NCBI RefSeq assembly: GCF_004358095.2
Contig: NZ_SMZJ02000008.1
Location: 1 to 64,000, forward strand
From: Seonamhaeicola sediminis
Lineage (GTDB): Bacteria > Bacteroidota > Bacteroidia > Flavobacteriales > Flavobacteriaceae
DNA: 64,000 nucleotides
Direction of reading: 5' to 3'
Part shown: positions 1-64,000 of the stretch, one piece after another
Numbering within the stretch: the first letter of the stretch is position 1
Layout of the letters: each line of letters begins with the position of its first letter
Notes under the pieces: generated by a model
Seen by the model: the letters and a program-made list of their open reading frames with translations, nothing else
Told to the model about the DNA's origin: nothing
The model's database searches: none
Translations under genes and position numbers: made by a program

Positions 1-114
1 GCAAATACAGTAGGGCTCTATGCAAGCAAAGATGTGATTCAGAGATATGTTGAAAATCAAGGAAAAGAGAAGGAATATAAAGAAGTTCATTCAGGACAAC
101 TCAAATTATTTTAA
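1..114 (+). CDS. 3' end of a gene cut by the window edge, ending in a sliding-clamp-like QLKLF
   Basis: The first 37 codons are open in frame 1 and end at TAA (112-114). The fragment is charged and its last five residues are QLKLF. That matches the QL-x-LF peptide by which many DNA repair and replication proteins bind the beta sliding clamp, so the missing part may belong to such a protein; this is inference from five residues. I do not recognise the family. A hairpin that looks like a terminator follows at once, so this gene ends its transcription unit. Confidence 0.6.
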   Translation, partial: ANTVGLYASKDVIQRYVENQGKEKEYKEVHSGQLKLF

Positions 115-145
115 TACCTCGTGGGCTTGCCCCGAGGTAGTTTAT
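115..145 (+). terminator. Intrinsic terminator after the first gene
   Basis: The arms TACCTCG (115-121) and CGAGGTA (133-139) enclose a GC-rich middle that extends the pairing with one bulge. A T-rich tract (141-147) follows. It starts directly at the stop codon of the gene cut by the left edge. Confidence 0.65.
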
Positions 146-167
146 TTTAAACTAAAAAAACATAAAA

Positions 168-437
168 ATGGCAAGTGTAAAAAATCTTAAAAAAGATATT
201 AATAACGTTCTAGGGGATGTTATTGGAGCAGTATGTGATTGGGAGTTGGATAATACCGATACAGATACTAAAAAGAGTGAAGCTATTATAGATGAAGCTA
301 TTGATGTCTTTGATGATTTAATAGCTAAAGTAAACGCTAAAGACGTAAATAATGCTAAAGCGCATTTTAAAGCAATTAATAATGAACTAGAGGAAAAAGC
401 CCAAGCGTTAATTGATAAGGTAAACAACCTAAAATAA
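168..437 (+). CDS. Small acidic helical protein of unknown function
   Basis: An 89-residue protein with no signal peptide or membrane segment. The sequence is rich in Asp, Lys, Ala and Asn and looks like two or three amphipathic helices (about residues 35-60 and 65-88), as in small flavobacterial coiled-coil or phasin-like proteins. The ATG follows an A-rich leader, which is usual for Bacteroidota genes that lack a strong Shine-Dalgarno. The gene stands alone between the terminator at 115-145 and the tRNA-Thr promoter. I do not recognise the family and assign no function. Confidence 0.7.
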   Translation: MASVKNLKKDINNVLGDVIGAVCDWELDNTDTDTKKSEAIIDEAIDVFDDLIAKVNAKDVNNAKAHFKAINNELEEKAQALIDKVNNLK

Positions 438-450
438 TTTAATGGAATAG

Positions 451-480
451 TTGCAAATTATAATTTTGATTTTATATTTG
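451..480 (+). promoter_or_regulatory. Bacteroidota housekeeping promoter of tRNA-Thr
   Basis: TTG at 451-453 and TATATTTG at 473-480 are 19 bp apart. This fits the TTG/TAnnTTTG promoter recognised by the primary sigma factor of Bacteroidota. The tRNA begins 14 bp after the -7 element. Confidence 0.8.
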
Positions 481-493
481 CACCCGTTAAAAC

Positions 494-567
494 GCCGATA
501 TAGCTCAGCTGGCTAGAGCAGCTGATTTGTAATCAGCAGGTCGTGGGTTCGAGTCCCTCTATCGGCT
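494..567 (+). tRNA. tRNA-Thr (anticodon TGT)
   Basis: The cloverleaf is complete. The acceptor arms GCCGATA (494-500) and TATCGGC (560-566) pair fully and the discriminator is T567. The anticodon stem GCTGA/TCAGC holds a loop with anticodon TGT at 528-530. The T-arm contains GGTTCGAGTCC. CCA is not encoded. The gene has its own promoter at 451-480 and a terminator at 610-638. Confidence 0.95.
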
Positions 568-609
568 CAAAAAAGTTTTAAAAATGCCCTTCAAGGAGTT
601 ATAAACAAC

Positions 610-638
610 AAAGCCTTTCTTTTCTGAAAGGCTTTTTT
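610..638 (+). terminator. Intrinsic terminator after tRNA-Thr
   Basis: A perfect 10-bp stem, AAAGCCTTTC (610-619) with GAAAGGCTTT (626-635), has a six-base loop and a run of T. It can also stop the minus-strand gene at 659-1363. The terminator of tRNA-His at 43853-43883 has almost the same stem. Confidence 0.85.
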
Positions 639-658
639 GTTTTATATATATTATATGA

Positions 659-1363
659 TTATTGATTTCGTTCTTGTGCTTTAATTTTGGTAACAAATTC
701 ATCTAATTGCTTTCCATATTTAGAATCTTTTACCTTTTTAGTTAGGGAACTATTAATTGTATCCAATAGATTAAGTCTGGCGTCATAAATCTCAGTTAGT
801 GCAAGATATGGTGAAACTTCACTGTTATTATGATTAAGCGCAAAATTAACGGTGTATAAATATTTTCGTTTTAATAAGTTATCTATATCTTTTTTTGTTG
901 CATATAATTTAGCGGTATCACCATCTTTTTGAGCTTCTAAAGACTCTTTAATTAATTCTAAATTTTCATTGTTAAACCGAGATGCCATTTTTAGATAATC
1001 TTCTAAAACTTTTTGTTGTTCACTTCCATTAATTTTTGGTGCAAACGCAAAAGTTTTAAGTGACGTGTTTATCTCAGTAACTCCTTTATCTGCAAAAAAA
1101 GTTATTCTATCTTCTTCTTTACTATTTTTATCAAGGTATAAATAGAAAACTTCGGGTGACTCAATATCGCTATATAATTCAAATTGAGAGTTTCCGTTAA
1201 TGATAACAGAATCTACAGCAACCAAATTAGTATCGATAACCTTTTTTAAATAAACGGTTCCTTTTTTCAATCCTTTAACATGAGCTTTTACTACTAAATC
1301 ATGTTCTTTTTTTCCACATGAAGCAATTAAAAAAGCTAGAAATATGAATGTGATTTTTTTCAT
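659..1363 (-). CDS. DUF4369-type lipoprotein
   Basis: A 234-aa lipoprotein. The N-terminus is a type II signal peptide with lipobox IASC, so Cys16 would be lipidated. The region after it (about 22-110) has the beta-rich pattern of DUF4369, which in Bacteroidota often sits before a thioredoxin-like domain (TlpA/ResA type). Here there is no CxxC thioredoxin domain; the C-terminal half is helical and charged. I therefore call it a stand-alone DUF4369 periplasmic or outer-membrane-anchored lipoprotein. It is transcribed alone and ends at the bidirectional terminator at 610-638. Its exact role is unknown. Confidence 0.8.
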   Translation of the reverse strand: MKKITFIFLAFLIASCGKKEHDLVVKAHVKGLKKGTVYLKKVIDTNLVAVDSVIINGNSQFELYSDIESPEVFYLYLDKNSKEEDRITFFADKGVTEINTSLKTFAFAPKINGSEQQKVLEDYLKMASRFNNENLELIKESLEAQKDGDTAKLYATKKDIDNLLKRKYLYTVNFALNHNNSEVSPYLALTEIYDARLNLLDTINSSLTKKVKDSKYGKQLDEFVTKIKAQERNQ

Positions 1364-1409
1364 TTAAGATTTTGTTTGGGCGCAAATATCATAAATTATT
1401 ATTTAAAAA

Positions 1410-2678
1410 CTAAAGTGTGGGTGATACTAATTCCATCAAAGTTGCGCAAAATAGTGCAGAAAAAGTACCTATGGCGTAACCAACTACAGCTAGTAGTACA
1501 CCTACTGTTGCTAAAGAGGGATGAAAAGCAGCTGCCACAACAGGAGCTGATGCTGCACCTCCAACATTGGCTTTACTTCCAACGGCTAAAAAGAAATAAG
1601 GAGCTCTAATAACTTTTGCAACAATTATTAATAGTAGTACATGAACAGCCATCCAAATAAGGCCAACAATAAGTAAGCCTGGGTTTTCTAAAATTGATTT
1701 TAAGTCCATTTTCATTCCAATGCTTGCAACAAGTATATAGATGAAAATACTCCCTATTTTGCTGGCTCCAGCACCTTCATATTTTTTGGCTTTAGTGAAA
1801 GATAAAACAATACCTATAATTGTTGCGATGGTAATCATCCAAAAAAATGTGGAGCTAAATGAAGCAAGAGCAGATGTTTTATCAGTAAATATGTTAAAGT
1901 TATTAGTTAAAAACTCTGAAATGTGGATGGATCCTAAATGGGAGATACCTACAGTCATAAAAGCAATTCCCAGCATGATCATATAGTCTGTTAGGTTGGG
2001 GATTTTCATTACACTTTTTTCATAGTTAATTACTTTTTGTTTTAATGCTTCAATGGCTGTATTGTCGGATTTTAACCAATTGTCTATTTTATCTTTTTTT
2101 CCAATTCCAAAAAGTAAAAATGCCATCCATATTTGAGCTACTACAATATCGACTAATATCATAGCTCCAAACTTTTCTGGATTATATTTAAAAATTTCAT
2201 ACATAGCAGTTTGGTTTGCTCCCCCACCAATCCAACTTCCAGCTACTGTTGAAAGCCCTCTCCAAACAGCATCAGGTCCTGAACCTCCAACAGTTTCGGG
2301 ACTAAAAATTGATACTATAAGAATAGCTAAAGGGCCACCAATAATAATTCCAATGGTTCCTGTAAAAAACATAATAAGTGCTTTGGGGCCCAAATTCAAT
2401 ACAGATTTTAAATCTAAACTAAGGGTCATTAAAACTATGGCTGCTGGTAATAAGTAGTTCTTTGAAATATTATAAACTTGTGATATTTCTGGAGAAATTA
2501 GTCCAATGGAGTTTAATATGGCAGGTAAAAGGTAACACATTAAAAGGGCTGGAATTATGTTGTAGAATTTTCTCCAAAATCCAGTTTTTTTTGACGAAGT
2601 ATAAAATACTAAGGCAAGCACTAACATTAGCAACCCAAAAACAATAGTGTCGTTAGTCAATAATGGTTCTTTATTCAT
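1410..2678 (-). CDS. DUF819 family inner-membrane protein (YjcL-like)
   Basis: A 422-aa polytopic protein with about 10-12 hydrophobic segments. The Gly-rich repeats SWIGGGANQTAM (about 150) and GSKANVGGAASAPV (about 370) are typical of DUF819, a family resembling transporters of two inverted halves. Its substrate is unknown. The length is close to the family norm. It lies between two minus-strand single genes with gaps of 46 bp and 234 bp, so it is probably its own unit. No regulator is visible. Confidence 0.85.
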   Translation of the reverse strand: MNKEPLLTNDTIVFGLLMLVLALVFYTSSKKTGFWRKFYNIIPALLMCYLLPAILNSIGLISPEISQVYNISKNYLLPAAIVLMTLSLDLKSVLNLGPKALIMFFTGTIGIIIGGPLAILIVSIFSPETVGGSGPDAVWRGLSTVAGSWIGGGANQTAMYEIFKYNPEKFGAMILVDIVVAQIWMAFLLFGIGKKDKIDNWLKSDNTAIEALKQKVINYEKSVMKIPNLTDYMIMLGIAFMTVGISHLGSIHISEFLTNNFNIFTDKTSALASFSSTFFWMITIATIIGIVLSFTKAKKYEGAGASKIGSIFIYILVASIGMKMDLKSILENPGLLIVGLIWMAVHVLLLIIVAKVIRAPYFFLAVGSKANVGGAASAPVVAAAFHPSLATVGVLLAVVGYAIGTFSALFCATLMELVSPTL

Positions 2679-2743
2679 TAAATGATAGGTTTACAATTAT
2701 TAAGATGCAAGATAATTAAAATAAAAAACGTGATTAGTTTAGT

Positions 2744-2760
2744 TTGGCACGGTGCTTGAT
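2744..2760 (+). promoter_or_regulatory. Candidate sigma-54 promoter facing no gene
   Basis: TTGGCACGGTGCTTGAT matches the sigma-54 consensus (YTGGCACGrNNNTTGCW) at every fixed base except the C of the -12 GC, which is A. The -24 element TTGGCACG is perfect and the spacing is right. It points rightwards into a stretch with no gene that ends in an intrinsic terminator (2854-2886). No inverted-repeat enhancer like the one at 58171-58225 is obvious upstream. Confidence 0.5.
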
Positions 2761-2770
2761 ATTTATAATT

Positions 2771-2886
2771 TGATTACACTTAATGAAAAAGTTTATTGAG
2801 TGGTTACTTTAAACTTAGTAATTGTAATTCATATTTTTGGTTAGTTAGTTAGCAAAAAAGCATCTATTTAATTAGATGCTTTTTTA
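2771..2886 (+). ncRNA. Candidate small RNA of about 115 nt
   Basis: A transcript starting about 11 bp after the sigma-54-like promoter at 2744-2760 would run to the strong terminator at 2854-2886 on the same strand. The stretch lies between two minus-strand genes and contains no convincing coding sequence, only a nine-codon ATG frame. Promoter, length and terminator fit a small regulatory RNA. This is inference from two signals; no family is recognised. Confidence 0.35.
2854..2886. terminator. Strong symmetric intrinsic terminator
   Basis: A perfect 13-bp stem, AAAAAAGCATCTA (2854-2866) with TAGATGCTTTTTT (2873-2885), has a six-base loop. It works on both strands: it ends the minus-strand gene at 2913-3629, and on the plus strand it would end the small RNA candidate at 2771. 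Confidence 0.85.
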
Positions 2887-2912
2887 TTTTGTGTAGATTT
2901 TAAAAATAAAAA

Positions 2913-3629
2913 CTAATAAGGGCACCCACAATTTTTATCACTTTTAAACAAATCGGCTATATTTGTTCCATCTGTTCTAAAAATGTCTATTGATAAACTT
3001 AAACTAAGCATTTTTGGTTTATAAGTCCTCAAATCTGCTAGATTAACTCCATATGCAGAATTATTAATATCTAAAAGTTCTTCTTCTGTTTCATTGGTGC
3101 TAATTTCATATCTTAAGTCAATACCAAACCGGTTGTATCTAACCATCACCCCAAAATTTAAACTTATGGTTTTAGCTTCAAGATCGGGACCTCCATCACT
3201 GAATGATGTTACTTGAACTCCATCAAGAATGACTTCATCATAAAAGTTAAAACTTGGACCAGCATAAATGGAAATAGGTTCAAAAACTTCAACACCAAGT
3301 AATATTGGAAATTCAATTTTTGAAGTTTCCCATTTAGCTTTTCTTACAGGGAAATCATAGTTGTTCTTTAATGAAACATAATTAAGTTCAGGTCTGATAA
3401 AAAAACTTCCAAACTCTGCCATAAAATAACCTCCAATTAAATAACTAATTTCTTTGTTAGGACTAAAAACCTCATCAGGTTTTCCTGCTGATATAGACCC
3501 TCCTCTTGAATTAATATCTCCAATGGTATTATTATTTAAACCACCTTTTAATCCTAAAACAAATTCTTGAGAAAATAGGAAAGATGATTGTAACATAAAT
3601 GCAGTAACTAGTAGGTAAAGTAGTTTCAT
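2913..3629 (-). CDS. Outer-membrane beta-barrel protein (PorT/OmpW-like size)
   Basis: A 238-aa protein with an N-terminal signal peptide (cleavage near SSFLFSQ-E). It then has alternating hydrophobic and polar strands starting with EFVLGLKGGLNNN, the usual opening of Bacteroidota 'outer membrane beta-barrel' or porin-family proteins. The C-terminus ends GCGCPY-like with two nearby Cys, which is unusual for a barrel (barrels normally end in an aromatic strand); the last full strand is LSLSLSIDIF. It is monocistronic and ends at the terminator at 2854-2886. Function beyond the fold is unknown. Confidence 0.75.
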   Translation of the reverse strand: MKLLYLLVTAFMLQSSFLFSQEFVLGLKGGLNNNTIGDINSRGGSISAGKPDEVFSPNKEISYLIGGYFMAEFGSFFIRPELNYVSLKNNYDFPVRKAKWETSKIEFPILLGVEVFEPISIYAGPSFNFYDEVILDGVQVTSFSDGGPDLEAKTISLNFGVMVRYNRFGIDLRYEISTNETEEELLDINNSAYGVNLADLRTYKPKMLSLSLSIDIFRTDGTNIADLFKSDKNCGCPY

Positions 3630-4237
3630 TATTACACGATTTGGTTAAAATTTTGTGTAATATAAAGCTTATGTTATGAAAATTATTCAAATAACGATAA
3701 GATGTTAATTTTAACTACGAAATGATTAATTGATTGATATTATGAAGGTTATGTTTGTAATATTAACGACTGGTGATAGTTTTCTTTGAGGTTGATGATA
3801 AGATTTAGAATTTCATAAATTATTTTCTTCAATTGAAACAAGCATTTGTTACATTTTTTCAATAATTTCTAATTGACAATTCAAGTTCGATTTATATAGT
3901 ACACGAACTTCTTTTTGACTACTTGTAAAGCTTTAGAGTCGTTAATGATGAATCATTGGGTTTTTATTTTCTAAATGAAGATTGTGCTTCATTCTTATAT
4001 ATTATAATTTGTTTTTAATCTGGTTTTATGTGTATTTCATCTATAAATGTTAAAATTATATGTATTTCATCGATTAATAATGTTTTTTATCGTTTTTAAT
4101 GAAATTAAATTTTACTTTTGAAGTGTACTAAATAACATACTTTTTAGTTCAATGGATTAATTAATTAATATTTGCATTATGTTGTTGATATGGATACCCC
4201 AAATCTAATACATAATAAAAAAGCAAATTAAGAAAAG
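3630..4237. other. 608-bp stretch without a recognisable gene
   Basis: This AT-rich stretch separates the divergent genes at 2913-3629 and 4309-4974, so it must hold both of their promoters, though neither matches the consensus clearly. A near-repeat, TATGTGTATTTCATC and TATATGTATTTCATC, lies about 35 bp apart around 4027-4075. No coding sequence longer than about 10 codons is convincing. The right end leads into the orphan terminator at 4238-4265, so a short untranslated RNA may end here. Confidence 0.5.
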
Positions 4238-4265
4238 ACCGAGTTTGAGGGAACTCGGTTTTTTT
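4238..4265 (+). terminator. Intrinsic terminator with no gene upstream
   Basis: ACCGAGTT (4238-4245) pairs with AACTCGGT (4252-4259), with a six-base loop and a run of seven T. It points rightwards and lies 43 bp before the start codon of the VanX-like gene. There is no plus-strand gene between 568 and here, so it ends either a small RNA or a leader transcript of the VanX-like gene (an attenuator). Confidence 0.75.
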
Positions 4266-4308
4266 GTGCTTTATATTTTGCATTGTAATTTTTAATAAAT
4301 TAGTGAAA

Positions 4309-4974
4309 ATGAAACAAATTATTAGATTTTCATTATTACTGTATAGTTTTTACTCTTTTGGACAACTACCTGAAGGGTTTGTCTATGTAAACGAAATTAT
4401 CCCAAGTTTAAATGTTGAACTCAAATATTTTTCTGAAAAGAACTTTATTGGAAAACCAATAGAGGGTTATAAATCCAATAAACTTATTCTTACTAAACAA
4501 ACTGCCGAAGCCTTAAAATTAATCAACAAGCATCTAAAGAATAAACGGTTGAGTTTAAAAGTTTATGACGGGTACAGACCTCAAAGAGCTGTGAATCATT
4601 TTATTCGTTGGGCAAAAAACTTAAATGATACAATCAATAAGTCAATATACTATCCAAATGTTAATAAGAAGGACCTCTTTAAAGAGGAATATATTGCAGC
4701 AAAGTCTGGGCATAGTAAAGGCAGTACTGTTGATTTAACGATTATTGATACCGATACAGGAAAACTTTTGGATATGGGAAGCATCTATGATTTTTTTGGT
4801 GTTCAATCATGGGTGAATTATGAAGGTATTACTGAAGAGCAAAAAGCAAATAGAAAACTTTTACACGAAGTTATGACTAAATTTGGTTTTAAAAACTACC
4901 CACGGGAATGGTGGCACTTTACACTTAAAGATGAACCATTTTCAAACAGTTATTTTGATTTTCCAGTAGAATAA
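4309..4974 (+). CDS. VanX-like D-alanyl-D-alanine dipeptidase (peptidase family M15D)
   Basis: A 221-aa exported zinc peptidase. A signal peptide (about 18 residues, ending SFYSFGQ) starts at ATG 4309; an upstream TTG at 4264 would add a meaningless extension and overlaps the terminator. The family M15 zinc motif SGHSKGSTVDLT (His and Asp) and the EWWH motif (catalytic Glu, third zinc His) are both present, as in VanX/DdpX enzymes that hydrolyse D-Ala-D-Ala. In non-resistant bacteria such enzymes recycle cell-wall dipeptide in the periplasm. No vanH/vanA homologues are nearby, so resistance is not suggested. It converges on the cupin gene at 4992. Confidence 0.88.
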   Translation: MKQIIRFSLLLYSFYSFGQLPEGFVYVNEIIPSLNVELKYFSEKNFIGKPIEGYKSNKLILTKQTAEALKLINKHLKNKRLSLKVYDGYRPQRAVNHFIRWAKNLNDTINKSIYYPNVNKKDLFKEEYIAAKSGHSKGSTVDLTIIDTDTGKLLDMGSIYDFFGVQSWVNYEGITEEQKANRKLLHEVMTKFGFKNYPREWWHFTLKDEPFSNSYFDFPVE

Positions 4975-4991
4975 ATCAGTTTTAGAACTAA

Positions 4992-5495
4992 TCAAACTCT
5001 GGTAAGTTTTGTGATAATTTCTGAATGTTGAGGGAATTTTGAAATTAATGTTTCTCTATTAGCAAGTTCAAAATCCCTAAAATCAAATCCAGGAGAGACT
5101 GTACAGCCCACAAGGGCATAATCACCATTATCTACAACTTCGGAAGCAAACCAATCTCTGGCGTTAACTGTGAATTGAGGCACTTCTCCTTTTTCTAAGT
5201 TGTTACCAACAATAACATTGGAGTAGTTTCCTTTTTCTGAAATTATATGTAATTTTAAAGGAGTGCCTTTGTAGAAATGCCACATTTCATCTTGGTTAAT
5301 TCTATGAAATGCTGAAAAGGAATCTGATGTCAGTAAAAAGTAAATCCCAGTACAATAGTTTCTTTTTCCATTGATGTAATCGTTCAAATCTTTTTCTCTA
5401 ATGAGTCCTTTACTTCTATAAGTTTCTTTAAAGAAGCCCCCTTCAGGGTGCGGTTGCATGTCTAAAATATTTACAATTTCTTCGAATTTGGTCAT
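4992..5495 (-). CDS. Cupin_5 (DUF985) protein
   Basis: A 167-aa soluble protein with the hallmarks of DUF985/cupin_5: the start MQPHPEGGFFKETYRS, the internal GIYFLLTSDSFSAFHRI and DEMWHFYKG, and the C-terminal VSPGFDFRDFELA. These are conserved lines of a double-stranded beta-helix that probably binds a sugar-like ligand or metal; no reaction is established. Its ATG overlaps the stop of the MOSC gene by one base (TAATG), so the two are translationally coupled. Confidence 0.88.
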   Translation of the reverse strand: MTKFEEIVNILDMQPHPEGGFFKETYRSKGLIREKDLNDYINGKRNYCTGIYFLLTSDSFSAFHRINQDEMWHFYKGTPLKLHIISEKGNYSNVIVGNNLEKGEVPQFTVNARDWFASEVVDNGDYALVGCTVSPGFDFRDFELANRETLISKFPQHSEIITKLTRV

Positions 5496-6130
5496 TAATA
5501 TAAAAAAGTTTTCAATTTATCTCGTTTTCTTTGTGGTAGTGAATTATTGTTAATGATGGCCTTAATAAGAGTTTTGTTTTTGTTTTTTGAGAAAAATAAG
5601 TTAAAGAATTCTACTGTTGTAATGCTGTTTTCAGCTTGTTTGATTAATTTAAATTTATCACCCTCTCTAACATACCCTTCTTCTAAAACACGGACATAAG
5701 TACCGGGATACCCATAGTCAATAAACTGTTTTATGACTTCCTGTGAGCCAAATTTATAACCAAATTTAAAACAGGGTTCGCGAGGCTGGGTAACTTGTAC
5801 TAAAGCTTTTCCAACTTTATAAACATCACCAATATATATCTTATCCTCATTTAAACCAGAAACCGTTAAGTTTTCACCAAACATACCCCAATTCCAATCT
5901 AAGTTAGGGTATAATTTTTTCCAATAATCGTAATGATCTTCAGAGAATAGGTAGCAGGCTTTAAATTCGCCTCCATGATTTTTTCTATCTATAACGGAGT
6001 CGTTCTTAACATCATATGTCCCCAAGAAAAAAGGTTTATCTGTTGGTAATTTGTAAATGCCTGTGGTAATGGTTTTACCATTCCAAGTAAAGGTAGTTGG
6101 TTTTGCTATATTAGTTGAGGTTACTTGCAT
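5495..6130 (-). CDS. MOSC domain protein (YiiM-like)
   Basis: A 211-aa protein. It has the MOSC core: KNHGGEFKACYLF (beginning), WGMFGENLTVSGL (substrate loop), and QPREPCFKFGYKFG with the conserved Cys that in MOSC proteins handles sulfur for the molybdenum cofactor or reduces N-hydroxylated compounds. The last 50 residues form the short helical extension seen in YiiM-type proteins. It is the first gene of a two-gene operon with the cupin at 4992, coupled by a one-base overlap. Substrate unknown. Confidence 0.88.
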   Translation of the reverse strand: MQVTSTNIAKPTTFTWNGKTITTGIYKLPTDKPFFLGTYDVKNDSVIDRKNHGGEFKACYLFSEDHYDYWKKLYPNLDWNWGMFGENLTVSGLNEDKIYIGDVYKVGKALVQVTQPREPCFKFGYKFGSQEVIKQFIDYGYPGTYVRVLEEGYVREGDKFKLIKQAENSITTVEFFNLFFSKNKNKTLIKAIINNNSLPQRKRDKLKTFLY

Positions 6131-6374
6131 GTATTAAAAATACACAAAAGCTTAATAATCATAATAAAACTCACTTTTTATTGATTTTGTTTTAAGCATT
6201 TCGTTCCAAAACTATTTTAGAGTTTTAATTTACCCTAAATTTTAGCTTTCACAATGTGTTTTTACTAAAAGTTAACTATCTTAAAAAGTATTTGTATTTT
6301 TATATAAGTAAAAATTAATTAAATGATTTGGATAATACTATGAATAAGATATTTTGATTTGATGATTAAATAAA

Positions 6375-6605
6375 CTATCCAATTAAATTGTTTTGCCTTC
6401 CTTTTAATCGTTTTTCAATTTTTTGTTTTATTACAGTTAAGCGTTTCATCAAATCCATAAGTTCAGGATCTTTAGTTTCTTTATAAACATCATTTATCTC
6501 TAGAATAAGTGCTTTAACCTCACGAGACGATTCAATACGCTCGCTAGTAGTTTTAAAGGTGTGTTTGCGTTGTTCAAACTCTAAAGCTCTTTCAATAAGT
6601 TTCAT
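6375..6605 (-). CDS. Small helical protein, paralogue of the one at 10379-10615
   Basis: 76 residues from ATG at 6605. I chose this start because the protein then begins MKLIERALEFEQRK, in register with the paralogue MELELINRALEFEQRK at 10379-10615; an upstream ATG would add 15 unmatched residues. Both proteins share SREVKALILEIN/SREAKTLILDLN and DLMKRLTVIKQKIEKRL/DIMKRLTAIKRKVEKRL. They are all-helical, basic, with no membrane segment. It follows the photolyase gene by 146 bp and is the likely last gene of operon 1. Function unknown. Confidence 0.75.
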   Translation of the reverse strand: MKLIERALEFEQRKHTFKTTSERIESSREVKALILEINDVYKETKDPELMDLMKRLTVIKQKIEKRLKGRQNNLIG

Positions 6606-6751
6606 ATATTTAATATAATTTAAATCGATTAAAACATCGAATTTTGACAATATAATAAAATCTATGAAACTTATGTTTTCTAAGCTGAATTATTATACAA
6701 AATTTATGATTTAAATAAACGAAGAGTTTTCAAACTACTTTATAGATTATA

Positions 6752-8056
6752 TTAATTCAGGGCTTTTTTATAGAAATCTAAACAACGTTCTCTCGCAAAT
6801 TTGTGTTCTACTATAGGTTTTGGATAGTTAAATTCTTGGAACTCTGGGACCCATTTTTTTATGTAATCTAAATTTTTATCAAATTTTTTAACCTGTGTTA
6901 TTGGATTGAAAATCCTAAAATAGGGTGCAGCATCCACACCACATCCGGCTACCCATTGCCAATTACCTATATTGCTTGAGAGTTCATAGTCATGTAACTT
7001 TTCTGCAAAATAGGCTTCTCCCCACCTCCAGTCTATTAGTAAATGTTTACAAAGAAAACTGCCTACCAACATTCTCACCCGGTTATGCATAAAGCCAGTT
7101 TCGTTAAGCTGTCGCATACCAGCATCAACTAGGGGATATCCTGTTTGACCAAGACACCAAGCTTTAAAATCTGTTTCGTTATTTTTCCATTGCAGTCTCT
7201 CATATTTTGGTTTAAAGCACTTTTTTATAGTATGGGGAAAGTGCCAAAGAATTTGCATAAAAAATTCTCTCCATATTAGTTCATTTATAAAGACAGGGTA
7301 TTCTTGGGAAAGAGATTTTTTAACAATCTTACGAATACTCACGGTTCCAAAACGTAAATGAGGCCCTAATCTGGAAGTAGCATCTGCTGCTGGGAAATTT
7401 CTATTGGCTTCATAGGTCTTTATTAGCTCTGAATCAATTTTGTAAGGTTTAATAGATTGACCAGATTTTTTAAACCCAATATCAGCAAGTTTTATATTAG
7501 AAGCTTCATTTTGTTGGTATAAATTATTGAAATTTTCTTCAGTTTTATATTCATCAAGATGACCCTCAGTAAACTTTTTTTTCCAAGCTTTCATGTAAGG
7601 GGTATATACCAAATATGGTTCTCCATTACTTTTAACTACCTCAGACCTCTCAAAAATAACATGATCTTTAAATGTTTTGAAAGCTATTTTTTCATTTTTC
7701 AAAAAGCGTTCTATAGTTATATCTCTTTCTTTACCATAGGGTTCATGGTCATGATTCGTATATACAGTATTAATATTGTAGGTTTTTGTAATGGTTTTAA
7801 AAACATCGATAGGTGTACCATAAAAAAGAGCAATATTAGATTTGCTATTTTTTTGTAGATCCTCACGCATAGTTTGTAGCGTATTATGAATAAAGGTTAC
7901 CCTAGCATCATCTTTTGGTAGCTTGTCTAGGATAATAGAGTCAAATATGAATATTGGTAATACTTTGTATTTGCCTTTTAAGGCTTCTGATAATCCTTTA
8001 TTGTCATAAAGTCTAAGGTCTCTTCTAAACCAGAATAAGTTAATGGGCTGTTTCAT
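6752..8056 (-). CDS. phrB: Class I deoxyribodipyrimidine (CPD) photolyase
   Basis: A 434-aa DNA repair flavoprotein that uses blue light to split cyclobutane pyrimidine dimers. The N-terminal antenna domain starts NLFWFRRDLRLYDN. The C-terminal FAD domain has WREFFMQILW, GQTGYPLVDAGMRQL, TGFMHNRVRM and NIGNWQWVAGCGVDAAPYFRIFNP-type motifs, including the Asn at the flavin N5 position and the proximal Trp of the electron-transfer chain. Length is normal for the class. The stop is followed by the small gene at 6375; the SRPBCC gene ends 7 bp upstream. It is the one clearly canonical photolyase of the four homologues in this region. Confidence 0.93.
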   Translation of the reverse strand: MKQPINLFWFRRDLRLYDNKGLSEALKGKYKVLPIFIFDSIILDKLPKDDARVTFIHNTLQTMREDLQKNSKSNIALFYGTPIDVFKTITKTYNINTVYTNHDHEPYGKERDITIERFLKNEKIAFKTFKDHVIFERSEVVKSNGEPYLVYTPYMKAWKKKFTEGHLDEYKTEENFNNLYQQNEASNIKLADIGFKKSGQSIKPYKIDSELIKTYEANRNFPAADATSRLGPHLRFGTVSIRKIVKKSLSQEYPVFINELIWREFFMQILWHFPHTIKKCFKPKYERLQWKNNETDFKAWCLGQTGYPLVDAGMRQLNETGFMHNRVRMLVGSFLCKHLLIDWRWGEAYFAEKLHDYELSSNIGNWQWVAGCGVDAAPYFRIFNPITQVKKFDKNLDYIKKWVPEFQEFNYPKPIVEHKFARERCLDFYKKALN

Positions 8057-8062
8057 TTACTA

Positions 8063-8524
8063 TCAATAATAACCGAATAGTTCTTCTAACTTTTGCTTTC
8101 TGTAGTTAAATATCTCTTCTAATTTTGGTTTTACCATAAAAGGGTGCATTAAAGAGCCTAAAAAGCCAAATGGTAGTTTATAATCTATAATATCTTCCAT
8201 TTCAACGCCACCTTTAATTTCTTTTATAAAATGTTTATGATGCCATAAAGCATACGGGCCAAAACGTTGCTCGTCTACAAAATAATGTTTATCAATTACA
8301 TGTGTAATTTCCGTGACCCACTTAGTTTTTATCCCTAAAACAGGTGTTACAATGTACTGAATAATTTGTCCTGCGTACATGGGTCTGTCTGCTCCAGATA
8401 AAATATTGAAACCCATATAATCTGGTGTAATGGTTTTTAAATTTTTTGGATCAGATAAAAAGTTCCAAGCTTTGTCAATACTAATTGGAAATTTTTGTTT
8501 TTTATGTAATGTATAGATTTTCAT
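8063..8524 (-). CDS. SRPBCC (START/Bet v1-like) ligand-binding protein
   Basis: A 153-aa protein with the opening IYTLHKKQKFPISIDKAWNFLSDPKNLKTITP, shown here in parts as typical of SRPBCC proteins: the domain forms a deep hydrophobic pocket for a lipid or cofactor. WHHKHFIKEI and DIIDYKLPFGFLG are the usual middle strand and long-helix lead. Genes of this type recur beside photolyase and TspO genes. It lies 2 bp downstream of tspO and 7 bp upstream of phrB, so it is firmly in the operon. The ligand is unknown. Confidence 0.85.
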   Translation of the reverse strand: MKIYTLHKKQKFPISIDKAWNFLSDPKNLKTITPDYMGFNILSGADRPMYAGQIIQYIVTPVLGIKTKWVTEITHVIDKHYFVDEQRFGPYALWHHKHFIKEIKGGVEMEDIIDYKLPFGFLGSLMHPFMVKPKLEEIFNYRKQKLEELFGYY

Positions 8525-8526
8525 TT

Positions 8527-8988
8527 TTAATTATTAAATAATATATAACCATTTAAAGTAGATGCAATAATTAGCCATAATAAATAGGGTAGTATTAATA
8601 GGTTTATACTTTTTAAAGGTTTTGCGTAAAGGTATAGTAGCAAAGCTATAACTAAGGTTAGTAACAGAATTACAATAAAGCCTAAAGCAATATATTGCTT
8701 GTTAAAAAATACATAATTCCAACTAACATTAAGCATGAACTGAATACCAAATAACAGAATGACTTGGTATTCTGGAATGAGCTTATAGAGATAAGCCATA
8801 TAAATAGAAAAACAAACCATTATGCTAAACCAAGCCACTCCAAAAACCCAACCAGGAGGCGTCCATGGGGCTTTATTTAAAGATAAATACCATTGGGTTT
8901 GAGGACCATTTCCCATAAACCAATTACCCAAGGCTAACCCCCCAAAATTAATGACTAGAAATATGATTAATAGACTAAGCAGCTTCAT
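8527..8988 (-). CDS. tspO: TspO/MBR family tryptophan-rich membrane protein
   Basis: A 153-aa protein with five hydrophobic segments and many Trp. The family pattern GNWFMGNGPQTQWYLSLNK, APWTPPGWVFGVAW and NVSWNYVFF is complete. TspO proteins bind and can degrade porphyrins and respond to light or oxygen stress in other bacteria (established for Rhodobacter). Here it sits in the photolyase operon, which supports a role in handling photosensitising tetrapyrroles (inference). Its start overlaps the end of the Lacal_2735 gene by 14 bp. Confidence 0.9.
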   Translation of the reverse strand: MKLLSLLIIFLVINFGGLALGNWFMGNGPQTQWYLSLNKAPWTPPGWVFGVAWFSIMVCFSIYMAYLYKLIPEYQVILLFGIQFMLNVSWNYVFFNKQYIALGFIVILLLTLVIALLLYLYAKPLKSINLLILPYLLWLIIASTLNGYILFNN

Positions 8989-9151
8989 GTTTCATATGAT
9001 GTAAAACTTGTGCGATTTTTTGAGCTTCAGCATATTTTTTATCGCTAGCAGCTCTGTTAATTGATGATAATTTGTGCCACTCTTGCATTAATTTTTTAAA
9101 CTTTTCTTCTAATTTTTCTCTTTTCGATTTTCTTTTAAATAATTTAAACAT
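8975..9151 (-). CDS. Lacal_2735 family small protein
   Basis: A 58-residue protein starting MFKLFKRKSKREKLEEKFKK, then LMQEWHKLSSINRAASDKKY. This is the pattern of the small flavobacterial family named after Lacal_2735: a basic N-terminus and a two-helix hairpin with the conserved SxxNRxxSDxKYxEA stretch. It is easily missed because it is short and overlaps the tspO start by 14 bp. It lies 7 bp downstream of the glutathione peroxidase gene. Function unknown. Confidence 0.8.
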   Translation of the reverse strand: MFKLFKRKSKREKLEEKFKKLMQEWHKLSSINRAASDKKYAEAQKIAQVLHHMKHEAA

Positions 9152-9158
9152 AGCTTTT

Positions 9159-9689
9159 TTATTTAAGATATTTGGTGATTCTTGAACTCATAGGATTGGT
9201 AATTGAAAAAAAATATTCAATTAATTGTCCTTTGGGGTCTACTAGATATTTTTGAAAGTTCCATTTAACATTTGAACTTTTAACGCCATTATTTAGTTTC
9301 TCAGTAAGCCAACTATAGAGTTCATGCTGATCTTTTCCTTTTACATTTATTTTTTCTGTAATGGTAAAAGTTACACCATAGTTAATCTGGCAAAAGGTTT
9401 CTATTTCACTGGCATTTCCGGGTTCTTGATTACCAAACTGATTACATGGCACACCAATGATTTCCAAATGGTCTTTGTAAGTATCGTATAATAGTTGTAA
9501 ATCTTTGTACTGCGGTGTAAAACCACATTTTGATGCGACATTTACAAACATTAAATACTTCCCTTGGAAATCTTTGAAATTTATAGGATTACCATTTAGG
9601 TCATTAATCGAAATATCGTAGATACTTTCTTTATTAAGTCTTTTCACGGGTGTATGCAATGTAGAAACAAAAGCTTTTAGTGTATTCAT
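9159..9689 (-). CDS. Glutathione peroxidase family thiol peroxidase
   Basis: A 176-aa peroxidase of the Cys-type GPx family, which reduces hydrogen or lipid peroxides, in bacteria mostly with thioredoxin. Motifs: VASKCGFTPQY with the peroxidatic Cys55, PCNQFGNQEPG (Gln84; Cys82 may serve as resolving residue), and VKWNFQKYLV (Trp143, Asn144). No signal peptide; the first 20 residues are an extension before the core. It is 4 bp downstream of the SDR gene and 8 bp upstream of the Lacal_2735 gene, so it belongs to the photolyase operon and presumably deals with light-generated peroxides. Confidence 0.92.
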   Translation of the reverse strand: MNTLKAFVSTLHTPVKRLNKESIYDISINDLNGNPINFKDFQGKYLMFVNVASKCGFTPQYKDLQLLYDTYKDHLEIIGVPCNQFGNQEPGNASEIETFCQINYGVTFTITEKINVKGKDQHELYSWLTEKLNNGVKSSNVKWNFQKYLVDPKGQLIEYFFSITNPMSSRITKYLK

Positions 9690-9692
9690 AAT

Positions 9693-10376
9693 TTAGATTT
9701 TTAAATTTACAATGCCACAGTCCATTTCAAAAATCTGCCCAGAAATTGAAGCTGCTTTCTGCGATAGTAAAAACGTAGCCATTTGTGCAACTTCCTTGGG
9801 TTCAAGGAATTTTTTTAAAGGATGACGTTCTGTTATATTCTCAATCATTTTTTCATTTCTCAATAGTTTCGTAGCTAATTCTGTATTAGTTACAGTTGGA
9901 GCAATGGCATTTATTCTTACGGTAGGAGCCAATTCTGCTCCAAGAGATTTTACCAAGCCTTCAACACCTGCTTTTGATACGGCTACACTGGCATGAAAAG
10001 GCATTCCTAATTTAGTAGCAACCGTGCTAAATAGAAGCATAGAAGGGTTTTTTCCTTGTTTAAGGAGTGGTAAATATTTTTGAATAACCTTTACTGCCCC
10101 CAAAACATTGATGTTAAAATCACTTTGAAAGTCATCTAAACTCAATCTTGAAATGGGTTTTAGATTTATGCTACCAGGACAATAAACTAGTTTATCGGTA
10201 TTTTCTAGGTTTGGTAATTGATCTTTAGTAACATCACAGTCATAGTGTGTTAAGTTGACATGTGTTTGCTCGGGAGCTGTTCTACTTATATTAATGACCT
10301 TATTGTTGGTAACTAATTCTTTTAGAATAGTTTTACCAATACCTTTACTACCACCAATTATAACTATTGTTTCCAT
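9693..10376 (-). CDS. Short-chain dehydrogenase/reductase lacking the catalytic Tyr
   Basis: A 227-aa SDR-fold protein. The cofactor motif GGSKGIGK (8-15) and the C-terminal FLLSQKAASISGQIFEMDCG are typical of classical SDRs, and Ser117 occupies the catalytic Ser position. However, in MPFHASVAVSKAGVEGL the residue four before Lys135, normally the catalytic Tyr, is Val131. Related SDRs in photolyase/folE clusters of other bacteria, as I recall, share this change, so it is probably a subfamily trait. It may act through another residue or only bind its ligand. Two bp separate it from the small gene at 10379. Confidence 0.85.
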   Translation of the reverse strand: METIVIIGGSKGIGKTILKELVTNNKVINISRTAPEQTHVNLTHYDCDVTKDQLPNLENTDKLVYCPGSINLKPISRLSLDDFQSDFNINVLGAVKVIQKYLPLLKQGKNPSMLLFSTVATKLGMPFHASVAVSKAGVEGLVKSLGAELAPTVRINAIAPTVTNTELATKLLRNEKMIENITERHPLKKFLEPKEVAQMATFLLSQKAASISGQIFEMDCGIVNLKI

Positions 10377-10378
10377 TG

Positions 10379-10615
10379 TTAAATTCCGGCTGTTAAATGT
10401 TTACCAAGTAGTCTTTTTTCAACCTTTCTTTTTATTGCTGTTAGACGTTTCATGATGTCCATGATTTTTTCGTCTTTTTTGGCTTTATAAATCTGATTTA
10501 AATCTAAAATTAGAGTTTTAGCTTCCCTTGAAATTTTTACTCTATCACTAGTTGATAAACCTCGCATTTTTCTTTGTTCAAACTCTAACGCTCTGTTAAT
10601 TAATTCTAATTCCAT
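10379..10615 (-). CDS. Small helical protein, paralogue of the one at 6375-6605
   Basis: 78 residues, all-helical, no signal peptide. It is alike along its whole length to the 76-aa protein at 6375-6605 (see there for shared segments). It is packed between folE (4 bp) and the SDR gene (2 bp), so it is certainly part of operon 1. The presence of two copies in one operon suggests either a duplicated structural part or a heteromer; neither can be told from sequence. Family not recognised. Confidence 0.8.
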   Translation of the reverse strand: MELELINRALEFEQRKMRGLSTSDRVKISREAKTLILDLNQIYKAKKDEKIMDIMKRLTAIKRKVEKRLLGKHLTAGI

Positions 10616-10619
10616 AATG

Positions 10620-11357
10620 TTAACCGTTTAAATAATTTTGTAATTCTTTAATTTTATCTGAATTATTAAATTTTCCGCCATAATAGGCAGTAACCGTCGC
10701 AGAGGTATCATCTTTAATACCTCTTGATGATACACATAGATGTTTTGCGTCTATTATAACGGCAACATCTTCGGTGTCTAAAATTGATTTTAATTCGTTT
10801 GCAATCTGATTGGTTAGGCGCTCTTGTACTTGTGGTCTTTTGGCATAATACTGAACAATTCTGTTTAATTTAGACAGCCCTATAACTTTACCAGATGAGA
10901 TGTAAGCTACATGAGCTTTCCCTATAATTGGTACAAAATGATGTTCACAATTAGAATAAAATGTTATGTTCTTTTCCACTAACATTTGGTTGTACTGGTA
11001 CTTATTATCGAATAAGGCAACCTTGGGTTTATTCTCAGGATTTAATCCAGAAAATATTTCATCTATGTACATTTTAGCCACGCGTTTTGGGGTACCTTTT
11101 AAAGAATCATCCGTCAAATCTAAACCCATTACTTCCATAATTTCTTCAAATAAAATGGCAATTCGTTCTTTTTTTTCAGTATCACTCAGTTTAAAAGCAT
11201 CTTTTCTCATAGGGGTTTCTAGTCCTGTGAAGAGATGGTCATCGCCTATATCTTCTATTGTAAACCCATTTAACTTGTGTCCGTTTGCTTTTGTTTTTAA
11301 TCTTTCTAATTGCATATCGTCTTTTTTATGTGCTGTATAGGTTTTAAAACCAATCAA
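10620..11357 (-). CDS. folE: GTP cyclohydrolase I
   Basis: A 245-aa enzyme that converts GTP to dihydroneopterin triphosphate, the first step to folates and pterins. The zinc-binding SNCEHHFVP (Cys137, His139, His140) and HLCVSSRGIKD are intact, as are GLSKLNRIV and QERLTNQIA. The N-terminal 60 residues (with ETPMRKDAF) are the extension typical of folE copies found in light-response clusters. An internal Met15 is a possible shorter start. In a photolyase operon it probably supplies methenyltetrahydrofolate or another pterin as antenna cofactor (inference). It is likely a second folE besides a housekeeping one outside the window. Confidence 0.92.
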   Translation of the reverse strand: MIGFKTYTAHKKDDMQLERLKTKANGHKLNGFTIEDIGDDHLFTGLETPMRKDAFKLSDTEKKERIAILFEEIMEVMGLDLTDDSLKGTPKRVAKMYIDEIFSGLNPENKPKVALFDNKYQYNQMLVEKNITFYSNCEHHFVPIIGKAHVAYISSGKVIGLSKLNRIVQYYAKRPQVQERLTNQIANELKSILDTEDVAVIIDAKHLCVSSRGIKDDTSATVTAYYGGKFNNSDKIKELQNYLNG

Positions 11358-11382
11358 AGCACGTTAGCGTTTTGAAATTTTA

Positions 11383-11637
11383 TTATGTGTTATTTTTTTT
11401 TTGCCTGCTGCATTTAAAGCGACTTTTTTCAAATGTTCTTAATTTTGCGTGCTTTGTGATTCTACCTTGTACACGTTTGCGCCACATCTTGAAACTACTG
11501 GGTTTCATTTCTTTTCGCATTAATTCAATAACCTCTTGTTCGTTCAGTCCAAACTGAAATTTAATAGCCTCAAAAGTGGTACGGTCTTCCCAAGCCATTT
11601 CAATAATTCTATCAATTTCTAAAACATGCAGTCTCAT
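11383..11637 (-). CDS. TIGR03643 family protein
   Basis: An 84-residue protein with the clear TIGR03643 pattern: IDRIIEMAWEDRTTFEAIKF, FGLNEQEVIELMRKEM, SSFKMWRKRVQGR. The family is common in marine bacteria and often sits next to cryptochrome and photolyase genes. The first part looks like a helix-turn-helix of the sigma-70 region 4 type, so nucleic-acid binding is possible but unproven. Its ATG overlaps the stop of the upstream gene by 4 bp. Confidence 0.88.
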   Translation of the reverse strand: MRLHVLEIDRIIEMAWEDRTTFEAIKFQFGLNEQEVIELMRKEMKPSSFKMWRKRVQGRITKHAKLRTFEKSRFKCSRQKKNNT

Positions 11638-12062
11638 ATATTTTGAAAATTATATTGCTCGTCATACTTTATTTTTTCATCTAACATTTTATCAAAAAAC
11701 TTTTTGTTTTCTTTGAATGTTGTACTGTTTCTAAAATGAATGAATTTACCTTGAGCATGAATACTAGAGCCATTAGTTTTATAAATCACCAACTGATAAT
11801 AGGGTATGGCCCAAGTGTAATTTTGCAAGCCTTTGTTTATTAATATTAAAATGCCATTTTTACGTAATTCTATATTAGCATAATTTACATCAGAGACTTT
11901 ATTCATGAATTTATTTAGGTTAGGACTAACATCTTCAATAATCATACGTTTTGATCCTACACCTTTCATTTTGAATGCTTCTATAAATGAAAATGGAGGT
12001 CCTACCAAATCTTGTAACAACTGTTTATGTTCTTTGTTAAAATAAGTTGTATTTAGAATCAT
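11634..12062 (-). CDS. Unknown protein, first gene of photolyase operon 1
   Basis: A 142-aa soluble protein with mixed alpha/beta character: a strand-rich middle (ELRKNGILILINKG, WAIPYYQLVIYKT) and a helical charged end. No signal peptide or known motif. It is the promoter-proximal gene of operon 1; its start codon lies 18 bp after the -7 element at 12080-12087, and it overlaps the TIGR03643 gene by 4 bp. I do not recognise the family. Confidence 0.75.
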   Translation of the reverse strand: MILNTTYFNKEHKQLLQDLVGPPFSFIEAFKMKGVGSKRMIIEDVSPNLNKFMNKVSDVNYANIELRKNGILILINKGLQNYTWAIPYYQLVIYKTNGSSIHAQGKFIHFRNSTTFKENKKFFDKMLDEKIKYDEQYNFQNI

Positions 12063-12079
12063 TTTATAGCTTTATGAAG

Positions 12080-12122
12080 TAAAGATACAAAATGTTTAAC
12101 TTTAAATAAAAAAAGTTAAACA
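12080..12122 (-). promoter_or_regulatory. Operator/promoter of photolyase operon 1
   Basis: Read on the minus strand: a perfect 11-bp inverted repeat TGTTTAACTTT-8-AAAGTTAAACA (12093-12122), then five bases, then the -7-like TATCTTTA (12080-12087). There is no good -33 TTG, so the promoter probably needs an activator or is held by a repressor at the palindrome. The same arrangement, base for base in most positions and with the same spacing, lies at 20615-20657 before operon 2. Confidence 0.75.
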
Positions 12123-12184
12123 AAAATTAACATATAGCTATTGATAAAACTTATAAGGTTAATAAGTGATTGAAATACAGTTTT

Positions 12185-13678
12185 TTAAGACTGAGTTAAT
12201 CGGTTTTTCAAGGTATGCTTTTTCAGTATTCTTTTTGTTTCTTCTAGTACAGTTTTGTCTTTTCTAAATTTCCAAAGGATGTCACTAGCCTTTTTGCGAG
12301 AAGTTTCTATATCCACAATTGGCTTTGGATAATCTTTTCCTAACTTGAAATTATAAAACTTTTCTTCCAATTCAGTCATTAAATAAGGTTGATGAACAAA
12401 AGGTGTGTCTAATTCTTTTAATTCTGGTACCCATTTTTTTATAAAAGTTGCTTCAGGGTCATGTTCTAAGCTATTTTTAACTGGGTTGTATATGCGTAGC
12501 ATGTTCACACCAGTTTCACCTGCTTGCATCTGTAACTGGGGGAAGTGAATGCCAGGTTCAAAATCTAAAAACATTTGCGATAAATGGGTGGTAGCTTCTT
12601 GCCATGGCTGCCAAAGGTTATGAGTAAAGAATGAAACTACCAATGCACGCATTCTAAAATTTAAGTATCCTGTTTCGCTCAAACAACGCATGCAAGCGTC
12701 AACAAGAGGGTATCCTGTTTGTCCGGTTTTCCAAGCTATTTTATATTTTTTAGAAACACTTTTTTTTAATTTATGAAAACCTCTGTTTACACTGGCTTCT
12801 TCCATAGTATGCTCCATTTCAAATTTCTGAATAAAATGAGTTTGCCATCGCAGCCTCGACATAAACGCTTCAAGTGGTTTTTTTTGTGTTGTTGTTTTCT
12901 TGAAATTAGATGCTTTTTGATATACCTCGCGAACCGATAAATTTCCCCAAGCTAAATAGGGAGAAATTCTGCTGGAACTTGCTCTGGCTAATTCAGGTTT
13001 AGAGATGTGGTTCATGTAGTTTAGATAGCGCTCTTTAAAAAATGAATCTAGATATCTTAGCCCTGTGGTTCTACCTCCTTTTTGGAACAATGTCGCATTT
13101 GGTGTATTTAAATCTGGAATTTTAAAATAGTTTTCTAAAGTTTCAATTTCATTTTTGTTTATCAACTGATTTTCTACAGGCGAAAAGGGGAGTGGTTCTA
13201 TACTATAAAACGTATCCACAATTTTATTCCAACCATCTCTATTTTTTAAACCGCGTTGAACCCCATTGTTTATATTTTCATGCCATTGGATTAAATTGTT
13301 TTTGCAATAGCGTTTAAAATTTTTATCCCGTTCGTAAGTCACTAATATGCCTGTTTCTTGGTGCGAATAAATGTTTGAAATTCTGTGTTTTGTAAGCAAC
13401 TGATTTATGGTTGGAATAATATCAGACTCTACTGCCAAGATTTTAGAGTTAAAAGGCTTTAAAGCCTTGTTCATATCTCTAATAGATTCTTTAATAAAAT
13501 TCCAATGGCGTTCACTGTAGTGCGGATCATTAAGTAACATAGGTTCAAAACAATACAAAAGCAATACACGTTTTTCAGAATTTAAAGCATCAAAAATGGC
13601 TTTGTTATCCTGTAAACGTAAATCACGCTTTAGCCATACAACTTGTATTTCTTCTCTATTTGTCATCATCAAGGGCAT
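12185..13678 (-). CDS. Divergent photolyase/cryptochrome homologue
   Basis: A 497-aa member of the photolyase/cryptochrome family. The antenna domain starts VVWLKRDLRLQDN and the FAD domain has GQTGYPLVDACMRCL and TGYLNFRMRALVVSF. The flavin-site stretch differs from class I enzymes: where those read SNxGNWQWVAG, this has HFPQLQMQAGETG, so the Asn next to flavin N5 and the proximal Trp are not conserved. Photochemistry and substrate may differ. The longest start (13678) overlaps the upstream gene by 23 bp; internal Met codons at 13669 and 13666 are equally plausible. Last gene of operon 2. Confidence 0.85.
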   Translation of the reverse strand: MPLMMTNREEIQVVWLKRDLRLQDNKAIFDALNSEKRVLLLYCFEPMLLNDPHYSERHWNFIKESIRDMNKALKPFNSKILAVESDIIPTINQLLTKHRISNIYSHQETGILVTYERDKNFKRYCKNNLIQWHENINNGVQRGLKNRDGWNKIVDTFYSIEPLPFSPVENQLINKNEIETLENYFKIPDLNTPNATLFQKGGRTTGLRYLDSFFKERYLNYMNHISKPELARASSSRISPYLAWGNLSVREVYQKASNFKKTTTQKKPLEAFMSRLRWQTHFIQKFEMEHTMEEASVNRGFHKLKKSVSKKYKIAWKTGQTGYPLVDACMRCLSETGYLNFRMRALVVSFFTHNLWQPWQEATTHLSQMFLDFEPGIHFPQLQMQAGETGVNMLRIYNPVKNSLEHDPEATFIKKWVPELKELDTPFVHQPYLMTELEEKFYNFKLGKDYPKPIVDIETSRKKASDILWKFRKDKTVLEETKRILKKHTLKNRLTQS

Positions 13679-15143
13679 TTAAAAAAGTTTCAGCTTTGCT
13701 AAAATGAGTTCTTTTTGTTTCAGGTTTCATTTTGTCTAAGGTTCTAATAAGCATACCTAACCTTGGATTACTTAAAAAAAAGTCACGTTGTTTATCCATA
13801 AAGGACCAAAATAGCCCATCCCAGACGTTTTGCCATTCACCTTTTTGGTAATTACTCATTTTCATAATGTAATTACTACTGCTTATATACGGTTTTGTGC
13901 TCATTAACCCACCATCGGCAAATAGGCTCATGCCATATACATTGGGCACCATTACCCAATCGTAAGCATCAATGAACAACTCCATAAACCATTGGTATAC
14001 ATCATCAGGGTCAAACTCACAAAGCACCATAAAGTTTCCTAAAATCATTAGGCGTTCAATATGATGTGCATAACCTGTTTTTAATACTTTTTTAATAACG
14101 TCGTCTACAGGTTTAATTCCGGTAGAACCATCATAGAATGATTTGGGTATTTTCCTAGAAAAGTTCCAAAAATTTTTGGTACGCTCTTCTGTACCCTTAA
14201 CCTCATAAACTCCTCTTATAAATTCTCGCCAACCTAAAATTTGACGCACAAAACCTTCGGTTGAATTTATAGGAACTTTATTTACTCTGGCATAATTAAT
14301 GACATCTTCTATAACCGTTTTAGGGTTTAAAAGTCCAATATTAATTAATGGTGATAATAAACTATGGTTTAAAAAGTGTTGTTCCTTTACAATAGCATCC
14401 TCATAATCTCCAAATTCATGAAATCGTTGTTCTAAAAATTGTTTAAACCAAGTTTCAGCAGATTTAAAATCTATTGGGTAAACCATAAAATCATCCAACT
14501 GTCCATAGTTTTTAGAGAAATTATCTTTAACATAGGCCTCAGCCTCTTTATGAAATTTGGTTTTTTTTGGAAAATGGATATCCGGAGGTGTTTTTCCTTT
14601 AGGATATTTTTTTCGGTTATCTGAATCATACGTCCATTTTCCACCTATTGGTTCATCGCCATGCATTAAAATATCCCTATTTTTCCGCTCACCTTTATAA
14701 AATGACGTTTGAAAAAACTTTTTCTTTGATGGTTTGAAAAACGAGGATATATCCTTCTTTGTATTTATAAAAAGAGGGCTCTCGTACCATTTCAGCTCCA
14801 TGCCATTAGAAGCTACTTTGATATGTTTTTCTAGCCAATTATCTGTGGGTTCTATAATATGAAGGGTTGTAATACCATCTTTCTTAAGTTTTGGAAGTAG
14901 TACTCTAACATTTGATGTGTGATCAATAGCACTAATATAAGTAACTGTTTTATTTTGAGACTCTAAAAAATCCTGATATGCCTTCATACTTGCACGATGA
15001 AAAGCCAGTTTTTGTTTATGGAACTTATATTGGTTAAAAAATAAGTATTCTTCAACTAAATAAATGACATCAGTTGCATCTAGAGCTTTAGACGTTTTGA
15101 ATAATTGATGCGGAAATATAATGTGAATTTCATTATTGCTCAT
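13656..15143 (-). CDS. CryB/FeS-BCP-type photolyase homologue without iron-sulfur cysteines
   Basis: A 495-aa protein of the prokaryotic (6-4) photolyase/CryB group: IHIIFPHQLF start, EGFVRQILGWREFIRGVY, TGYAHHIERLMILGNF, DAYDWVMVPNVYGMSLFADGG and STKPYISSSNYI are all typical. Characterised members (Agrobacterium PhrB) bind a [4Fe-4S] cluster with four Cys. This protein has one Cys in total (Cys375); the segment that normally carries three ligands reads MSNYQKGEWQNVWDGLFW (from Met429). It cannot bind the cluster in the known way. The stop overlaps the next gene; the DASH gene ends 3 bp upstream. Confidence 0.9.
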   Translation of the reverse strand: MSNNEIHIIFPHQLFKTSKALDATDVIYLVEEYLFFNQYKFHKQKLAFHRASMKAYQDFLESQNKTVTYISAIDHTSNVRVLLPKLKKDGITTLHIIEPTDNWLEKHIKVASNGMELKWYESPLFINTKKDISSFFKPSKKKFFQTSFYKGERKNRDILMHGDEPIGGKWTYDSDNRKKYPKGKTPPDIHFPKKTKFHKEAEAYVKDNFSKNYGQLDDFMVYPIDFKSAETWFKQFLEQRFHEFGDYEDAIVKEQHFLNHSLLSPLINIGLLNPKTVIEDVINYARVNKVPINSTEGFVRQILGWREFIRGVYEVKGTEERTKNFWNFSRKIPKSFYDGSTGIKPVDDVIKKVLKTGYAHHIERLMILGNFMVLCEFDPDDVYQWFMELFIDAYDWVMVPNVYGMSLFADGGLMSTKPYISSSNYIMKMSNYQKGEWQNVWDGLFWSFMDKQRDFFLSNPRLGMLIRTLDKMKPETKRTHFSKAETFLNALDDDK

Positions 15144-15146
15144 GTC

Positions 15147-16457
15147 TTAGAATAATGTCTTTTGTAACCACATATTTTGAAATTTCCCAGAAGCATCATA
15201 ACGTTCAGCCTGTAAATCCACATTGAATTTTCTGTCTCTCGGGTCGTTGCCCACACCAGCTACGTACATCCAGTTACCATAATTGCTATGAACATCATAA
15301 TCTAGAAGAAGTGCTTCAAAATATGCAGCACCAATTCTCCAATCGAGATGCAAATCTTTTGAAAAATAGGATGCTACGTTTTGTCTACCTCTATTGCTCA
15401 TCCAACCAGTTTTTTTTAGCTCTATCATATTGGCATTTACGAAAGATGAAGATGTTTCTCCATGAATCCATTTTTCTAACTTAGATTTACTACTTTTCCA
15501 TTCGTAATTTTTGTTTAGAATTCCTTCAATTTTAAATATAGAATTACCATGTTTAAGTGAAATATATTTAAAATAATCGCGCCAAATGAGTTCAAAAATG
15601 AGCCAATATGTAGATTGATTTTTGTAGTATTCTTTTTCAAACTGTTTTACTTGCCAATAAATTGTTCTTGCTGAAATACTGCCATTTGCCATCCATGGGG
15701 AGAGTTTAGAGCTATAATCCTTACCTACAAGTCCGTTTCTTGTTTTTTTGTAGAATCCTAATCTTTTAGTTTGAAAAAAGTAATCATTTAATCTGTTTGT
15801 AGCTACATTTTCACCACCTTTAAAAGGAAAGGCAGAATTTGTGTGTGTTTCAAAATAACCAAAGCCCAAATCTTCTAGTTTTGGAATTTTAGTTGTATTT
15901 AAAAGGGTCTCAATGGGTGCAACCGCTTTAGGATGCTCAACTTGTCTTATTGTACCATATTTTTCAACTTTTTTTCTAAAGTTTGTAAATACCTTAGGAA
16001 TATCTTCAAATGGTATATTAAGATCCTCTGGATGAAATAGAAATTGATTATAATATTCTTTGAATGTAACGTGTTTTGCTATGTTAGACTTTACCTGTTG
16101 CAAAACATAAACTTCCTCACTAGTCCATTCTTTTTGTAGGTATATGGAATCTATATTAAATTGATCAATTAGTTTTGGAATTACGGTTTCAGGTTGTTTA
16201 AGATAAATGAAAAGTTCAATATTAAAATCACTTAAATTTTGTTTTAGATTTTCAACGGTTTCAATTAAAAACTTAGCTCTAAACTTTTCAGTTTTTTTAA
16301 AGCCAAATGGTTCCTCCTTAAAATGTCTAGGATCAAAACAGTACAATGCAATTACATGTTTATGCTGTTTTGTGGCTGCATTTAAAACCATGTTGTCGTT
16401 AACACGTAAATCGTTTCTAAACCAAACCAAACCTATGTTACTTTGTTTTTTCTGCAT
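15147..16457 (-). CDS. DASH-type cryptochrome
   Basis: A 436-aa flavoprotein. The N-terminal antenna domain starts [14 protein letters not shown]. The FAD domain shows [51 protein letters not shown], and [21 protein letters not shown], the last of which marks the DASH branch. DASH proteins repair CPDs in single-stranded DNA and may bind RNA or act in light signalling. Its first 25 bp overlap the DUF2256 gene (16433-16573), the usual partner of such genes. Length is short-normal for bacterial DASH proteins. Confidence 0.92.
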
Positions 16458-16573
16458 TTTTTGCTACAATACTTTACAAATTCCCAATGTTTTGCCCATT
16501 TTTTTCTCCACGAGAACGGACGCTTACAAATTGGGCAAATTTTCTGTGGTAAGTGCTGCTTTTTGTGATTCAA
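16433..16573 (-). CDS. DUF2256 zinc-ribbon-like microprotein (TTG start)
   Basis: A 46-residue protein too short for ordinary gene finding. From TTG at 16573 it reads [10 protein letters not shown], then [20 protein letters not shown], then [16 protein letters not shown]. Two Cys pairs, CPIC and CSKKC, and the SWRKKW core match DUF2256, a family nearly always next to cryptochrome or photolyase genes. No ATG exists between the in-frame stop and the conserved core, so TTG is the only start that keeps it whole. It overlaps the end of the epimerase gene by 50 bp and the start of the DASH gene by 25 bp, in different frames. Confidence 0.85.
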
Positions 16574-17993
16574 CTTTAACTAATTTGTTAATCATTCCAG
16601 AAAAAATAAAACTGTGAAAGGGGAGAACGCTATACCAGTATAACCTGCCCCATAACCCTCTAGGTCTAAAGGTTGCAGTTTGTATCAGTTTGTTATCTCT
16701 TATTTTAAATTCTAACCAAGCTTCACCAGGTAAGCGCATTTCTGCATAAAGCAATAATTTTTGTTGGGATTTATTTGCGTAAATAACACGCCAAAAATCA
16801 AGAGCATCTCCAGCATCTAACGCTGTAGGGTTGGTTCTACCACGTCGTAAACCAATACCACCAAACAGTTTATCTAAATAACCTCGTATTCTCCATAAAA
16901 TTGTGCCGTAATACCAACCATTTTTACCACCAATACGCCATATTTTTTCAATGGTTTGGTCTGCGTCTATAATATTACGTTCTTGAACATCTTCAAAACA
17001 ACCAAATTTTGGTACGTTAACATATTTATGCAAGTTATTTTTTAGTCTGCCGCTACTAACCATTGAGTCTTTCCAACTGGAAACAATACTATTTTGCTCT
17101 ATTTTTTCAAAAGCTAGCTGCACTGCCTCCTTGTAGGTTATAGGGTTTACTTTAAGTAATTTATTAATGTTGCTAGATTTTCCAATAATTTGAATACCCA
17201 TACTATCTACCAACGAGGTCGCTAATTTGTATGAGGTTGATGTTACAAAGTACAACCAATACGATGACAGTTTTGGGGTCATTAAAGGCACTGTAAAAAT
17301 GTAACGTTTTAAGCTTCTAACTTCCGCAAATTGAAGTAGCATTTCTTTGTATGTTAAAATTTCCGGACCAAAAACATCAAATGATTTATTGTACACGGAT
17401 TCATTTCCTGCGGCGTGATACAAAAATGCTAAAACATCTCTTACAGCCAATGGTTGCGTTTTAGTGTTTAACCACTTTGGAGCAATCATAAAGGGTAGTT
17501 TTTCAACTAAATCTCTGATGATTTCAAAAGAAGAACTTCCAGAACCTACAATGATTCCAGCTTTAAAAATAGTTAATGCATAAGTATCGGATTTTAAATG
17601 CTCCTCAACATTTTTTCTGGAGCGTAAGTGTTTAGATAAAACATCTTCATTGGTAATCCCACTCAAATATATAACTTGTTCAACATCTGTAGTTTCAACG
17701 TAATTTTTAAAGTTAATAGCACAACGTTCTTCAAGAGATTCAAAGTCTTTTGAAGAATTAGACATGGAATGAATTAGATAATAAGCAACATCAATTTTTT
17801 TTGGAATGTTTACAAGCGTTTCTGGCTTTAAAAAATCGGCTTCAATTACGTAAATATTGTCCTCATCAGCATAACTTTTATCTGCTCTTAATCTATCTCT
17901 AACCACACAAACAATAGTATGCCCTTGATTCAATAATAGAGGAATCAAACGCTTACCAATATAACCTGTTGCTCCTGTTACAAGAATAGTCAT
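16524..17993 (-). CDS. NAD(P)-binding epimerase-like protein with DUF2867 domain
   Basis: A 489-aa protein. The N-terminal Rossmann domain starts [18 protein letters not shown] and continues as an atypical extended SDR (NmrA-like) to about 300. The C-terminal part (about 320-485), with [22 protein letters not shown] and GDALDFWRV, is DUF2867, related to SRPBCC folds. Such two-domain proteins are frequent in light-response gene clusters; the reaction is not known. It overlaps the flavin reductase-like gene by 4 bp at its start and DUF2256 by 50 bp at its end. Confidence 0.88.
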
Positions 17994-18622
17994 GAGTTCA
18001 TTATTAATGTTTTTGGTCTTTGATAGCCATAGCGTACTTTTTCTTTAGGAATTACATAGCCATCTAATCCGTTAATAGCAGCTACTTCAGCTTTTGAAAG
18101 GTTTATAAATCCGTCTTCTTCAATTAAACCACTATTTACATATAGGCCTTTAACTTTTCCAATAACTAAAATGGTATTGTTTGCTTTTATGGGATACTCT
18201 TCAATATATTGCATGGCGAGTTGAATAGGGGCTCCTTTAACAAAAGGTGCTATACATTTAGGTTTGTATTCTGCCTCTAAATTGGTAACATCAAATTCTG
18301 AAATATCAGCATCATACTTTGCTGAGGTATGATGAGCCTCGCTAGTAATGTTTTTATGTATATGGTTTATGGTATATTGGCCTGTTACCTTTAAATTTTC
18401 ATAAGTGTTTCTTAACACAGTTGTTGGTCTCAAAAAAAAGCCCAACATGGCGGGACTAGACCCAATATGTGTTACAGAACTGAATACGGCTACATTCTCA
18501 TTACCGTCTTCAGAAATGGAGCCGATTAAGTTGGCAGATTTATAACCAGAACAACTATTAATCAAATTGATTTTATAAATATGATTTAAGTTTTGTATGT
18601 CGCTTTCGCTGAAATACCGCAT
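17990..18622 (-). CDS. Flavin reductase-like FMN-binding protein
   Basis: A 210-aa protein with the split-barrel flavin-binding fold: NLIGSISEDGNENVAVFSSV (core strand), SSPAMLGFFLRP (FMN phosphate site), and TVLRNTYENLKVTGQYTINH. Proteins of this family bind FMN and reduce it with NAD(P)H or use it as cofactor. In this operon it may supply or store reduced flavin for the photolyase homologues (inference). It lies 1 bp after the ABC1 gene and overlaps the epimerase gene by 4 bp. Confidence 0.88.
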   Translation of the reverse strand: MRYFSESDIQNLNHIYKINLINSCSGYKSANLIGSISEDGNENVAVFSSVTHIGSSPAMLGFFLRPTTVLRNTYENLKVTGQYTINHIHKNITSEAHHTSAKYDADISEFDVTNLEAEYKPKCIAPFVKGAPIQLAMQYIEEYPIKANNTILVIGKVKGLYVNSGLIEEDGFINLSKAEVAAINGLDGYVIPKEKVRYGYQRPKTLIMNS

Positions 18623-18623
18623 G

Positions 18624-19937
18624 TTATGATAATCTTAGATAATTATTTATTTTGATGTTTTCGGCCTTCAAATCGAACATTAAATTATAAAGTCCAAAGA
18701 AGGTACGATTGATGTATATGAAGTGTTTAGAACCACGATTACCATTCATTTTCTTTAAATCTGTACTTTTTGAGTAACGCTCTCCTAATTCTGTAATTTT
18801 TCCAAAAAATGTAGCATCCGAAAAATCAAAGATTTCATTATGAAATGGTTGTGTAAACAGACTTAGCATCTCATGGAACATTTCTGTGAAAAATTCCAAT
18901 TCTTCGTTGCTATCATCATCTTTCAAGATTTCTAGCTCATATAATTTTGTAACAAATTTTTCCTGATTATTTATATTTTCTGGCAAAGCAAGCTCAAAAT
19001 AGGGTGTATAGAATTCCTTTGGAATGGCTTTCATACACCCAAAATCTAAAGCTATTAATTCTCCTTTTTGAGAAATCAGGAAGTTTCCAGGATGTGGATC
19101 AGCATGTACCTTTTTTAAATTGTGTATTTGAAACATGTAAAAATCCCAAAGGGCTTGACCTAATTTGTTTGCTTTCTCTTGGTCGGTATTATGAGCCGTG
19201 AATTCAGAAAGATGTTCACCTTCCATGTAATCCATAGTAATGATACGTTCAGAAGAAAATTGTTCATAATACTTCGGAAACTTTAAGTTAGAAATATGCG
19301 CACAAGCTTTTGATATTTCCTTGCTTTGTTCTACCTCCAAAATATAATTAGTTTCCTCAACCAACTTATTTTCTACTTCCTTAAAATATTTATCTGAATC
19401 TTTTCCTTTAATATTAAACATGCTCATAGCCACGGGTTTAACCATGGCTAAATCTGAAGCGATACTTTCTGCAACTCCTGGGTATTGGATTTTCACAGCA
19501 AGTTTTTTCCCATCTTTAAATGCTATATGCACCTGACCGATGCTAGCGGCATTTACAGAAGTTGCATTGAAAGTATCAAATAAATCATTTGGATGTTTTC
19601 CAAAATATTTATTAAATGTTTTAATTACCAAAGGTGGTGATAGAGGTGGCACTGAAAATTGCGCTAAAGAGAATTTCTCTACATAAGCTCTGGGTAAAAT
19701 GCTTTTTTCCATACTAAGCATTTGGGCCACTTTTAGAGCACTACCCTTGAGTTGTTTTAAACCGTCATAAATGTCTTCTGCATTATTTTTATTAAGGCGT
19801 TCTTTGGCTTCAGCTTCTGTTTTTACAATCTTATCACCATAATATTTTATATAATTCACGCCAACTTTGGCACCAGTAGTAACTAGCTTTGTAGCACGTT
19901 GAATTTTTGATGTAGGTATGTTATCAATGGTTTTCAT
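18624..19937 (-). CDS. ABC1/AarF (UbiB-type) atypical kinase-like protein
   Basis: A 437-aa member of the ABC1 (AarF/UbiB) family. Motifs are GLKQLKGSALKVAQMLS (the KxGQ-like N-terminal signature), ASIGQVHIAFKDGKKLAVKIQYPG (Ala-rich nucleotide loop and Lys), HADPHPGNFLI (catalytic loop) and LDFGCMK (metal-binding DFG). These proteins have weak ATPase activity and support isoprenoid-lipid metabolism; no ubiquinone genes are nearby. Its company of a TetR-type gene (3 bp upstream) and photolyase genes suggests a role in membrane or quinone protection under light, which is inference. Confidence 0.9.
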   Translation of the reverse strand: MKTIDNIPTSKIQRATKLVTTGAKVGVNYIKYYGDKIVKTEAEAKERLNKNNAEDIYDGLKQLKGSALKVAQMLSMEKSILPRAYVEKFSLAQFSVPPLSPPLVIKTFNKYFGKHPNDLFDTFNATSVNAASIGQVHIAFKDGKKLAVKIQYPGVAESIASDLAMVKPVAMSMFNIKGKDSDKYFKEVENKLVEETNYILEVEQSKEISKACAHISNLKFPKYYEQFSSERIITMDYMEGEHLSEFTAHNTDQEKANKLGQALWDFYMFQIHNLKKVHADPHPGNFLISQKGELIALDFGCMKAIPKEFYTPYFELALPENINNQEKFVTKLYELEILKDDDSNEELEFFTEMFHEMLSLFTQPFHNEIFDFSDATFFGKITELGERYSKSTDLKKMNGNRGSKHFIYINRTFFGLYNLMFDLKAENIKINNYLRLS

Positions 19938-19940
19938 AAG

Positions 19941-20597
19941 CTAGTTCATGCTAAATCTTTCTTTGAAAAGAAATTTTCCTAAATCTATCACACTCTTTAC
20001 AGGTGCTATGTCTAACACGTCAAATGTGGTGTTTACAGATTTTTCAATGAAAATATCTGTCTTTTCAAATGAAGCCGAGGTATCATCTAACCAAAACTTT
20101 ATAGTCATTAACAACTGTAACCAAGCTGATTCTTTAAGAGCTCTCTCTTGTAATTTCTCTATCTGCTCTTGTTTTATATCTAGCATTTGTATTTCTAATT
20201 GCCCCACGTATCTTGTAAAATGCCATTTTAATTCTGAAAGCACTTGTAGTCCCTTAAGATCATTTTTGTACTTATTAAGCACGTGTTTTACATAACTTCT
20301 ATTTGCTGTAAGATTCTCAAAGAACGTATAGTAAAAGCTTAATAATTTATTGCGAGCATCAAAAATTGCATAATCTTCGTTCTTATTGAGCACTTTTACT
20401 GAGTTTGTAAAAAATGCTTCAAAAATGCCTTTTTCAATGGCTTGGAATGATGCAAAAGATTTGTAGAATTCAGCTTCCTCAAAATTATTAGTTTTGGCAA
20501 AAGCAAATACTGTTTTAGGGTTTTCACCATATTCCAATACATAATCCATGTACCAGGAAATGATATCGTTTTTTGAAATGGATTTTTTCTTTGCCAT
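19941..20597 (-). CDS. TetR-like transcriptional regulator, first gene of operon 2
   Basis: A 218-aa protein. Residues 1-60 (KKSISKNDIISWYMDYVLEYG, then NPKTVFAFAKTNNFEEAEFY) resemble a TetR helix-turn-helix, although the usual TTxxIA opening is weak; the rest is all-helical like a TetR ligand domain. It starts 18 bp after the -7 element of the shared operator at 20615-20657, so it may control its own operon and operon 1 through that palindrome. No MerR/LitR-type light regulator is in the window. Regulator role is likely, the target is inference. Confidence 0.75.
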   Translation of the reverse strand: MAKKKSISKNDIISWYMDYVLEYGENPKTVFAFAKTNNFEEAEFYKSFASFQAIEKGIFEAFFTNSVKVLNKNEDYAIFDARNKLLSFYYTFFENLTANRSYVKHVLNKYKNDLKGLQVLSELKWHFTRYVGQLEIQMLDIKQEQIEKLQERALKESAWLQLLMTIKFWLDDTSASFEKTDIFIEKSVNTTFDVLDIAPVKSVIDLGKFLFKERFSMN

Positions 20598-20614
20598 AAT
20601 TTGGATATTTATGG

Positions 20615-20657
20615 TAAAGATACAAAATGTTTAATTAATTTTAAAAAAAGTTAAACA
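20615..20657 (-). promoter_or_regulatory. Operator/promoter of photolyase operon 2
   Basis: On the minus strand, TGTTTAACTTT and TTAATTAAACA arms (20628-20657, 30 bp in total) are followed five bases later by the -7-like TATCTTTA (20615-20622). Length, spacing and most bases equal the element at 12080-12122. The near-identity of about 43 bp in two non-coding places 8.5 kb apart strongly suggests one regulator for both operons. Confidence 0.75.
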
Positions 20658-20696
20658 AAATAAAATATATGACTATAGAAGTTTTCTATTGTAAGT

Positions 20697-21353
20697 TTAG
20701 CAGCATTTGTCATCCTTTACTAATTTGCAACTAGATACCGCAGTAATGGCCCCTAAAATAGGCGCTGTTATATAGAGCCATAAGTATTGAAAATTCCCTG
20801 TGAATAAGGCAGGGGCAATAGATCTCACTGGGTTCATGGAAGCTTTGGTCATAGGGCCAGCAAACATGGCTTCCATAAGAATGACTCCACCAACAGCAAT
20901 GGCAGCCATTGTACCAATTTCTTTACTTCCTGTAGATACATTAATAATCACAACCATTAAAAAGAACGTTAGAAGAAATTCTAAAATGGCAGCTTTATGA
21001 GCAGGAAAGCCTTCGGCAGGTGTTGTCTCACCTAAAAACTGACTTTCTGGAAATAGAAACCATAACAAAAAAACAGCTAAAATAGCTCCAAAAGTTTGAG
21101 CAATTATGTAAAGCGGTACTTTGTTCCAAGGAAATTTTTTCGCAAAGGCAAATCCTATGGTTACTGCAGGGTTAAAATGTGCTCCAGATATTTCACCAAA
21201 TGCATAAATCATGGCCATTACAATCAACCCCCAAGTAGCAGCTATTCCAACGTGTGAAATAGCACCCCCTGATACTTCATTGATAGTCATGGCGCCACAA
21301 CCACAGAATATCATGGCAAAGGTTCCTATGGTTTCTGAAATGTATTGTTTCAT
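20697..21353 (-). CDS. Aquaporin-family channel (MIP)
   Basis: A 218-aa membrane protein with six hydrophobic segments. The first pore motif GAHFNPAVTIG is standard; the second reads KASMNPVRSIAPAL, so NPA is NPV. This change is seen in some aquaglyceroporin- and Nip-like channels and can alter selectivity. The protein ends KDDKCC. It is transcribed on its own just upstream (in the sense of strand) of photolyase operon 2, 40 bp from the shared operator, with no terminator visible between. Water or small neutral solute transport is likely. Confidence 0.9.
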   Translation of the reverse strand: MKQYISETIGTFAMIFCGCGAMTINEVSGGAISHVGIAATWGLIVMAMIYAFGEISGAHFNPAVTIGFAFAKKFPWNKVPLYIIAQTFGAILAVFLLWFLFPESQFLGETTPAEGFPAHKAAILEFLLTFFLMVVIINVSTGSKEIGTMAAIAVGGVILMEAMFAGPMTKASMNPVRSIAPALFTGNFQYLWLYITAPILGAITAVSSCKLVKDDKCC

Positions 21354-21554
21354 TTTTACTATTTGTTTTTGGGGTCTGATGATATGCCCTTATTCTCTAA
21401 ATATGTTTTTTTCTTTAGCATTTCATATAAATCTTTTTTACTAAAGAATTGAAAAATAGCCCATGCAAATATAAAGGCTTATTTAAGGTTTTATTAACAG
21501 TAAGCAGTTATTTAATCGTTAATTTTAACAGATGTAAATTTAAAACAATCAAAA

Positions 21555-22406
21555 ATGAAAAAGTTATTATTACTATTTATGGCATTTGCTACAACTAACA
21601 TGGTAAGTGCACAAGTTGAAACCCCAGCACCAAGTCCGTCTGCCAAATTAGAACAAAAGGTAGGGTTAACAGATATAACTATTGAGTATTCTCGCCCAGG
21701 CGTAAAGGGTAGGACTATATTTGGCGAATTAGAGCCTTGGGGAACTATTTGGAGAACAGGAGCTAATAAAAATACCACTATTACTTTTAGCGATGATGTT
21801 ACTTTTGCAGGAACTGACGTTAAAGCTGGAACTTATGCTATCTATACAAGGTTGAATTCTGCTACCGATTGGGATGTTATGCTTTATTCTGACACCAATA
21901 ATTGGGGCACGCCTCAAAACTGGGATGACAGTAAAGTAGTTGCATCTGCTAAGGTTGAAGTAGAAGAAATTCCTTTTAATGTGGAAACCTTTGCTATTGA
22001 CATTAATAATATAAAAAATGACAGTGCCATTTTAGAATTGATTTGGGAAAAATCGTATGCTGCTGTTCCTTTTTCTGTACCGACAGATACCAAAGTTTCT
22101 GAAAGTATTAAAGCGGTTATGGGAGGACCCAGCGCGCAGGATTATTTTGCCTCTGCTAGCTATTATTACGAGGAAGGGAAAGATATTGAAAAAGCTGTAA
22201 AATGGATTGACAAAGCAGTTGAAATGACCAGTAAAAAACCTCGCTTTTGGTTCATACATCAACAGGCTTTAATTCATGCTAAAGCAGGAAATAAAAAAGG
22301 TGCTATTGAAGCCGCTAAAGCCTCTTTAGAGCTTGCCAAGAAGCAAAATTATGCTCCTTATATCAAAAAAAATGAAGATGTACTGAAGGAATGGGGAGCT
22401 TTATAA
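21555..22406 (+). CDS. DUF2911 protein with C-terminal TPR-like helices
   Basis: A 283-aa exported protein. A signal peptide (MKKLLLLFMAFATTNMVSAQ) precedes DUF2911 (about 30-170), recognised by IEYSRPGVKGRTIFGELEPWG, WRTGANKNTTITFSDDV and LKAGTYAIYT-like segments. A helical tail (about 195-280) resembles one or two TPR units (YYYEEGKDIEKAVKWIDKAV). The family is widespread in Bacteroidota; function unknown. It is a single-gene unit ended by the terminator at 22438-22469. Confidence 0.88.
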   Translation: MKKLLLLFMAFATTNMVSAQVETPAPSPSAKLEQKVGLTDITIEYSRPGVKGRTIFGELEPWGTIWRTGANKNTTITFSDDVTFAGTDVKAGTYAIYTRLNSATDWDVMLYSDTNNWGTPQNWDDSKVVASAKVEVEEIPFNVETFAIDINNIKNDSAILELIWEKSYAAVPFSVPTDTKVSESIKAVMGGPSAQDYFASASYYYEEGKDIEKAVKWIDKAVEMTSKKPRFWFIHQQALIHAKAGNKKGAIEAAKASLELAKKQNYAPYIKKNEDVLKEWGAL

Positions 22407-22437
22407 AACATTAAAAATACTAGATTAAAGTATTAAG

Positions 22438-22469
22438 AAAAGCGTAACCATAGTTGCGCTTTTTTTAGT
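22438..22469 (+). terminator. Intrinsic terminator after the DUF2911 gene
   Basis: AAAAGCGTAAC (22438-22448) pairs with GTTGCGCTTTT (22453-22463) with one mismatch and a four-base loop, followed by T. It lies between two converging genes, so it may serve both. Confidence 0.7.
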
Positions 22470-23457
22470 ATTCTAAGTCAATCTCATTTCTAACTTTATC
22501 TAATAACTTTATAAGATTTCTACTAAACTCAAAAGTCATAATATCACTTTCGGTTTTCCCATCTCGTAATAATTGATTAAAGTGTATAACTTCGTAGTTA
22601 TAGCCAATAGTGTTGTATCCAAAATCAATGGTTTCTTCCTTACCATCAGCTATAATCGTTACTGTTGATGGTTGATGAAACATGGTATTAATTTTAATTA
22701 TACCATTTTTACAATGAAAAGTTGCCTGAGTAGGTGTGTCCTCAATTAATGAACTTTTTAGAGACGCCATTATGTTATTTTGATAATGAAATTTTATTTG
22801 GCAAGTGGAGTCGGCTCCGTTTCCGAAAAAAGTGGCATCTGCTTCAATTTTATCTGGGATTCCCAAAGTAGATAAGGCTACAAAAATAGGGTAGATGCCA
22901 ATATCTAACAAGCTGCCCCCTCCAAGGTTTTTGTTAAAGAGTCTAGCGTTATTGTCAAAAGCTCTATAAAAACCAAAGTCAGCCTCAATGTTAAGCAACT
23001 TCCCATAAGTTTCGTTTTTTACCAAATCTAGAACGTGTTGATAATGCGGTAAAAAATAGGTCCAAAGTGCTTCCATTAACAACACATTCTTTTCTCTAGC
23101 CTTTAAAATCATTTCATTGACTTCTTCACTATTCATAGCAAAAGGCTTTTCACACAAAACAGCAATGCCATGTTCTAAAAAAAGTAAGGTGTTTTCTTTA
23201 TGAAGTGCATGCGGTGTAGCAATATAAACGGCGTCAATATTTTCATCATGAGCTAAGGCCTCATAACTAGAATATGCTCTGGTTGCGTTGTATTGTGAAG
23301 CAAATACATTAGCTTTTTCCTGAGTTCTTGAAGCTACTGCGAGCAGGTTTGCTCCTTCAATAGTTAATAAATCCTTGGCAAATTTATGAGCAATGCTTCC
23401 AAGCCCTATAATACCCCAGTTAATGGTTTTATGCTGTGATTGTTTTTGTGTTTCCAT
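22465..23457 (-). CDS. Gfo/Idh/MocA family oxidoreductase
   Basis: A 330-aa NAD(P)-dependent sugar or inositol dehydrogenase-like enzyme. The Rossmann motif INWGIIGLGSIAHKFAKDL (14-32), the cofactor EKP motif VLCEKPFAMN, and GGGSLLDIGIYP in the C-terminal domain are present. It overlaps the symporter gene by 29 bp and forms the end of a run with the PIG-L hydrolase and the sodium symporter, suggesting the use of an acetylated or amino sugar. The specific substrate is not evident. Confidence 0.9.
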   Translation of the reverse strand: METQKQSQHKTINWGIIGLGSIAHKFAKDLLTIEGANLLAVASRTQEKANVFASQYNATRAYSSYEALAHDENIDAVYIATPHALHKENTLLFLEHGIAVLCEKPFAMNSEEVNEMILKAREKNVLLMEALWTYFLPHYQHVLDLVKNETYGKLLNIEADFGFYRAFDNNARLFNKNLGGGSLLDIGIYPIFVALSTLGIPDKIEADATFFGNGADSTCQIKFHYQNNIMASLKSSLIEDTPTQATFHCKNGIIKINTMFHQPSTVTIIADGKEETIDFGYNTIGYNYEVIHFNQLLRDGKTESDIMTFEFSRNLIKLLDKVRNEIDLEY

Positions 23458-25138
23458 TTAAAGTTTGGATTATAATGGCTATAATAATAACTATTGCACA
23501 ACCTACAAAATTTAACCAAAGAAATGGTAAATTAATATATTCAAACTCGTTAAGAAAATACAATCCAAAAATAATTACTTGTGTTATGAGTGCACTCACA
23601 AATACGGCATTACTTTTTATAAACTTAAAGAAGAATGCCAGCAAAAAGATGCCTAATACATTACCATAAAAAATAGAGCCAATGATATTAACAAGTTGTA
23701 TTAAATTTTCAAAAAGGTTGGCAATACAAGCTATTCCAATAGCTAAAATACCCCAAGCAAAAGTAAACCACCGTGATATTTTTACTTTTTCTTCTTCTGT
23801 TTTTTCTCCACTATTTCTAATGTATAAATCTATAGTAGAAGTAGAGCCTAACGCGTTGAGCTCACTAGCAGTACTAGACATAGCAGCACTTAATATAACC
23901 GCTAATAATAAACCTATTAATCCTCTGGGTAGATTATTTAAAATAAAGTTGATAAACACATAATCTTTATCATTACTTACAACTTTTTCGTCTAGTTCCT
24001 CGGCTGCTTTTTCAATCAGTAATTTGGCTTCTTCTCTTATGTCATCATTAGCCTCATTAGCCAGAGTAATATATTTTTTAGATGTTTCACTTTTAGTTTC
24101 TAGGTATGAATTGATTATTTTTTGTTTATCATTAAATACTTGTTTTTGCTCTATTTCAAGTGCTTTATAGGCCTCTGCATATTGAGATTTAAGAACTATT
24201 TCCTTTCCGTTTGGATTAAAATTGATGGGTGCTTCATTAAATTGATAAAACACAAAAACCATAACCCCTACCAACAAAATAAAGAACTGCATTGGTACTT
24301 TTAGCAATCCGTTAAATATTAAACCCAATTGCATTTCTTTTACTGATTTACCTGATAAATAACGTTGTACCTGACTTTGGTCAGTTCCGAAATAAGATAA
24401 CATTAAAAACGTACCTCCAATAATACCACTCCAAAACGTATAGCGGTTATTAAGGCTGAAAGAAAAATCTAAAATTTCCATTTTTCCACTAGCACTAGCA
24501 ATATTTAGGGCTTTACTAAAAGTAATATCTTCAGGGAGTTTACTTACAATTAAAAAGAAGGCAACCAACATACCGATAAATATCACCACCATTTGATGTT
24601 TTTGTGTTACGTTTACAGCACGTGTACCACCAGAAACGGTGTAGATTATTACCAAAAGCCCAATGGCAATATTGAGAGTTATCAAATCCCATCCTAAAAC
24701 AACAGATAGAATAATGGCCGGTGCAAAAATGGTAATACCAGCAGCTAAACCCCGCTGAATTAGGAATAAAATTGCTGTTAGTGTTCTGGTTTTTAGATCA
24801 AATCTACTTTCTAAAAACTCATAGGCAGTATATACTTTTAACCGATGATATAAAGGAATAAATACCATACAAATAACTACCATGGCAATGGGTAACCCAA
24901 AATAAAATTGTACAAAACCCATGCCATCATTAAAGGCTTGACCAGGAGTAGAAAGAAAGGTAATAGCACTAGCTTGGGTAGCCATAACAGACAAGCCAAT
25001 CGTCCACCATTTTGATTTATTTCCACCTCTCAAATAATCTTTTACATTTTTACTGCCTCTGGTTTGCCATGTGCCGTATGCAACAATAGCAAATAAAGTA
25101 GCACTTAGTATCGCCCAATCAATCCAGTTTAACTGCAT
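23429..25138 (-). CDS. Sodium:solute symporter (SSS family)
   Basis: A 569-aa transporter with about 13-14 membrane segments. Typical segments are KSKWWTIGLSVMATQASAIT, STPGQAFNDGMGFVQFYFG, and YLSGKSVKEMQLGLIFNG; the sodium-site residues in the SSTASELNALGS stretch are present. A soluble charged insert (about 310-390) lies between membrane segments 8 and 9. Neighbours (37-aa membrane protein 1 bp upstream; Gfo/Idh enzyme overlapping downstream; PIG-L deacetylase) point to a sugar derivative as substrate, not proline. Confidence 0.9.
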   Translation of the reverse strand: MQLNWIDWAILSATLFAIVAYGTWQTRGSKNVKDYLRGGNKSKWWTIGLSVMATQASAITFLSTPGQAFNDGMGFVQFYFGLPIAMVVICMVFIPLYHRLKVYTAYEFLESRFDLKTRTLTAILFLIQRGLAAGITIFAPAIILSVVLGWDLITLNIAIGLLVIIYTVSGGTRAVNVTQKHQMVVIFIGMLVAFFLIVSKLPEDITFSKALNIASASGKMEILDFSFSLNNRYTFWSGIIGGTFLMLSYFGTDQSQVQRYLSGKSVKEMQLGLIFNGLLKVPMQFFILLVGVMVFVFYQFNEAPINFNPNGKEIVLKSQYAEAYKALEIEQKQVFNDKQKIINSYLETKSETSKKYITLANEANDDIREEAKLLIEKAAEELDEKVVSNDKDYVFINFILNNLPRGLIGLLLAVILSAAMSSTASELNALGSTSTIDLYIRNSGEKTEEEKVKISRWFTFAWGILAIGIACIANLFENLIQLVNIIGSIFYGNVLGIFLLAFFFKFIKSNAVFVSALITQVIIFGLYFLNEFEYINLPFLWLNFVGCAIVIIIAIIIQTLNGNTKTITA

Positions 25139-25139
25139 A

Positions 25140-25253
25140 TTAATAAGCTTTCATGATTAAGTAAAACAATATGAAATAAACGGCATTGGCTATTAATACA
25201 ATAGAGTAAAGTTTAAGCCACTTTTGCTTAGGTTGGTTATTATGAGCCATCAT
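25140..25253 (-). CDS. 37-aa membrane microprotein in the PIG-L/symporter operon
   Basis: An open frame reads MMAHNNQPKQKWLKLYSIVL, then IANAVYFILFYLIMKAY. It has one hydrophobic helix (about 15-35) after a basic stretch, so inside-in orientation with the C-terminus out. The first ATG (25253) overlaps the TAA of the PIG-L gene (TAATG), and its stop lies 1 bp before the symporter ATG. Such perfect packing argues that it is translated. It may be an accessory subunit of the symporter, as small proteins are for other SSS or cation symporters; this is inference. Confidence 0.65.
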   Translation of the reverse strand: MMAHNNQPKQKWLKLYSIVLIANAVYFILFYLIMKAY

Positions 25254-27775
25254 TAGTCATTTAATTTAGCTTCCAATTTTAGGTCTTCTTTTCCTAAAGA
25301 AAGTATGTTTGCAAATAGGCGATATGCTCCTGAAACACCTTCAGGAAATTCTCTAAAGAAACTGATGCCTGTGTAAATATAATAACCTTTCCCGTGTTTA
25401 GCTATCAATAGGCTTCCATCTTTAGGACTTTCATTTTTATCGTTCATTGATAAAATAGGAGTGAATTCTTTTCCCCATTCATTTGGGAAGTATAAACCAC
25501 GTTCCTGTGTCCAGCCTTCAAAATCTTTTTGGGTTATTTTATTGGGGTAATTCAAGACAGGGTGTTCTGGATTAAGAAACCTAACTTCAGCATGTTCATT
25601 GGTAACCCTATCTCTTGAAAGTTTCAAATGGTAGGGTGCTAGCTGTTTTGTTTTTAGCCTGTGGGAGGTATTGTATTGCACAATCATATTGCCTCCATCT
25701 GCTACAAAATCAAATAAGGTTTGTTGTTTAAAGTTTAACGTTTCAATGGTGTTGTATGCCCTAATTCCTAATACCACAGCATCAAATTTACGCAACAGTT
25801 CAGCATTAATGGCTTCTGGTTTAATAACTTGAACATTATAGCCAATTTGTTGTAAACTCTCTGGAACTACATCACCCGCCCCCTGTATGTATGCTATATT
25901 CTCACCTCGTTTTTGAATGTCTAGTCTAACCACTTTACTTTCACTTGGGAGTAACACGGTTTGAAAAGGAATATGATCATATTTAATTTCAATAAGTTCT
26001 TTAGTGTATTTATTCTCACCAATATGAATAATAGGACTTATAAAACCTTCACTTTGATATTTAGGAGGAATGATTGTAAACGTGAGTGATTGTTCTTCGT
26101 CTTTATATTTAATAGAAACTTTTTGATTTTTGGGATATACGTTCCAATTGTTAGGGTGGCAAATTTCTACATGACCTTCTAAATTGTCTTTTCCTGCTTT
26201 AACAATAACTGTAATATCATGAGGTTTATCGTTTTCAAAAATGACAACCTTTTGGGATATTTTAGCCGAAACTTCGGGAACTACTTCAAAAGGCCGATAT
26301 AGTTCACCTTTATCAGGTTTTGAATAACGGTGTATAACGTTCTTTGTTAAAATTATTGGATAATCATTTATTCTTAAATTAAAATTGATATTTACGTTTT
26401 TTGGGGTTTCTGGCTTACCAATAAGATATTCGTTTTCCACTTTATACATGCCTAAATTTCCTTTTTCATTTAGCCAATAAGGCGAAGTATAACTTTCTTC
26501 TGTTGAAATATAATATTCTGTTTTAAAGGTTTCTTTTAGGTTATTTTTTAAGGTGATATTTTTATTGAGTGTATTTCCATCCCAAAGCATGATGCTTTCT
26601 AACACTACATTTTGATTACTACGATTAAGAGCTTCAATATTTAAAGAGACTCTCTGATTAAGGGTACTGGAATAAGTTTCGGCTGATGCTTCTAAATATA
26701 AACCGGCACACATTTCTATGATGCTTTTTAGTGCTTTGGTTTTTTGTGTTTTCCAATGGTTGTTTTCAATAGTTTGTAGCAATTTATATGCTTCAATAAG
26801 TTGCGGTACATGTGCTGATGGATTTTTAAAATTGAAGTTATTTTCAATAGCATATAAAATATCTCCGATAGGTTTACCTCCTTTAACGCGGTTCCAAGAG
26901 GTATCAATGCCAGCAAAAATATCATTTCCATTTAAGGGTTCTCCTTTAATGAGTTCAATGTATTCTTGCTGTGACCCGCGTTGTGATAACCTACCAAAAC
27001 CTTGACATAAATGTTGGCTGCTTGCTAAAGCTGCCACTTCATTATTAGACATGCCTTTTAAAGGGTAGTAAGTGCCAATATCAAAATTTATCATATTGGT
27101 TTTATCAGCTTTTTCAAAGTTTTCTTGATTACCGTAGAACCACCAACTGGTATTGAAAAACAAACGTTTTGGTTTCCATATACTGGCAAATTTCAGTAAC
27201 TCTGGGAGTGCCGTTTTATCTCCTGCTAAATCAAATGCTTCATAGCTTAACATTGCGGAACTGGTGTGATGACCATGGGTACTTCCGGGTGTTCTGTGGT
27301 CAAAACGGTTGATAATAACATCTGGTTTAAATTTTCTAATAGCTAAAACTACATCACTTAAAACTTGCTTTTTGTTCCAAATAGAAAAAGTTTCATCGGG
27401 GTGTTTTGAATACCCAAAATCATTAGCTCTTGTAAAGATTTGTTCACCGCCATCAATACGTCTTGCGGCAAGTAATTCTTGAGTTCTTATTACGCCTAAA
27501 AGCTCTCGCAGTTCTGAACCAATTAGGTTTTGTCCGCCATCACCACGGGTTAAAGATAAGTAGGCTGTTCTTGCTTTTATGTGATTAGATATATAAGAAA
27601 TTAAGCGTGTGTTTTCATCATCTGGGTGTGCTGCTACATAAAGAACGGAACCTAAAAAATTTAATTTTTGAATGGATTCATAGATATCTGATGCTGATGG
27701 AGCTTTGGGTTTTTGAGCATTAAGATATGTTGGTGCTAAAAATAAAAACCCAACAATCAACAGGTGTTTTCGCAT
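25253..27775 (-). CDS. PIG-L family deacetylase, large exported form
   Basis: An 840-aa exported protein. After the signal peptide (cut near YLNAQ), the GlcNAc-PI deacetylase-like domain (about 40-290) has AAHPDDENTRLISY, the zinc site, and TRGDGGQN plus GHHTSS with further ligands. The remaining 550 residues are beta-rich, NEW3-like, and then a ThuA/GATase-like segment (AVVLGIRAYNT, DGGNMIVQYNT). Such proteins remove N-acetyl groups from glycans or sugar conjugates. First gene of an operon with the microprotein, symporter and Gfo/Idh enzyme. Confidence 0.88.
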   Translation of the reverse strand: MRKHLLIVGFLFLAPTYLNAQKPKAPSASDIYESIQKLNFLGSVLYVAAHPDDENTRLISYISNHIKARTAYLSLTRGDGGQNLIGSELRELLGVIRTQELLAARRIDGGEQIFTRANDFGYSKHPDETFSIWNKKQVLSDVVLAIRKFKPDVIINRFDHRTPGSTHGHHTSSAMLSYEAFDLAGDKTALPELLKFASIWKPKRLFFNTSWWFYGNQENFEKADKTNMINFDIGTYYPLKGMSNNEVAALASSQHLCQGFGRLSQRGSQQEYIELIKGEPLNGNDIFAGIDTSWNRVKGGKPIGDILYAIENNFNFKNPSAHVPQLIEAYKLLQTIENNHWKTQKTKALKSIIEMCAGLYLEASAETYSSTLNQRVSLNIEALNRSNQNVVLESIMLWDGNTLNKNITLKNNLKETFKTEYYISTEESYTSPYWLNEKGNLGMYKVENEYLIGKPETPKNVNINFNLRINDYPIILTKNVIHRYSKPDKGELYRPFEVVPEVSAKISQKVVIFENDKPHDITVIVKAGKDNLEGHVEICHPNNWNVYPKNQKVSIKYKDEEQSLTFTIIPPKYQSEGFISPIIHIGENKYTKELIEIKYDHIPFQTVLLPSESKVVRLDIQKRGENIAYIQGAGDVVPESLQQIGYNVQVIKPEAINAELLRKFDAVVLGIRAYNTIETLNFKQQTLFDFVADGGNMIVQYNTSHRLKTKQLAPYHLKLSRDRVTNEHAEVRFLNPEHPVLNYPNKITQKDFEGWTQERGLYFPNEWGKEFTPILSMNDKNESPKDGSLLIAKHGKGYYIYTGISFFREFPEGVSGAYRLFANILSLGKEDLKLEAKLND

Positions 27776-27811
27776 AATTAATTCCTTTGCTAAAACTCAA
27801 AGATAACAAAG

Positions 27812-27833
27812 AAACCAGCCTAGGGGCTGGTTT
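27812..27833 (-). terminator. Hairpin terminator between the small lipoprotein gene and the PIG-L gene
   Basis: AAACCAGCC (27812-27820) and GGCTGGTTT (27825-27833) form a 9-bp stem with a four-base loop. On the minus strand it is followed by CTTTG, a modest T tract. It separates two minus-strand genes. Confidence 0.6.
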
Positions 27834-27859
27834 TAATCTTTATTTAACAGTTATTGAAA

Positions 27860-28336
27860 CTAAATTTGTCTTGAGTTTTTCAGCGGTTTTTCTTTTTCGG
27901 GTTCTGCAGGTACAATTGGGGTTAATCTCTTGTTAAAGAATAGTTTTTGAATGGAATCCATTCGCTTCATCATATCTTCTATTTGTTTGTTGTGATTCAT
28001 AAAACCGTTATGAAAAAAATTATCGGGGTAAAAACCACCTGTGCTAGAATCTTTTCCAAAAAAATCATCAAAAAAAGAATCGTTAAAGAGCGAATGGTTG
28101 TTAAAATGCTTTTGAAACTGTAGTGTAAGGCTATCGCTTATTTTACCATTAGATGAATAACTGTAGGAGTAAATAGAATCATAACGTTTAAGGTTTCCAT
28201 ATTCATCATATTCTTTGTTAACCGTAATATTTTCATCAGGTTTTAAATTAGGGGTTTTAACTTGTTTTTGCTTGTCTTGCCCAGAACAATTAAAAAATAA
28301 TAGACAAAACAATGGTAGTATCTTCAATGCTTTCAT
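27860..28336 (-). CDS. Small lipoprotein of unknown function
   Basis: 158 residues. The hydrophobic leader ends LLFFNCSGQ, so Cys17 is a probable lipidation site with an unusual Asn before it. The middle is rich in Phe, Asp, Asn and Ser (HSLFNDSFFDDFFGKD, GFYPDNFFHNGF), a low-complexity pattern, and the end has MKRMDSIQKLFF. No known domain. It is monocistronic with a terminator at 27812-27833. Confidence 0.7.
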   Translation of the reverse strand: MKALKILPLFCLLFFNCSGQDKQKQVKTPNLKPDENITVNKEYDEYGNLKRYDSIYSYSYSSNGKISDSLTLQFQKHFNNHSLFNDSFFDDFFGKDSSTGGFYPDNFFHNGFMNHNKQIEDMMKRMDSIQKLFFNKRLTPIVPAEPEKEKPLKNSRQI

Positions 28337-28447
28337 CTTTATTAATTTTTTTGAATTAGACTTATCTTGTAATAAGTGTTTTTCAAAAAATGTACCAGCT
28401 AAAAAACAATTAGAAAAACGGTTATGAGGTTTGACAAAATGGCAGGA

Positions 28448-29515
28448 TTATAACCATTTTTTCTTCCTAAAATAATAAACTAAGCCTAGAAATATTAATA
28501 TCATTACACCCCAAACTCCAAAATACCCATATTTAAATTGCAATTCGGGTATGTAGTTGAAATTCATTCCATAAATACCAGCAATAAAGGTTAAGGGAAT
28601 AAAAATAGAGGCCATAATAGTAAGTACTTTCATAACCTCGTTCATTTTATTACTAATATTTGTAAGATACATACCCATTAAACCACCAATTATTTCTCGT
28701 GATATTTCAATATTATCAGCAACTTGAGTTAGGTGGTCTGATATATCTTTAAAATAGGTAAGCGTTTTATTTTTAATTAGCGACGTTTCATTTTTTTCAA
28801 TCCTGTTTATGACTTCGCGAAGCGGAAAAACAGCACGTCTTACACGTAACACTTCTCTTTTAAGATCTTGTATTTTGATACTTAAATCTTGTTGTGTACT
28901 AGCAGAAAACACCTGATTTTCTAAATCTTCAATTTTATCGCCCAATATTTCAATAACGCTAAAGTAATGGTCAACAATGGCATCAATTAAGGTGTATAAA
29001 AGATAGTCTGAAGACATGGTTCTTATTCTACCTTTAGCGTGCCTAATGCGGTCTCTTATTGGCTCAAATACATCACCTTCAGATTCCTGAAATGATATTA
29101 CGTAGTTATTGCCAAGAACCAAACTTACTTGTTCTGATGTTAGATTTTGCCTATCGTCATAATACAGCATTTTTAAAACAATAAAGAGATAAGATTCATG
29201 ATCATCAACCTTTGGGCGTTGCGCTATATTTACAATATCTTCTAAAACCAAAGGGTGTAGTTCGTAGTGATTACCTAAAGCCTCAATATCCTTTACATGA
29301 TTTAGGCCATTTAAATTTATCCAGGTTACTGTATTTGAAAACTTATATTCAAAACAATCTGTGATGTGTTGTAGCTCTTTTTCTGAGTAGTTTTCTTGGG
29401 TAAAGTCAAATGCCTCAATATTGAGTTTGTCTTTTGTGCGTTCTCCCGTGTAGATAATACTTCCAGGAGCCTGCCCCAATTTCTTTTTTGATCGTTGTAA
29501 TCTTTTTCTAGACAT
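28448..29515 (-). CDS. corA: Magnesium/cobalt transport protein CorA
   Basis: A 355-aa protein with a large soluble N-terminal domain and two C-terminal membrane segments. The signature YGMNF occurs in FIAGIYGMNFNYIPE between them, with the pore helix segment IMASIFIPLTFIAG before it. Length and layout match CorA, a pentameric channel for Mg2+ and Co2+. It lies 26 bp from the MscS-like gene in the same direction and may be co-transcribed with it. Confidence 0.93.
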   Translation of the reverse strand: MSRKRLQRSKKKLGQAPGSIIYTGERTKDKLNIEAFDFTQENYSEKELQHITDCFEYKFSNTVTWINLNGLNHVKDIEALGNHYELHPLVLEDIVNIAQRPKVDDHESYLFIVLKMLYYDDRQNLTSEQVSLVLGNNYVISFQESEGDVFEPIRDRIRHAKGRIRTMSSDYLLYTLIDAIVDHYFSVIEILGDKIEDLENQVFSASTQQDLSIKIQDLKREVLRVRRAVFPLREVINRIEKNETSLIKNKTLTYFKDISDHLTQVADNIEISREIIGGLMGMYLTNISNKMNEVMKVLTIMASIFIPLTFIAGIYGMNFNYIPELQFKYGYFGVWGVMILIFLGLVYYFRKKKWL

Positions 29516-29541
29516 TCATATGGTGTTTCAAGTCAATGTTT

Positions 29542-30090
29542 TTAAACAATATCTGCACCATCATCATCTGAAACTATTTCTTCAATGGCATCTTTTTGAA
29601 TTAATGTAACTGCTTTTTGAAGTATCAGATTATTTGGATAAGTTACCAAGTCGCCATTTTCTAACCTCAAATGCAATTGAAATGACCTAATATCTTCAAT
29701 AATTGCTTTAACAGGAAAATCTTTATCATGTATTTCTATTTTGTCACCTACTTTATATGGAAAGCTAAAAAACATAATAACACCTGATGTTATATTACTT
29801 AAAATAGACCATATAGCAAAAAGGGCAATACCTAGAATAGCAAAAACTGAAGAAAAAATTACTGCAATATCTTTGAATTCTACTCCAAAAATATAAGCTT
29901 CAATCAGAATTACAATCAACATTAAAACTACGGAAGTGTATCTTTGTATAAGCCTGATCCGCGCTATGTTAATGCCATTTTTCTTGCCAATTTTTGCAAT
30001 TGTAAAATTAATTATAAACCTTAAAACAAGAAGTGAAATTATTACAATTCCAGATTGTATTAGTTCCCATTTAAAGTCATTTAAAGCCAT
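29542..30090 (-). CDS. Small MscS-type mechanosensitive channel
   Basis: A 182-aa membrane protein with three or four membrane helices followed by a short beta domain. The third helix IALFAIWSILSNITSGVIMF and the following SFPYKVGDKIEIHD match the MscS pore helix and the first strand of the cytoplasmic cage; DLVTYPNNLILQKAV is the family's YPN motif. The usual C-terminal alpha/beta domain is missing, so it is a minimal form. It is upstream of corA. Confidence 0.87.
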   Translation of the reverse strand: MALNDFKWELIQSGIVIISLLVLRFIINFTIAKIGKKNGINIARIRLIQRYTSVVLMLIVILIEAYIFGVEFKDIAVIFSSVFAILGIALFAIWSILSNITSGVIMFFSFPYKVGDKIEIHDKDFPVKAIIEDIRSFQLHLRLENGDLVTYPNNLILQKAVTLIQKDAIEEIVSDDDGADIV

Positions 30091-30145
30091 AAAAAAATGT
30101 ATTCAAGTTGTCCTACAAAGATACTAAAGCTAGCACAATAATTAT

Positions 30146-31069
30146 TTAATTTAAATTGAGAGAATCTCTTATGAATTCGTGTTTATTACTGTTTTTATTC
30201 CAATATGATGATTTTATACGCTTTGATAAAATAGCTTTTGTGGTAAGTGTTTTGCTATTGGAACCAAAGCCACTTTTATAAGTTTCTTCCCAGCCTAAAA
30301 TTTGATAAGGAAATTCTGGATTGAAAGTAATAGATAATGTTCTATCAAGTTCTGGATAATTAACCTCATAGTCATTACCTTTTAATCTAGCAATAGCTTT
30401 GTATGGTTTAATTTCTTTATGACTCAATCTGCAAAATTCAAAAGATGGAATAATTTCCAAGGAACCTTCAGGTAAAGATTTTGGGTTAATACGCAATTGC
30501 GTAAACAATTCATTTTCTAAAATAGATTTATTTAAATTGAATTGTTGGTCTGCCTCTCCTTCAAAATACGAATGAGACATGATTTCGAATTTATCACGAT
30601 TGTTTAATTGCGTATAAACATGTCCGCACCATTCTTGAATTGAACTAGATACTTTTAACGCATGTTGATTGTTAGATACCGGATAAAATACACTTTGCAT
30701 TATAGAATAGGGATAGATACCTGTGTTGAAATTTTTGGTGGTATTTAGCTTTAAAACAGCAATGTTTTTAGCACTTTGATTATTTGCTTTAACCTGAAGT
30801 TTAGGTAGAAAATCTTCAGTAACATAAATTAAAACGGCTTTTCCTGTTCTAGTTTCTCCGTAACGTGCTTGCTCTAATTCATACGAAGAAATTTCGGCTT
30901 CTCCTGCATACCAATAGTCTTTAAACTCTTGAGAAAGCTTTTTTGATTCAAATGGTTCTGCAATTTCAAAATGAGTTTCCCAATTATGGGCTAAATCTTT
31001 TTGATGCCTTTGGTCTTTACAGGAAGAGAATAATAGTATGAGAACTAAAGTTTTAAGTAAGGTATTCAT
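30146..31069 (-). CDS. Lipoprotein of unknown function next to maf
   Basis: A 307-aa lipoprotein: the leader TLVLILLFSSCKDQ gives lipobox FSSC with Cys17. The mature part is mixed, with QARYGETRTGKAVLIYVTE and SSIQEWCGHVYTQL as its most distinctive lines. Homologues beside maf in flavobacteria are sometimes labelled septum formation inhibitor, but I see no Maf motif, so that name is probably copied from the neighbour. It lies 30 bp from maf on the same strand and is likely co-transcribed. Function unknown. Confidence 0.75.
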   Translation of the reverse strand: MNTLLKTLVLILLFSSCKDQRHQKDLAHNWETHFEIAEPFESKKLSQEFKDYWYAGEAEISSYELEQARYGETRTGKAVLIYVTEDFLPKLQVKANNQSAKNIAVLKLNTTKNFNTGIYPYSIMQSVFYPVSNNQHALKVSSSIQEWCGHVYTQLNNRDKFEIMSHSYFEGEADQQFNLNKSILENELFTQLRINPKSLPEGSLEIIPSFEFCRLSHKEIKPYKAIARLKGNDYEVNYPELDRTLSITFNPEFPYQILGWEETYKSGFGSNSKTLTTKAILSKRIKSSYWNKNSNKHEFIRDSLNLN

Positions 31070-31099
31070 AACAACTTATTTTGATTTAAAATTAATAAG

Positions 31100-31693
31100 T
31101 TATCCTCGGTCTACAATGTCATTTAACGTTTTATAAACAAGATGTACAGGTAAACCAACCACATTAAAAAAAGAGCCTTCAATTTTTGTAACGCCAATTT
31201 CTCCAATCCATTCTTGTATACCATAAGCACCTGCTTTATCAAATGGTTTATAGGCTTTTATGTAGTACCAAATTTCTTCATCTGTCAGCGCTTTAAAAGT
31301 AACTTTAGTAATATTGTGTAAAGTCTTTTCGTAGTTTTTTAAGGTAAAGCAAACCGATGTTATAACTTCGTGTGTAGTGTTGCTTAAAGATTTTAACATA
31401 TAATAAGCCTCGTCATTATTTTTAGGCTTGCCTAAAGCTTTACTTTTGTGCCACACAATGGTATCACTGGTAATTAGAATATCATTGTCTTTCAATTCAT
31501 CTTTAAATGGTATTGCTTTAAGTTGCGCCAAGTAATTACTTATCTCAAAATGGGTTAGCCTAGGGGGATATTGTTCTTTTACAGGTTTTAATCTAATTTC
31601 AAATGTTACCCCCAAACTTTTAAAAAATGCTTGCCTTCTAGGAGAACCCGAAGCTAAAATTAGGTTATAGTCTTTAAGTTTTTTGTTAAGCAT
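31100..31693 (-). CDS. maf: Maf family nucleotide pyrophosphatase
   Basis: A 197-aa enzyme that hydrolyses non-canonical or modified nucleoside triphosphates to monophosphates. It shows LILASGSPRRQAFFKSLG at the start, ITSDTIVWHKSKALGKPK in the middle, and DKAGAYGIQEWIG near the end, the three Maf signatures including the catalytic Asp. Its ATG directly abuts the stop of the prenyltransferase gene at 31694, and the KdsC and DUF2520 genes lie upstream, forming one minus-strand run often seen in flavobacteria. Confidence 0.92.
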   Translation of the reverse strand: MLNKKLKDYNLILASGSPRRQAFFKSLGVTFEIRLKPVKEQYPPRLTHFEISNYLAQLKAIPFKDELKDNDILITSDTIVWHKSKALGKPKNNDEAYYMLKSLSNTTHEVITSVCFTLKNYEKTLHNITKVTFKALTDEEIWYYIKAYKPFDKAGAYGIQEWIGEIGVTKIEGSFFNVVGLPVHLVYKTLNDIVDRG

Positions 31694-32602
31694 TTAAAAA
31701 GAAAACTTATATAAAAGTAAGGAAAGCATTCCTAAAAACATTACTAATTTTAGTAGGTTACTAATGTGATGGAATTGTTTTTTAGTTTTGGCACCAAACG
31801 CTTTAATGGATATATAAATAAGAGGAGCAAGTACACAAATTAAAAAATAAATAACCGCTGCTTCATTTTGATAAATTTTATAAACTACAAAATATCCTAT
31901 TGCTAAAATGGGAATAAGTGTTAACGTAAATAAAATATTTGAGGCACGTTCTCTTCCAATAATAATGGGCAAGGTATTCATACCTGCTTTATAATCGCCA
32001 TCAACATCTTCAATATCTTTAGTTATTTCTCTAATTAAATTAATTAGAAAAGCGAAAGTGGCATAGTTCAAAATAATTTTGAAATACACCAATTGTAGTT
32101 GTTGGTTTTCTGGGGTTATGTTTGGTGTTAAATCAAAAATTCCTACTATTAAAACACTTAGTCCTACCAATAGAGAGATAACAATGTTGCCTAATAAGAA
32201 GGTTTGTTTTAAATAACTAGCATACACATAAAGCAATGCCGAAATAATAACAAATAAGGCAAAAAAAGCGCTTTTGCCTACTAAATGAGATAAGTAATAG
32301 CCCAAACCAACACCTATAAAATTAAAGATAATAAATAGGGTAAAGGCTGTTTTTTCTGAAATGAATTTACTCACAATAACTTTGCTAGGTCTGTTTACCA
32401 AATCGGTTTCAATATCATTAATATCATTAATGATGTTTCCAGCAGCAGCAATACAAGCGGTAGCTAAAATTAAAATGATGATACCTAAAGTATTTAAACT
32501 GGTTAAAGCGCCAAATGGTTCTAATAGTGCGTATTTTATAAGTAATTGCACAATGGCAATCATGATTAGGTTTTTCCAGCGGATGAGGTTTAGGAAGTTC
32601 AA
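31694..32602 (-). CDS. UbiA-type prenyltransferase (geranylgeranylglycerol-phosphate synthase-like)
   Basis: A 302-aa membrane protein with about eight helices. The first Asp-rich motif NIINDINDIETDLVNRPSK (NDxxDxxxD) and the second DIEDVDGDYKAG (DxxxD) bind the prenyl diphosphate through Mg2+. Bacteroidota proteins of this kind are labelled geranylgeranylglycerol-phosphate geranylgeranyltransferase by similarity to archaeal enzymes, but the true acceptor is not shown here. It abuts maf and is 74 bp from the kdsC-like gene. Confidence 0.87.
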   Translation of the reverse strand: MNFLNLIRWKNLIMIAIVQLLIKYALLEPFGALTSLNTLGIIILILATACIAAAGNIINDINDIETDLVNRPSKVIVSKFISEKTAFTLFIIFNFIGVGLGYYLSHLVGKSAFFALFVIISALLYVYASYLKQTFLLGNIVISLLVGLSVLIVGIFDLTPNITPENQQLQLVYFKIILNYATFAFLINLIREITKDIEDVDGDYKAGMNTLPIIIGRERASNILFTLTLIPILAIGYFVVYKIYQNEAAVIYFLICVLAPLIYISIKAFGAKTKKQFHHISNLLKLVMFLGMLSLLLYKFSF

Positions 32603-32676
32603 AGTTTATAATCCAAAATTAAAGTTAACGCGAGTTCATAAATGACTTTATTAAAAATAGTGACAGCCTCTTAAAC

Positions 32677-33207
32677 TCAATCATATTTCGCATTAAAATT
32701 GCTGTTCCATTTGTCATGTACTTTAAGTACTTGTTCAATCACATCACGTGCCGCTCCTTTTCCCCCATTTTTATGAGAAATATATTTTGAAATCGTCTTA
32801 ATTTCTGGAACAGCATCTTGTGGGCAACAAGGTAAACCAACTAGTTTCATTACTGGGAAATCAGGAATGTCATCACCCATGTACAATACATTTTCTAAAG
32901 CCACATTTTTACTGTTTAAGTATTCGTTTAGCTGATCTATTTTGTTATGAGCACCCAGAAAAATATCTTTTATGCCTAAACCTGCTAAACGTTTTCTAAC
33001 ACCTTCATTTGAACCACCAGAAATAATACAAACATTAAAACCTGCATCAATAGCTGTTTTTAAGGCGTATCCATCTTTAATATTCATAGTTCTTAACATA
33101 TCTCCATTAGTCATGATAGTAACAGAACCGTCGGTTAAAACACCGTCAACATCAAAAATAAAAGTGTTAATGTTTTCTAGATATTCTTTATAGCTTTTAT
33201 CTTCCAT
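32677..33207 (-). CDS. kdsC: KdsC-type HAD phosphatase (KDO-8-phosphate phosphatase)
   Basis: A 176-aa C0-type HAD enzyme. The motifs are FIFDVDGVLTDG (nucleophile and acid Asp), IISGGSNEGV (motif II), and LYMGDDIPDFPVM (motif IV), with the C-terminal GGKGAARDVIEQVL that closes the active site of the neighbouring subunit in the tetramer. It makes free KDO for lipopolysaccharide. It overlaps the DUF2520 gene by 11 bp. Confidence 0.88.
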   Translation of the reverse strand: MEDKSYKEYLENINTFIFDVDGVLTDGSVTIMTNGDMLRTMNIKDGYALKTAIDAGFNVCIISGGSNEGVRKRLAGLGIKDIFLGAHNKIDQLNEYLNSKNVALENVLYMGDDIPDFPVMKLVGLPCCPQDAVPEIKTISKYISHKNGGKGAARDVIEQVLKVHDKWNSNFNAKYD

Positions 33208-33955
33208 GGGTTTTCTTTATAGATTCAGTTAGTAAGTTATAAATGTCTTTATGATGTTCTTTTTTCAAAAGCTTTAAATGCTTTTTGATAGTTTTTTTAT
33301 CATTTCGTTTTGCAGGTCCTGTTTGTGCCATATAGGGGGATAATTCCTGAACCTTTTTTGCAGTTTCTAAAATTAGGGGTTTTAACAAATCAAATTCAGC
33401 ACCTTCACTTTCGGTTATCTCATGACCAATACGGTATAATTGGTTAGTGAAATTATTTACATAAACAGCTGCTAAATGAAGTACTTGACGCTGATTACTA
33501 TTTACCTTTTTTACCGTATTGCTGATTGAAGTTGCTAACGCTTTTAAAGTGTGATACTCTTTTTTATCTATGGTTTCAACGCAAATAGGTATATCTAAAA
33601 AATTTAAATCAGCATTTTTACTAAAAGTTTGTAAAGGATAAAACACGCCACGTTTGTGTTTTTTGTCTAAATCATGCACATTTACGCTACCTGATGTATG
33701 AACTACTAATTTATTTTTAAAAGGTATTTTAGACGATAAGTTTGAAACGGCATCATCACTTACAGCCAAAATGTAAATATCAGCATCCTTAAGTTTTGAT
33801 AAATCATCAGTAATCTCAACTTCGTTTTTGTAACTATTTATAGATTTAATATTGCGGTTATACCATTGCTGTACAGAAACGTTTTCGGCTTTTCTAAAAG
33901 CTTTATATAAATGATTGGCTACATTTCCTGAACCAAGAATAATCACTGAAATCAT
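33197..33955 (-). CDS. DUF2520 Rossmann-fold protein (ProC/dehydrogenase-like)
   Basis: A 252-aa protein. ISVIILGSGNVANHLYKAFR is a Rossmann NAD(P) motif; ILAVSDDAVSNLSSKIPF and VVHTSGSV follow as in pyrroline-5-carboxylate reductase-like folds; the C-terminal half (ATSISNTVKKVNSNQRQVLH, AAVYVNNFTNQLY) is DUF2520. The reaction is unknown. It heads the run DUF2520-kdsC-prenyltransferase-maf-lipoprotein. Confidence 0.87.
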   Translation of the reverse strand: MISVIILGSGNVANHLYKAFRKAENVSVQQWYNRNIKSINSYKNEVEITDDLSKLKDADIYILAVSDDAVSNLSSKIPFKNKLVVHTSGSVNVHDLDKKHKRGVFYPLQTFSKNADLNFLDIPICVETIDKKEYHTLKALATSISNTVKKVNSNQRQVLHLAAVYVNNFTNQLYRIGHEITESEGAEFDLLKPLILETAKKVQELSPYMAQTGPAKRNDKKTIKKHLKLLKKEHHKDIYNLLTESIKKTHGR

Positions 33956-34012
33956 GTTGCTAAAATAAGTAATAATGTGGTAAATAAAAGGGTATTGATG
34001 TATCTTTGTTTT

Positions 34013-34405
34013 ATGTCAAAATCAGATATAAAAACTAGAGATGACGTTTATTTGTTGGTGTCATCATTCTACAAATAAGTGAGAAAAGACGATGTTTTAG
34101 GACCATTTTTTAATGATGTCATAAAAGATTGGGATACCCATTTAGAAAAGCTAACTAGCTTTTGGGAGTCTAGTTTATTCTTGAGAACTAGATATTACGG
34201 AGATCCATTGGAAGCTCATATAAAAGTAGATAAGGAAAACAAAAACGCTATTACCGAAATGCACTTTGGCCTATGGCTAAATCTTTGGTTTCAAACTATA
34301 GATGAGCTTTTTCAAGGTGATTATGCCGAAAATGCTAAACGACGTGCTAGAAAAATGGGTACGTTTATTTATTTGAAAGTATTTGAAGCTAGACAGAATA
34401 AGTAG
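34013..34405 (+). pseudogene. Group III truncated haemoglobin interrupted by an in-frame stop
   Basis: The frame from ATG 34013 reads MSKSDIKTRDDVYLLVSSFYK, then TAA at 34076-34078, then continues without shift as VRKDDVLGPFFNDVIKDWD to the natural stop at 34405. Together they match a full group III truncated haemoglobin (about 130 aa) with the FWESSLF helix and the haem-ligand region TEMHFGLWLNLW. One base change (AAA, CAA or GAA to TAA) would explain it. The GTG right after the stop (34079) could restart a 108-residue protein lacking helix A/B. I treat it as a pseudogene, but sequencing error or restart cannot be excluded. Confidence 0.72.
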
Positions 34406-34486
34406 GTAGTTTGTATTTATCAACATTCGGTTCTCTAGTTTTTGTCTTTAAACAAACTTTAACATTCTAAAATAAACTTAAATATG

Positions 34487-34494
34487 TAAATTTG
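34487..34494 (+). promoter_or_regulatory. -7 element of the ccsBA promoter
   Basis: TAAATTTG matches the Bacteroidota TAnnTTTG element and lies 25 bp before the ATG at 34520. A -33 TTG at the right distance is not evident, so strength is uncertain. Confidence 0.5.
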
Positions 34495-34519
34495 CATGAC
34501 CTTAAAATAGGTAAATACT

Positions 34520-37500
34520 ATGCAAAAATTACTCGCCAATACCCTTTTCTCAACACGTCTTACTGGTTTTTTATTTTTAGTTTTTGCTGCAGCTATGGTA
34601 ACAGGAACTTTTTTAGATGCAGGACAAGAAACATCACCAACACCTTACACAAGAAATTTAATTTATAATGCATGGTGGTTTGAAGTTATCATGGTGTTAT
34701 TTGTAGTTAATTTTTGTGGAAACATTGTTAGATATAGATTGTACAAAAAAGAGAAATGGGCAACATTGATTTTGCACGTGGCATTCATCTTTATTTTTTT
34801 AGGTGCTTTTATTACAAGATATATCAGTTTTGAAGGGATGATGTCAATACCCGAAGGTGGCACTGAAAATGTATTTCTTTCTCAAAAAACTTATGTTACT
34901 GCTTACATTGACGGTGATTACAAAATTGATGGTGTAGCTCAAAGGCTACCTTTAGAGTATGAGGTAGATTTTTCAAAAAGATTGGACAACGATTTTAAGA
35001 TTCAAACCAAGTATAACAAGCAACCTGTTACTATTGAATTAGAAAAATTTGTGGTTGGTGCCGAAGAAACCATTGTTCCAGATGACAATGGTGAGGCGTA
35101 TTTAAAACTTGTTGGAACTAGCGGAGGCGGTAGACATAATCATTTTTTAAAAGTTGGGCAGCAAGCTAGTATTCACAATGTAATTTTTACATTAAACAAT
35201 CCAGCAAAAGGAGCAGTAAACATATTATATCAAGGGGATTCGTTGTTAATAGACTCTCCATTTGAAGGTGATTACATGGTAATGGCTACCCAAGAAAGGG
35301 GAACTTTAGTTAAAGATAGCTTACAATCTTTAAAATTACGATCACTTTACAGAATAGGTAATATGCAAATGGTAATTCCTGAGCCTGTTACTAAAGGTGT
35401 TTTTGATATTGTTCAAAAAGAACAAGTTAATAAAAATGATGAAGATGGTATTGTTTTAAAAGTTTCCACTGGTAGTGAAACAAAACGTGTTGCCATACTG
35501 GGGGGGCAGGGCATGAATAGACCACATAAAAAAATTCAAGTAGGAGGCTTAGATTTTGCGTTCCAATACGGAGCCAAGGTTTTACAGTTGCCTTTTAGCA
35601 TTAAATTGAATGATTTTCAGGCAGATAAATTTCCAGGTTCAGATATAAATTCTGCTTATTCTAGTGAGGTTACCGTCATAGATGAAAAAGAAGGTAGTTT
35701 TGATTATAAAATCTATATGAATAATATCCTAAATCATCGGGGGTATCGTTTTTTTCAATCTAGTTTTTTTCCTGATGAGTCTGGAACCATCTTATCAGTA
35801 AATCATGATTATTGGGGTACACTGTTTACCTACATTGGTTACTTTATGCTATACTTTGGTTTAATGGCCATTCTATTTGTTAAAGGAACGCGGTTTTCAT
35901 ATTTAAGAAAGCAACTTAATAAAGTAAAAGAAAAGAAATCAAAATTAATTACTGTTGTGTTCTTATGTTTAGGTTTAAGCGGTTTTTCGCAACAACATTC
36001 TTCACATGATGGTCACAATCATGAGCATACTGCAGCAGTCTTAACCAAACCAACAAAATCTCAAATAGACTCCATTTTAGCAGCTAATATTACACCAAAA
36101 GAATACGCTGAAAAATTTGCACATTTGGTTATTCAGGATTTAGACGGACGAATGAAACCCGTGAGTACTTACGCCTCTGAAATGCTTAGGAAATTGAGTA
36201 AACATGATACTTACGAAGATTTTGATGCGCATCAAGTATTTTTGTCAATGCAGGAAAGTCCAAGACTATGGTATAATGTTCCTGTGATTTATTTAGCCAA
36301 GAAAAAAGCAGATACCATAAGGCACATTATTGGTACCAGTGTGGAAGATAAGTATGTGACTTTAGCCGATTTCTTTACAGACAAAGGAGAGCTTAAAATA
36401 CAACCGTATTTAGAGGACGCTTTTAATACAACACAACCTAACGGTTATCAAAAGGAAATACAAGAAGCGTATAAGCGTGTTCGCCTTTTGCATGATGCTA
36501 TTGAAGGTGTTTCTTTGCGTTTGTTTCCTATTCCAGATGACCCAAATAACACCTGGATGTCTTCATACGATTACAGATTCCAAGCTCATAAAATTAAAGA
36601 TTCACTTTATGGTAACTTTATTAAGAATGGATTTCAAGCCTATCTTATTACTCTAAATAAAGCAAAACAATCAGGAGATTATTCTGAAGCTGAAAAATTG
36701 TTAGAAGCCTTCAAAAAGACACAACATAAATATGGCGGTGAAGTTATGCTTTCTGATGATAAAGTTCATACTGAAGTATTGTATAACAAGTACGATGTTT
36801 TTGAAAGACTTTTTAGTTGGTACATGTATGCAGGAAGTTTGATGTTTATTTTATTAATTATTCAGATTTTTAGAGATCAAAGTAAAGTACTCAGTAATCT
36901 TGTATCCGTTTTTAAATGGATAATTGTTGGATTGTTTTTTCTGCATTTAGGAGGTTTAATTTTACGTTGGTACGTGTCTGGTCATGCACCTTGGAGTAAC
37001 GCTTATGAATCTATGATATATGTAGCGTGGTCTACCATGTTATTTGGATTAATTACAGGTTTAAGTAAAAGGCAGAAAAAGGTAAGTTTAGATGATGCCG
37101 TCCCTGTGGCTACCAGTCTTATATCACCTGTATTTGGAATATTTAATAGAAGAGGTTCTGATTTAACGGTAGCCTCTGCAGCTTTTGTTACATCAATGTT
37201 GTTAATGGTAGCTCATTTTCAATGGATGGATCCTGCAATAGGAAACTTGCAACCAGTTTTAAATAGCTACTGGCTTATGATACACGTAGCGGTAATTGTG
37301 GCCAGTTATGGTCCGTTTACTTTAGGGATGATTTTAGGTGTTGTTTCACTTTTTTTGATGGCACTTACAACTTCTAAAAACCGTAAAAAAATGAATCTAA
37401 ATGTTAAAGAGCTTACCATTATAAATGAAATGGCTTTAACGGTTGGCTTAGTCATGTTAACCATAGGAAACTTTTTAGGTGGTATGTGGGCCAATGAAAG

Positions 37501-37813
37501 TTGGGGACGTTATTGGGGATGGGATCCTAAAGAAACTTGGGCACTCATTAGTATTATAATTTATGCTTTTGTAATTCATATGCGGCTGATACCTGGACTC
37601 AGGGGGCGTTGGTTTTTTAACCTCTGTTCAGTTATTGCAATTTCATTTATAATCTTCACCTATTTTGGTGTGAATTTTTATTTAGCAGGCCTTCATTCCT
37701 ATCAATCAGGTCAGCAGCTAGACAGCTTTAAGATTATTGCTATTGCCTGTTGTTTTTTGATTTTATTAGGTTTCTTTAGTTATAGGGGGTATGTTAAGTA
37801 CTACAAGAAGTAA
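34520..37813 (+). CDS. ccsBA: Fused ResB-CcsA cytochrome c biogenesis protein
   Basis: A 1097-aa fusion that carries haem across the membrane and attaches it to c-type cytochromes (system II). The first part (about 1-480) is ResB/CcsB-like with membrane segments near 15-35, 50-70, 75-95 and 445-465. After the fourth segment comes a second signal-peptide-like stretch (TVVFLCLGLSGFSQQ) and a His-rich motif, HSSHDGHNHEH. The C-terminal part (about 780-1097) is CcsA with the haem-handling WWD motif WGRYWGWDPKETWA and conserved His in flanking segments. This order is normal for Bacteroidota, the His-rich insert less so. Single gene. Confidence 0.93.
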   Translation: MQKLLANTLFSTRLTGFLFLVFAAAMVTGTFLDAGQETSPTPYTRNLIYNAWWFEVIMVLFVVNFCGNIVRYRLYKKEKWATLILHVAFIFIFLGAFITRYISFEGMMSIPEGGTENVFLSQKTYVTAYIDGDYKIDGVAQRLPLEYEVDFSKRLDNDFKIQTKYNKQPVTIELEKFVVGAEETIVPDDNGEAYLKLVGTSGGGRHNHFLKVGQQASIHNVIFTLNNPAKGAVNILYQGDSLLIDSPFEGDYMVMATQERGTLVKDSLQSLKLRSLYRIGNMQMVIPEPVTKGVFDIVQKEQVNKNDEDGIVLKVSTGSETKRVAILGGQGMNRPHKKIQVGGLDFAFQYGAKVLQLPFSIKLNDFQADKFPGSDINSAYSSEVTVIDEKEGSFDYKIYMNNILNHRGYRFFQSSFFPDESGTILSVNHDYWGTLFTYIGYFMLYFGLMAILFVKGTRFSYLRKQLNKVKEKKSKLITVVFLCLGLSGFSQQHSSHDGHNHEHTAAVLTKPTKSQIDSILAANITPKEYAEKFAHLVIQDLDGRMKPVSTYASEMLRKLSKHDTYEDFDAHQVFLSMQESPRLWYNVPVIYLAKKKADTIRHIIGTSVEDKYVTLADFFTDKGELKIQPYLEDAFNTTQPNGYQKEIQEAYKRVRLLHDAIEGVSLRLFPIPDDPNNTWMSSYDYRFQAHKIKDSLYGNFIKNGFQAYLITLNKAKQSGDYSEAEKLLEAFKKTQHKYGGEVMLSDDKVHTEVLYNKYDVFERLFSWYMYAGSLMFILLIIQIFRDQSKVLSNLVSVFKWIIVGLFFLHLGGLILRWYVSGHAPWSNAYESMIYVAWSTMLFGLITGLSKRQKKVSLDDAVPVATSLISPVFGIFNRRGSDLTVASAAFVTSMLLMVAHFQWMDPAIGNLQPVLNSYWLMIHVAVIVASYGPFTLGMILGVVSLFLMALTTSKNRKKMNLNVKELTIINEMALTVGLVMLTIGNFLGGMWANESWGRYWGWDPKETWALISIIIYAFVIHMRLIPGLRGRWFFNLCSVIAISFIIFTYFGVNFYLAGLHSYQSGQQLDSFKIIAIACCFLILLGFFSYRGYVKYYKK

Positions 37814-37884
37814 GATGAATTAATATCTATTTTTTAATCTTCAAGTTTAAACGCATAGTTTTGTAGCTAACAAAAACTATAGGT

Positions 37885-38334
37885 ATGCATTTAATAAAAG
37901 AATTTAAAGAATTTGCTGTAAAGGGTAATATGATGGATATGGCCATTGGTATTATAATAGGTGCAGCTTTTAACAAAGTAATAGATGTTTTAGTTAAGAA
38001 GGTTATGCTCCCGCCATTATCATTACTCACCAATGGAGTGAACTTTGAACATAAAAAGCTAATTCTAAGAGAATCTGTTTTAAACAGCAAAGGTACTTTG
38101 GTTACAGAAGAAGTTGCTATTGGTTATGGTGCCTTGAGTGAAGCTTTTTTAGATTTCATTATTATTGGATTTACCGTTTTTATAGTTGTTAAATCTTTAA
38201 ATAGGTTAAAACAAAAAGCCCAAGATGCAAAAGACACAACGGTTGTAACCCCAAAAGATATAGAATTACTAGATCGCCTAACTACATTAATGGAAGAACA
38301 AAACCAGCTTTTAAAGGCTAACAAAAAACTTTAA
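37885..38334 (+). CDS. mscL: Large-conductance mechanosensitive channel MscL
   Basis: A 149-aa channel that opens under membrane tension to release solutes in osmotic downshock. The N-terminal FKEFAVKGNMMDMAIGIIIG and AAFNKVIDVLVKKVMLPPL form the pore helix, YGALSEAFLDFIIIGFTVF the second helix, and the tail (EDIELLDRLTTLMEEQNQLL-like) the cytoplasmic coiled bundle. Length is normal. It converges on the HAD gene, with only 7 bp between the stops. Confidence 0.94.
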   Translation: MHLIKEFKEFAVKGNMMDMAIGIIIGAAFNKVIDVLVKKVMLPPLSLLTNGVNFEHKKLILRESVLNSKGTLVTEEVAIGYGALSEAFLDFIIIGFTVFIVVKSLNRLKQKAQDAKDTTVVTPKDIELLDRLTTLMEEQNQLLKANKKL

Positions 38335-38341
38335 ATTATAA

Positions 38342-39001
38342 TTAATTTAAAATACTTGATAGACTACTATAATATATCTCTTTAAAGTCAGTAATGGTTT
38401 TATTTGCCTTTGAGTAATCCTGATTTTTAGAGTGGAAACTATCAAAGCCTACACAGTAAATTCCAGCAGCTTTAGCAGCCAAAATACCATTGGTAGAGTC
38501 TTCAATAACCATACATTCTTCAGGTTTATAACCTGATGCTTCAGCAGCTTTAATAAATATTTCGGGATGAGGTTTAGATTCTTTTAAATCGGCACCACTT
38601 AGTTTTGCTTTAAAATATTGATTTAATTCAAAGCGGTCAAATATTTGATTGATACTGGTCATGGCGGCAGAAGAACCTAAAACCAATGTCAGTCCATTAC
38701 TATGATAGTCTTTTATGAGTTCTAAAACACCATCAATTAAAGTCAAATCAGAATTATTTTCAAAAAACTGCTTGTAGTGCTTTCGTTTTAGAGCTACTAA
38801 GCTTTCTGGAGTTTGCTTTAAATTGAAATGTTCACATAAACGTCTACAAATATTGATGGTTGATTGTCCAGTAAAAGATTCATAAAGTTCACTGGTAACC
38901 GCTATTCCTATTTCGTCAAACATATCGTGGTATGCCCTATAATGCATGGGTTCACTGTCAATAATAACACCATCCATGTCAAAAATAACTGCTTTAAGCA
39001 T
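38342..39001 (-). CDS. HAD hydrolase, beta-phosphoglucomutase/phosphatase-like
   Basis: A 219-aa HAD subfamily IA protein. It shows AVIFDMDGVIIDSEPMH (motif I), LVLGSSAAM (motif II), GADLKESKPHPEIF (motif III Lys), and CMVIEDSTNGILAAKAAG (motif IV). The DMDGVIIDSEP signature is shared by beta-phosphoglucomutases and sugar-phosphate phosphatases; the cap decides which, and I cannot tell. Single gene with no clear partner. Confidence 0.9.
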   Translation of the reverse strand: MLKAVIFDMDGVIIDSEPMHYRAYHDMFDEIGIAVTSELYESFTGQSTINICRRLCEHFNLKQTPESLVALKRKHYKQFFENNSDLTLIDGVLELIKDYHSNGLTLVLGSSAAMTSINQIFDRFELNQYFKAKLSGADLKESKPHPEIFIKAAEASGYKPEECMVIEDSTNGILAAKAAGIYCVGFDSFHSKNQDYSKANKTITDFKEIYYSSLSSILN

Positions 39002-39093
39002 TTCAATTTTTTTTACGAAGATATATGAATCTAAAAATCTTGCCTAAAAATACATTCAAATCTTTTATTTAACAGTATTAATAATAATTTTAG

Positions 39094-39117
39094 AAGGAGT
39101 TCTAAAAAGAACTCCCT
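39094..39117 (-). terminator. Terminator downstream of pckA
   Basis: GGAGTTCT (39096-39103) and AGAACTCC (39108-39115) form an 8-bp stem with a four-base loop. On the minus strand the stem is followed by TTCTAAAATT. It lies 21 bp after the pckA stop. Confidence 0.65.
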
Positions 39118-39137
39118 CTTGTTTAAATAAGAACCTA

Positions 39138-40769
39138 TTAAAAGTGTTCATGTAAATGATGGTGTTCATCAATTAATGGGCCACCTTCAATAATTTGTTG
39201 AGAAGCATGATCTGCAAACTTTTCGAAATTTAAATGGAATGAGTGAGCTAACTGAATAGCTTTCCCCACATAGGCACCTTTTTGTAACCAAGTATTCATG
39301 GGGTCTAATAATTCAGAAGGAACACTAGGACAATATTTAGGCATGAATAAGCCAAAAATAAAGTTTTGTTCATAATCTACATTATCCAAATCTCCGTTAA
39401 GTATTGCAGTTATCATAGCTCTAGTATATTTTAGTTTAATACGAGAACCAACACCATACGGGCCTGCACTCCAACCAGTGTTTATCAACCATACATTTAC
39501 ACCGGCTTCTTCCATCTTTTTACTTAACATTTCAGCATATACCGTTGGGTGTAATGGCATAAACGGTGCTCCAAAACAAGCTGAGAATGAGGGAACAGGC
39601 TCTGTAATTCCAGCTTCTGTTCCAGCCACTTTTGCTGTGTATCCAGAAATAAAGTGATAAGCGGCCTGACCAGGAGTTAACTTAGAAACTGGAGGTAAAA
39701 CACCAAACGCATCACAGGTTAAAAAGAAAATATTTTTTGGGTTACTGGCATACAAGGTTTCTTGAATATTATCAATATGATGTATGGGGTAACTTACACG
39801 CGTATTTTGTGTAATGCTACTGTCAGAATAGTCTACTTCACCATTATTTTTAAACACAACATTTTCTAAAATAGCACCTGGTTTGATTGCTCTGTAAATA
39901 TCTGGTTCTTTTTCTTCAGTTAAATCAATAACTTTAGCATAACAACCGCCTTCAAAGTTAAAAATGGTATTATCGGAAGTCCAACCATGTTCATCATCAC
40001 CAATTAATTTTCTTTCAGGATCTGCAGAAAGTGTAGTTTTACCCGTTCCAGATAATCCGAAGAAAATAGCAGTATCTCCATGCTTACCAACGTTTGCAGA
40101 ACAGTGCATTGGTAAGACGTTTTTTTCTGTTGGCAAAATTAAATTAAGGGCAGAGAAAATGCCTTTTTTCATTTCACCTGTATAAGCAGAACCGCCAATC
40201 AAGGCTATTTTTTTAGTGAAGTTTAAAATTGAAAAGTTTCCTTGACGAAGTCCATGACTTGCAGGGTCTGGACACTCATACCCAGGAGCACAAATAATGA
40301 GCCATTCTTCTTCAAAATTTTCTAACTCTTTTTGGCTAGGTCTTAAAAACATATTATAAATAAACATATTAGACCAAGGATACTCTGTAACAGTTCTTAC
40401 GTTCATTCTATACTCAGGATCTGCACACACATATCCATCTCTAACAAATATTTCTTTACCTGACAGGTATTTTAGAACCGCTCTTTCTAATTTATCAAAG
40501 TGTTCTGGTGAAATTGGTTTGTTGACTTTTCCCCACCAAACCTTATCTTTAGTATAATTATCTTTTACAAGGAATCGGTCTTGAGGGGAACGTCCTGTAA
40601 ATTTACCGGTACTAATTGCTAATGTACCGTTAGAGGTCTCTTTACCCATTCCTTTTTCAAGAGTGATTCTTTGGAGCTCTTCCGGAGATAAGTTCCAATG
40701 GGCAGTCACATCTTTTAACCCATACTTAGATAAGATGGGTTTTTCTGGGATTGTCATTGATTCTTTCAT
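39138..40769 (-). CDS. pckA: Phosphoenolpyruvate carboxykinase (ATP)
   Basis: A 543-aa gluconeogenic enzyme that makes PEP from oxaloacetate with ATP. Motifs: GTGKTTLSADPERKLIGDDE (P-loop and metal site), RSPQDRF, GGSAYTGEMKKG, and AYHFISGYTAKVAGTE. I placed the start at ATG 40769 (MKESMTIPEKPIL); a frame open to 40823 would add 18 residues, AILNIEINN and so on, that do not fit the family and would overlap the permease gene by 13 bp. It ends with a His-rich tail (EHHHLHEHF). It follows the SLC13 gene by 41 bp. Confidence 0.94.
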   Translation of the reverse strand: MKESMTIPEKPILSKYGLKDVTAHWNLSPEELQRITLEKGMGKETSNGTLAISTGKFTGRSPQDRFLVKDNYTKDKVWWGKVNKPISPEHFDKLERAVLKYLSGKEIFVRDGYVCADPEYRMNVRTVTEYPWSNMFIYNMFLRPSQKELENFEEEWLIICAPGYECPDPASHGLRQGNFSILNFTKKIALIGGSAYTGEMKKGIFSALNLILPTEKNVLPMHCSANVGKHGDTAIFFGLSGTGKTTLSADPERKLIGDDEHGWTSDNTIFNFEGGCYAKVIDLTEEKEPDIYRAIKPGAILENVVFKNNGEVDYSDSSITQNTRVSYPIHHIDNIQETLYASNPKNIFFLTCDAFGVLPPVSKLTPGQAAYHFISGYTAKVAGTEAGITEPVPSFSACFGAPFMPLHPTVYAEMLSKKMEEAGVNVWLINTGWSAGPYGVGSRIKLKYTRAMITAILNGDLDNVDYEQNFIFGLFMPKYCPSVPSELLDPMNTWLQKGAYVGKAIQLAHSFHLNFEKFADHASQQIIEGGPLIDEHHHLHEHF

Positions 40770-40810
40770 TTTGTTCAATTTAAGATTCCTACTATTATTT
40801 ATTTCTATAT

Positions 40811-42652
40811 TTAGAATGGCCAAATCATTGGCACGAGCACTAGCGAAACAATTAAGAACAAGAGTAATAATGGGGCGCCTACTTTGAGATAATTCATGAA
40901 CTTATAACCTCCAGAAGTCATAACCATGGCATTTGTTGTAGTCCCTATTGGTGTTAAGAACGCTGTTGAGGCACTAATAGCAACCACAATCATAAAAGGC
41001 TCTGGCGAAAGGTTTAGAGAACTAGCGGCTAATATGGCAATAGGAGCCATTAGTACGGCTGTAGCAGAGTTATTAATTACCTGACTAAAGGTAGTGGTTA
41101 AAATAAAAACACCCCCTAATAATGCCACAGGATGTATGGCACCTAGGTAATTTACTAAACCATTGGCTATAACTTGTGCAGTTCCTGTTTTTTGTAAAGC
41201 AATACCCATAGGAATCATGGCCGCAATCATAACTACACTGGTCCAACTTATACCTTTGTATGCTTTTGCCATTGGAACACAACCTGTTAGTAAAATGATA
41301 CCCGCAGCTATTAAAGCGGCTATAGAGCCTGGTACTACTTTAAAAACCATAAAAACAATCATAAGTAGTAAAGCACCCATAGCAATGTAAGATCTGTAAT
41401 TGAGGCTTTCTACGTTTTTAGCCATTCCTTCAGGGCTACCACATATTACTAAATTTTCGTGTTGTTTTTTTAGGTCATCAATACTAGCCCAAGTACCTCT
41501 TAATAAAAAGGCATCGCCTACTTTTACGGTTATCTCTTTATCTTGTAAAGGCTTTTGGTTTCTTGAAACAGCCAGTAATTGAATGTTAAATCTTTTAAAA
41601 TAATCTGCTAAATTATATTTCCTACCAACCAACATGGAGTTAGGGTTTACTAAAACCTCAGTCATACCAACCTCTTGGTTAATAAGATTGTTTTTTAATT
41701 CTTCTGTAGACTCTTCCTCTAAAGGTAATAACCCTAACCTGAACCTAATCATAAGGCGGTTGATAGCTTCTGTATCACCTTTAACAGTAATAATATCATG
41801 GTACCTTAATTCCGTATTTAAATCTGGGAATTCTTCAAATTTAGGATATCCTTTTAATCTGTTAGGATGTCTTCTTTTTAGTCTAATTATGGTGATATTA
41901 AACTCTTTTTCAAAATTCCAATTTTCAATTTTAGTATTAATTAATGGAGATAAAGACCTAATACGTAGCCTATAGTAATCATCATCAATTTTGTAAGCCT
42001 CAATCCAATTGTGCAAAGTAGATTCTATATTTACTGGTTTGTTATTGGTTTTATTTTCAGGCAGTAACCTATAGCCAACATATCTAAAATAAAGCAAAGC
42101 AATTATTAACAGGGGTAAGCCAATTAAGCCAAATTCAAAGAATGAAAACCCTTCATGACCTGCTTCAACTAATGAGTTACTAGCAATGATATTAGGAGGC
42201 GTTCCAGTTAAAGTAAGTAAACCACCTGTATTAGAGCCAAAAGCAACTGGCATTAGCATTTTTGAAGGTAATGTTCCTATGCTCCACGCTGATGATATAG
42301 TTAGAGGCATAAGGGTTGCAACAGTACCCGTATTGCTTACAAAACCAGATAATACTCCAGCACCCAAACTTACTATAACTAATAATTTAGGCACACTTTT
42401 ACCAGCCCATTCAACAAATTTCTTACCAGCCATGGCTGTCCAACCAGTTTGAGCAATCCCTTCTCCTATAATGAAAAGGGCAGCAATCATGATGACGGTT
42501 GGGTTACTGAATCCGCTTAAAGTTTCAGCGGGTGTCAAAATACCTGTTAAATACAAGGTAATCATAGATATTAGTGCAACAATATCTGGAGTGAATTTTC
42601 CCCAAACAAAAAGTACAATTGTTACTACTAAAATAAAGAGCATTAAATACAT
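40811..42652 (-). CDS. SLC13-family permease with two RCK_C (TrkA_C) domains
   Basis: A 613-aa transporter. The two membrane halves contain SNTGTVATLMPLTISSAWSI, NTGGLLTLTGTPPNIIASNS and NNSATAVLMAPIAILAASSL, STAFLTPIGTTTNAMVMTSG, the mirrored SNT/TP clamp motifs of divalent anion/sodium symporters. Between them (about 210-400) are two TrkA_C-like soluble domains (NFEKEFNITIIRLKRR, YFKRFNIQLLAVSRN). Such proteins move sulfate, dicarboxylates or similar anions. It is upstream of pckA on the same strand. Confidence 0.9.
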   Translation of the reverse strand: MYLMLFILVVTIVLFVWGKFTPDIVALISMITLYLTGILTPAETLSGFSNPTVIMIAALFIIGEGIAQTGWTAMAGKKFVEWAGKSVPKLLVIVSLGAGVLSGFVSNTGTVATLMPLTISSAWSIGTLPSKMLMPVAFGSNTGGLLTLTGTPPNIIASNSLVEAGHEGFSFFEFGLIGLPLLIIALLYFRYVGYRLLPENKTNNKPVNIESTLHNWIEAYKIDDDYYRLRIRSLSPLINTKIENWNFEKEFNITIIRLKRRHPNRLKGYPKFEEFPDLNTELRYHDIITVKGDTEAINRLMIRFRLGLLPLEEESTEELKNNLINQEVGMTEVLVNPNSMLVGRKYNLADYFKRFNIQLLAVSRNQKPLQDKEITVKVGDAFLLRGTWASIDDLKKQHENLVICGSPEGMAKNVESLNYRSYIAMGALLLMIVFMVFKVVPGSIAALIAAGIILLTGCVPMAKAYKGISWTSVVMIAAMIPMGIALQKTGTAQVIANGLVNYLGAIHPVALLGGVFILTTTFSQVINNSATAVLMAPIAILAASSLNLSPEPFMIVVAISASTAFLTPIGTTTNAMVMTSGGYKFMNYLKVGAPLLLLFLIVSLVLVPMIWPF

Positions 42653-42950
42653 GTTTCTAGTGTTTTCTCGTTTGATTAATTATTGTGTAAAATTACTATT
42701 GATTGCCCCAATTTATTATGATTAATGTCATAAACAAAGGCGTGTAATTATTTTTTAATTATTCTTATATTTAGCTAGTAAAATTTGGTAATACTTTTAG
42801 CGAAGACGTTTTCGTAATCAGAGTTTTTACATGATTTTAAATTTCTTTTGAAGGATTAAAGAAACTCTTTTTCATTACATTTAAAAACTTTAAGGATTAT
42901 TATGAAAAAAATAGGGTTTTTGAAAAAACTTTTAAACACAAAATTAATAA
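42653..42950. other. 298-bp divergent intergenic stretch
   Basis: This gap separates the divergent SLC13 and bshB1 genes. It is AT-rich with TATATTTA around 42767 as the only promoter-like piece. A short ATG frame begins at 42902 but runs out of frame into bshB1 and is not coding. I see no repeat, RNA or operator I can support. Confidence 0.5.
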
Positions 42951-43673
42951 ATGAAACTAGATATTCTTGCTATTGGGGCGCATCCAGATGATGTTGAGTT
43001 AGGTTGTGGTGCTACCATTGCCAAAGAGATTGCCCATGGTAAAAAAGTAGGTATTATAGATTTAACTAGGGGTGAGTTAGGAACCCGTGGTACCGCTGAA
43101 ACAAGACATGAAGAAGCTGAAAATGCGAAAAATATTTTAGGAGTTAGGGTTAGAATAAATATGGAGTTTGCTGATGGGTTTTTTGTTAATGACAAAAACC
43201 ATCAATTAGAACTCATAAAAATGATACGTAAATTCAAGCCAGAAATTGTATTGTGCAATGCTGTTGATGATAGGCATATAGACCATGGAAAGGGCAGTAA
43301 ATTGGTTAGTGATGCTTGTTTTTTAAGTGGATTGATTAAAATTAACACTAAAATTGAAGATGATGATGAATGGCAAGAACCATGGAGACCGAAGCATGTG
43401 TATCATTATATGCAATGGAAAAATTTAGAACCCGATTTTGCGGTTGATGTAACTGGGTTCATGAATAAAAAAATAGACGCTGTTTTAGCTTATAAAACCC
43501 AGTTTTTTGATGCTGATAGTAAAGAGCCTGTTACTCCTATTTCTAGTGTGAACTTTAAAGATAGTGTAACTTATAGGGCCAGAGATTTAGGACGCTTAAT
43601 AGGTGTAGAGTATGCCGAGGGGTTTAATGTAGAGCGTTATGTGGCTGTTGATAGTTTATTCAATCTTAAATAG
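42951..43673 (+). CDS. bshB1: Bacillithiol biosynthesis deacetylase BshB1
   Basis: A 240-aa zinc deacetylase that removes the acetyl group from GlcNAc-malate in bacillithiol synthesis. Signature motifs: LDILAIGAHPDDVELGCGAT (zinc ligands His, Asp, Asp), DLTRGELGTRGT, RHIDHGKGSKL, with the BshB1-specific FADGFF and FDADS. Bacteroidota often use bacillithiol as low-molecular-weight thiol. It is a single gene followed by the tRNA-His promoter. Confidence 0.94.
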   Translation: MKLDILAIGAHPDDVELGCGATIAKEIAHGKKVGIIDLTRGELGTRGTAETRHEEAENAKNILGVRVRINMEFADGFFVNDKNHQLELIKMIRKFKPEIVLCNAVDDRHIDHGKGSKLVSDACFLSGLIKINTKIEDDDEWQEPWRPKHVYHYMQWKNLEPDFAVDVTGFMNKKIDAVLAYKTQFFDADSKEPVTPISSVNFKDSVTYRARDLGRLIGVEYAEGFNVERYVAVDSLFNLK

Positions 43674-43711
43674 AAGAAGGGTAAATATTGATTAAAAACT
43701 AAAAAAAGTCT

Positions 43712-43741
43712 TTGTAGAAAAACCGAAATCTGTTACATTTG
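43712..43741 (+). promoter_or_regulatory. Promoter of tRNA-His
   Basis: TTG at 43712-43714 and TACATTTG at 43734-43741, 19 bp apart, match the Bacteroidota promoter. The structure is the same as that of the tRNA-Thr promoter at 451-480. Confidence 0.8.
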
Positions 43742-43769
43742 CACTCGCATTAATAAATGCGTAAACATG

Positions 43770-43843
43770 GTGGTTGTAGCTCAGTTGGTTAGAGCGCCTG
43801 ATTGTGGTTCAGGAGGTCGTCGGTTCGAGACCGATCTTCCACC
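43770..43843 (+). tRNA. tRNA-His (anticodon GTG)
   Basis: The D-arm (GCTCAGTTGGTTAGAGC), anticodon arm CCTGA-TTGTGGT-TCAGG with anticodon GTG, and T-arm with GGTTCGAGACC are all present. G43769 in front can serve as the extra G-1 opposite C43843. The acceptor arms GTGGTTG (43770-43776) and CTTCCAC (43836-43842) pair at five of seven positions, with T-T at positions 5 and 6. CCA is not encoded. Confidence 0.92.
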
Positions 43844-43852
43844 CAAAAAGAC

Positions 43853-43883
43853 AAGCCTTTCAAGACATTGAAAGGCTTTTTTT
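43853..43883 (+). terminator. Intrinsic terminator after tRNA-His
   Basis: AAGCCTTTC (43853-43861) and GAAAGGCTT (43870-43878) form a perfect stem, with an eight-base loop and a run of T. The stem repeats that of the tRNA-Thr terminator. Confidence 0.88.
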
Positions 43884-43943
43884 GTGGTTTGAACTCAATA
43901 ATATACAAAGAGTAAACCATATTAATCTTTATAAAGAACTAGT

Positions 43944-44444
43944 TCAGTGCTTTTTATTGGAGCCATTGTTGGACTTAGTTTTTTCTCTTTCTTCATAGTA
44001 TTCTCCAAAAATCTCAGCACATAAATAACCTGTAGACAATGAAAATTTTAGTCTTAATTCATATTCTGGATTTATGAAATTTGTACTTGCGATTTGTAAT
44101 ACAGAATTTATATATTCCCGAATTAATTGTTCGTTCACACTTAAATTATGAGCAATTCCATTTCTGATTTTATTTAATAATCTAAGGGACTTTATAATTC
44201 CTGAACTTCTTTCTCCAAATCTTCCAAAGTGTTCTATCATTCCAATTTTTAGACTATGGCTATATCCTCCTTTGAAGAAGTTTGCGTCTGAATTATTAGA
44301 TAAATTTTCAAGATAACAGTTTATTGTAAATTCGGTTATGATATGGCCTTTGAGAATTAACAATTCTAAGTCATATATATTTTTAAAGTTGTTAAGTAGA
44401 AGTTCTTTAAAATCTTCTAAACTATAATCTCTAATTTGTTCCAT
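43944..44444 (-). CDS. HEPN-like protein next to tRNA-His
   Basis: A 166-aa all-helical protein without signal peptide. LRLLNKIRNGIAHNLS contains RNGIAH, the Rx4H motif of HEPN-fold proteins, many of which are RNases in toxin-antitoxin or abortive-infection systems; others only bind. ITEFTINCYLENLS and the Asp/Glu-rich end fit the fold. No antitoxin-like small gene is adjacent, which argues against a toxin pair. It is a lone gene inserted between a tRNA and conserved peptidase genes, in a position typical of acquired genes. Function unknown. Confidence 0.65.
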   Translation of the reverse strand: MEQIRDYSLEDFKELLLNNFKNIYDLELLILKGHIITEFTINCYLENLSNNSDANFFKGGYSHSLKIGMIEHFGRFGERSSGIIKSLRLLNKIRNGIAHNLSVNEQLIREYINSVLQIASTNFINPEYELRLKFSLSTGYLCAEIFGEYYEEREKTKSNNGSNKKH

Positions 44445-44515
44445 GGGATTTTTGGTAAATTAAATCCAAGCGTATAAAGCTGTTCACTTAAATGTGCTAT
44501 TGTAAATCCCTTTTC

Positions 44516-45529
44516 TTAATTCTTATCTAGCTTAACACGCTCTTCTCTATTAGCTAATTCCCAAGCCGTATGAAAAATTAATTTGGCTCTTGCAGCTAAC
44601 AGTTCGTATTCAATTTTATCGGGGGTATCCGTTGGTCTGTGGTAATCGGCATGGGTTCCGTTAAAGTAGAAAATTACAGGAATATTGTTTTTAGCAAAGT
44701 TGTAGTGATCTGAACGGTAATAAAAACGGTTGGGATCTCTGTCACTATTGTAGGTATAATCAAATTTAAAATTAGTAAACCTTTTGTTTACATCTTCAGA
44801 GATGTCATGTAGTTCTTTACTCAACTTATCAGACCCAATTAAATACAGATAATTAGGGTTGCCTTCATGTTTGGGGTCAATTCTACCAATCATATCAATA
44901 TTTAGGTTAGTAACCGTATTTTCTAGAGGAAATACAGGGTCAACATCGGTGTAATAACGCGAGCCGTAAAGCCCAATTTCTTCACCGGTAACATGCAAGA
45001 ATAGAATAGAACGTTTAGGTCCGTGACCTTTGTCAGCCGCTGTTTTAAAGGCTTCAGCAATTTCTAAAATAGCAACGGTACCAGACCCATCATCATCTGC
45101 TCCGTTATTAATTTCACCACTTTTAGAAATCCCAATGTGGTCTAAATGCGCAGAGATTACTATAATTTCTTCTGGTTTTTCAGAGCCTTTTATGTAAGCC
45201 AAAACATTTTCTGAAGCTTTGATATCTCCTTTAAAAAAAGATTCTGGTATTTCTTGAAAATAATCACCTTCTGCAATTGGAGAAGGGATACCGTTAGCAA
45301 TGTATTGAGCTTTAATGAACTCTACCGCTTTTTTCTGCCCTGGCTCCCCTGTTTTTCTGCCTTCATATTCGTCAGACGCATAGGTGTAAAGCATCTCTTT
45401 TAACTCTGAAGGGGTTATAGTATTGGCATAATTAACCCGATTAGCTTCCTTCTTTTTTTCTTTATTCTTAGAGGAACTACAAGAGGTAATAAGACAGGTA
45501 GCACAAAGAAGTAATAAAATTTTTCGCAT
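44516..45529 (-). CDS. M28 family zinc aminopeptidase, lipoprotein (copy 1)
   Basis: A 337-aa lipoprotein: leader with lipobox ITSC. The M28 motifs are IVISAHLDHIG (His, zinc), NNGADDDGSGTVAILEIA (bridging Asp), HVTGEEIGLYGSRYY (catalytic Glu pair), NIDMIGRID (Asp) and YYRSDHYNF (His). It cleaves N-terminal residues from peptides in the periplasm or at the surface. It is about 55-60 percent like the protein at 45594-46646 by eye, so the pair arose by tandem duplication. Confidence 0.9.
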   Translation of the reverse strand: MRKILLLLCATCLITSCSSSKNKEKKKEANRVNYANTITPSELKEMLYTYASDEYEGRKTGEPGQKKAVEFIKAQYIANGIPSPIAEGDYFQEIPESFFKGDIKASENVLAYIKGSEKPEEIIVISAHLDHIGISKSGEINNGADDDGSGTVAILEIAEAFKTAADKGHGPKRSILFLHVTGEEIGLYGSRYYTDVDPVFPLENTVTNLNIDMIGRIDPKHEGNPNYLYLIGSDKLSKELHDISEDVNKRFTNFKFDYTYNSDRDPNRFYYRSDHYNFAKNNIPVIFYFNGTHADYHRPTDTPDKIEYELLAARAKLIFHTAWELANREERVKLDKN

Positions 45530-45593
45530 AATTATGAATCAGTATTTAACGCTATAATACAAAAAAAGCCTTTATGAAAAAGCTCCATTCAAC

Positions 45594-46646
45594 TTATTTT
45601 AACAATTCGTTGTCTTTATCTAAAGCTATCCTTTGTTCTTGGTTGGCTATTTGCCAAGCAGTAGCAAACACAAGTTGTGTTCTTTTTTGGAGCAACGGAT
45701 AGTCAATTTTGTCTGGAGTATCTGTAGGTTTATGGTAATCATCATGTTCGCCATTAAAGTAAAATATTACTGGCACTCCTTTTTTTGCAAAATTATAATG
45801 GTCAGATCTTGAATAATAGTGGTTACTTTCTCCTTTAACGTTGTATTTATAGTCTAAATTAATACTGAAATACTTGTCGTTAATTTTTTCAGAGATATAG
45901 TGTAATTCTTTGCTTAGCCTATCAGAGCCTATCAAATAGATATAATTTTTATTTTCTTTGTGTAAATCATCAACCCTTCCAATCATATCTATATTAAGAT
46001 TTGCCACTGTGTTTTCAATGGGAAAAACAGGATTATTAGTGTAATATTCAGAACCTTTTTTACCTAATTCTTCTGCTGTAAAATGAAGGAACAAGATGCT
46101 TCTTTTTGGTCCATGACCGTCGTTTTTTGCCATTTTGAAAGCTTGAGCCATTTCCATGAGGGCTACTGTACCAGACCCATCATCATCTGCACCATAGTTT
46201 ATTTGACCATCATCTTCAATTCCTAAATGGTCTAAATGAGCCGATATCACTACAATCTCGTCTGGTTTTTCAGATCCTTCAATAAATGCTAATACATTAT
46301 CGGTGTCTTTGGCTTTATTTGATAGAAACTCAGCTGGAATGGTTTGAAAGTAATTATTACCACCATAAGCAGACTCAATGCTTTCATTTTGATAGTACGC
46401 CTTTAAAAAATTGGCAGCTAATACATGTCCTTTTTCACCGGCTTTTCTGCCCTCAAATTTATCAGAAGAAAATGTATAAAGATGTGTTTTTAGTTCACTA
46501 GCTGTAATCGTACTAGCATATTTTATAACAGCAACACTATCTACAAGCTGAATACTATCTTTTAAATTTTGAATTTTGGTAGTATACTTTGGTGTAGCGC
46601 AAGTACCAACAAGAGCTAGCATTGAGAGAATGCATATGATTTTCAT
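45594..46646 (-). CDS. M28 family zinc aminopeptidase, exported (copy 2)
   Basis: A 350-aa exported protein; the leader ends VGTCATPK, so Cys16 may be lipidated. All M28 metal and catalytic residues are in place: ISAHLDHLG, NYGADDDGSGTVALMEMA, HFTAEELGKKGSEYY, NIDMIGRVD and YYSRSDHYNF. It is the paralogue of the gene at 44516-45529, 64 bp apart in the same direction. Peptidase role is as for copy 1; substrate preference may differ. Confidence 0.9.
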   Translation of the reverse strand: MKIICILSMLALVGTCATPKYTTKIQNLKDSIQLVDSVAVIKYASTITASELKTHLYTFSSDKFEGRKAGEKGHVLAANFLKAYYQNESIESAYGGNNYFQTIPAEFLSNKAKDTDNVLAFIEGSEKPDEIVVISAHLDHLGIEDDGQINYGADDDGSGTVALMEMAQAFKMAKNDGHGPKRSILFLHFTAEELGKKGSEYYTNNPVFPIENTVANLNIDMIGRVDDLHKENKNYIYLIGSDRLSKELHYISEKINDKYFSINLDYKYNVKGESNHYYSRSDHYNFAKKGVPVIFYFNGEHDDYHKPTDTPDKIDYPLLQKRTQLVFATAWQIANQEQRIALDKDNELLK

Positions 46647-46750
46647 CTGTGTGTAATCTGTGTGTTTTGAATCAGATGTATTAGCACTTTAATAAAGCGT
46701 GCTAATTTTATTTTGCTCAAAGATACAAATAATAGCGAAAAAACTTACCT

Positions 46751-47119
46751 TTATAGTTCTATATCTTCTAGTTCAGGTGCATCAATTTCAATATCATCAA
46801 TTTCTAAATCTTCTAGTTCTTCTAAAGCTTCTTCTTTTGATTGCGATTCTGTGGCTTTTAGTTCCTGGGTGTCAGCTACTTCGGTTTTAATAAATAATGC
46901 TTTATACGTAGTGATTGCCAAAGCCATAATGGTTAATAAGAAAGTAAATTGAATTATTTTTTTTACTTGTCCGGTTTTTCTTGAAAAGTAAAAAGCCAAT
47001 AAACCAAATACAAGCGCCAAGATTGATGGAATTATAGCTAAATTGGAAATAGGCAAAATAGCGAATATTATTGCTAAAAGCGAAGCTATAATTGCTAGTG
47101 TAGTAAATAGTTTTTTCAT
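46751..47119 (-). CDS. Small membrane protein with a strongly acidic tail
   Basis: A 122-aa protein with three hydrophobic segments (about 4-25, 28-46, 58-76). Residues 85-122 are strikingly acidic: EELEDLEIDDIEIDAPELED. It is 4 bp downstream of the DUF3108 gene and so probably co-transcribed. No family recognised; the tail could bind cations or a basic partner. Confidence 0.7.
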   Translation of the reverse strand: MKKLFTTLAIIASLLAIIFAILPISNLAIIPSILALVFGLLAFYFSRKTGQVKKIIQFTFLLTIMALAITTYKALFIKTEVADTQELKATESQSKEEALEELEDLEIDDIEIDAPELEDIEL

Positions 47120-47123
47120 TTTT

Positions 47124-47888
47124 TTAGTTTTTTAATCCAGAGGCTGATTTAATTTTTAACTCCCCATTACCAACTGGAATTTTAAATTTTCCAAAGACTA
47201 TAATTTTATTAGCATCTGCTGTAAGCCATAGCAAATTTGAATTACTACCTTCTAAAGCTTTTGAGTCGCTTCCAATTGAAATTTTGTAACATGTTTTTGT
47301 TCCAATAGCAGTGTTTAAGTTTTCTTTTCCTAAGTAGGTTATATACCCTTTGGTTTCTTTTCTATCAAAAATAACATTAATTGTTTTTTGTTGACCAACC
47401 CTCATGGTTTCATAATCCAGTAATCTCAATTTATAAAGTGTTGAAACAATATCGTTAGATCCAGAGTTAAACGTAAAGTCTTTGTTTTGAACCTGATTGT
47501 TCTTTTTAGTTTGAACAGACTTTATAGTATTTGTTTTATGGCTATAAGTATATTTCATAGCCTTAAAATAGCTCCCTTCATTTATATTCCGTTTGTATAA
47601 ATAAGGTGTCAAAGTTTTTGGGTTTACATAGCTTTCATATAAGTCTCTAATCTTAAAAAAGGTATCCCATTTACTATAGGTTGCTGCGGTACACTTTAAT
47701 CTTAAAAGTGTAGCTTTAGAGGTTTGTACATCACTGGTTTCCATGGTTACTTGTGCAATATCATTAAGTATCCCAGACATGTTATAAGATGCAGTGTATA
47801 CTAGTTTTTCTCCTGGAGCTATGGCCGTGTTTTGGGCGGTACATGCAAATGACCAAAAAATAATAACTAGGAAAAGAAAACGCGTCAT
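47124..47888 (-). CDS. DUF3108 exported protein
   Basis: A 254-aa protein with a signal peptide ending FACTAQ (a Cys there could also be a lipobox). DUF3108 is recognised by PGEKLVYTASYNMSGILND, FFKIRDLYESYVNP, and VGQQKTINVIFDRKETKGYI, with a beta-rich fold. Function unknown, thought to act in the periplasm. First gene of a two-gene unit with the acidic-tail protein. Confidence 0.87.
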   Translation of the reverse strand: MTRFLFLVIIFWSFACTAQNTAIAPGEKLVYTASYNMSGILNDIAQVTMETSDVQTSKATLLRLKCTAATYSKWDTFFKIRDLYESYVNPKTLTPYLYKRNINEGSYFKAMKYTYSHKTNTIKSVQTKKNNQVQNKDFTFNSGSNDIVSTLYKLRLLDYETMRVGQQKTINVIFDRKETKGYITYLGKENLNTAIGTKTCYKISIGSDSKALEGSNSNLLWLTADANKIIVFGKFKIPVGNGELKIKSASGLKN

Positions 47889-48068
47889 AAAAAAAGGCTT
47901 TTTAGGTTAAAACATTAGGTTTAACATTTATTGTGCCGAAAATACAATGCTTTGACTTATTTTGCTAATTTTATTTGGCACGCTGTAACCTATTGTACAA
48001 CTGATAATTGTCATAGTTTTTATTGTATTCTAGATATATATTTACGTATCATCAAAATTTGTGTAGCA

Positions 48069-48920
48069 ATGAAAACTATACTATTACCTACAGATTTTTC
48101 AAAGAATTCCATAAACGCTATTAAATACGCTACCAAGTTGCTTAAAAATGAGGTATGTGATTTTTATATTCTCAATGTTCAAAAAGCATCCTCATTTATT
48201 TCTGATGATATGATGTCGGTTTCTTCATCTACCACAATCTATTCTACATTAATAGACGCCGCTAAAAAATCTATTACAAATATTATATCTGGACTTAAAC
48301 TAAAGCAGCACAATGATAAACATCAATTTCATTCCATAGTTGATTACGACAATTTTATAGATTCTATAAACCAGATTTCAGACAAACATCAAGTAGATTT
48401 AATTATTATGGGTACTAAGGGTGCTTCTGGTTTACAGCGTGTTCTGTTTGGTAGTAATACAGCAAGAGTTATGCAACGATGTCATGTGCCTGTTTTGGCT
48501 GTACCTGATGGTTGTAGATATACCACACTAAAGAAAATAGCTTTTACAACCAATCACATAAATTTATTTTCTATTGAAGAGTTACAGACACTAAAAGATA
48601 TTTTAGCTCTTAATAATTCTAAACTTTACATTTTGCACGTAGCCGATGAGCATCATTTGGCACAAAAGCAATTACAGAATATGGATTTTTTTAACACTTA
48701 TTTCCCAGAAGCAACTCATGACTTTATTGATGTTAATAAGAAAGATATGTTTGAAACTGTGCATCAGTATATTATTGATAATGATATAGATATGTTATCT
48801 ATGATTAGTGAAAAGCACTCCTTTTTAGATAGATTGTTTACAAGACATGCTCTTGAAACTTTCGCTTTCAGTATTGATGTGCCTTTCTTGGTAGTAGAGA
48901 GTTCCACAATTAATACATAA
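48069..48920 (+). CDS. Tandem universal stress protein
   Basis: A 283-aa protein of two UspA domains. The first starts MKTILLPTDFSKNSINAIKY and has the ATP-binding motif GTKGASGLQRVLFGSNTARV; the second (about 150-283) keeps the fold with MISEKHSFLDRLFTRHALETFAF but has lost the Gly-rich motif. I start at ATG 48069, because the open frame before it adds Cys- and aromatic-rich residues unlike any Usp. It lies upstream of the sensor-cyclase gene on the same strand (75 bp). A -24-like TTGGCACG lies about 90 bp upstream but without a good -12. Confidence 0.9.
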   Translation: MKTILLPTDFSKNSINAIKYATKLLKNEVCDFYILNVQKASSFISDDMMSVSSSTTIYSTLIDAAKKSITNIISGLKLKQHNDKHQFHSIVDYDNFIDSINQISDKHQVDLIIMGTKGASGLQRVLFGSNTARVMQRCHVPVLAVPDGCRYTTLKKIAFTTNHINLFSIEELQTLKDILALNNSKLYILHVADEHHLAQKQLQNMDFFNTYFPEATHDFIDVNKKDMFETVHQYIIDNDIDMLSMISEKHSFLDRLFTRHALETFAFSIDVPFLVVESSTINT

Positions 48921-48995
48921 TCGCTTAACCCCCTTCGGTTCAAAAAGTTTATTTTATACCTTTAGGAAATAAAATCAATTGTTTCCTATATCTTA

Positions 48996-51900
48996 ATGAA
49001 ATATAAACTTTGTATATTATTTTATTTAGTCTTTGTTAATTTTTTGATTTCGCAAACAGAAAAAATAGATAGTCTTAAATTTATTTTTGAAGATCAAAAA
49101 CAGACAGATTCTATACGTTTTGAGGCAGGCTTAGATGCTTTCATGATACTTTTTAGAAAAAATATTGATACTGCAAGAGTTTTTGGAAATAAGGTTTTAA
49201 AATTTTCTGAAGAAAAAAACAACACAAACTGGCGTGCAACTTCTCTAAGATTTATTGGTAATACTTATGCGGCTAAAGGCCAGTTTACAGAATCCTTAAA
49301 ATTTTTTTTTGCCAGTCATGAGTTGCTAACTGAATTATCAGATGAGAAAGGTATGGCAACCACTTATAATAATATTGGAATCACTTATTATGAGTTAGGT
49401 GATTTTACAAAGGCTTTAGACTATTTACTTCAAGGGTATAAGTTATCTGAGAGCTTAAATGACACTTTAAATCTCTCAAGAGTTACTAATAATTTGGGTA
49501 ATGTTTATATACGACAGAAGAATCAAGAAAAAGCGCTTGAATATTATAATTTAAGTTTAAAATTAAAAGAGAAATCTGGAAATAAATATTCAATCTCACA
49601 TGCATACAATAATGTTGGATTGGTATATACAAACTTAAAGAATTTTGATCTAGCCTTAGAGAATTTATTAATCAGTGCTGAGCTTTCTAACGAAGTTAAC
49701 GATCAAAGATCGCTATCTAGAGCCTATGGCAATATTGGTCAGCTTTATAATATTCATGGCAGGTTTACAGAAGGTTTGGAGTATCTTAATAAAGCAATAA
49801 AAATTAAAGAACAAATAGGAGACAACGAAGGTTTAGTATCCAATTATTTATACCGGGGTGGGGGTAACCACTTTTATACAAGTAAATATTATTTAGCTAA
49901 ATCAGATTGTGAAAAAAGTTTGGAATTAGCTCGCAACATGAATGTTTTAATTGCCGAAAAAGAAGCGTGTGAGTGTTTAAGTAAAGTTTGGGAAAAACTA
50001 GGTAACTATAATAAATCGCTTCAATATTATAAACAATCAATTACAGCTAAAGACTCACTATTCAACAACGAGAAAACTAAGGAAATTACCCGGCAAGAAA
50101 TGCAATATCAGTTTGACAAACAAAAGCTTGCCGATAGTATAGCCTTTAATAAACAGCAGGCTAAACAAGAATTACAATTTGCTCAAGACTTAAGTAAACA
50201 AAGAAATAAAATAAACCTTCTAATATTTGGTACTATAGGGTTGTTGGTAATAGGATGGGTTTATTGGCAGTCAAGACAAAAAAGTATTAAACTAAAAAAT
50301 GAAAGAAATATTGTTAATAAATTAAAGCAAGTAGATCAATTAAAAGATGAATTTTTAGCGAATACTTCGCATGAACTTCGTACACCTTTAAATGGAATTA
50401 TAGGGTTATCTGAATCATTAAAGGATGGTGTAGCTGGTCAATTGTCTCAAAAAGCAATTGAAAATTTAGACATGATTGTAAATAGTGGTAAGCGATTATC
50501 TTATTTAGTAAACGATATCCTAGATTTTTCTAAACTTAAGAATAAAGATATTACCCTGTCTTTACAATCAGTAGATTTGTATTCTGTTGTTTGTATGGCA
50601 TTGAAAATTTCTGAGGTATTTGTGAAAGATAAACCAGTAAGGTTGGTGAATTCTATACCTAAGGATATTCCTTTGGTATGGGCAGATGAGAATAGGCTGC
50701 AGCAAATTCTATATAATATTATAGGTAATGCTATTAAGTTTACTGAAAGAGGGAAAATTGAAATTAGCTCAAAGGTTGATGGAGAGTTTATAAAGACTTA
50801 TGTAGTAGATACAGGTATTGGGATTCCAGAAGACAAGTTTGAAGCAATATTTAAGTCCTTTGAACAAGTTGACGGTTCAACAGAACGTGAATACGGAGGT
50901 ACAGGATTAGGCTTAACTGTAACCAAACAGCTGGTAGAATTACACGGTGGCGAAATTGAAGTAAATTCTAAAGTCAGAGAAGGTTCCACATTTAGTTTTA
51001 CAATTCCAAGAAGCCCAGATAAGCGAAGCGACCATTCATTTTCTGAACAAACTGATGAAAGTCTACAAGTTCAGTCTTTGGCAAATCATAATTCAAAGGA
51101 ATCTATATTAGAAATACCTCAGTTAAAAAATCATACAAATATTTTAATTGTTGATGATGAACCTATTAACCGTCGTGTTTTAGAAAATCACCTTTCAGTA
51201 GCCGGATATAATGTTCATGAAGTAGGAAGTGGTAAAGAAGCATTAGAACTTTTAGATGAGGGTTACAAATTTGATTTAGTTTTATTGGATATTATGATGC
51301 CCAATATGTCGGGCTATGAGGTATGTGAAATCATAAGGAGGCGTTACCTGACCAGTGAATTACCAATTATATTACTGACTGCAAAAAATAGGGTGAGTGA
51401 TCTGGTAATAGGGTTTAATGCAGGGGCTAATGACTACTTGACAAAGCCTTTTTCAAAAAACGAATTGTTGAGTAGAATTAAAACGCATTTAAGCTTGTAT
51501 GGCATTCATAAGGCTACAAGTAAGTTTGTACCCTATGAATTTTTAAGATCAGTAGGAAGGGAGGCTATAACTGATGTTGTGTTAGGAGATTATATTGAAA
51601 AAGAAATAACGGTTTTATTTACCGATGTAAGAGATTATACGAGTTTGGCAGAATCTATGACTCCAGAACAGAATTTCAAATTTGTCAATGCTTATGTAGG
51701 AAGGATGGGGCCTTTAATTCAAAATAATAATGGATTTGTAAATCAGTATTTGGGAGATGGTATCATGGCGTTATTTCCCGAGCAAGCCCAAGACGCACTT
51801 ATGGCGTGTATAGATATGCAAAAGGTTATCCAACAGTATAACGAACGGAGACAAAAAGAAGGTTATGATATTATACATGTAGGTATGGGCTTACACACTG

Positions 51901-52373
51901 GTAAGTTGGTAATGGGTATCATTGGTGACCCCAATAGAAACGATACGGCCATAATTGCAGATACAGTTAATACGGCATCTCGTATGGAGGGTGTAACCAA
52001 GCACTATGGTGCTAATATTATTTTAAGTGAGGCAAGCATTGATACTATTATAAATAAAGAAGATTTTAATTTTAGATTTTTAGGAAAGGTAATGGTAAAA
52101 GGAAAGCAGCATGCTATGGGAATTTATGAGTGCTTTGACGGTGATTCGGTGAAACAGATAGAATTAAAACTAAAGACTCTTAAAGATTTTGATAAAGGTT
52201 TGAAACATTTTTTAAACAAAGAGTTTCCAAAAGCTTCAGCGTTATTTGATAAGGTAATCAATAAAAATCCAAAAGATGACGTAGCATACTATTTTATGAC
52301 TAAATCTGCTGAGTATACTATTTCTGGAGTACCAGAGGATTGGGAAGTGATTAATAAAATGGATAAAAAATAG
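48996..52373 (+). CDS. TPR-histidine kinase-receiver-nucleotide cyclase hybrid
   Basis: A 1125-aa single-polypeptide signalling protein. In order: signal peptide; periplasmic TPR repeats (about 55-360); one membrane helix (about 405-425); HisKA with SHELRTP (His459); HATPase_c with NIIGNAIKF, and GTGLGLTVTKQL; a receiver with ILIVDDEPINRR and Asp765 in LLDIMMPN; and a class III cyclase domain (about 870-1035) with metal Asp877 and Asp921 and VNTASR. A helical tail follows. The Lys that selects the base is Gln in NQYLGDG, as in many bacterial hybrids. It would turn a periplasmic signal into cAMP or another cNMP. It converges on the globin-cyclase gene (40 bp). Confidence 0.92.
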   Translation: MKYKLCILFYLVFVNFLISQTEKIDSLKFIFEDQKQTDSIRFEAGLDAFMILFRKNIDTARVFGNKVLKFSEEKNNTNWRATSLRFIGNTYAAKGQFTESLKFFFASHELLTELSDEKGMATTYNNIGITYYELGDFTKALDYLLQGYKLSESLNDTLNLSRVTNNLGNVYIRQKNQEKALEYYNLSLKLKEKSGNKYSISHAYNNVGLVYTNLKNFDLALENLLISAELSNEVNDQRSLSRAYGNIGQLYNIHGRFTEGLEYLNKAIKIKEQIGDNEGLVSNYLYRGGGNHFYTSKYYLAKSDCEKSLELARNMNVLIAEKEACECLSKVWEKLGNYNKSLQYYKQSITAKDSLFNNEKTKEITRQEMQYQFDKQKLADSIAFNKQQAKQELQFAQDLSKQRNKINLLIFGTIGLLVIGWVYWQSRQKSIKLKNERNIVNKLKQVDQLKDEFLANTSHELRTPLNGIIGLSESLKDGVAGQLSQKAIENLDMIVNSGKRLSYLVNDILDFSKLKNKDITLSLQSVDLYSVVCMALKISEVFVKDKPVRLVNSIPKDIPLVWADENRLQQILYNIIGNAIKFTERGKIEISSKVDGEFIKTYVVDTGIGIPEDKFEAIFKSFEQVDGSTEREYGGTGLGLTVTKQLVELHGGEIEVNSKVREGSTFSFTIPRSPDKRSDHSFSEQTDESLQVQSLANHNSKESILEIPQLKNHTNILIVDDEPINRRVLENHLSVAGYNVHEVGSGKEALELLDEGYKFDLVLLDIMMPNMSGYEVCEIIRRRYLTSELPIILLTAKNRVSDLVIGFNAGANDYLTKPFSKNELLSRIKTHLSLYGIHKATSKFVPYEFLRSVGREAITDVVLGDYIEKEITVLFTDVRDYTSLAESMTPEQNFKFVNAYVGRMGPLIQNNNGFVNQYLGDGIMALFPEQAQDALMACIDMQKVIQQYNERRQKEGYDIIHVGMGLHTGKLVMGIIGDPNRNDTAIIADTVNTASRMEGVTKHYGANIILSEASIDTIINKEDFNFRFLGKVMVKGKQHAMGIYECFDGDSVKQIELKLKTLKDFDKGLKHFLNKEFPKASALFDKVINKNPKDDVAYYFMTKSAEYTISGVPEDWEVINKMDKK

Positions 52374-52412
52374 CTTTGTGAAATTTAATGTTAAGTTTAA
52401 TAAATAATATGT

Positions 52413-53747
52413 TTAAGTTTCTTTGGCAAAGCGTTTCATTTCTGAGGTTACAGTTTCCAAGGCTTGTTTCCAAGCCTTTAAAAGTTGTGGGTTACTCATG
52501 CTTCCTAATGTTTCCTCTATAGTTTCCATAAGACACTCTAAAACAACTGGATAATGTCCTTCTTGAACACCGTATCGTGAATGACTTTCCCCTAAGAGTT
52601 TAAGCCCCAAAGTAAGATGTTCTGGTCTACTCATAGAATAAACAATACCACCCAACATGTGGGTTAGAAGTCTTCCTTGAGAAGCCATATTATTTTTAAA
52701 TAGGGCTTTAGCATCTGGTGCTTTAGTAAATACTTTATCATAGAACTTACTAGCAAAAGCATCTTCATTTCTCAGTAAATGATCAAGAGACTGTTGTAAT
52801 TCTAACTGAACGTCCATTTCCTTAAAGCCAAATAATTCATGTATTACCGTGTCATGGTCATGCCCGGCCATTTGATTTGAAAATGAGCGTCCTATATCTA
52901 AAGTATTTGGTGAAACACTTTTGAAAACAGAATCTGAAATTAAAATAGAGGTTTGCGCTTGTTTGTTGAAAGATTGTATTCTGCTTGCTGTGTTTACAGG
53001 GTCTCCAACAACAGCAAATTGTTTGTGCTTTGGATGACCTAAATGACCTATGTAAGCTCTGCCAAAATTAATACCTATTCCCAATTTTAGATTAACATTA
53101 AAATCAACCAGTTCAATATGATTAAGGCGTTCAATAGCATATTGCATGCCCAATGCAGCTCTTATAGCATCTTTGCAGTTTTTACTTTTCAAGCCACCAG
53201 AGACACCAAATAAGCCAATAATTTCATCACCTACGTATTGATAAATAACACCGTTATTTATTAGGATAGGATCTCCCAAAACCGTGTAAAACCTGTTTAA
53301 AATGTGAGCCACATCAAAAGAGCTATTTTCAGAAGCTAGTTTTGTAAACCCTCTAATATCACAGAATAAAATGGCTATAGGACGTTCTTCGGCCACACCC
53401 TCAGGAATGGTTTCAAGTTGTAATCTGTTAACCTCAGAATTGGTCCAAACCAAACGTTGAATACTTACATTACCTTTGGTATAGCATTGACAAGCTAAAC
53501 GAATGGAAGGATCCCATTTACGTACCCTAGCAACTTCTTGTTCTTTTAAGGTGCGAGGATTTAAATTACTATGTCCGTCCATCACTCTAATACGGCAAGT
53601 TGTACACAAACCATTACCTCCACATTCATGAATGTGTGGAATTTGGTTCATTATAGAACATTCCAAAAGTGAAGCATCAAGATCATGATGTTCAACTTGT
53701 TGGTTGATTCCCGTGTAAGTTATAATTGAAGCTTTTACTTCTGGCAT
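52413..53747 (-). CDS. Ferredoxin-cyclase-globin fusion
   Basis: A 444-aa cytoplasmic protein of three domains. Residues 1-100: plant-type [2Fe-2S] ferredoxin with Cys42, Cys48, Cys51 (ECGGNGLCTTC) and Cys86 (RLACQC). Residues 120-305: class III nucleotide cyclase with metal Asp130 (FCDIRGF), Asp174 (YVGDE), and Asn252/Arg256 (VNTASR). Residues 315-440: a globin of flavohaemoglobin type with proximal His389 (ESHSRYGV) and a distal Gln357. Gln and Ala replace the usual Lys and Asp/Thr that read the base, so whether cAMP or cGMP is made is open. It probably senses redox state and O2 or NO. Its stop faces the hybrid sensor; nifJ lies 179 bp upstream. Confidence 0.9.
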   Translation of the reverse strand: MPEVKASIITYTGINQQVEHHDLDASLLECSIMNQIPHIHECGGNGLCTTCRIRVMDGHSNLNPRTLKEQEVARVRKWDPSIRLACQCYTKGNVSIQRLVWTNSEVNRLQLETIPEGVAEERPIAILFCDIRGFTKLASENSSFDVAHILNRFYTVLGDPILINNGVIYQYVGDEIIGLFGVSGGLKSKNCKDAIRAALGMQYAIERLNHIELVDFNVNLKLGIGINFGRAYIGHLGHPKHKQFAVVGDPVNTASRIQSFNKQAQTSILISDSVFKSVSPNTLDIGRSFSNQMAGHDHDTVIHELFGFKEMDVQLELQQSLDHLLRNEDAFASKFYDKVFTKAPDAKALFKNNMASQGRLLTHMLGGIVYSMSRPEHLTLGLKLLGESHSRYGVQEGHYPVVLECLMETIEETLGSMSNPQLLKAWKQALETVTSEMKRFAKET

Positions 53748-53925
53748 TTTGCATTGATTGGAGTATTAAAGTTACTAAAAACATTTTTGATTAATAATTA
53801 AAAGTAAAATGTTTTCAATAAGACTTTTTTTTTGTAATTAGATACAGATTAAAAAGTTACAGCCATAACCACATTTTTAATCATCTAAAGAATATTAGAT
53901 TTTTAATACTTTCGTACTCTGTTTT

Positions 53926-56900
53926 TTATGATTTATGTCCCAAAATCATTTGAAATTTTTTATTTTGAACAAGCTTTGTTCTATTACTGAGATTTGATGA
54001 AGAAACTGCTAAATATTTATTAAACCTATTATCTATATGTTTTTGAATCTGCCTCATCAAAATTTGAAAGTCCGCAAGGTTAGAGTTTAATAGTTTTGAA
54101 AAACGCTGTTCCTTTTTTAGGTAGTCTTTAATTTTTATTGAAGGAACCTTAGAATCTAGCTTAAACGTGTTTTGCCTGTATTCTGACCGTCTTGGGTCAT
54201 TTCTATACAATAGCCATTGACCAGAGTTTACAGCTGCTTTATGATATTGGCTTGGACTTTTTATATCAATACCATGGGATTCACTGTGGCAATAGGCAAT
54301 GATTACAGAAGGTCCATCAAAACTTTCAGCTTCATTAAAGGCTTTTAAGGTTTGGTCTTGGTCTGCGCCTATAGCTACAGACGCTACATAAATGTTATCA
54401 TAGTTCATAGCTAACAAGCCTAAATCTTTCTTCTGTTTTTGTTTTCCGTTGAAGGCAAATTTTGCTTGTGCACCATAAGGTGTTGCTTTTGATGCTTGTC
54501 CTCCAGTGTTATCATAAACCTCATTGTCCAAAACTAGGATATTCACGTTTTCACCTGATGCTAACACATGATCAATACCCCCAAATCCAATATCGTAAGC
54601 CCATCCATCGCCCCCAACAATCCAAATACTTTTTTTAATAAAGACGTCACTAATCAAAAGTAAATCTTTGGCTTTAGGTGTATTTAGCTTTTGTAGTATT
54701 GTGTTGAGATTAGCAACTTTTTGTTTTTGTTGATTGATTTGTTGCTCTGTGTTTTGAGGGTTGTTCAGGATATCGAAAGATAATTCAAAACCTGCTTGAA
54801 ATGATAACTCTTCTAAGAGTTGTTTAGCTTGTTGTTCTTTTTGTTTTATGGATAATCTAAAACCTAGACCAAATTCGGCATTATCTTCAAATAATGAGTT
54901 AGACCATGCAGGACCTTGACCTTTGTTGTTTTTAGACCAAGGTGTTGTTGGTAAAGCACCGCCAAAAATAGAACTTGAGCCCGTTGCATTTGCAACTAAT
55001 AATCTTTCTCCAAATAATTGCGATATAAGTTTCAAATAGGGTGCCTCACCACAACCTTTAACACCGTTTGAGTACTTGAATAAAGGTTCTTGTAACTGTT
55101 GTTGGCTCACTTTTGATGTGTCTATTAAACTCCTATCAAATTCAGGAATAGTCTTAAAATATTCCCAGTTATTTTTTTGTTCTTTGTAAACGTTTTCACT
55201 TTTTTCAAGTTTTAGTGCTTTTACAGGACAGGCATCCACACAGTTATTGCAACCATTACACTGGTCTGGATTAATTTGAATGGTATAATTCATTAAATCG
55301 AAATCTTGAGAAACTATATGATTTAAAGTTTTGGGAGCATTATTTAAATGATCAATACTAAAAACTTTAATTCTTAAAGCAGCTTGCGGACATGCCATAC
55401 TACAAGCACCACATTGGGTACAAGTATCTGTGTCCCATTTTGGAATAAATTTTGAATTTTGAACCAAATTGAATTTTGAGGTGTCACTTTCAAAAGTACC
55501 ATCTATAGGAAATTGGCTTACTGGAATGTCATTTCCTTTGTTATTTAATAATTTGCCTAAAAGAGAACGGTCAAAAGATTCATCAAAACGATTCAAAATA
55601 GTTTCTCTTATTTTGATATTAGTAGTGTCGACCTTGTAAATGAAGTCGTTTAAATCATTAATGGATTCAGAATAAATCAAATCTTTTTTTAAAGCTAGAA
55701 AGCAAGCATGTAATTCAGATATATTTTCATTTTTAAATATTTCTAGTTTCTCAATATCAGTCATATTTACAATTAGTAAATTGATGCGATTTCTTTTAAT
55801 TTCTCTTTGGATATTTACTGATAATGATTGCCAGTATGCTTTTGACGTTAGTGAAGAGTTAACCAGTAGCGTACCGCCTGATTTTAGATTTTTTAAAGTG
55901 TTGTTGTTTAAAGTGAAGTTAGCTTGCTGGCAACCAATAAAATTAGCTTGTTCTATTAAATATGGTGCTTTTATAAGATTGTTGTCAATGCGTAAATGCG
56001 CTGCGTTATAAGCGTTAGACTTTTTATAATCGCATTGTATATAACCTTGAATAAACGTGTTTTCTTTTTTTGAAATAAGCTTTAATATGTTTGTGAAACT
56101 TTTAGTTTGCTTGATGTTTTTTTTCTGATAAAATATGGTTTGATAATTATTGTTGGTAATATGTAGTGGTTCAGAAACATTTAAACTTAAATTTAAGACA
56201 TCATCATTGATACCAATAGTGAAATTGTTTTTAGGTTGGTATTGTTTTGAATTTTTGAAAATAGCATTCACCATACTGGGCGTAAATTCTTTTGAAGATA
56301 GCCCGTATCTACCCCCTAAAACTTTAGGAAATTTTTTTAGTTGATGATTTTGATATGCTTCGGCAATTGATTTTAAAATGTCTAAATACAAAGGCTCTCC
56401 ATTAGAGCCTGCTTCTTTAGTTCTGTCCAAAACAGCAATAGATTTTACTGATTTTGGTAAAGCCTGTAATAGATGTTTAGTGCTGAATGGCCTGAATAAT
56501 CTAACTTTAATCAAACCGTACTTATTCCCTTTTTTATTAAGTTGCTGAATGGTTTGCTCAATCGTTTCTGTTGAAGAAGCCATAGATACAATAATATGTT
56601 CGGCATCTTTTGCACCCGTATAGTCGAATAGGTTGTATTGTCTATTGGTTAAAGATGCGAATGTGTTCATTTTGTTTTGAACAATATCAGGACAAATCTG
56701 ATAAAGTGGATTGATGGCTTCTCTACTTTGAAAGAATACATCAGGGCCCTGAGAGGTGCCTCTAATTACTGGACTGTTAGGGTTTAAGGCATTTAATTTA
56801 TGGTTTTTTATAGCTTTTTTGTCCATCATAAACTGAATGGTTTCTTCAGAAAGCAGTTCAATACTTGAAATTTCATGAGAAGTTCTAAAGCCATCAAAAA

Positions 56901-57411
56901 AGTGAATAAAAGGTATACGTGACTCTAAGGTTGCAGCTTGGGCTATAAGTGCAAAATCCTGGGCTTCCTTTACCGATGCGCTTCCTAACATAGCGTACCC
57001 CGATTGACGAACCGCCATAACATCACTATGGTCTCCAAATATAGATAGGGCATGGGTTGCTATACTTCTGGTGGCTACGTGAATTACATTAGGGGTCAAT
57101 TCGCCTGCAATTTTACACATATTAGGGAGCATAAGCAATAAGCCTTGTGATGCTGTGAAAGTGGTTGATAATGAACCTGTTTGTAGGGCTCCATGCATTG
57201 TGCCGGCTACCCCGGCTTCACTTTGCATTTGAAAAACTGAAGGTACATTACCAAAGCAGTTTGGTTTGTTTTCAGAACACCATTGCTCCACTAATTCACT
57301 CATTTCAGAGGCAGGTGTAATGGGGTAAATGGGAAGAACCTCATTGGTTTTATAAGCAATTCTTGCTACCGCTTGATTTGCATTGGAAATTTGTTGTGTT
57401 GAAGTTTTCAT
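53926..57411 (-). CDS. nifJ: Pyruvate:ferredoxin oxidoreductase with altered proximal cluster site
   Basis: A 1161-aa homodimer-type PFOR: pyrimidine domain at the start (NEVLPIYPITPASEMSE), two ferredoxin-type clusters in CTQCGACSMACPQA and CNGCNNCVDACPVKA, and the ThDP domain (GGDGWAYDIGFGGIDHVLA). The proximal [4Fe-4S] site, four Cys in known PFORs (Cys812, Cys815, Cys840, Cys1071 in Desulfovibrio africanus), reads here Val784, Cys787, Ser812 and Ser1043, with a displaced Cys1041. The proximal cluster is therefore probably absent or held differently. It follows osmC across a terminator hairpin. A role in low-oxygen pyruvate use is likely; the electron acceptor is unclear. Confidence 0.92.
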   Translation of the reverse strand: MKTSTQQISNANQAVARIAYKTNEVLPIYPITPASEMSELVEQWCSENKPNCFGNVPSVFQMQSEAGVAGTMHGALQTGSLSTTFTASQGLLLMLPNMCKIAGELTPNVIHVATRSIATHALSIFGDHSDVMAVRQSGYAMLGSASVKEAQDFALIAQAATLESRIPFIHFFDGFRTSHEISSIELLSEETIQFMMDKKAIKNHKLNALNPNSPVIRGTSQGPDVFFQSREAINPLYQICPDIVQNKMNTFASLTNRQYNLFDYTGAKDAEHIIVSMASSTETIEQTIQQLNKKGNKYGLIKVRLFRPFSTKHLLQALPKSVKSIAVLDRTKEAGSNGEPLYLDILKSIAEAYQNHQLKKFPKVLGGRYGLSSKEFTPSMVNAIFKNSKQYQPKNNFTIGINDDVLNLSLNVSEPLHITNNNYQTIFYQKKNIKQTKSFTNILKLISKKENTFIQGYIQCDYKKSNAYNAAHLRIDNNLIKAPYLIEQANFIGCQQANFTLNNNTLKNLKSGGTLLVNSSLTSKAYWQSLSVNIQREIKRNRINLLIVNMTDIEKLEIFKNENISELHACFLALKKDLIYSESINDLNDFIYKVDTTNIKIRETILNRFDESFDRSLLGKLLNNKGNDIPVSQFPIDGTFESDTSKFNLVQNSKFIPKWDTDTCTQCGACSMACPQAALRIKVFSIDHLNNAPKTLNHIVSQDFDLMNYTIQINPDQCNGCNNCVDACPVKALKLEKSENVYKEQKNNWEYFKTIPEFDRSLIDTSKVSQQQLQEPLFKYSNGVKGCGEAPYLKLISQLFGERLLVANATGSSSIFGGALPTTPWSKNNKGQGPAWSNSLFEDNAEFGLGFRLSIKQKEQQAKQLLEELSFQAGFELSFDILNNPQNTEQQINQQKQKVANLNTILQKLNTPKAKDLLLISDVFIKKSIWIVGGDGWAYDIGFGGIDHVLASGENVNILVLDNEVYDNTGGQASKATPYGAQAKFAFNGKQKQKKDLGLLAMNYDNIYVASVAIGADQDQTLKAFNEAESFDGPSVIIAYCHSESHGIDIKSPSQYHKAAVNSGQWLLYRNDPRRSEYRQNTFKLDSKVPSIKIKDYLKKEQRFSKLLNSNLADFQILMRQIQKHIDNRFNKYLAVSSSNLSNRTKLVQNKKFQMILGHKS

Positions 57412-57442
57412 ATTTTGGTGTTGAAAAATAAGATTGATGAAG

Positions 57443-57473
57443 AAAAATGGCTGCTATTAACATAGCAGCCATT
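57443..57473 (-). terminator. Hairpin between osmC and nifJ
   Basis: AATGGCTGCTA (57446-57456) and TAGCAGCCATT (57463-57473) form a perfect 11-bp stem with a six-base loop. On the minus strand it is followed by TTTCTT. It lies 14 bp after the osmC stop and 32 bp before nifJ, so it may let osmC be made at a higher level than nifJ by partial termination. Confidence 0.8.
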
Positions 57474-57486
57474 ATTTTGGTGTTTA

Positions 57487-58041
57487 TTACTGCTTTATAA
57501 TTTCAATCTTAACAGGTGTTGGATTGCTAATCATATCAAAAACAGGAGAAAATTTAGCTAATCTCTCGAGTTGTTCTGCAGAAGCATCAGATTTTACCCT
57601 TAATTGCATGGTGATACCATCAAAACCAGTTCTTACTTCTGGATCTAATCCTAAGAAACCATGTAAATCTGCAGTTCCTTTAATAGTAGATTCTGCACCT
57701 TCAATATCAATACCATTAGCGGCTGCGTGATAAACCATAGCTCCAGTTAAGCAAGAACTTAAAGCATGCAACACAACTTCTGGTGGTGTGGCAGCTTCGT
57801 CTTTTCCTAATAAAACTTGCGGGTGGCTACATTCCATTGTGAAGGTTTCTTGACGAGTAGTGTCTTCTTGACCTGCTCCGTAGAATTCTTTAACGCTGGA
57901 TACACAGTGTCCGCCATCAATCCAATTGTTTTTAGCTCTAAATTCAAATTTTGCTAATTCTGGTTGCTCTTGAATGTGACCGATAGTTTCTACTAATTGA
58001 TCTACGTTTACGCCGTTTTTTACATTTGCTGTTGTAATCAT
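57487..58041 (-). CDS. OsmC/Ohr family thiol peroxidase
   Basis: A 184-aa protein of the OsmC family, which reduces organic peroxides with a Cys pair. ATPPEVVLHALSSCLTGAMVY carries the second conserved Cys, and MECSHPQVLLGKDEA the first; two further Cys occur near residue 46. Length is longer than Ohr (about 140), with an N-terminal extension. It starts 46 bp after the predicted start site of the sigma-54 promoter at 58097-58113 and precedes nifJ. As an oxygen-stress protein next to an oxygen-sensitive enzyme it fits a shared control. Confidence 0.9.
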   Translation of the reverse strand: MITTANVKNGVNVDQLVETIGHIQEQPELAKFEFRAKNNWIDGGHCVSSVKEFYGAGQEDTTRQETFTMECSHPQVLLGKDEAATPPEVVLHALSSCLTGAMVYHAAANGIDIEGAESTIKGTADLHGFLGLDPEVRTGFDGITMQLRVKSDASAEQLERLAKFSPVFDMISNPTPVKIEIIKQ

Positions 58042-58096
58042 GTTTTCTAAAATTTAATTTGATTAATAATTGATTTTAAATATTTGACTTGTTTAA

Positions 58097-58113
58097 AGCT
58101 ATTTGCATGCCAA
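58097..58113 (-). promoter_or_regulatory. Sigma-54 promoter of osmC-nifJ
   Basis: On the minus strand TTGGCATGCAAATAGCT has GG and GC exactly 10 bp apart and matches YTGGCACGrNNNTTGCW at all but three fixed bases. It lies 55 bp upstream of the osmC ATG and about 60 bp downstream of the inverted-repeat array at 58171-58225, the normal distance for a sigma-54 enhancer. Confidence 0.7.
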
Positions 58114-58170
58114 ACATTTTAATGAATTGATAATCAGAATTTTGTGTTAAATATTGAGTATGATTCGTTT

Positions 58171-58225
58171 AGCGAAAAATCGTTAAGTAGCGAAATATCG
58201 TTAATGTAATCACGAAATATCGTGA
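58171..58225 (-). promoter_or_regulatory. Three tandem inverted repeats, probable enhancer for the sigma-54 activator
   Basis: On the plus strand three copies are seen: AGCGAAAAATCGTT (58171-58184), AGCGAAATATCGTT (58189-58202) and TCACGAAATATCGTGA (58210-58225). The core is CGAAAwATCG with four-base centre, spaced 18 and 22 bp apart. The third copy ends 2 bp before the stop codon of the activator gene. Such arrays are the binding sites of sigma-54 activators, and the gene right beside it encodes one. Confidence 0.8.
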
Positions 58226-58227
58226 AA

Positions 58228-60081
58228 CTAAATAGGGCGTTCTATCCCTAGGGATTTTATTCTTGATGCTAAAGTGGTTGGTGGCATTTGCAGTAATTCG
58301 GCAGCACCATTTTTGCCAGAAATCTTCCATTTAGTTAGCCTTAAAGCTTTTAAAATGTTTTCTTTTTCAAATAAGTTCAGTTCATTAATAGTTAAAATAC
58401 GTTGTGTATTATTTTGAACCTGGGTTTCTAAAGATATTGAAACATTTGGAATAATGGCATGCCAATTAATGGCACCATTTTCTGAGACAATAACAGCACG
58501 TTCTATTAAATTTTGAAGTTCACGTACATTTCCGGGCCAGTGATAAGCCGATAATAGATTTTTGTCTCCTTCAGTTAAATTAGTAATAGGTTTATTGAGT
58601 TTTTTTGAGAATTGCTCTAGCATTTCATTAGCTATTAGTAGTAGGTCACTACCCCTGTCTCGAAGAGGAGGTACTTCAATAGGGAACACATTAAGGCGAT
58701 AGAATAAGTCTTCTCTAAATTTTCCTTCTTTTGAGAACTCTAAAAGATTTCTGTGAGAAGCAGCTATAATTCTGACATCTACCTTTACTGTTTCTGAGCT
58801 TCCAACGGGGTCAAATTCTCCTTCTTGAATGACACGAAGGAGTTTGGGTTGTAATTCTAACGGCATTTCGCCAATTTCATCTAAAAAAATAGTGCCTTGG
58901 TCTGCTAATAAAAAGCGTCCTTTTCGGTCTGCAGTGGCTCCCGTAAACGCTCCTTTTTTATGACCAAACAATTCACTTTCAATTAAATTATTAGGAATAG
59001 CTCCACAATTAATGCGGATTAAAGGTTTGTGATTTCTATCACTTTCTTTGTGTATAGCACGAGCAATTAATTCTTTTCCAGTTCCAGTTTCTCCATGAAT
59101 TAAAACAGTTGCATCTGTTTTGGCTACTTGCTGTATTAGATTGAGTACTTGTTTCATAGCTGTATTTTCGGCAATAATGCCATAGCTACTGGTAAGTTCT
59201 TTTATTTCCTCTTCTAAATATTGTGTTTGTTTAGTAAGTAAATTTATCTTGTCTTCAGCAATAAGCCGTTCTTCAATGTTACGAAGAATGAGTGTGAAAA
59301 AGGTTTTAGAGCCGATGCCATATTTACTAATAGTGCCTTCATTTAAAGTTTCGGTTTCATTGGAGCCTATAACCTTTACAATTTTTGGCAGGTACTTATT
59401 AGTGTTAGTATTATTTTCTAACCCAGACTTAACAATACCTTCAATTAAATTTGCACTGTTATCATCAAAGAAGAAGAGTATGTTTCGCTGTAATACATCT
59501 TCATTTTCTAGGAGGTGGTTGGCAGACGGATTGGTAAGTACAATTTTAAAATTACTGTTAAACATTATGATAGCATCCATAGCACCATTAATGAGACTAC
59601 TCATTTTATTATTGGCTATCTCCATATCCTGTTTTGAGGTTGCCAATCGTTCTTGTATGGTATCTAATTCTCTATGGCGTTTTATCATAACCGCCAAAAT
59701 ACCTTGAGCAAAACCACTATCACTAGCCATTAAGTCAAGAAATTGCTCTCGTTTAATGATTAGGACTTTGGTTTTTTCTAAGGCCGTAACAGAGGCAGAA
59801 CGGGTTTCGTTATCAATGAGGGCATATTCACCAAAACAATCACCATTTGAGAGCGTTCCGTAAATGTGACTTTTATCATGAACTTTTACCTTTCCATTAA
59901 TAATAGCAAACATAGAATTTCCTACCTCATTTTTATGGACAATCACTTCGTTTTTGATGAAAGAAGCTTGTTCAGATTCTTTGCATAAATTGTATAATGA
60001 TTTAGAAGATACCTCTGATAAAAAAGGGATTTCAGATAAAAATTCAATTAAAACATTAAGGGTTGGCTCAGGCATAAACAA
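58228..60081 (-). CDS. Sigma-54 activator with an N-terminal cyclic-nucleotide-binding domain
   Basis: A 617-aa regulator. Residues 8-125 are a CRP-type domain whose phosphate cassette is intact ([16 protein letters not shown]: Gly-Glu ... Arg-Ser). Residues 165-285 look like a PAS domain ([19 protein letters not shown]). Residues 305-535 are the AAA+ core with Walker A GETGTGKE, the GAFTGA sigma-54 loop, and [18 protein letters not shown]. The C-terminus is a Fis-type helix-turn-helix ([20 protein letters not shown]). A cNMP sensor on a sigma-54 activator is uncommon. It lies next to its presumed sites (58171-58225) and two cyclase genes, so it is the likely effector of the circuit. Confidence 0.9.
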
Positions 60082-60217
60082 CTAATATCATGTTAAAGAT
60101 ATTAATTTATCTCGCAATTTTAGTAATGAAACTATTTCATATATATTTAAAAGTTCAATTGTAACATTCTTGTCTAAATTGCGTCCAACAAGTAATCAAT
60201 CAAAAACATTTAATATA

Positions 60218-60559
60218 ATGATGCGCAAAGACAATCAATTAATCGTTTTAACCCACTTGAGCCAGCTTATTATTTTTATCACTGGGTTTGGTAGTTTGAT
60301 AGTGCCTTTAATTTTATGGGCAACCCAAAAAGAAAAAGTGTATAAAATGGATGAGCACGGTAAGAATATTATAAACTTTCAGTTAAGTTTAATCATTTAT
60401 TTTTTAATTTGCATCCCGGGTATATTATTTTTTGGTCTAGGTATTTTAGGCTTTATAGTTCTAGGGATCTTTTCCTTTATTTTTCCAATTGTTAATGCTA
60501 TTAAAGCTAATAACGGAGAAACACCTAAATATCCTTTAACTTTCAATTTTATTAGTTAG
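60218..60559 (+). CDS. DUF4870 membrane protein
   Basis: A 113-aa protein from ATG 60218; a TTG at 60170 would add unlike residues, and ATG 60221 is an equal choice. The pattern of DUF4870 is present: LTHLSQLIIFITGFGSLIVP, LILWATQKEKVYKMDEHGKN, and NFQLSLIIYFLI with three to four membrane helices. Homologues also occur as Tic20-like proteins. Function unknown. The gene is divergent from the sigma-54 activator and ends at the terminator at 60578-60606. Confidence 0.85.
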   Translation: MMRKDNQLIVLTHLSQLIIFITGFGSLIVPLILWATQKEKVYKMDEHGKNIINFQLSLIIYFLICIPGILFFGLGILGFIVLGIFSFIFPIVNAIKANNGETPKYPLTFNFIS

Positions 60560-60577
60560 TTTATTTAAATATAAAGA

Positions 60578-60606
60578 AAACGCTCACCAATTGGTGAGCG
60601 TTTATC
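60578..60606. terminator. Symmetric terminator between DUF4870 gene and dnaN
   Basis: AAACGCTCACC (60578-60588) pairs with GGTGAGCGTTT (60593-60603), a perfect 11-bp stem with AATT loop. It is followed by T on the plus strand and, read the other way, by T on the minus strand, so it can stop both converging genes. Confidence 0.88.
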
Positions 60607-60627
60607 ATTTTAAATGATTCTTTTTGT

Positions 60628-61746
60628 TTATGAATTTAACATCACCGGCATTACAAGCATGGTTACATGTTCACCGTCGTCTAAACCATCAATTGGCGTT
60701 AAAATACCAGCTCTATTAGGCATACTCATTTCTAATTGTACTTCATCTGAACTTAGGTTGTTTAGCATCTCTGTAAGGAAACGAGAGTTAAAACCAATTT
60801 GCATATCATCACCTTGATAATCACATGTTAAGCGTTCCTCTGCTTTGTTACTATAATCAATATCTTCAGCAGAAATATTGAGTTCGGCACCTGCAATTTT
60901 TAATCTAATTTGATGGGTGGTCTTGTTAGAGAATATACTAACACGTTTTACAGAGTTTAAGAACTGCGTTCTGTCTATCACTAGCTTGTTAGGATTTTCT
61001 TTAGGAATCACCGCTTCGTAATTTGGGTATTTTCCATCAATCAATCTACAAATCAATACAGAATTTTCAAAAGTAAATTTTGCATTAGATTCGTTGTACT
61101 CAATACTTACTTCATCTTCACTAGCAGCTAAAATACCCTTTAGCAAGTTTAAAGGTTTTTTAGGCATAATAAATTCTGCTACCTCATTGGCTTTAATATC
61201 TTCACGAGTATATTTTACCAATTTGTGAGCATCTGTAGATACAAAGGTCAATCCTTGTTGTGAGAACTGGAAAAACACACCACTCATTACTGGGCGTAAA
61301 TCATCATTTCCAGCCGCAAAAATTGTTTTACTTATGGCGGTTGCTAATACATCTCCCATAACTACTGTTTTACTAGGATCTTCAAGCGCAACTGCTTTAG
61401 GAAATTCATTGCCTTCAGCATAAGCCAGAGCATATTTACCATGATTAGAGCTTATCTCAACAGTATTATTTTCTTCAACAACAAAGGTTAGAGGTTGTTC
61501 TGGAAACGTTTTTAATGTATCAAGTAATAAACGTGCAGGAATAGCAACACTTCCATTGCTATCACTTTCTACATCAAGCGTAGAAGACATAGTGGTTTCT
61601 AAATCACTGGCAGATACGGTAAGCGTATTATTGTCTAATTCGAATAAAAAATTATCTAAAATAGGTAAGGTGTTTGAGTTATTAATAACACCACCTAAAA
61701 CCTGTAGTTGTTTTAATAAATACGTACTCGATACAATAAACTTCAT
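60628..61746 (-). CDS. dnaN: DNA polymerase III beta subunit (sliding clamp)
   Basis: A 372-aa ring protein that holds DNA polymerase on DNA. Three similar clamp domains are visible; conserved parts are MKFIVSSTYLLKQLQVLGGV, PILDNFLFELDNNTLTVSAS, and the C-terminal TPIDGLDDGEHVTMLVMPVM with the family's final MPMR-like end. In this group dnaN lies next to gldG, not dnaA. A -7 element (TATATTTG) lies at 61787-61794. Confidence 0.95.
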   Translation of the reverse strand: MKFIVSSTYLLKQLQVLGGVINNSNTLPILDNFLFELDNNTLTVSASDLETTMSSTLDVESDSNGSVAIPARLLLDTLKTFPEQPLTFVVEENNTVEISSNHGKYALAYAEGNEFPKAVALEDPSKTVVMGDVLATAISKTIFAAGNDDLRPVMSGVFFQFSQQGLTFVSTDAHKLVKYTREDIKANEVAEFIMPKKPLNLLKGILAASEDEVSIEYNESNAKFTFENSVLICRLIDGKYPNYEAVIPKENPNKLVIDRTQFLNSVKRVSIFSNKTTHQIRLKIAGAELNISAEDIDYSNKAEERLTCDYQGDDMQIGFNSRFLTEMLNNLSSDEVQLEMSMPNRAGILTPIDGLDDGEHVTMLVMPVMLNS

Positions 61747-61786
61747 GAATTTATGTTGGATTTTAATTTTTGAATAATGCTATCTA

Positions 61787-61794
61787 CAAATATA
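61787..61794 (-). promoter_or_regulatory. -7 element of the dnaN promoter
   Basis: TATATTTG on the minus strand matches TAnnTTTG and lies 41 bp upstream of the dnaN ATG. A TTG lies 24 bp further upstream, longer than the usual 19-21, so the -33 assignment is open. Confidence 0.5.
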
Positions 61795-61833
61795 TTCTTT
61801 ACCGCTAAATATTGGAAACAAACTTATTAACAT

Positions 61834-63501
61834 TTAAGAAGCATATTTTTTCTTTCTAATGAAATTAAACACAAAACCAAAGAGTGTTAATAATACCAGT
61901 GGTAATGTGGTATTTATAAGTTGCCATTTGGTTTTTTCATTTGCAATTTTTTGCTGGTCTAAGAAGGCAACTGCTATTTCTTTAGAACGAATGTTTATAA
62001 GTCCATCATCGTCAAGTAAGTAATTCACGGCATTCAACAAGAATTCTTTATTCCCTACTTCTTGGTTACTGCTGCGGTCAAAAGCTAAATTGGTCGGGCC
62101 GTTTCTATCTACATTATTTTTTATAACATCACCGTCGGCTATTACAATCATTTTTGTGAAAGAACTTTGGTCTTTAATAGTTGCCAACTTTAGGGGTTTA
62201 ATGAGGTTTTTGTAAGCCGAATTAAATTCACCTTCTAATAAAACCGCCAATATTTGACTCCCTTTGTTATATAATACTGTTTCTGGTTCTTGGGTTGCCA
62301 ATTCCAAACTAATTTCTCTAGGGACACCCTCTAGTTTTGACAATTCAGAACTTTTTAGAAGAACCGTTTTTTCTATTGAATTTTTTAGCGTGTCTATTGG
62401 GTTAGCAAAATCAAACTTTACAAGGTTTAAATTGTTGGTTATAGGATGATTGGTGTTTCCTTTGGCCAAGGGCGAGTAAGGCCATCTTAAACGCATTAAC
62501 CGTGTGTCGTTATCTTTACCAGTAGCCAGCATAATGGGGGCAGAGTAGAGGTCTGCCACAATACTAGGGTTAATTCTAACACCATATTTAAAGAAAAAAT
62601 CGGTTAAATTTAAATCTCTAGAAACAGCATAGTTTTTTCCAGCGTTGTTGTACAGACTGTCTTTTTCAATTGATACTGCGTCTAGCAACCACAAGCTTTT
62701 ACCACCATTCATGGTAAATTGATCTAATACTAATTTTTCTCTTTCACTAAATGCCTGTGTAGGTTTTGCAGAAATGATTAAATCAAATGCTTTTAAATCA
62801 TTTAATGTTTTTTGGGCGTTAGTAGTTACACTATCTAGAGTAAAGGGAGCTATGAAGTAATATTCTCCTAGTTTTTTTACAAAGTCTGCAATATAGATAT
62901 CATCTAATTGCTGGTTGCCTTTTAATATGGCTATCTTTCTTTGTTTAGGTTTAGTAAGTTTATTAAAACCATCAGCAAAAGCATATTCTAAATGCTGCAC
63001 TGAATTAGAGACTAATTCTTGCTGTGATGCTCCAATTTTGTTTTTTATAAGCGGAATGGTTACCGTTTGTTCGTTAAAGCTGGCCAAAGCCCATGGAAAA
63101 ATAATAGCTTTTGATGATTTGCCACTTTCAGAAACACTGAGTTGCATAGGCGCTAATCCTCTATTAATCAGTTGATTAATATTCTGTTCTCGGGTAGTTT
63201 CGTTTTCTAACGGGTTGATAAAATTGAAAACGATATTATCATTAATATTTGAAAACTCTTCTAATAATTGTTTAGTTTCTGTTTGTAGCCTCCTGAACTC
63301 TGAGGGGAAATCATCACCATCTAAAAATACATCAATTACAATTGGAGAATCTATGTTTTTTATAATGGCAACCGCAGATTCGCTTAAGGTATAGCGTTTA
63401 TCTTCAGTTAAATCAAAGCGCTTAAAAAGCGTATTTCCAATAACATTTATTGCAATTAAAACAATTACTGTTATGGCTATATGTTTAATCTTCTTTTTCA
63501 A
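61834..63501 (-). CDS. gldG: Gliding motility ABC transporter protein GldG
   Basis: A 555-aa protein anchored by one helix at each end (about 5-25 and 530-548), with a large extracytoplasmic part between. It shows RFDLTEDKRYTLSESAVAII, IDVFLDGDDFPSEFRRLQTE and LDQFTMNGGKSLWLLDAVS as in GldG of Flavobacterium. GldG acts with GldA and GldF in an ABC transporter needed for gliding and type IX secretion-related motility. It overlaps the small gene upstream by 17 bp; gldF should lie beyond the window. Confidence 0.9.
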   Translation of the reverse strand: MKKKIKHIAITVIVLIAINVIGNTLFKRFDLTEDKRYTLSESAVAIIKNIDSPIVIDVFLDGDDFPSEFRRLQTETKQLLEEFSNINDNIVFNFINPLENETTREQNINQLINRGLAPMQLSVSESGKSSKAIIFPWALASFNEQTVTIPLIKNKIGASQQELVSNSVQHLEYAFADGFNKLTKPKQRKIAILKGNQQLDDIYIADFVKKLGEYYFIAPFTLDSVTTNAQKTLNDLKAFDLIISAKPTQAFSEREKLVLDQFTMNGGKSLWLLDAVSIEKDSLYNNAGKNYAVSRDLNLTDFFFKYGVRINPSIVADLYSAPIMLATGKDNDTRLMRLRWPYSPLAKGNTNHPITNNLNLVKFDFANPIDTLKNSIEKTVLLKSSELSKLEGVPREISLELATQEPETVLYNKGSQILAVLLEGEFNSAYKNLIKPLKLATIKDQSSFTKMIVIADGDVIKNNVDRNGPTNLAFDRSSNQEVGNKEFLLNAVNYLLDDDGLINIRSKEIAVAFLDQQKIANEKTKWQLINTTLPLVLLTLFGFVFNFIRKKKYAS

Positions 63502-63979
63502 AAACTTGTTTTAATTGATATTCTCTAATTTGGCTTACTAGGTCATCATTGAAAATAATTTCTAAGCATTCTTGCATATTATTAAAGGCACCTGGTTTAA
63601 CTCCTAAATTGTAATTCCATTGCTCTTTTGAGTTTGCTTTTATACTATCATTCCAACTAAACCATTCACTCTTACCCAAAAGTGTTTTTACATCTTCTTT
63701 AGTTCTATTTACTAACAAGCTATCTTGTAATAAATTACCAACCATTTCATATCTAAATGCTGGTTTTTCTTTCCAAACTTTTGATACAAAGTACTTTTCA
63801 TGGTGATATGAACTAAAAATATTCATAATAGCATATACCACATAAAAGTATAAAAAGGGGGTTAGTACTACAGAAATTAAAAACGAGACCCATTTGCGTG
63901 AGTCTATGGTAGTAGCAAACCACCAAACCAATACAAAAACCAACAAAATTGATATAATAAATACTGGCGTTATAATCAT
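63485..63979 (-). CDS. Small membrane protein upstream of gldG
   Basis: A 164-aa protein with two hydrophobic segments (about 3-23 and 30-52) and a soluble C-terminal domain (about 60-164) with NLLQDSLLVNRTKEDVKTLL and SWNDSIKANSKEQWNYNLG, somewhat like a SmpA/BamE-type small domain. It overlaps gldG by 17 bp and so belongs to the same operon. A stop codon (TAA) lies just before its ATG, probably of the next gene upstream, outside the window. Family not recognised. Confidence 0.7.
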   Translation of the reverse strand: MIITPVFIISILLVFVLVWWFATTIDSRKWVSFLISVVLTPFLYFYVVYAIMNIFSSYHHEKYFVSKVWKEKPAFRYEMVGNLLQDSLLVNRTKEDVKTLLGKSEWFSWNDSIKANSKEQWNYNLGVKPGAFNNMQECLEIIFNDDLVSQIREYQLKQVFEKED

Positions 63980-64000
63980 TTAGTGTTTATTTAAATTTAG

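What the first reader, a model, noticed from the sequence alone, without database searches (positions are those of the whole stretch)
52413..53747. Ferredoxin-cyclase-globin triple fusion
One 444-aa chain holds a [2Fe-2S] ferredoxin (Cys42/48/51/86), a class III cyclase with both metal Asp and the Asn/Arg pair, and a globin with proximal His. All key residues for cluster, catalysis and haem are present. Cyclases with ferredoxin are known and globin-cyclases are reported in a few organisms; the three together in this order I do not recall as described. It could combine redox state and O2/NO into one second-messenger output.
Basis: partly seen in the sequence, partly recalled or inferred. Interest (0 to 1): 0.85.

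Follow-up and report, generated by a model that had tools for sequence, protein, structure and literature searches.

The report
Ferredoxin-cyclase-globin three-domain signalling enzyme
A bacterium encodes a single protein joining an iron-sulphur domain, a cyclic-nucleotide-making enzyme and a haemoglobin-like domain; the same three-part protein is kept in many related species, so it is probably a real sensor that turns redox or gas conditions into a chemical signal.

Summary
In detail: a 444-aa ORF on the minus strand (52413-53747) carries Fer2, class III cyclase and globin, all above Pfam cut-offs. It is not a one-off: 36 further loci encode the same chain, mostly Bacteroidota, plus a Variovorax and a Rhodothermales MAG. 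Cluster cysteines, metal aspartates, the Asn/Arg pair, proximal His, B10 Tyr and E7 Gln are invariant in 37 of 37 rows, and all three parts are under purifying selection. Trees of both halves are consistent with one fusion event. The closest precedent is S. meliloti CyaC, a redox-regulated cyclase with haem anchor, Fer2 and cyclase; here the anchor is absent and a C-terminal F-family globin is present. Best reading: a soluble nucleotide cyclase gated by [2Fe-2S] and haem state. Neither ligand nor product is shown; an invariant Gln replaces the usual adenine-binding Lys. A denitrification link (NosZ) and a general partner gene were tested and not found. Seven aimed paper searches found no description of the triple fusion. 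New variant of a known kind.

The parts
52413..53747 (-). Gene for the 444-aa Fer2-cyclase-globin (FCG) protein
   Evidence: 36 further full-architecture loci
53481..53711 (-). Fer2 [2Fe-2S] domain (aa 13-89); Cx5Cx2C...C = Cys42/48/51/86
   Evidence: Pfam PF00111; Cys 37/37; nearest solved chains by sequence: NDH subunit B3, terpredoxin, a ferredoxin, putidaredoxin
52902..53384 (-). Class III nucleotide cyclase domain (aa 122-282); Asp130/Asp174, Asn252/Arg256, Gln170 at the purine-Lys position
52437..52748 (-). F-family-like globin domain (aa 334-437); Tyr336 (B10), Gln357 (E7), proximal His389, Tyr399
   Evidence: Pfam PF00042; alignment to 3s1i E 2.6e-16; 37/37. Helix position names are recalled
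48996..52373 (+). Neighbour: TPR-histidine kinase-receiver-class III cyclase, tail-to-tail with FCG; the only other Guanylate_cyc domain found in the genome (possible partner, not shown)
58228..60081 (-). Nearby cNMP-binding-PAS-sigma54 activator; candidate effector in this lineage only

Best explanation
FCG is a soluble, probably homodimeric class III nucleotide cyclase whose activity is set by two cofactor domains on one chain: an N-terminal [2Fe-2S] ferredoxin domain, joined to the catalytic core by a conserved linker, and a C-terminal F-family globin that starts directly where the cyclase ends. Shown here: domain content and order, presence of the catalytic, cluster and haem residues, conservation as one unit, and trees consistent with a common origin of the fusion. 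Inferred: that the cluster and haem are bound; that their redox or ligand state (O2 the more likely ligand, since Tyr-B10/Gln-E7 pockets bind O2 tightly in related globins, recalled) changes dimer geometry and so the cyclase rate; and that the product acts on Crp-type or cNMP-sigma54 regulators. It works like a cytosolic counterpart of the haem-gated CyaC design.
For:: three Pfam domains over cut-off in one ORF. D130, D174, N252, R256, C42/48/51/86, Y336, Q357, H389 and linker residues L109, Q110, E112 are 37/37; three domains in 36 of 36 members; dN/dS against L012 is 0.039 (Fer2), 0.056 (cyclase), 0.069 (globin). AF2 model mean pLDDT 83.4, pTM 0.80; the cyclase core matches CyaB, CyaC and Cya2 structures. 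FCG rows are one side of a branch in the Fer2-cyclase tree (97/96) and in the globin tree (97, quick method). S. meliloti CyaC is reported redox-regulated through haem, and the gene annotated cyaC in strain Ak57 encodes Fer2 plus cyclase. HemAC-Lm makes cAMP in response to O2 binding.
Against: No experiment. No neighbour family is shared by more than 7 of 37 loci, so context does not name a pathway. The adenine-binding Lys is replaced by Gln170 in 37/37 and the second purine residue is Ala/Ser/Thr/Cys (21/11/4/1 of 37), so substrate and rate are uncertain. The family is patchy: 14 of 397 genomes of the window's family, 3 of 395 of a phylum sample. NosZ co-occurrence is at background, and the cNMP-sigma54 protein is in only 3 of 14 carriers against 36 of 383 others.
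Confidence: 0.7

Rival explanations
1. Self-reducing sensor: the ferredoxin domain mainly passes electrons to the globin haem, keeping it ferrous (as the FAD domain does in flavohaemoglobin), and only the haem ligand state gates the cyclase.
For: The globin is flavohaemoglobin-like (NCBIfam PRK13289 E 7.8e-13 for the domain, far below that model's cut-off for the whole protein); Fer2 resembles electron-transfer ferredoxins; a pyruvate:ferredoxin oxidoreductase-type gene lies directly upstream in the window, and within 6 kb upstream in L012, L013 and L015.
Against: No distance data between cofactors; the PFOR cluster is in only 3 of 37 loci within 6 kb; Fer2-cyclases without a globin are common, so Fer2 has a role without a globin.
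Confidence: 0.2
2. The globin is an NO dioxygenase or NO sensor and FCG reports nitrosative stress.
For: Tyr-B10/Gln-E7 (recalled as typical of NO dioxygenase globins) are invariant; one relative in the PDB is named nitric oxide dioxygenase (6wk3, E 1.5e-13).
Against: NosZ is in 7 of 14 carriers against 174 of 383 others: no enrichment. NosZ is only a proxy; NO reductase was not tested.
Confidence: 0.12
3. The product is cGMP (or both nucleotides) rather than cAMP.
For: Gln at the Lys position in 37/37; the top solved relative 2w01 is titled guanylyl cyclase Cya2 and has Glu there; the CyaC-type Fer2-cyclases examined keep Lys (L064, L066, L067, L118).
Against: Gln is found (recalled) in mycobacterial Rv0386, an adenylyl cyclase; one search was searched for this but no passage was read. 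Sequence alone does not decide.
Confidence: 0.3
4. The cyclase is a degenerate scaffold without activity.
For: Only the altered purine-specifying residues.
Against: Both metal Asp, Asn and Arg 37/37; dN/dS 0.056 in the cyclase part against L012.
Confidence: 0.05

Closest known systems
Sinorhizobium meliloti CyaC (redox-regulated adenylate cyclase, class III)
   Same: Fer2 directly before a class III cyclase (Pfam on the cyaC gene of the Ak57 record); haem in the same chain and redox-regulated (passages of PMC10463352); 29% identity in the aligned Fer2-cyclase part
   Different: CyaC has an N-terminal six-helix membrane domain with two haem B and no globin hit; FCG has no membrane part and a C-terminal globin; Lys in CyaC is Gln in FCG
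Soluble two-domain Fer2-cyclases of Bacteroidota (Hymenobacter volaticus L065; L062, L063)
   Same: Fer2-type motif plus cyclase in frames of 306-335 aa; Pfam confirmed for L065
   Different: end 54-56 aa after the cyclase NxxxR motif; no globin; Asp or Glu at the purine-Lys position
HemAC-Lm of Leishmania major
   Same: soluble haem-containing adenylate cyclase that responds to O2 (passages of PMC4534343)
   Different: eukaryotic; no ferredoxin domain known to me (recalled); sequence not compared here
F-family-like globins in the PDB (3s1i, thermoglobin 7dih, 3wfw globin 'fused to Roadblock/LC7 domain')
   Same: sequence match E 2.6e-16, 1.6e-12 and 6.7e-13; Tyr, Gln and His in register in 3s1i
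   Different: 3s1i and 7dih chains are 139 and 142 aa, no cyclase
Globin-coupled sensors (S-family)
   Same: globin joined to a signalling output
   Different: GCS carry variable C-terminal output domains (PMC1457004, abstract in the listing), so the globin is N-terminal; here it is C-terminal and F-family-like

Membership tests
Class III nucleotide cyclase | Guanylate_cyc domain over Pfam cut-off, with two metal Asp and the Asn/Arg pair | tested here: met
Class III nucleotide cyclase | cyclase activity on ATP or GTP | not testable with these tools
   no assay
Class III adenylyl cyclase with Lys-Asp/Thr adenine pair | Lys and Asp/Thr specifying adenine (roles recalled) | tested here: not met
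   Gln170 37/37; position 245 Ala 21, Ser 11, Thr 4, Cys 1; positions placed by the 1wc1 and 2w01 alignments
[2Fe-2S] Fer2 ferredoxin domain | Fer2 domain with four cluster cysteines | tested here: met
   30.3 bits against 21; four Cys 37/37
Globin (PF00042) | globin profile over cut-off with proximal His | tested here: met
   49.9 bits against 22; H389 37/37
Globin (PF00042) | binds haem | not testable with these tools
   no assay
Globin-coupled sensor (S-family) | S-family globin N-terminal to the output domain | tested here: not met
   globin is C-terminal; Protoglobin profile hits 2 of 36 members, best E 0.0028, against PF00042 in 36 of 36
Flavohaemoglobin | FAD/NAD reductase domain after the globin | tested here: not met
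   the ORF ends at aa 444, 7 residues after the globin match; no such Pfam hit
CyaC-type Fer2-cyclase | Fer2 followed by class III cyclase | tested here: met
CyaC-type Fer2-cyclase | N-terminal six-helix haem membrane anchor | tested here: not met
   Fer2 begins at aa 13, so there is no room for an anchor

The most novel reading that the evidence does not exclude
FCG contains an internal electron wire: the [2Fe-2S] domain and the globin haem exchange electrons across the cyclase dimer, so the enzyme works as a logic gate that makes its second messenger only for a particular combination of cytoplasmic electron supply (ferredoxin/PFOR pool) and O2 or NO occupancy. CyaC-like membrane haem/Fer2 cyclases and FCG would then be two solutions to one haem-Fe-S-cyclase wiring scheme.
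Probability: 0.2. Interest if true: 0.85.

Novelty: new variant of a known kind. Interest (0 to 1): 0.6.

Why it matters
Bacteroidota cyclic-nucleotide signalling is poorly charted (my judgement). This family gives a compact, soluble, testable enzyme in which redox (Fe-S) and gas (haem) inputs can be separated by point mutation on one chain. It also suggests that the ferredoxin domain of CyaC-like cyclases is a working part rather than a passenger, since it is kept where the membrane haem anchor is absent and a globin is present. The one CyaC paper that I searched (PMC10463352, passages) holds neither 'ferredoxin' nor 'iron-sulfur' in its main text; the primary CyaC paper of 2019 was not read.

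Tried and rejected
Shared operon partner: clustering ORFs of 37 loci (L012-L048, flanks up to 6 kb, at least 30% identity and 60% query coverage) gave no neighbour family shared by more than 7 loci, so a universal partner was rejected. cNMP-PAS-sigma54 activator as dedicated effector: it lies within about 8 kb of FCG in the window and in the genomes of L012, L013 and L015, but in the family sample it is in 3 of 14 FCG carriers and 39 of 397 genomes overall, and in 3 of 18 FCG genomes asked directly, so it is rejected as a general partner. In carrier G183 it is over 3 Mb away by coordinates. Sigma54 promoters in the window: 27 matches against 25.9 expected, no signal; the pattern is recalled. 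Denitrification link by NosZ: negative. FCG in viral contigs: 1 weak hit covering aa 86-286 only. FCG on plasmids: 0 of 561 matching records cover 80% of the query (30 of 561 rows were listed). The Pfam and Foldseek results for the whole model listed mainly cyclases by fold; Fer2 and globin folds were not searched alone and rest on sequence profiles. The H23 Glu of flavohaemoglobins could not be placed, as the alignments printed end before it; inconclusive. Degenerate-scaffold and artefact readings were rejected.

Limits of the counts. One search scans six peptide patterns, so 37 loci is a lower bound; L018 and L044 lie on one contig. The carrier/non-carrier counts assume that searches drew the same 397 genomes: the handles agree where shown, but genomes without a match are mostly not listed. 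Trees contain long outgroup branches and treekit warned that long branches meet. The globin tree has 5 outgroup rows, because 3 of 8 fetched globin loci gave no frame by my filter; the Fer2-cyclase tree has 7 of 11 fetched globin-less rows, because L114-L117 failed my motif filter. dS against L013 is near saturation.

Full report
Check of the observation. The interval 52413-53747 carries on its minus strand a 444-aa ORF from ATG. Pfam places Fer2 at 13-89, Guanylate_cyc at 122-282 and Globin at 334-437, all over the curated cut-offs. The genome that holds the window has 3,537,147 bases in 50 contigs, and the nearest named relative of this locus in the genome collection is Seonamhaeicola aphaedonensis at 93% identity.

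A conserved family. One scan of the genome collection returned 37 loci. 36 of them (L012-L047) were aligned with the window, 37 rows in all. They come from Flavobacteriaceae (Seonamhaeicola, Mangrovimonas, Wocania, Eudoraea, Christiangramia/Gramella, Robiginitalea, Flagellimonas, Allomuricauda, Maribacter), Saprospiraceae and other Bacteroidota such as Echinicola and Marinigracilibium, one Variovorax and one Rhodothermales MAG. The 37th locus, L048, lacks the ferredoxin part and has a broken frame. All three Pfam domains are found in 36 of 36 members of alignment A1, and in a second Variovorax-group copy, L131. The family is patchy: full-length matches in 4 of 59 near relatives, 14 of 397 genomes of the window's own family, taken to be Flavobacteriaceae, 3 of 395 in a phylum sample and 2 of 101 genomes of the genus of the Variovorax genome. 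In that last group 63 further genomes match over the ferredoxin-cyclase part only.

Selection and origin. dN/dS against L012 is 0.039, 0.056 and 0.069 in the ferredoxin, cyclase and globin parts, and 0.043 overall against L013, where dS is near saturation. In a tree of the ferredoxin-cyclase part, 37 FCG rows and 7 relatives without globin are separated by one branch (97/96). In a tree of the globin part, FCG rows are separated from 5 single-domain globins (97, quick method). Both carry long-branch warnings. One fusion event followed by vertical and some horizontal spread is the simplest account. The Variovorax and Rhodothermales copies branch first in the ferredoxin-cyclase tree with weak support (85/43) and are unresolved in the globin tree; the direction of any transfer cannot be told.

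Context. In the window the gene ends tail-to-tail with a TPR-histidine kinase-receiver-cyclase gene. These two hold the only Guanylate_cyc domains found in the genome. Upstream on the same strand are a PFOR-type gene, an OsmC-type gene and a cNMP-binding-PAS-sigma54 activator. This activator is the best of ten cNMP_binding matches. By eye, with the motif recalled, it carries the canonical phosphate-binding cassette; the other nine do not, one of them (C47:78955) partly. One RpoN gene is present, but the window shows no excess of sigma54-like sites. This suggests a local signalling set in Seonamhaeicola and Wocania. It does not generalise: the activator is in 3 of 14 FCG carriers and 36 of 383 other genomes of the sample, and in 3 of 18 FCG genomes asked. 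No neighbour is common across the family.

Function. The design is close to S. meliloti CyaC, whose cyclase responds to respiratory quinones through two haem B in a six-helix membrane domain (passages of PMC10463352). FCG has Fer2 plus cyclase without the anchor, and a globin. I infer a soluble cyclase controlled by Fe-S redox and haem ligand state. O2 is the more likely ligand by pocket type (recalled); NO is less supported, since NosZ, a denitrification marker, is present in 7 of 14 carriers and 174 of 383 others. The steps from cofactor to activity, and from cNMP to effector, are inferred.

Literature. Seven searches of the open-licence library were aimed at the fusion and three at its relatives. 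No listed title or abstract start describes a ferredoxin-cyclase-globin protein; several listings were capped. I read passages only, of PMC4821796, PMC3820574, PMC3287990, PMC10463352 and PMC4534343. Subscription reviews of bacterial globins were not available, so absence from print is not proven. Whether domain databases already list the architecture was not checked.

Verdict. New variant of a known kind; interest 0.6.

Noticed in passing
48996-52373 (+): 1125-aa TPR-histidine kinase-receiver-class III cyclase hybrid; by eye it too has Gln at the purine-Lys position. A similar gene is tail-to-tail with FCG in L012, and is not beside FCG in L013 or L015.
   Followed up: partly
58228-60081 (-): cNMP-binding-PAS-sigma54 activator with a canonical-looking cNMP cassette; its N-terminal half has a match in 39 of 397 genomes of the family.
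   Followed up: partly
53926-57411 (-): Single-chain pyruvate:ferredoxin/flavodoxin oxidoreductase-type gene directly upstream of FCG; its cluster is also within 6 kb upstream in L012, L013 and L015.
   Followed up: no
L090 (own genome contig C34, 303900-306500): A Crp/Fnr-type gene, a single-domain globin gene and a gene for a protein with one CxxCH motif lie in a row: a possible second globin-linked regulatory unit.
   Followed up: no
L082 (own genome contig C34, 532000-533700): 352-aa frame with a receiver-like N-terminal part and a Crp-type cNMP/HTH part (cNMP match).
   Followed up: no
L018 and L044 (same contig CAJXYJ010000002.1): Two FCG copies about 22 kb apart on one contig of a Flavobacteriales MAG.
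   Followed up: no
G811 contig C32 (genome of L046, Variovorax): FCG at 51109-52401 and a separate ferredoxin-cyclase match at 41900-42670, about 8.4 kb apart on the same strand.
   Followed up: no
L048:5971-7033: Broken FCG remnant without the Fer2 part in a Burkholderiales MAG.
   Followed up: partly
34520-37813 (+): 1097-aa protein with CcsB cytochrome c biogenesis similarity only at 879-1061, below that model's cut-off (171.9 against 187.6 bits).
   Followed up: no
G000:C45:183377-185179: Sec-type nitrous oxide reductase match; this family was found in 181 of 397 genomes sampled from the window's family.
   Followed up: no
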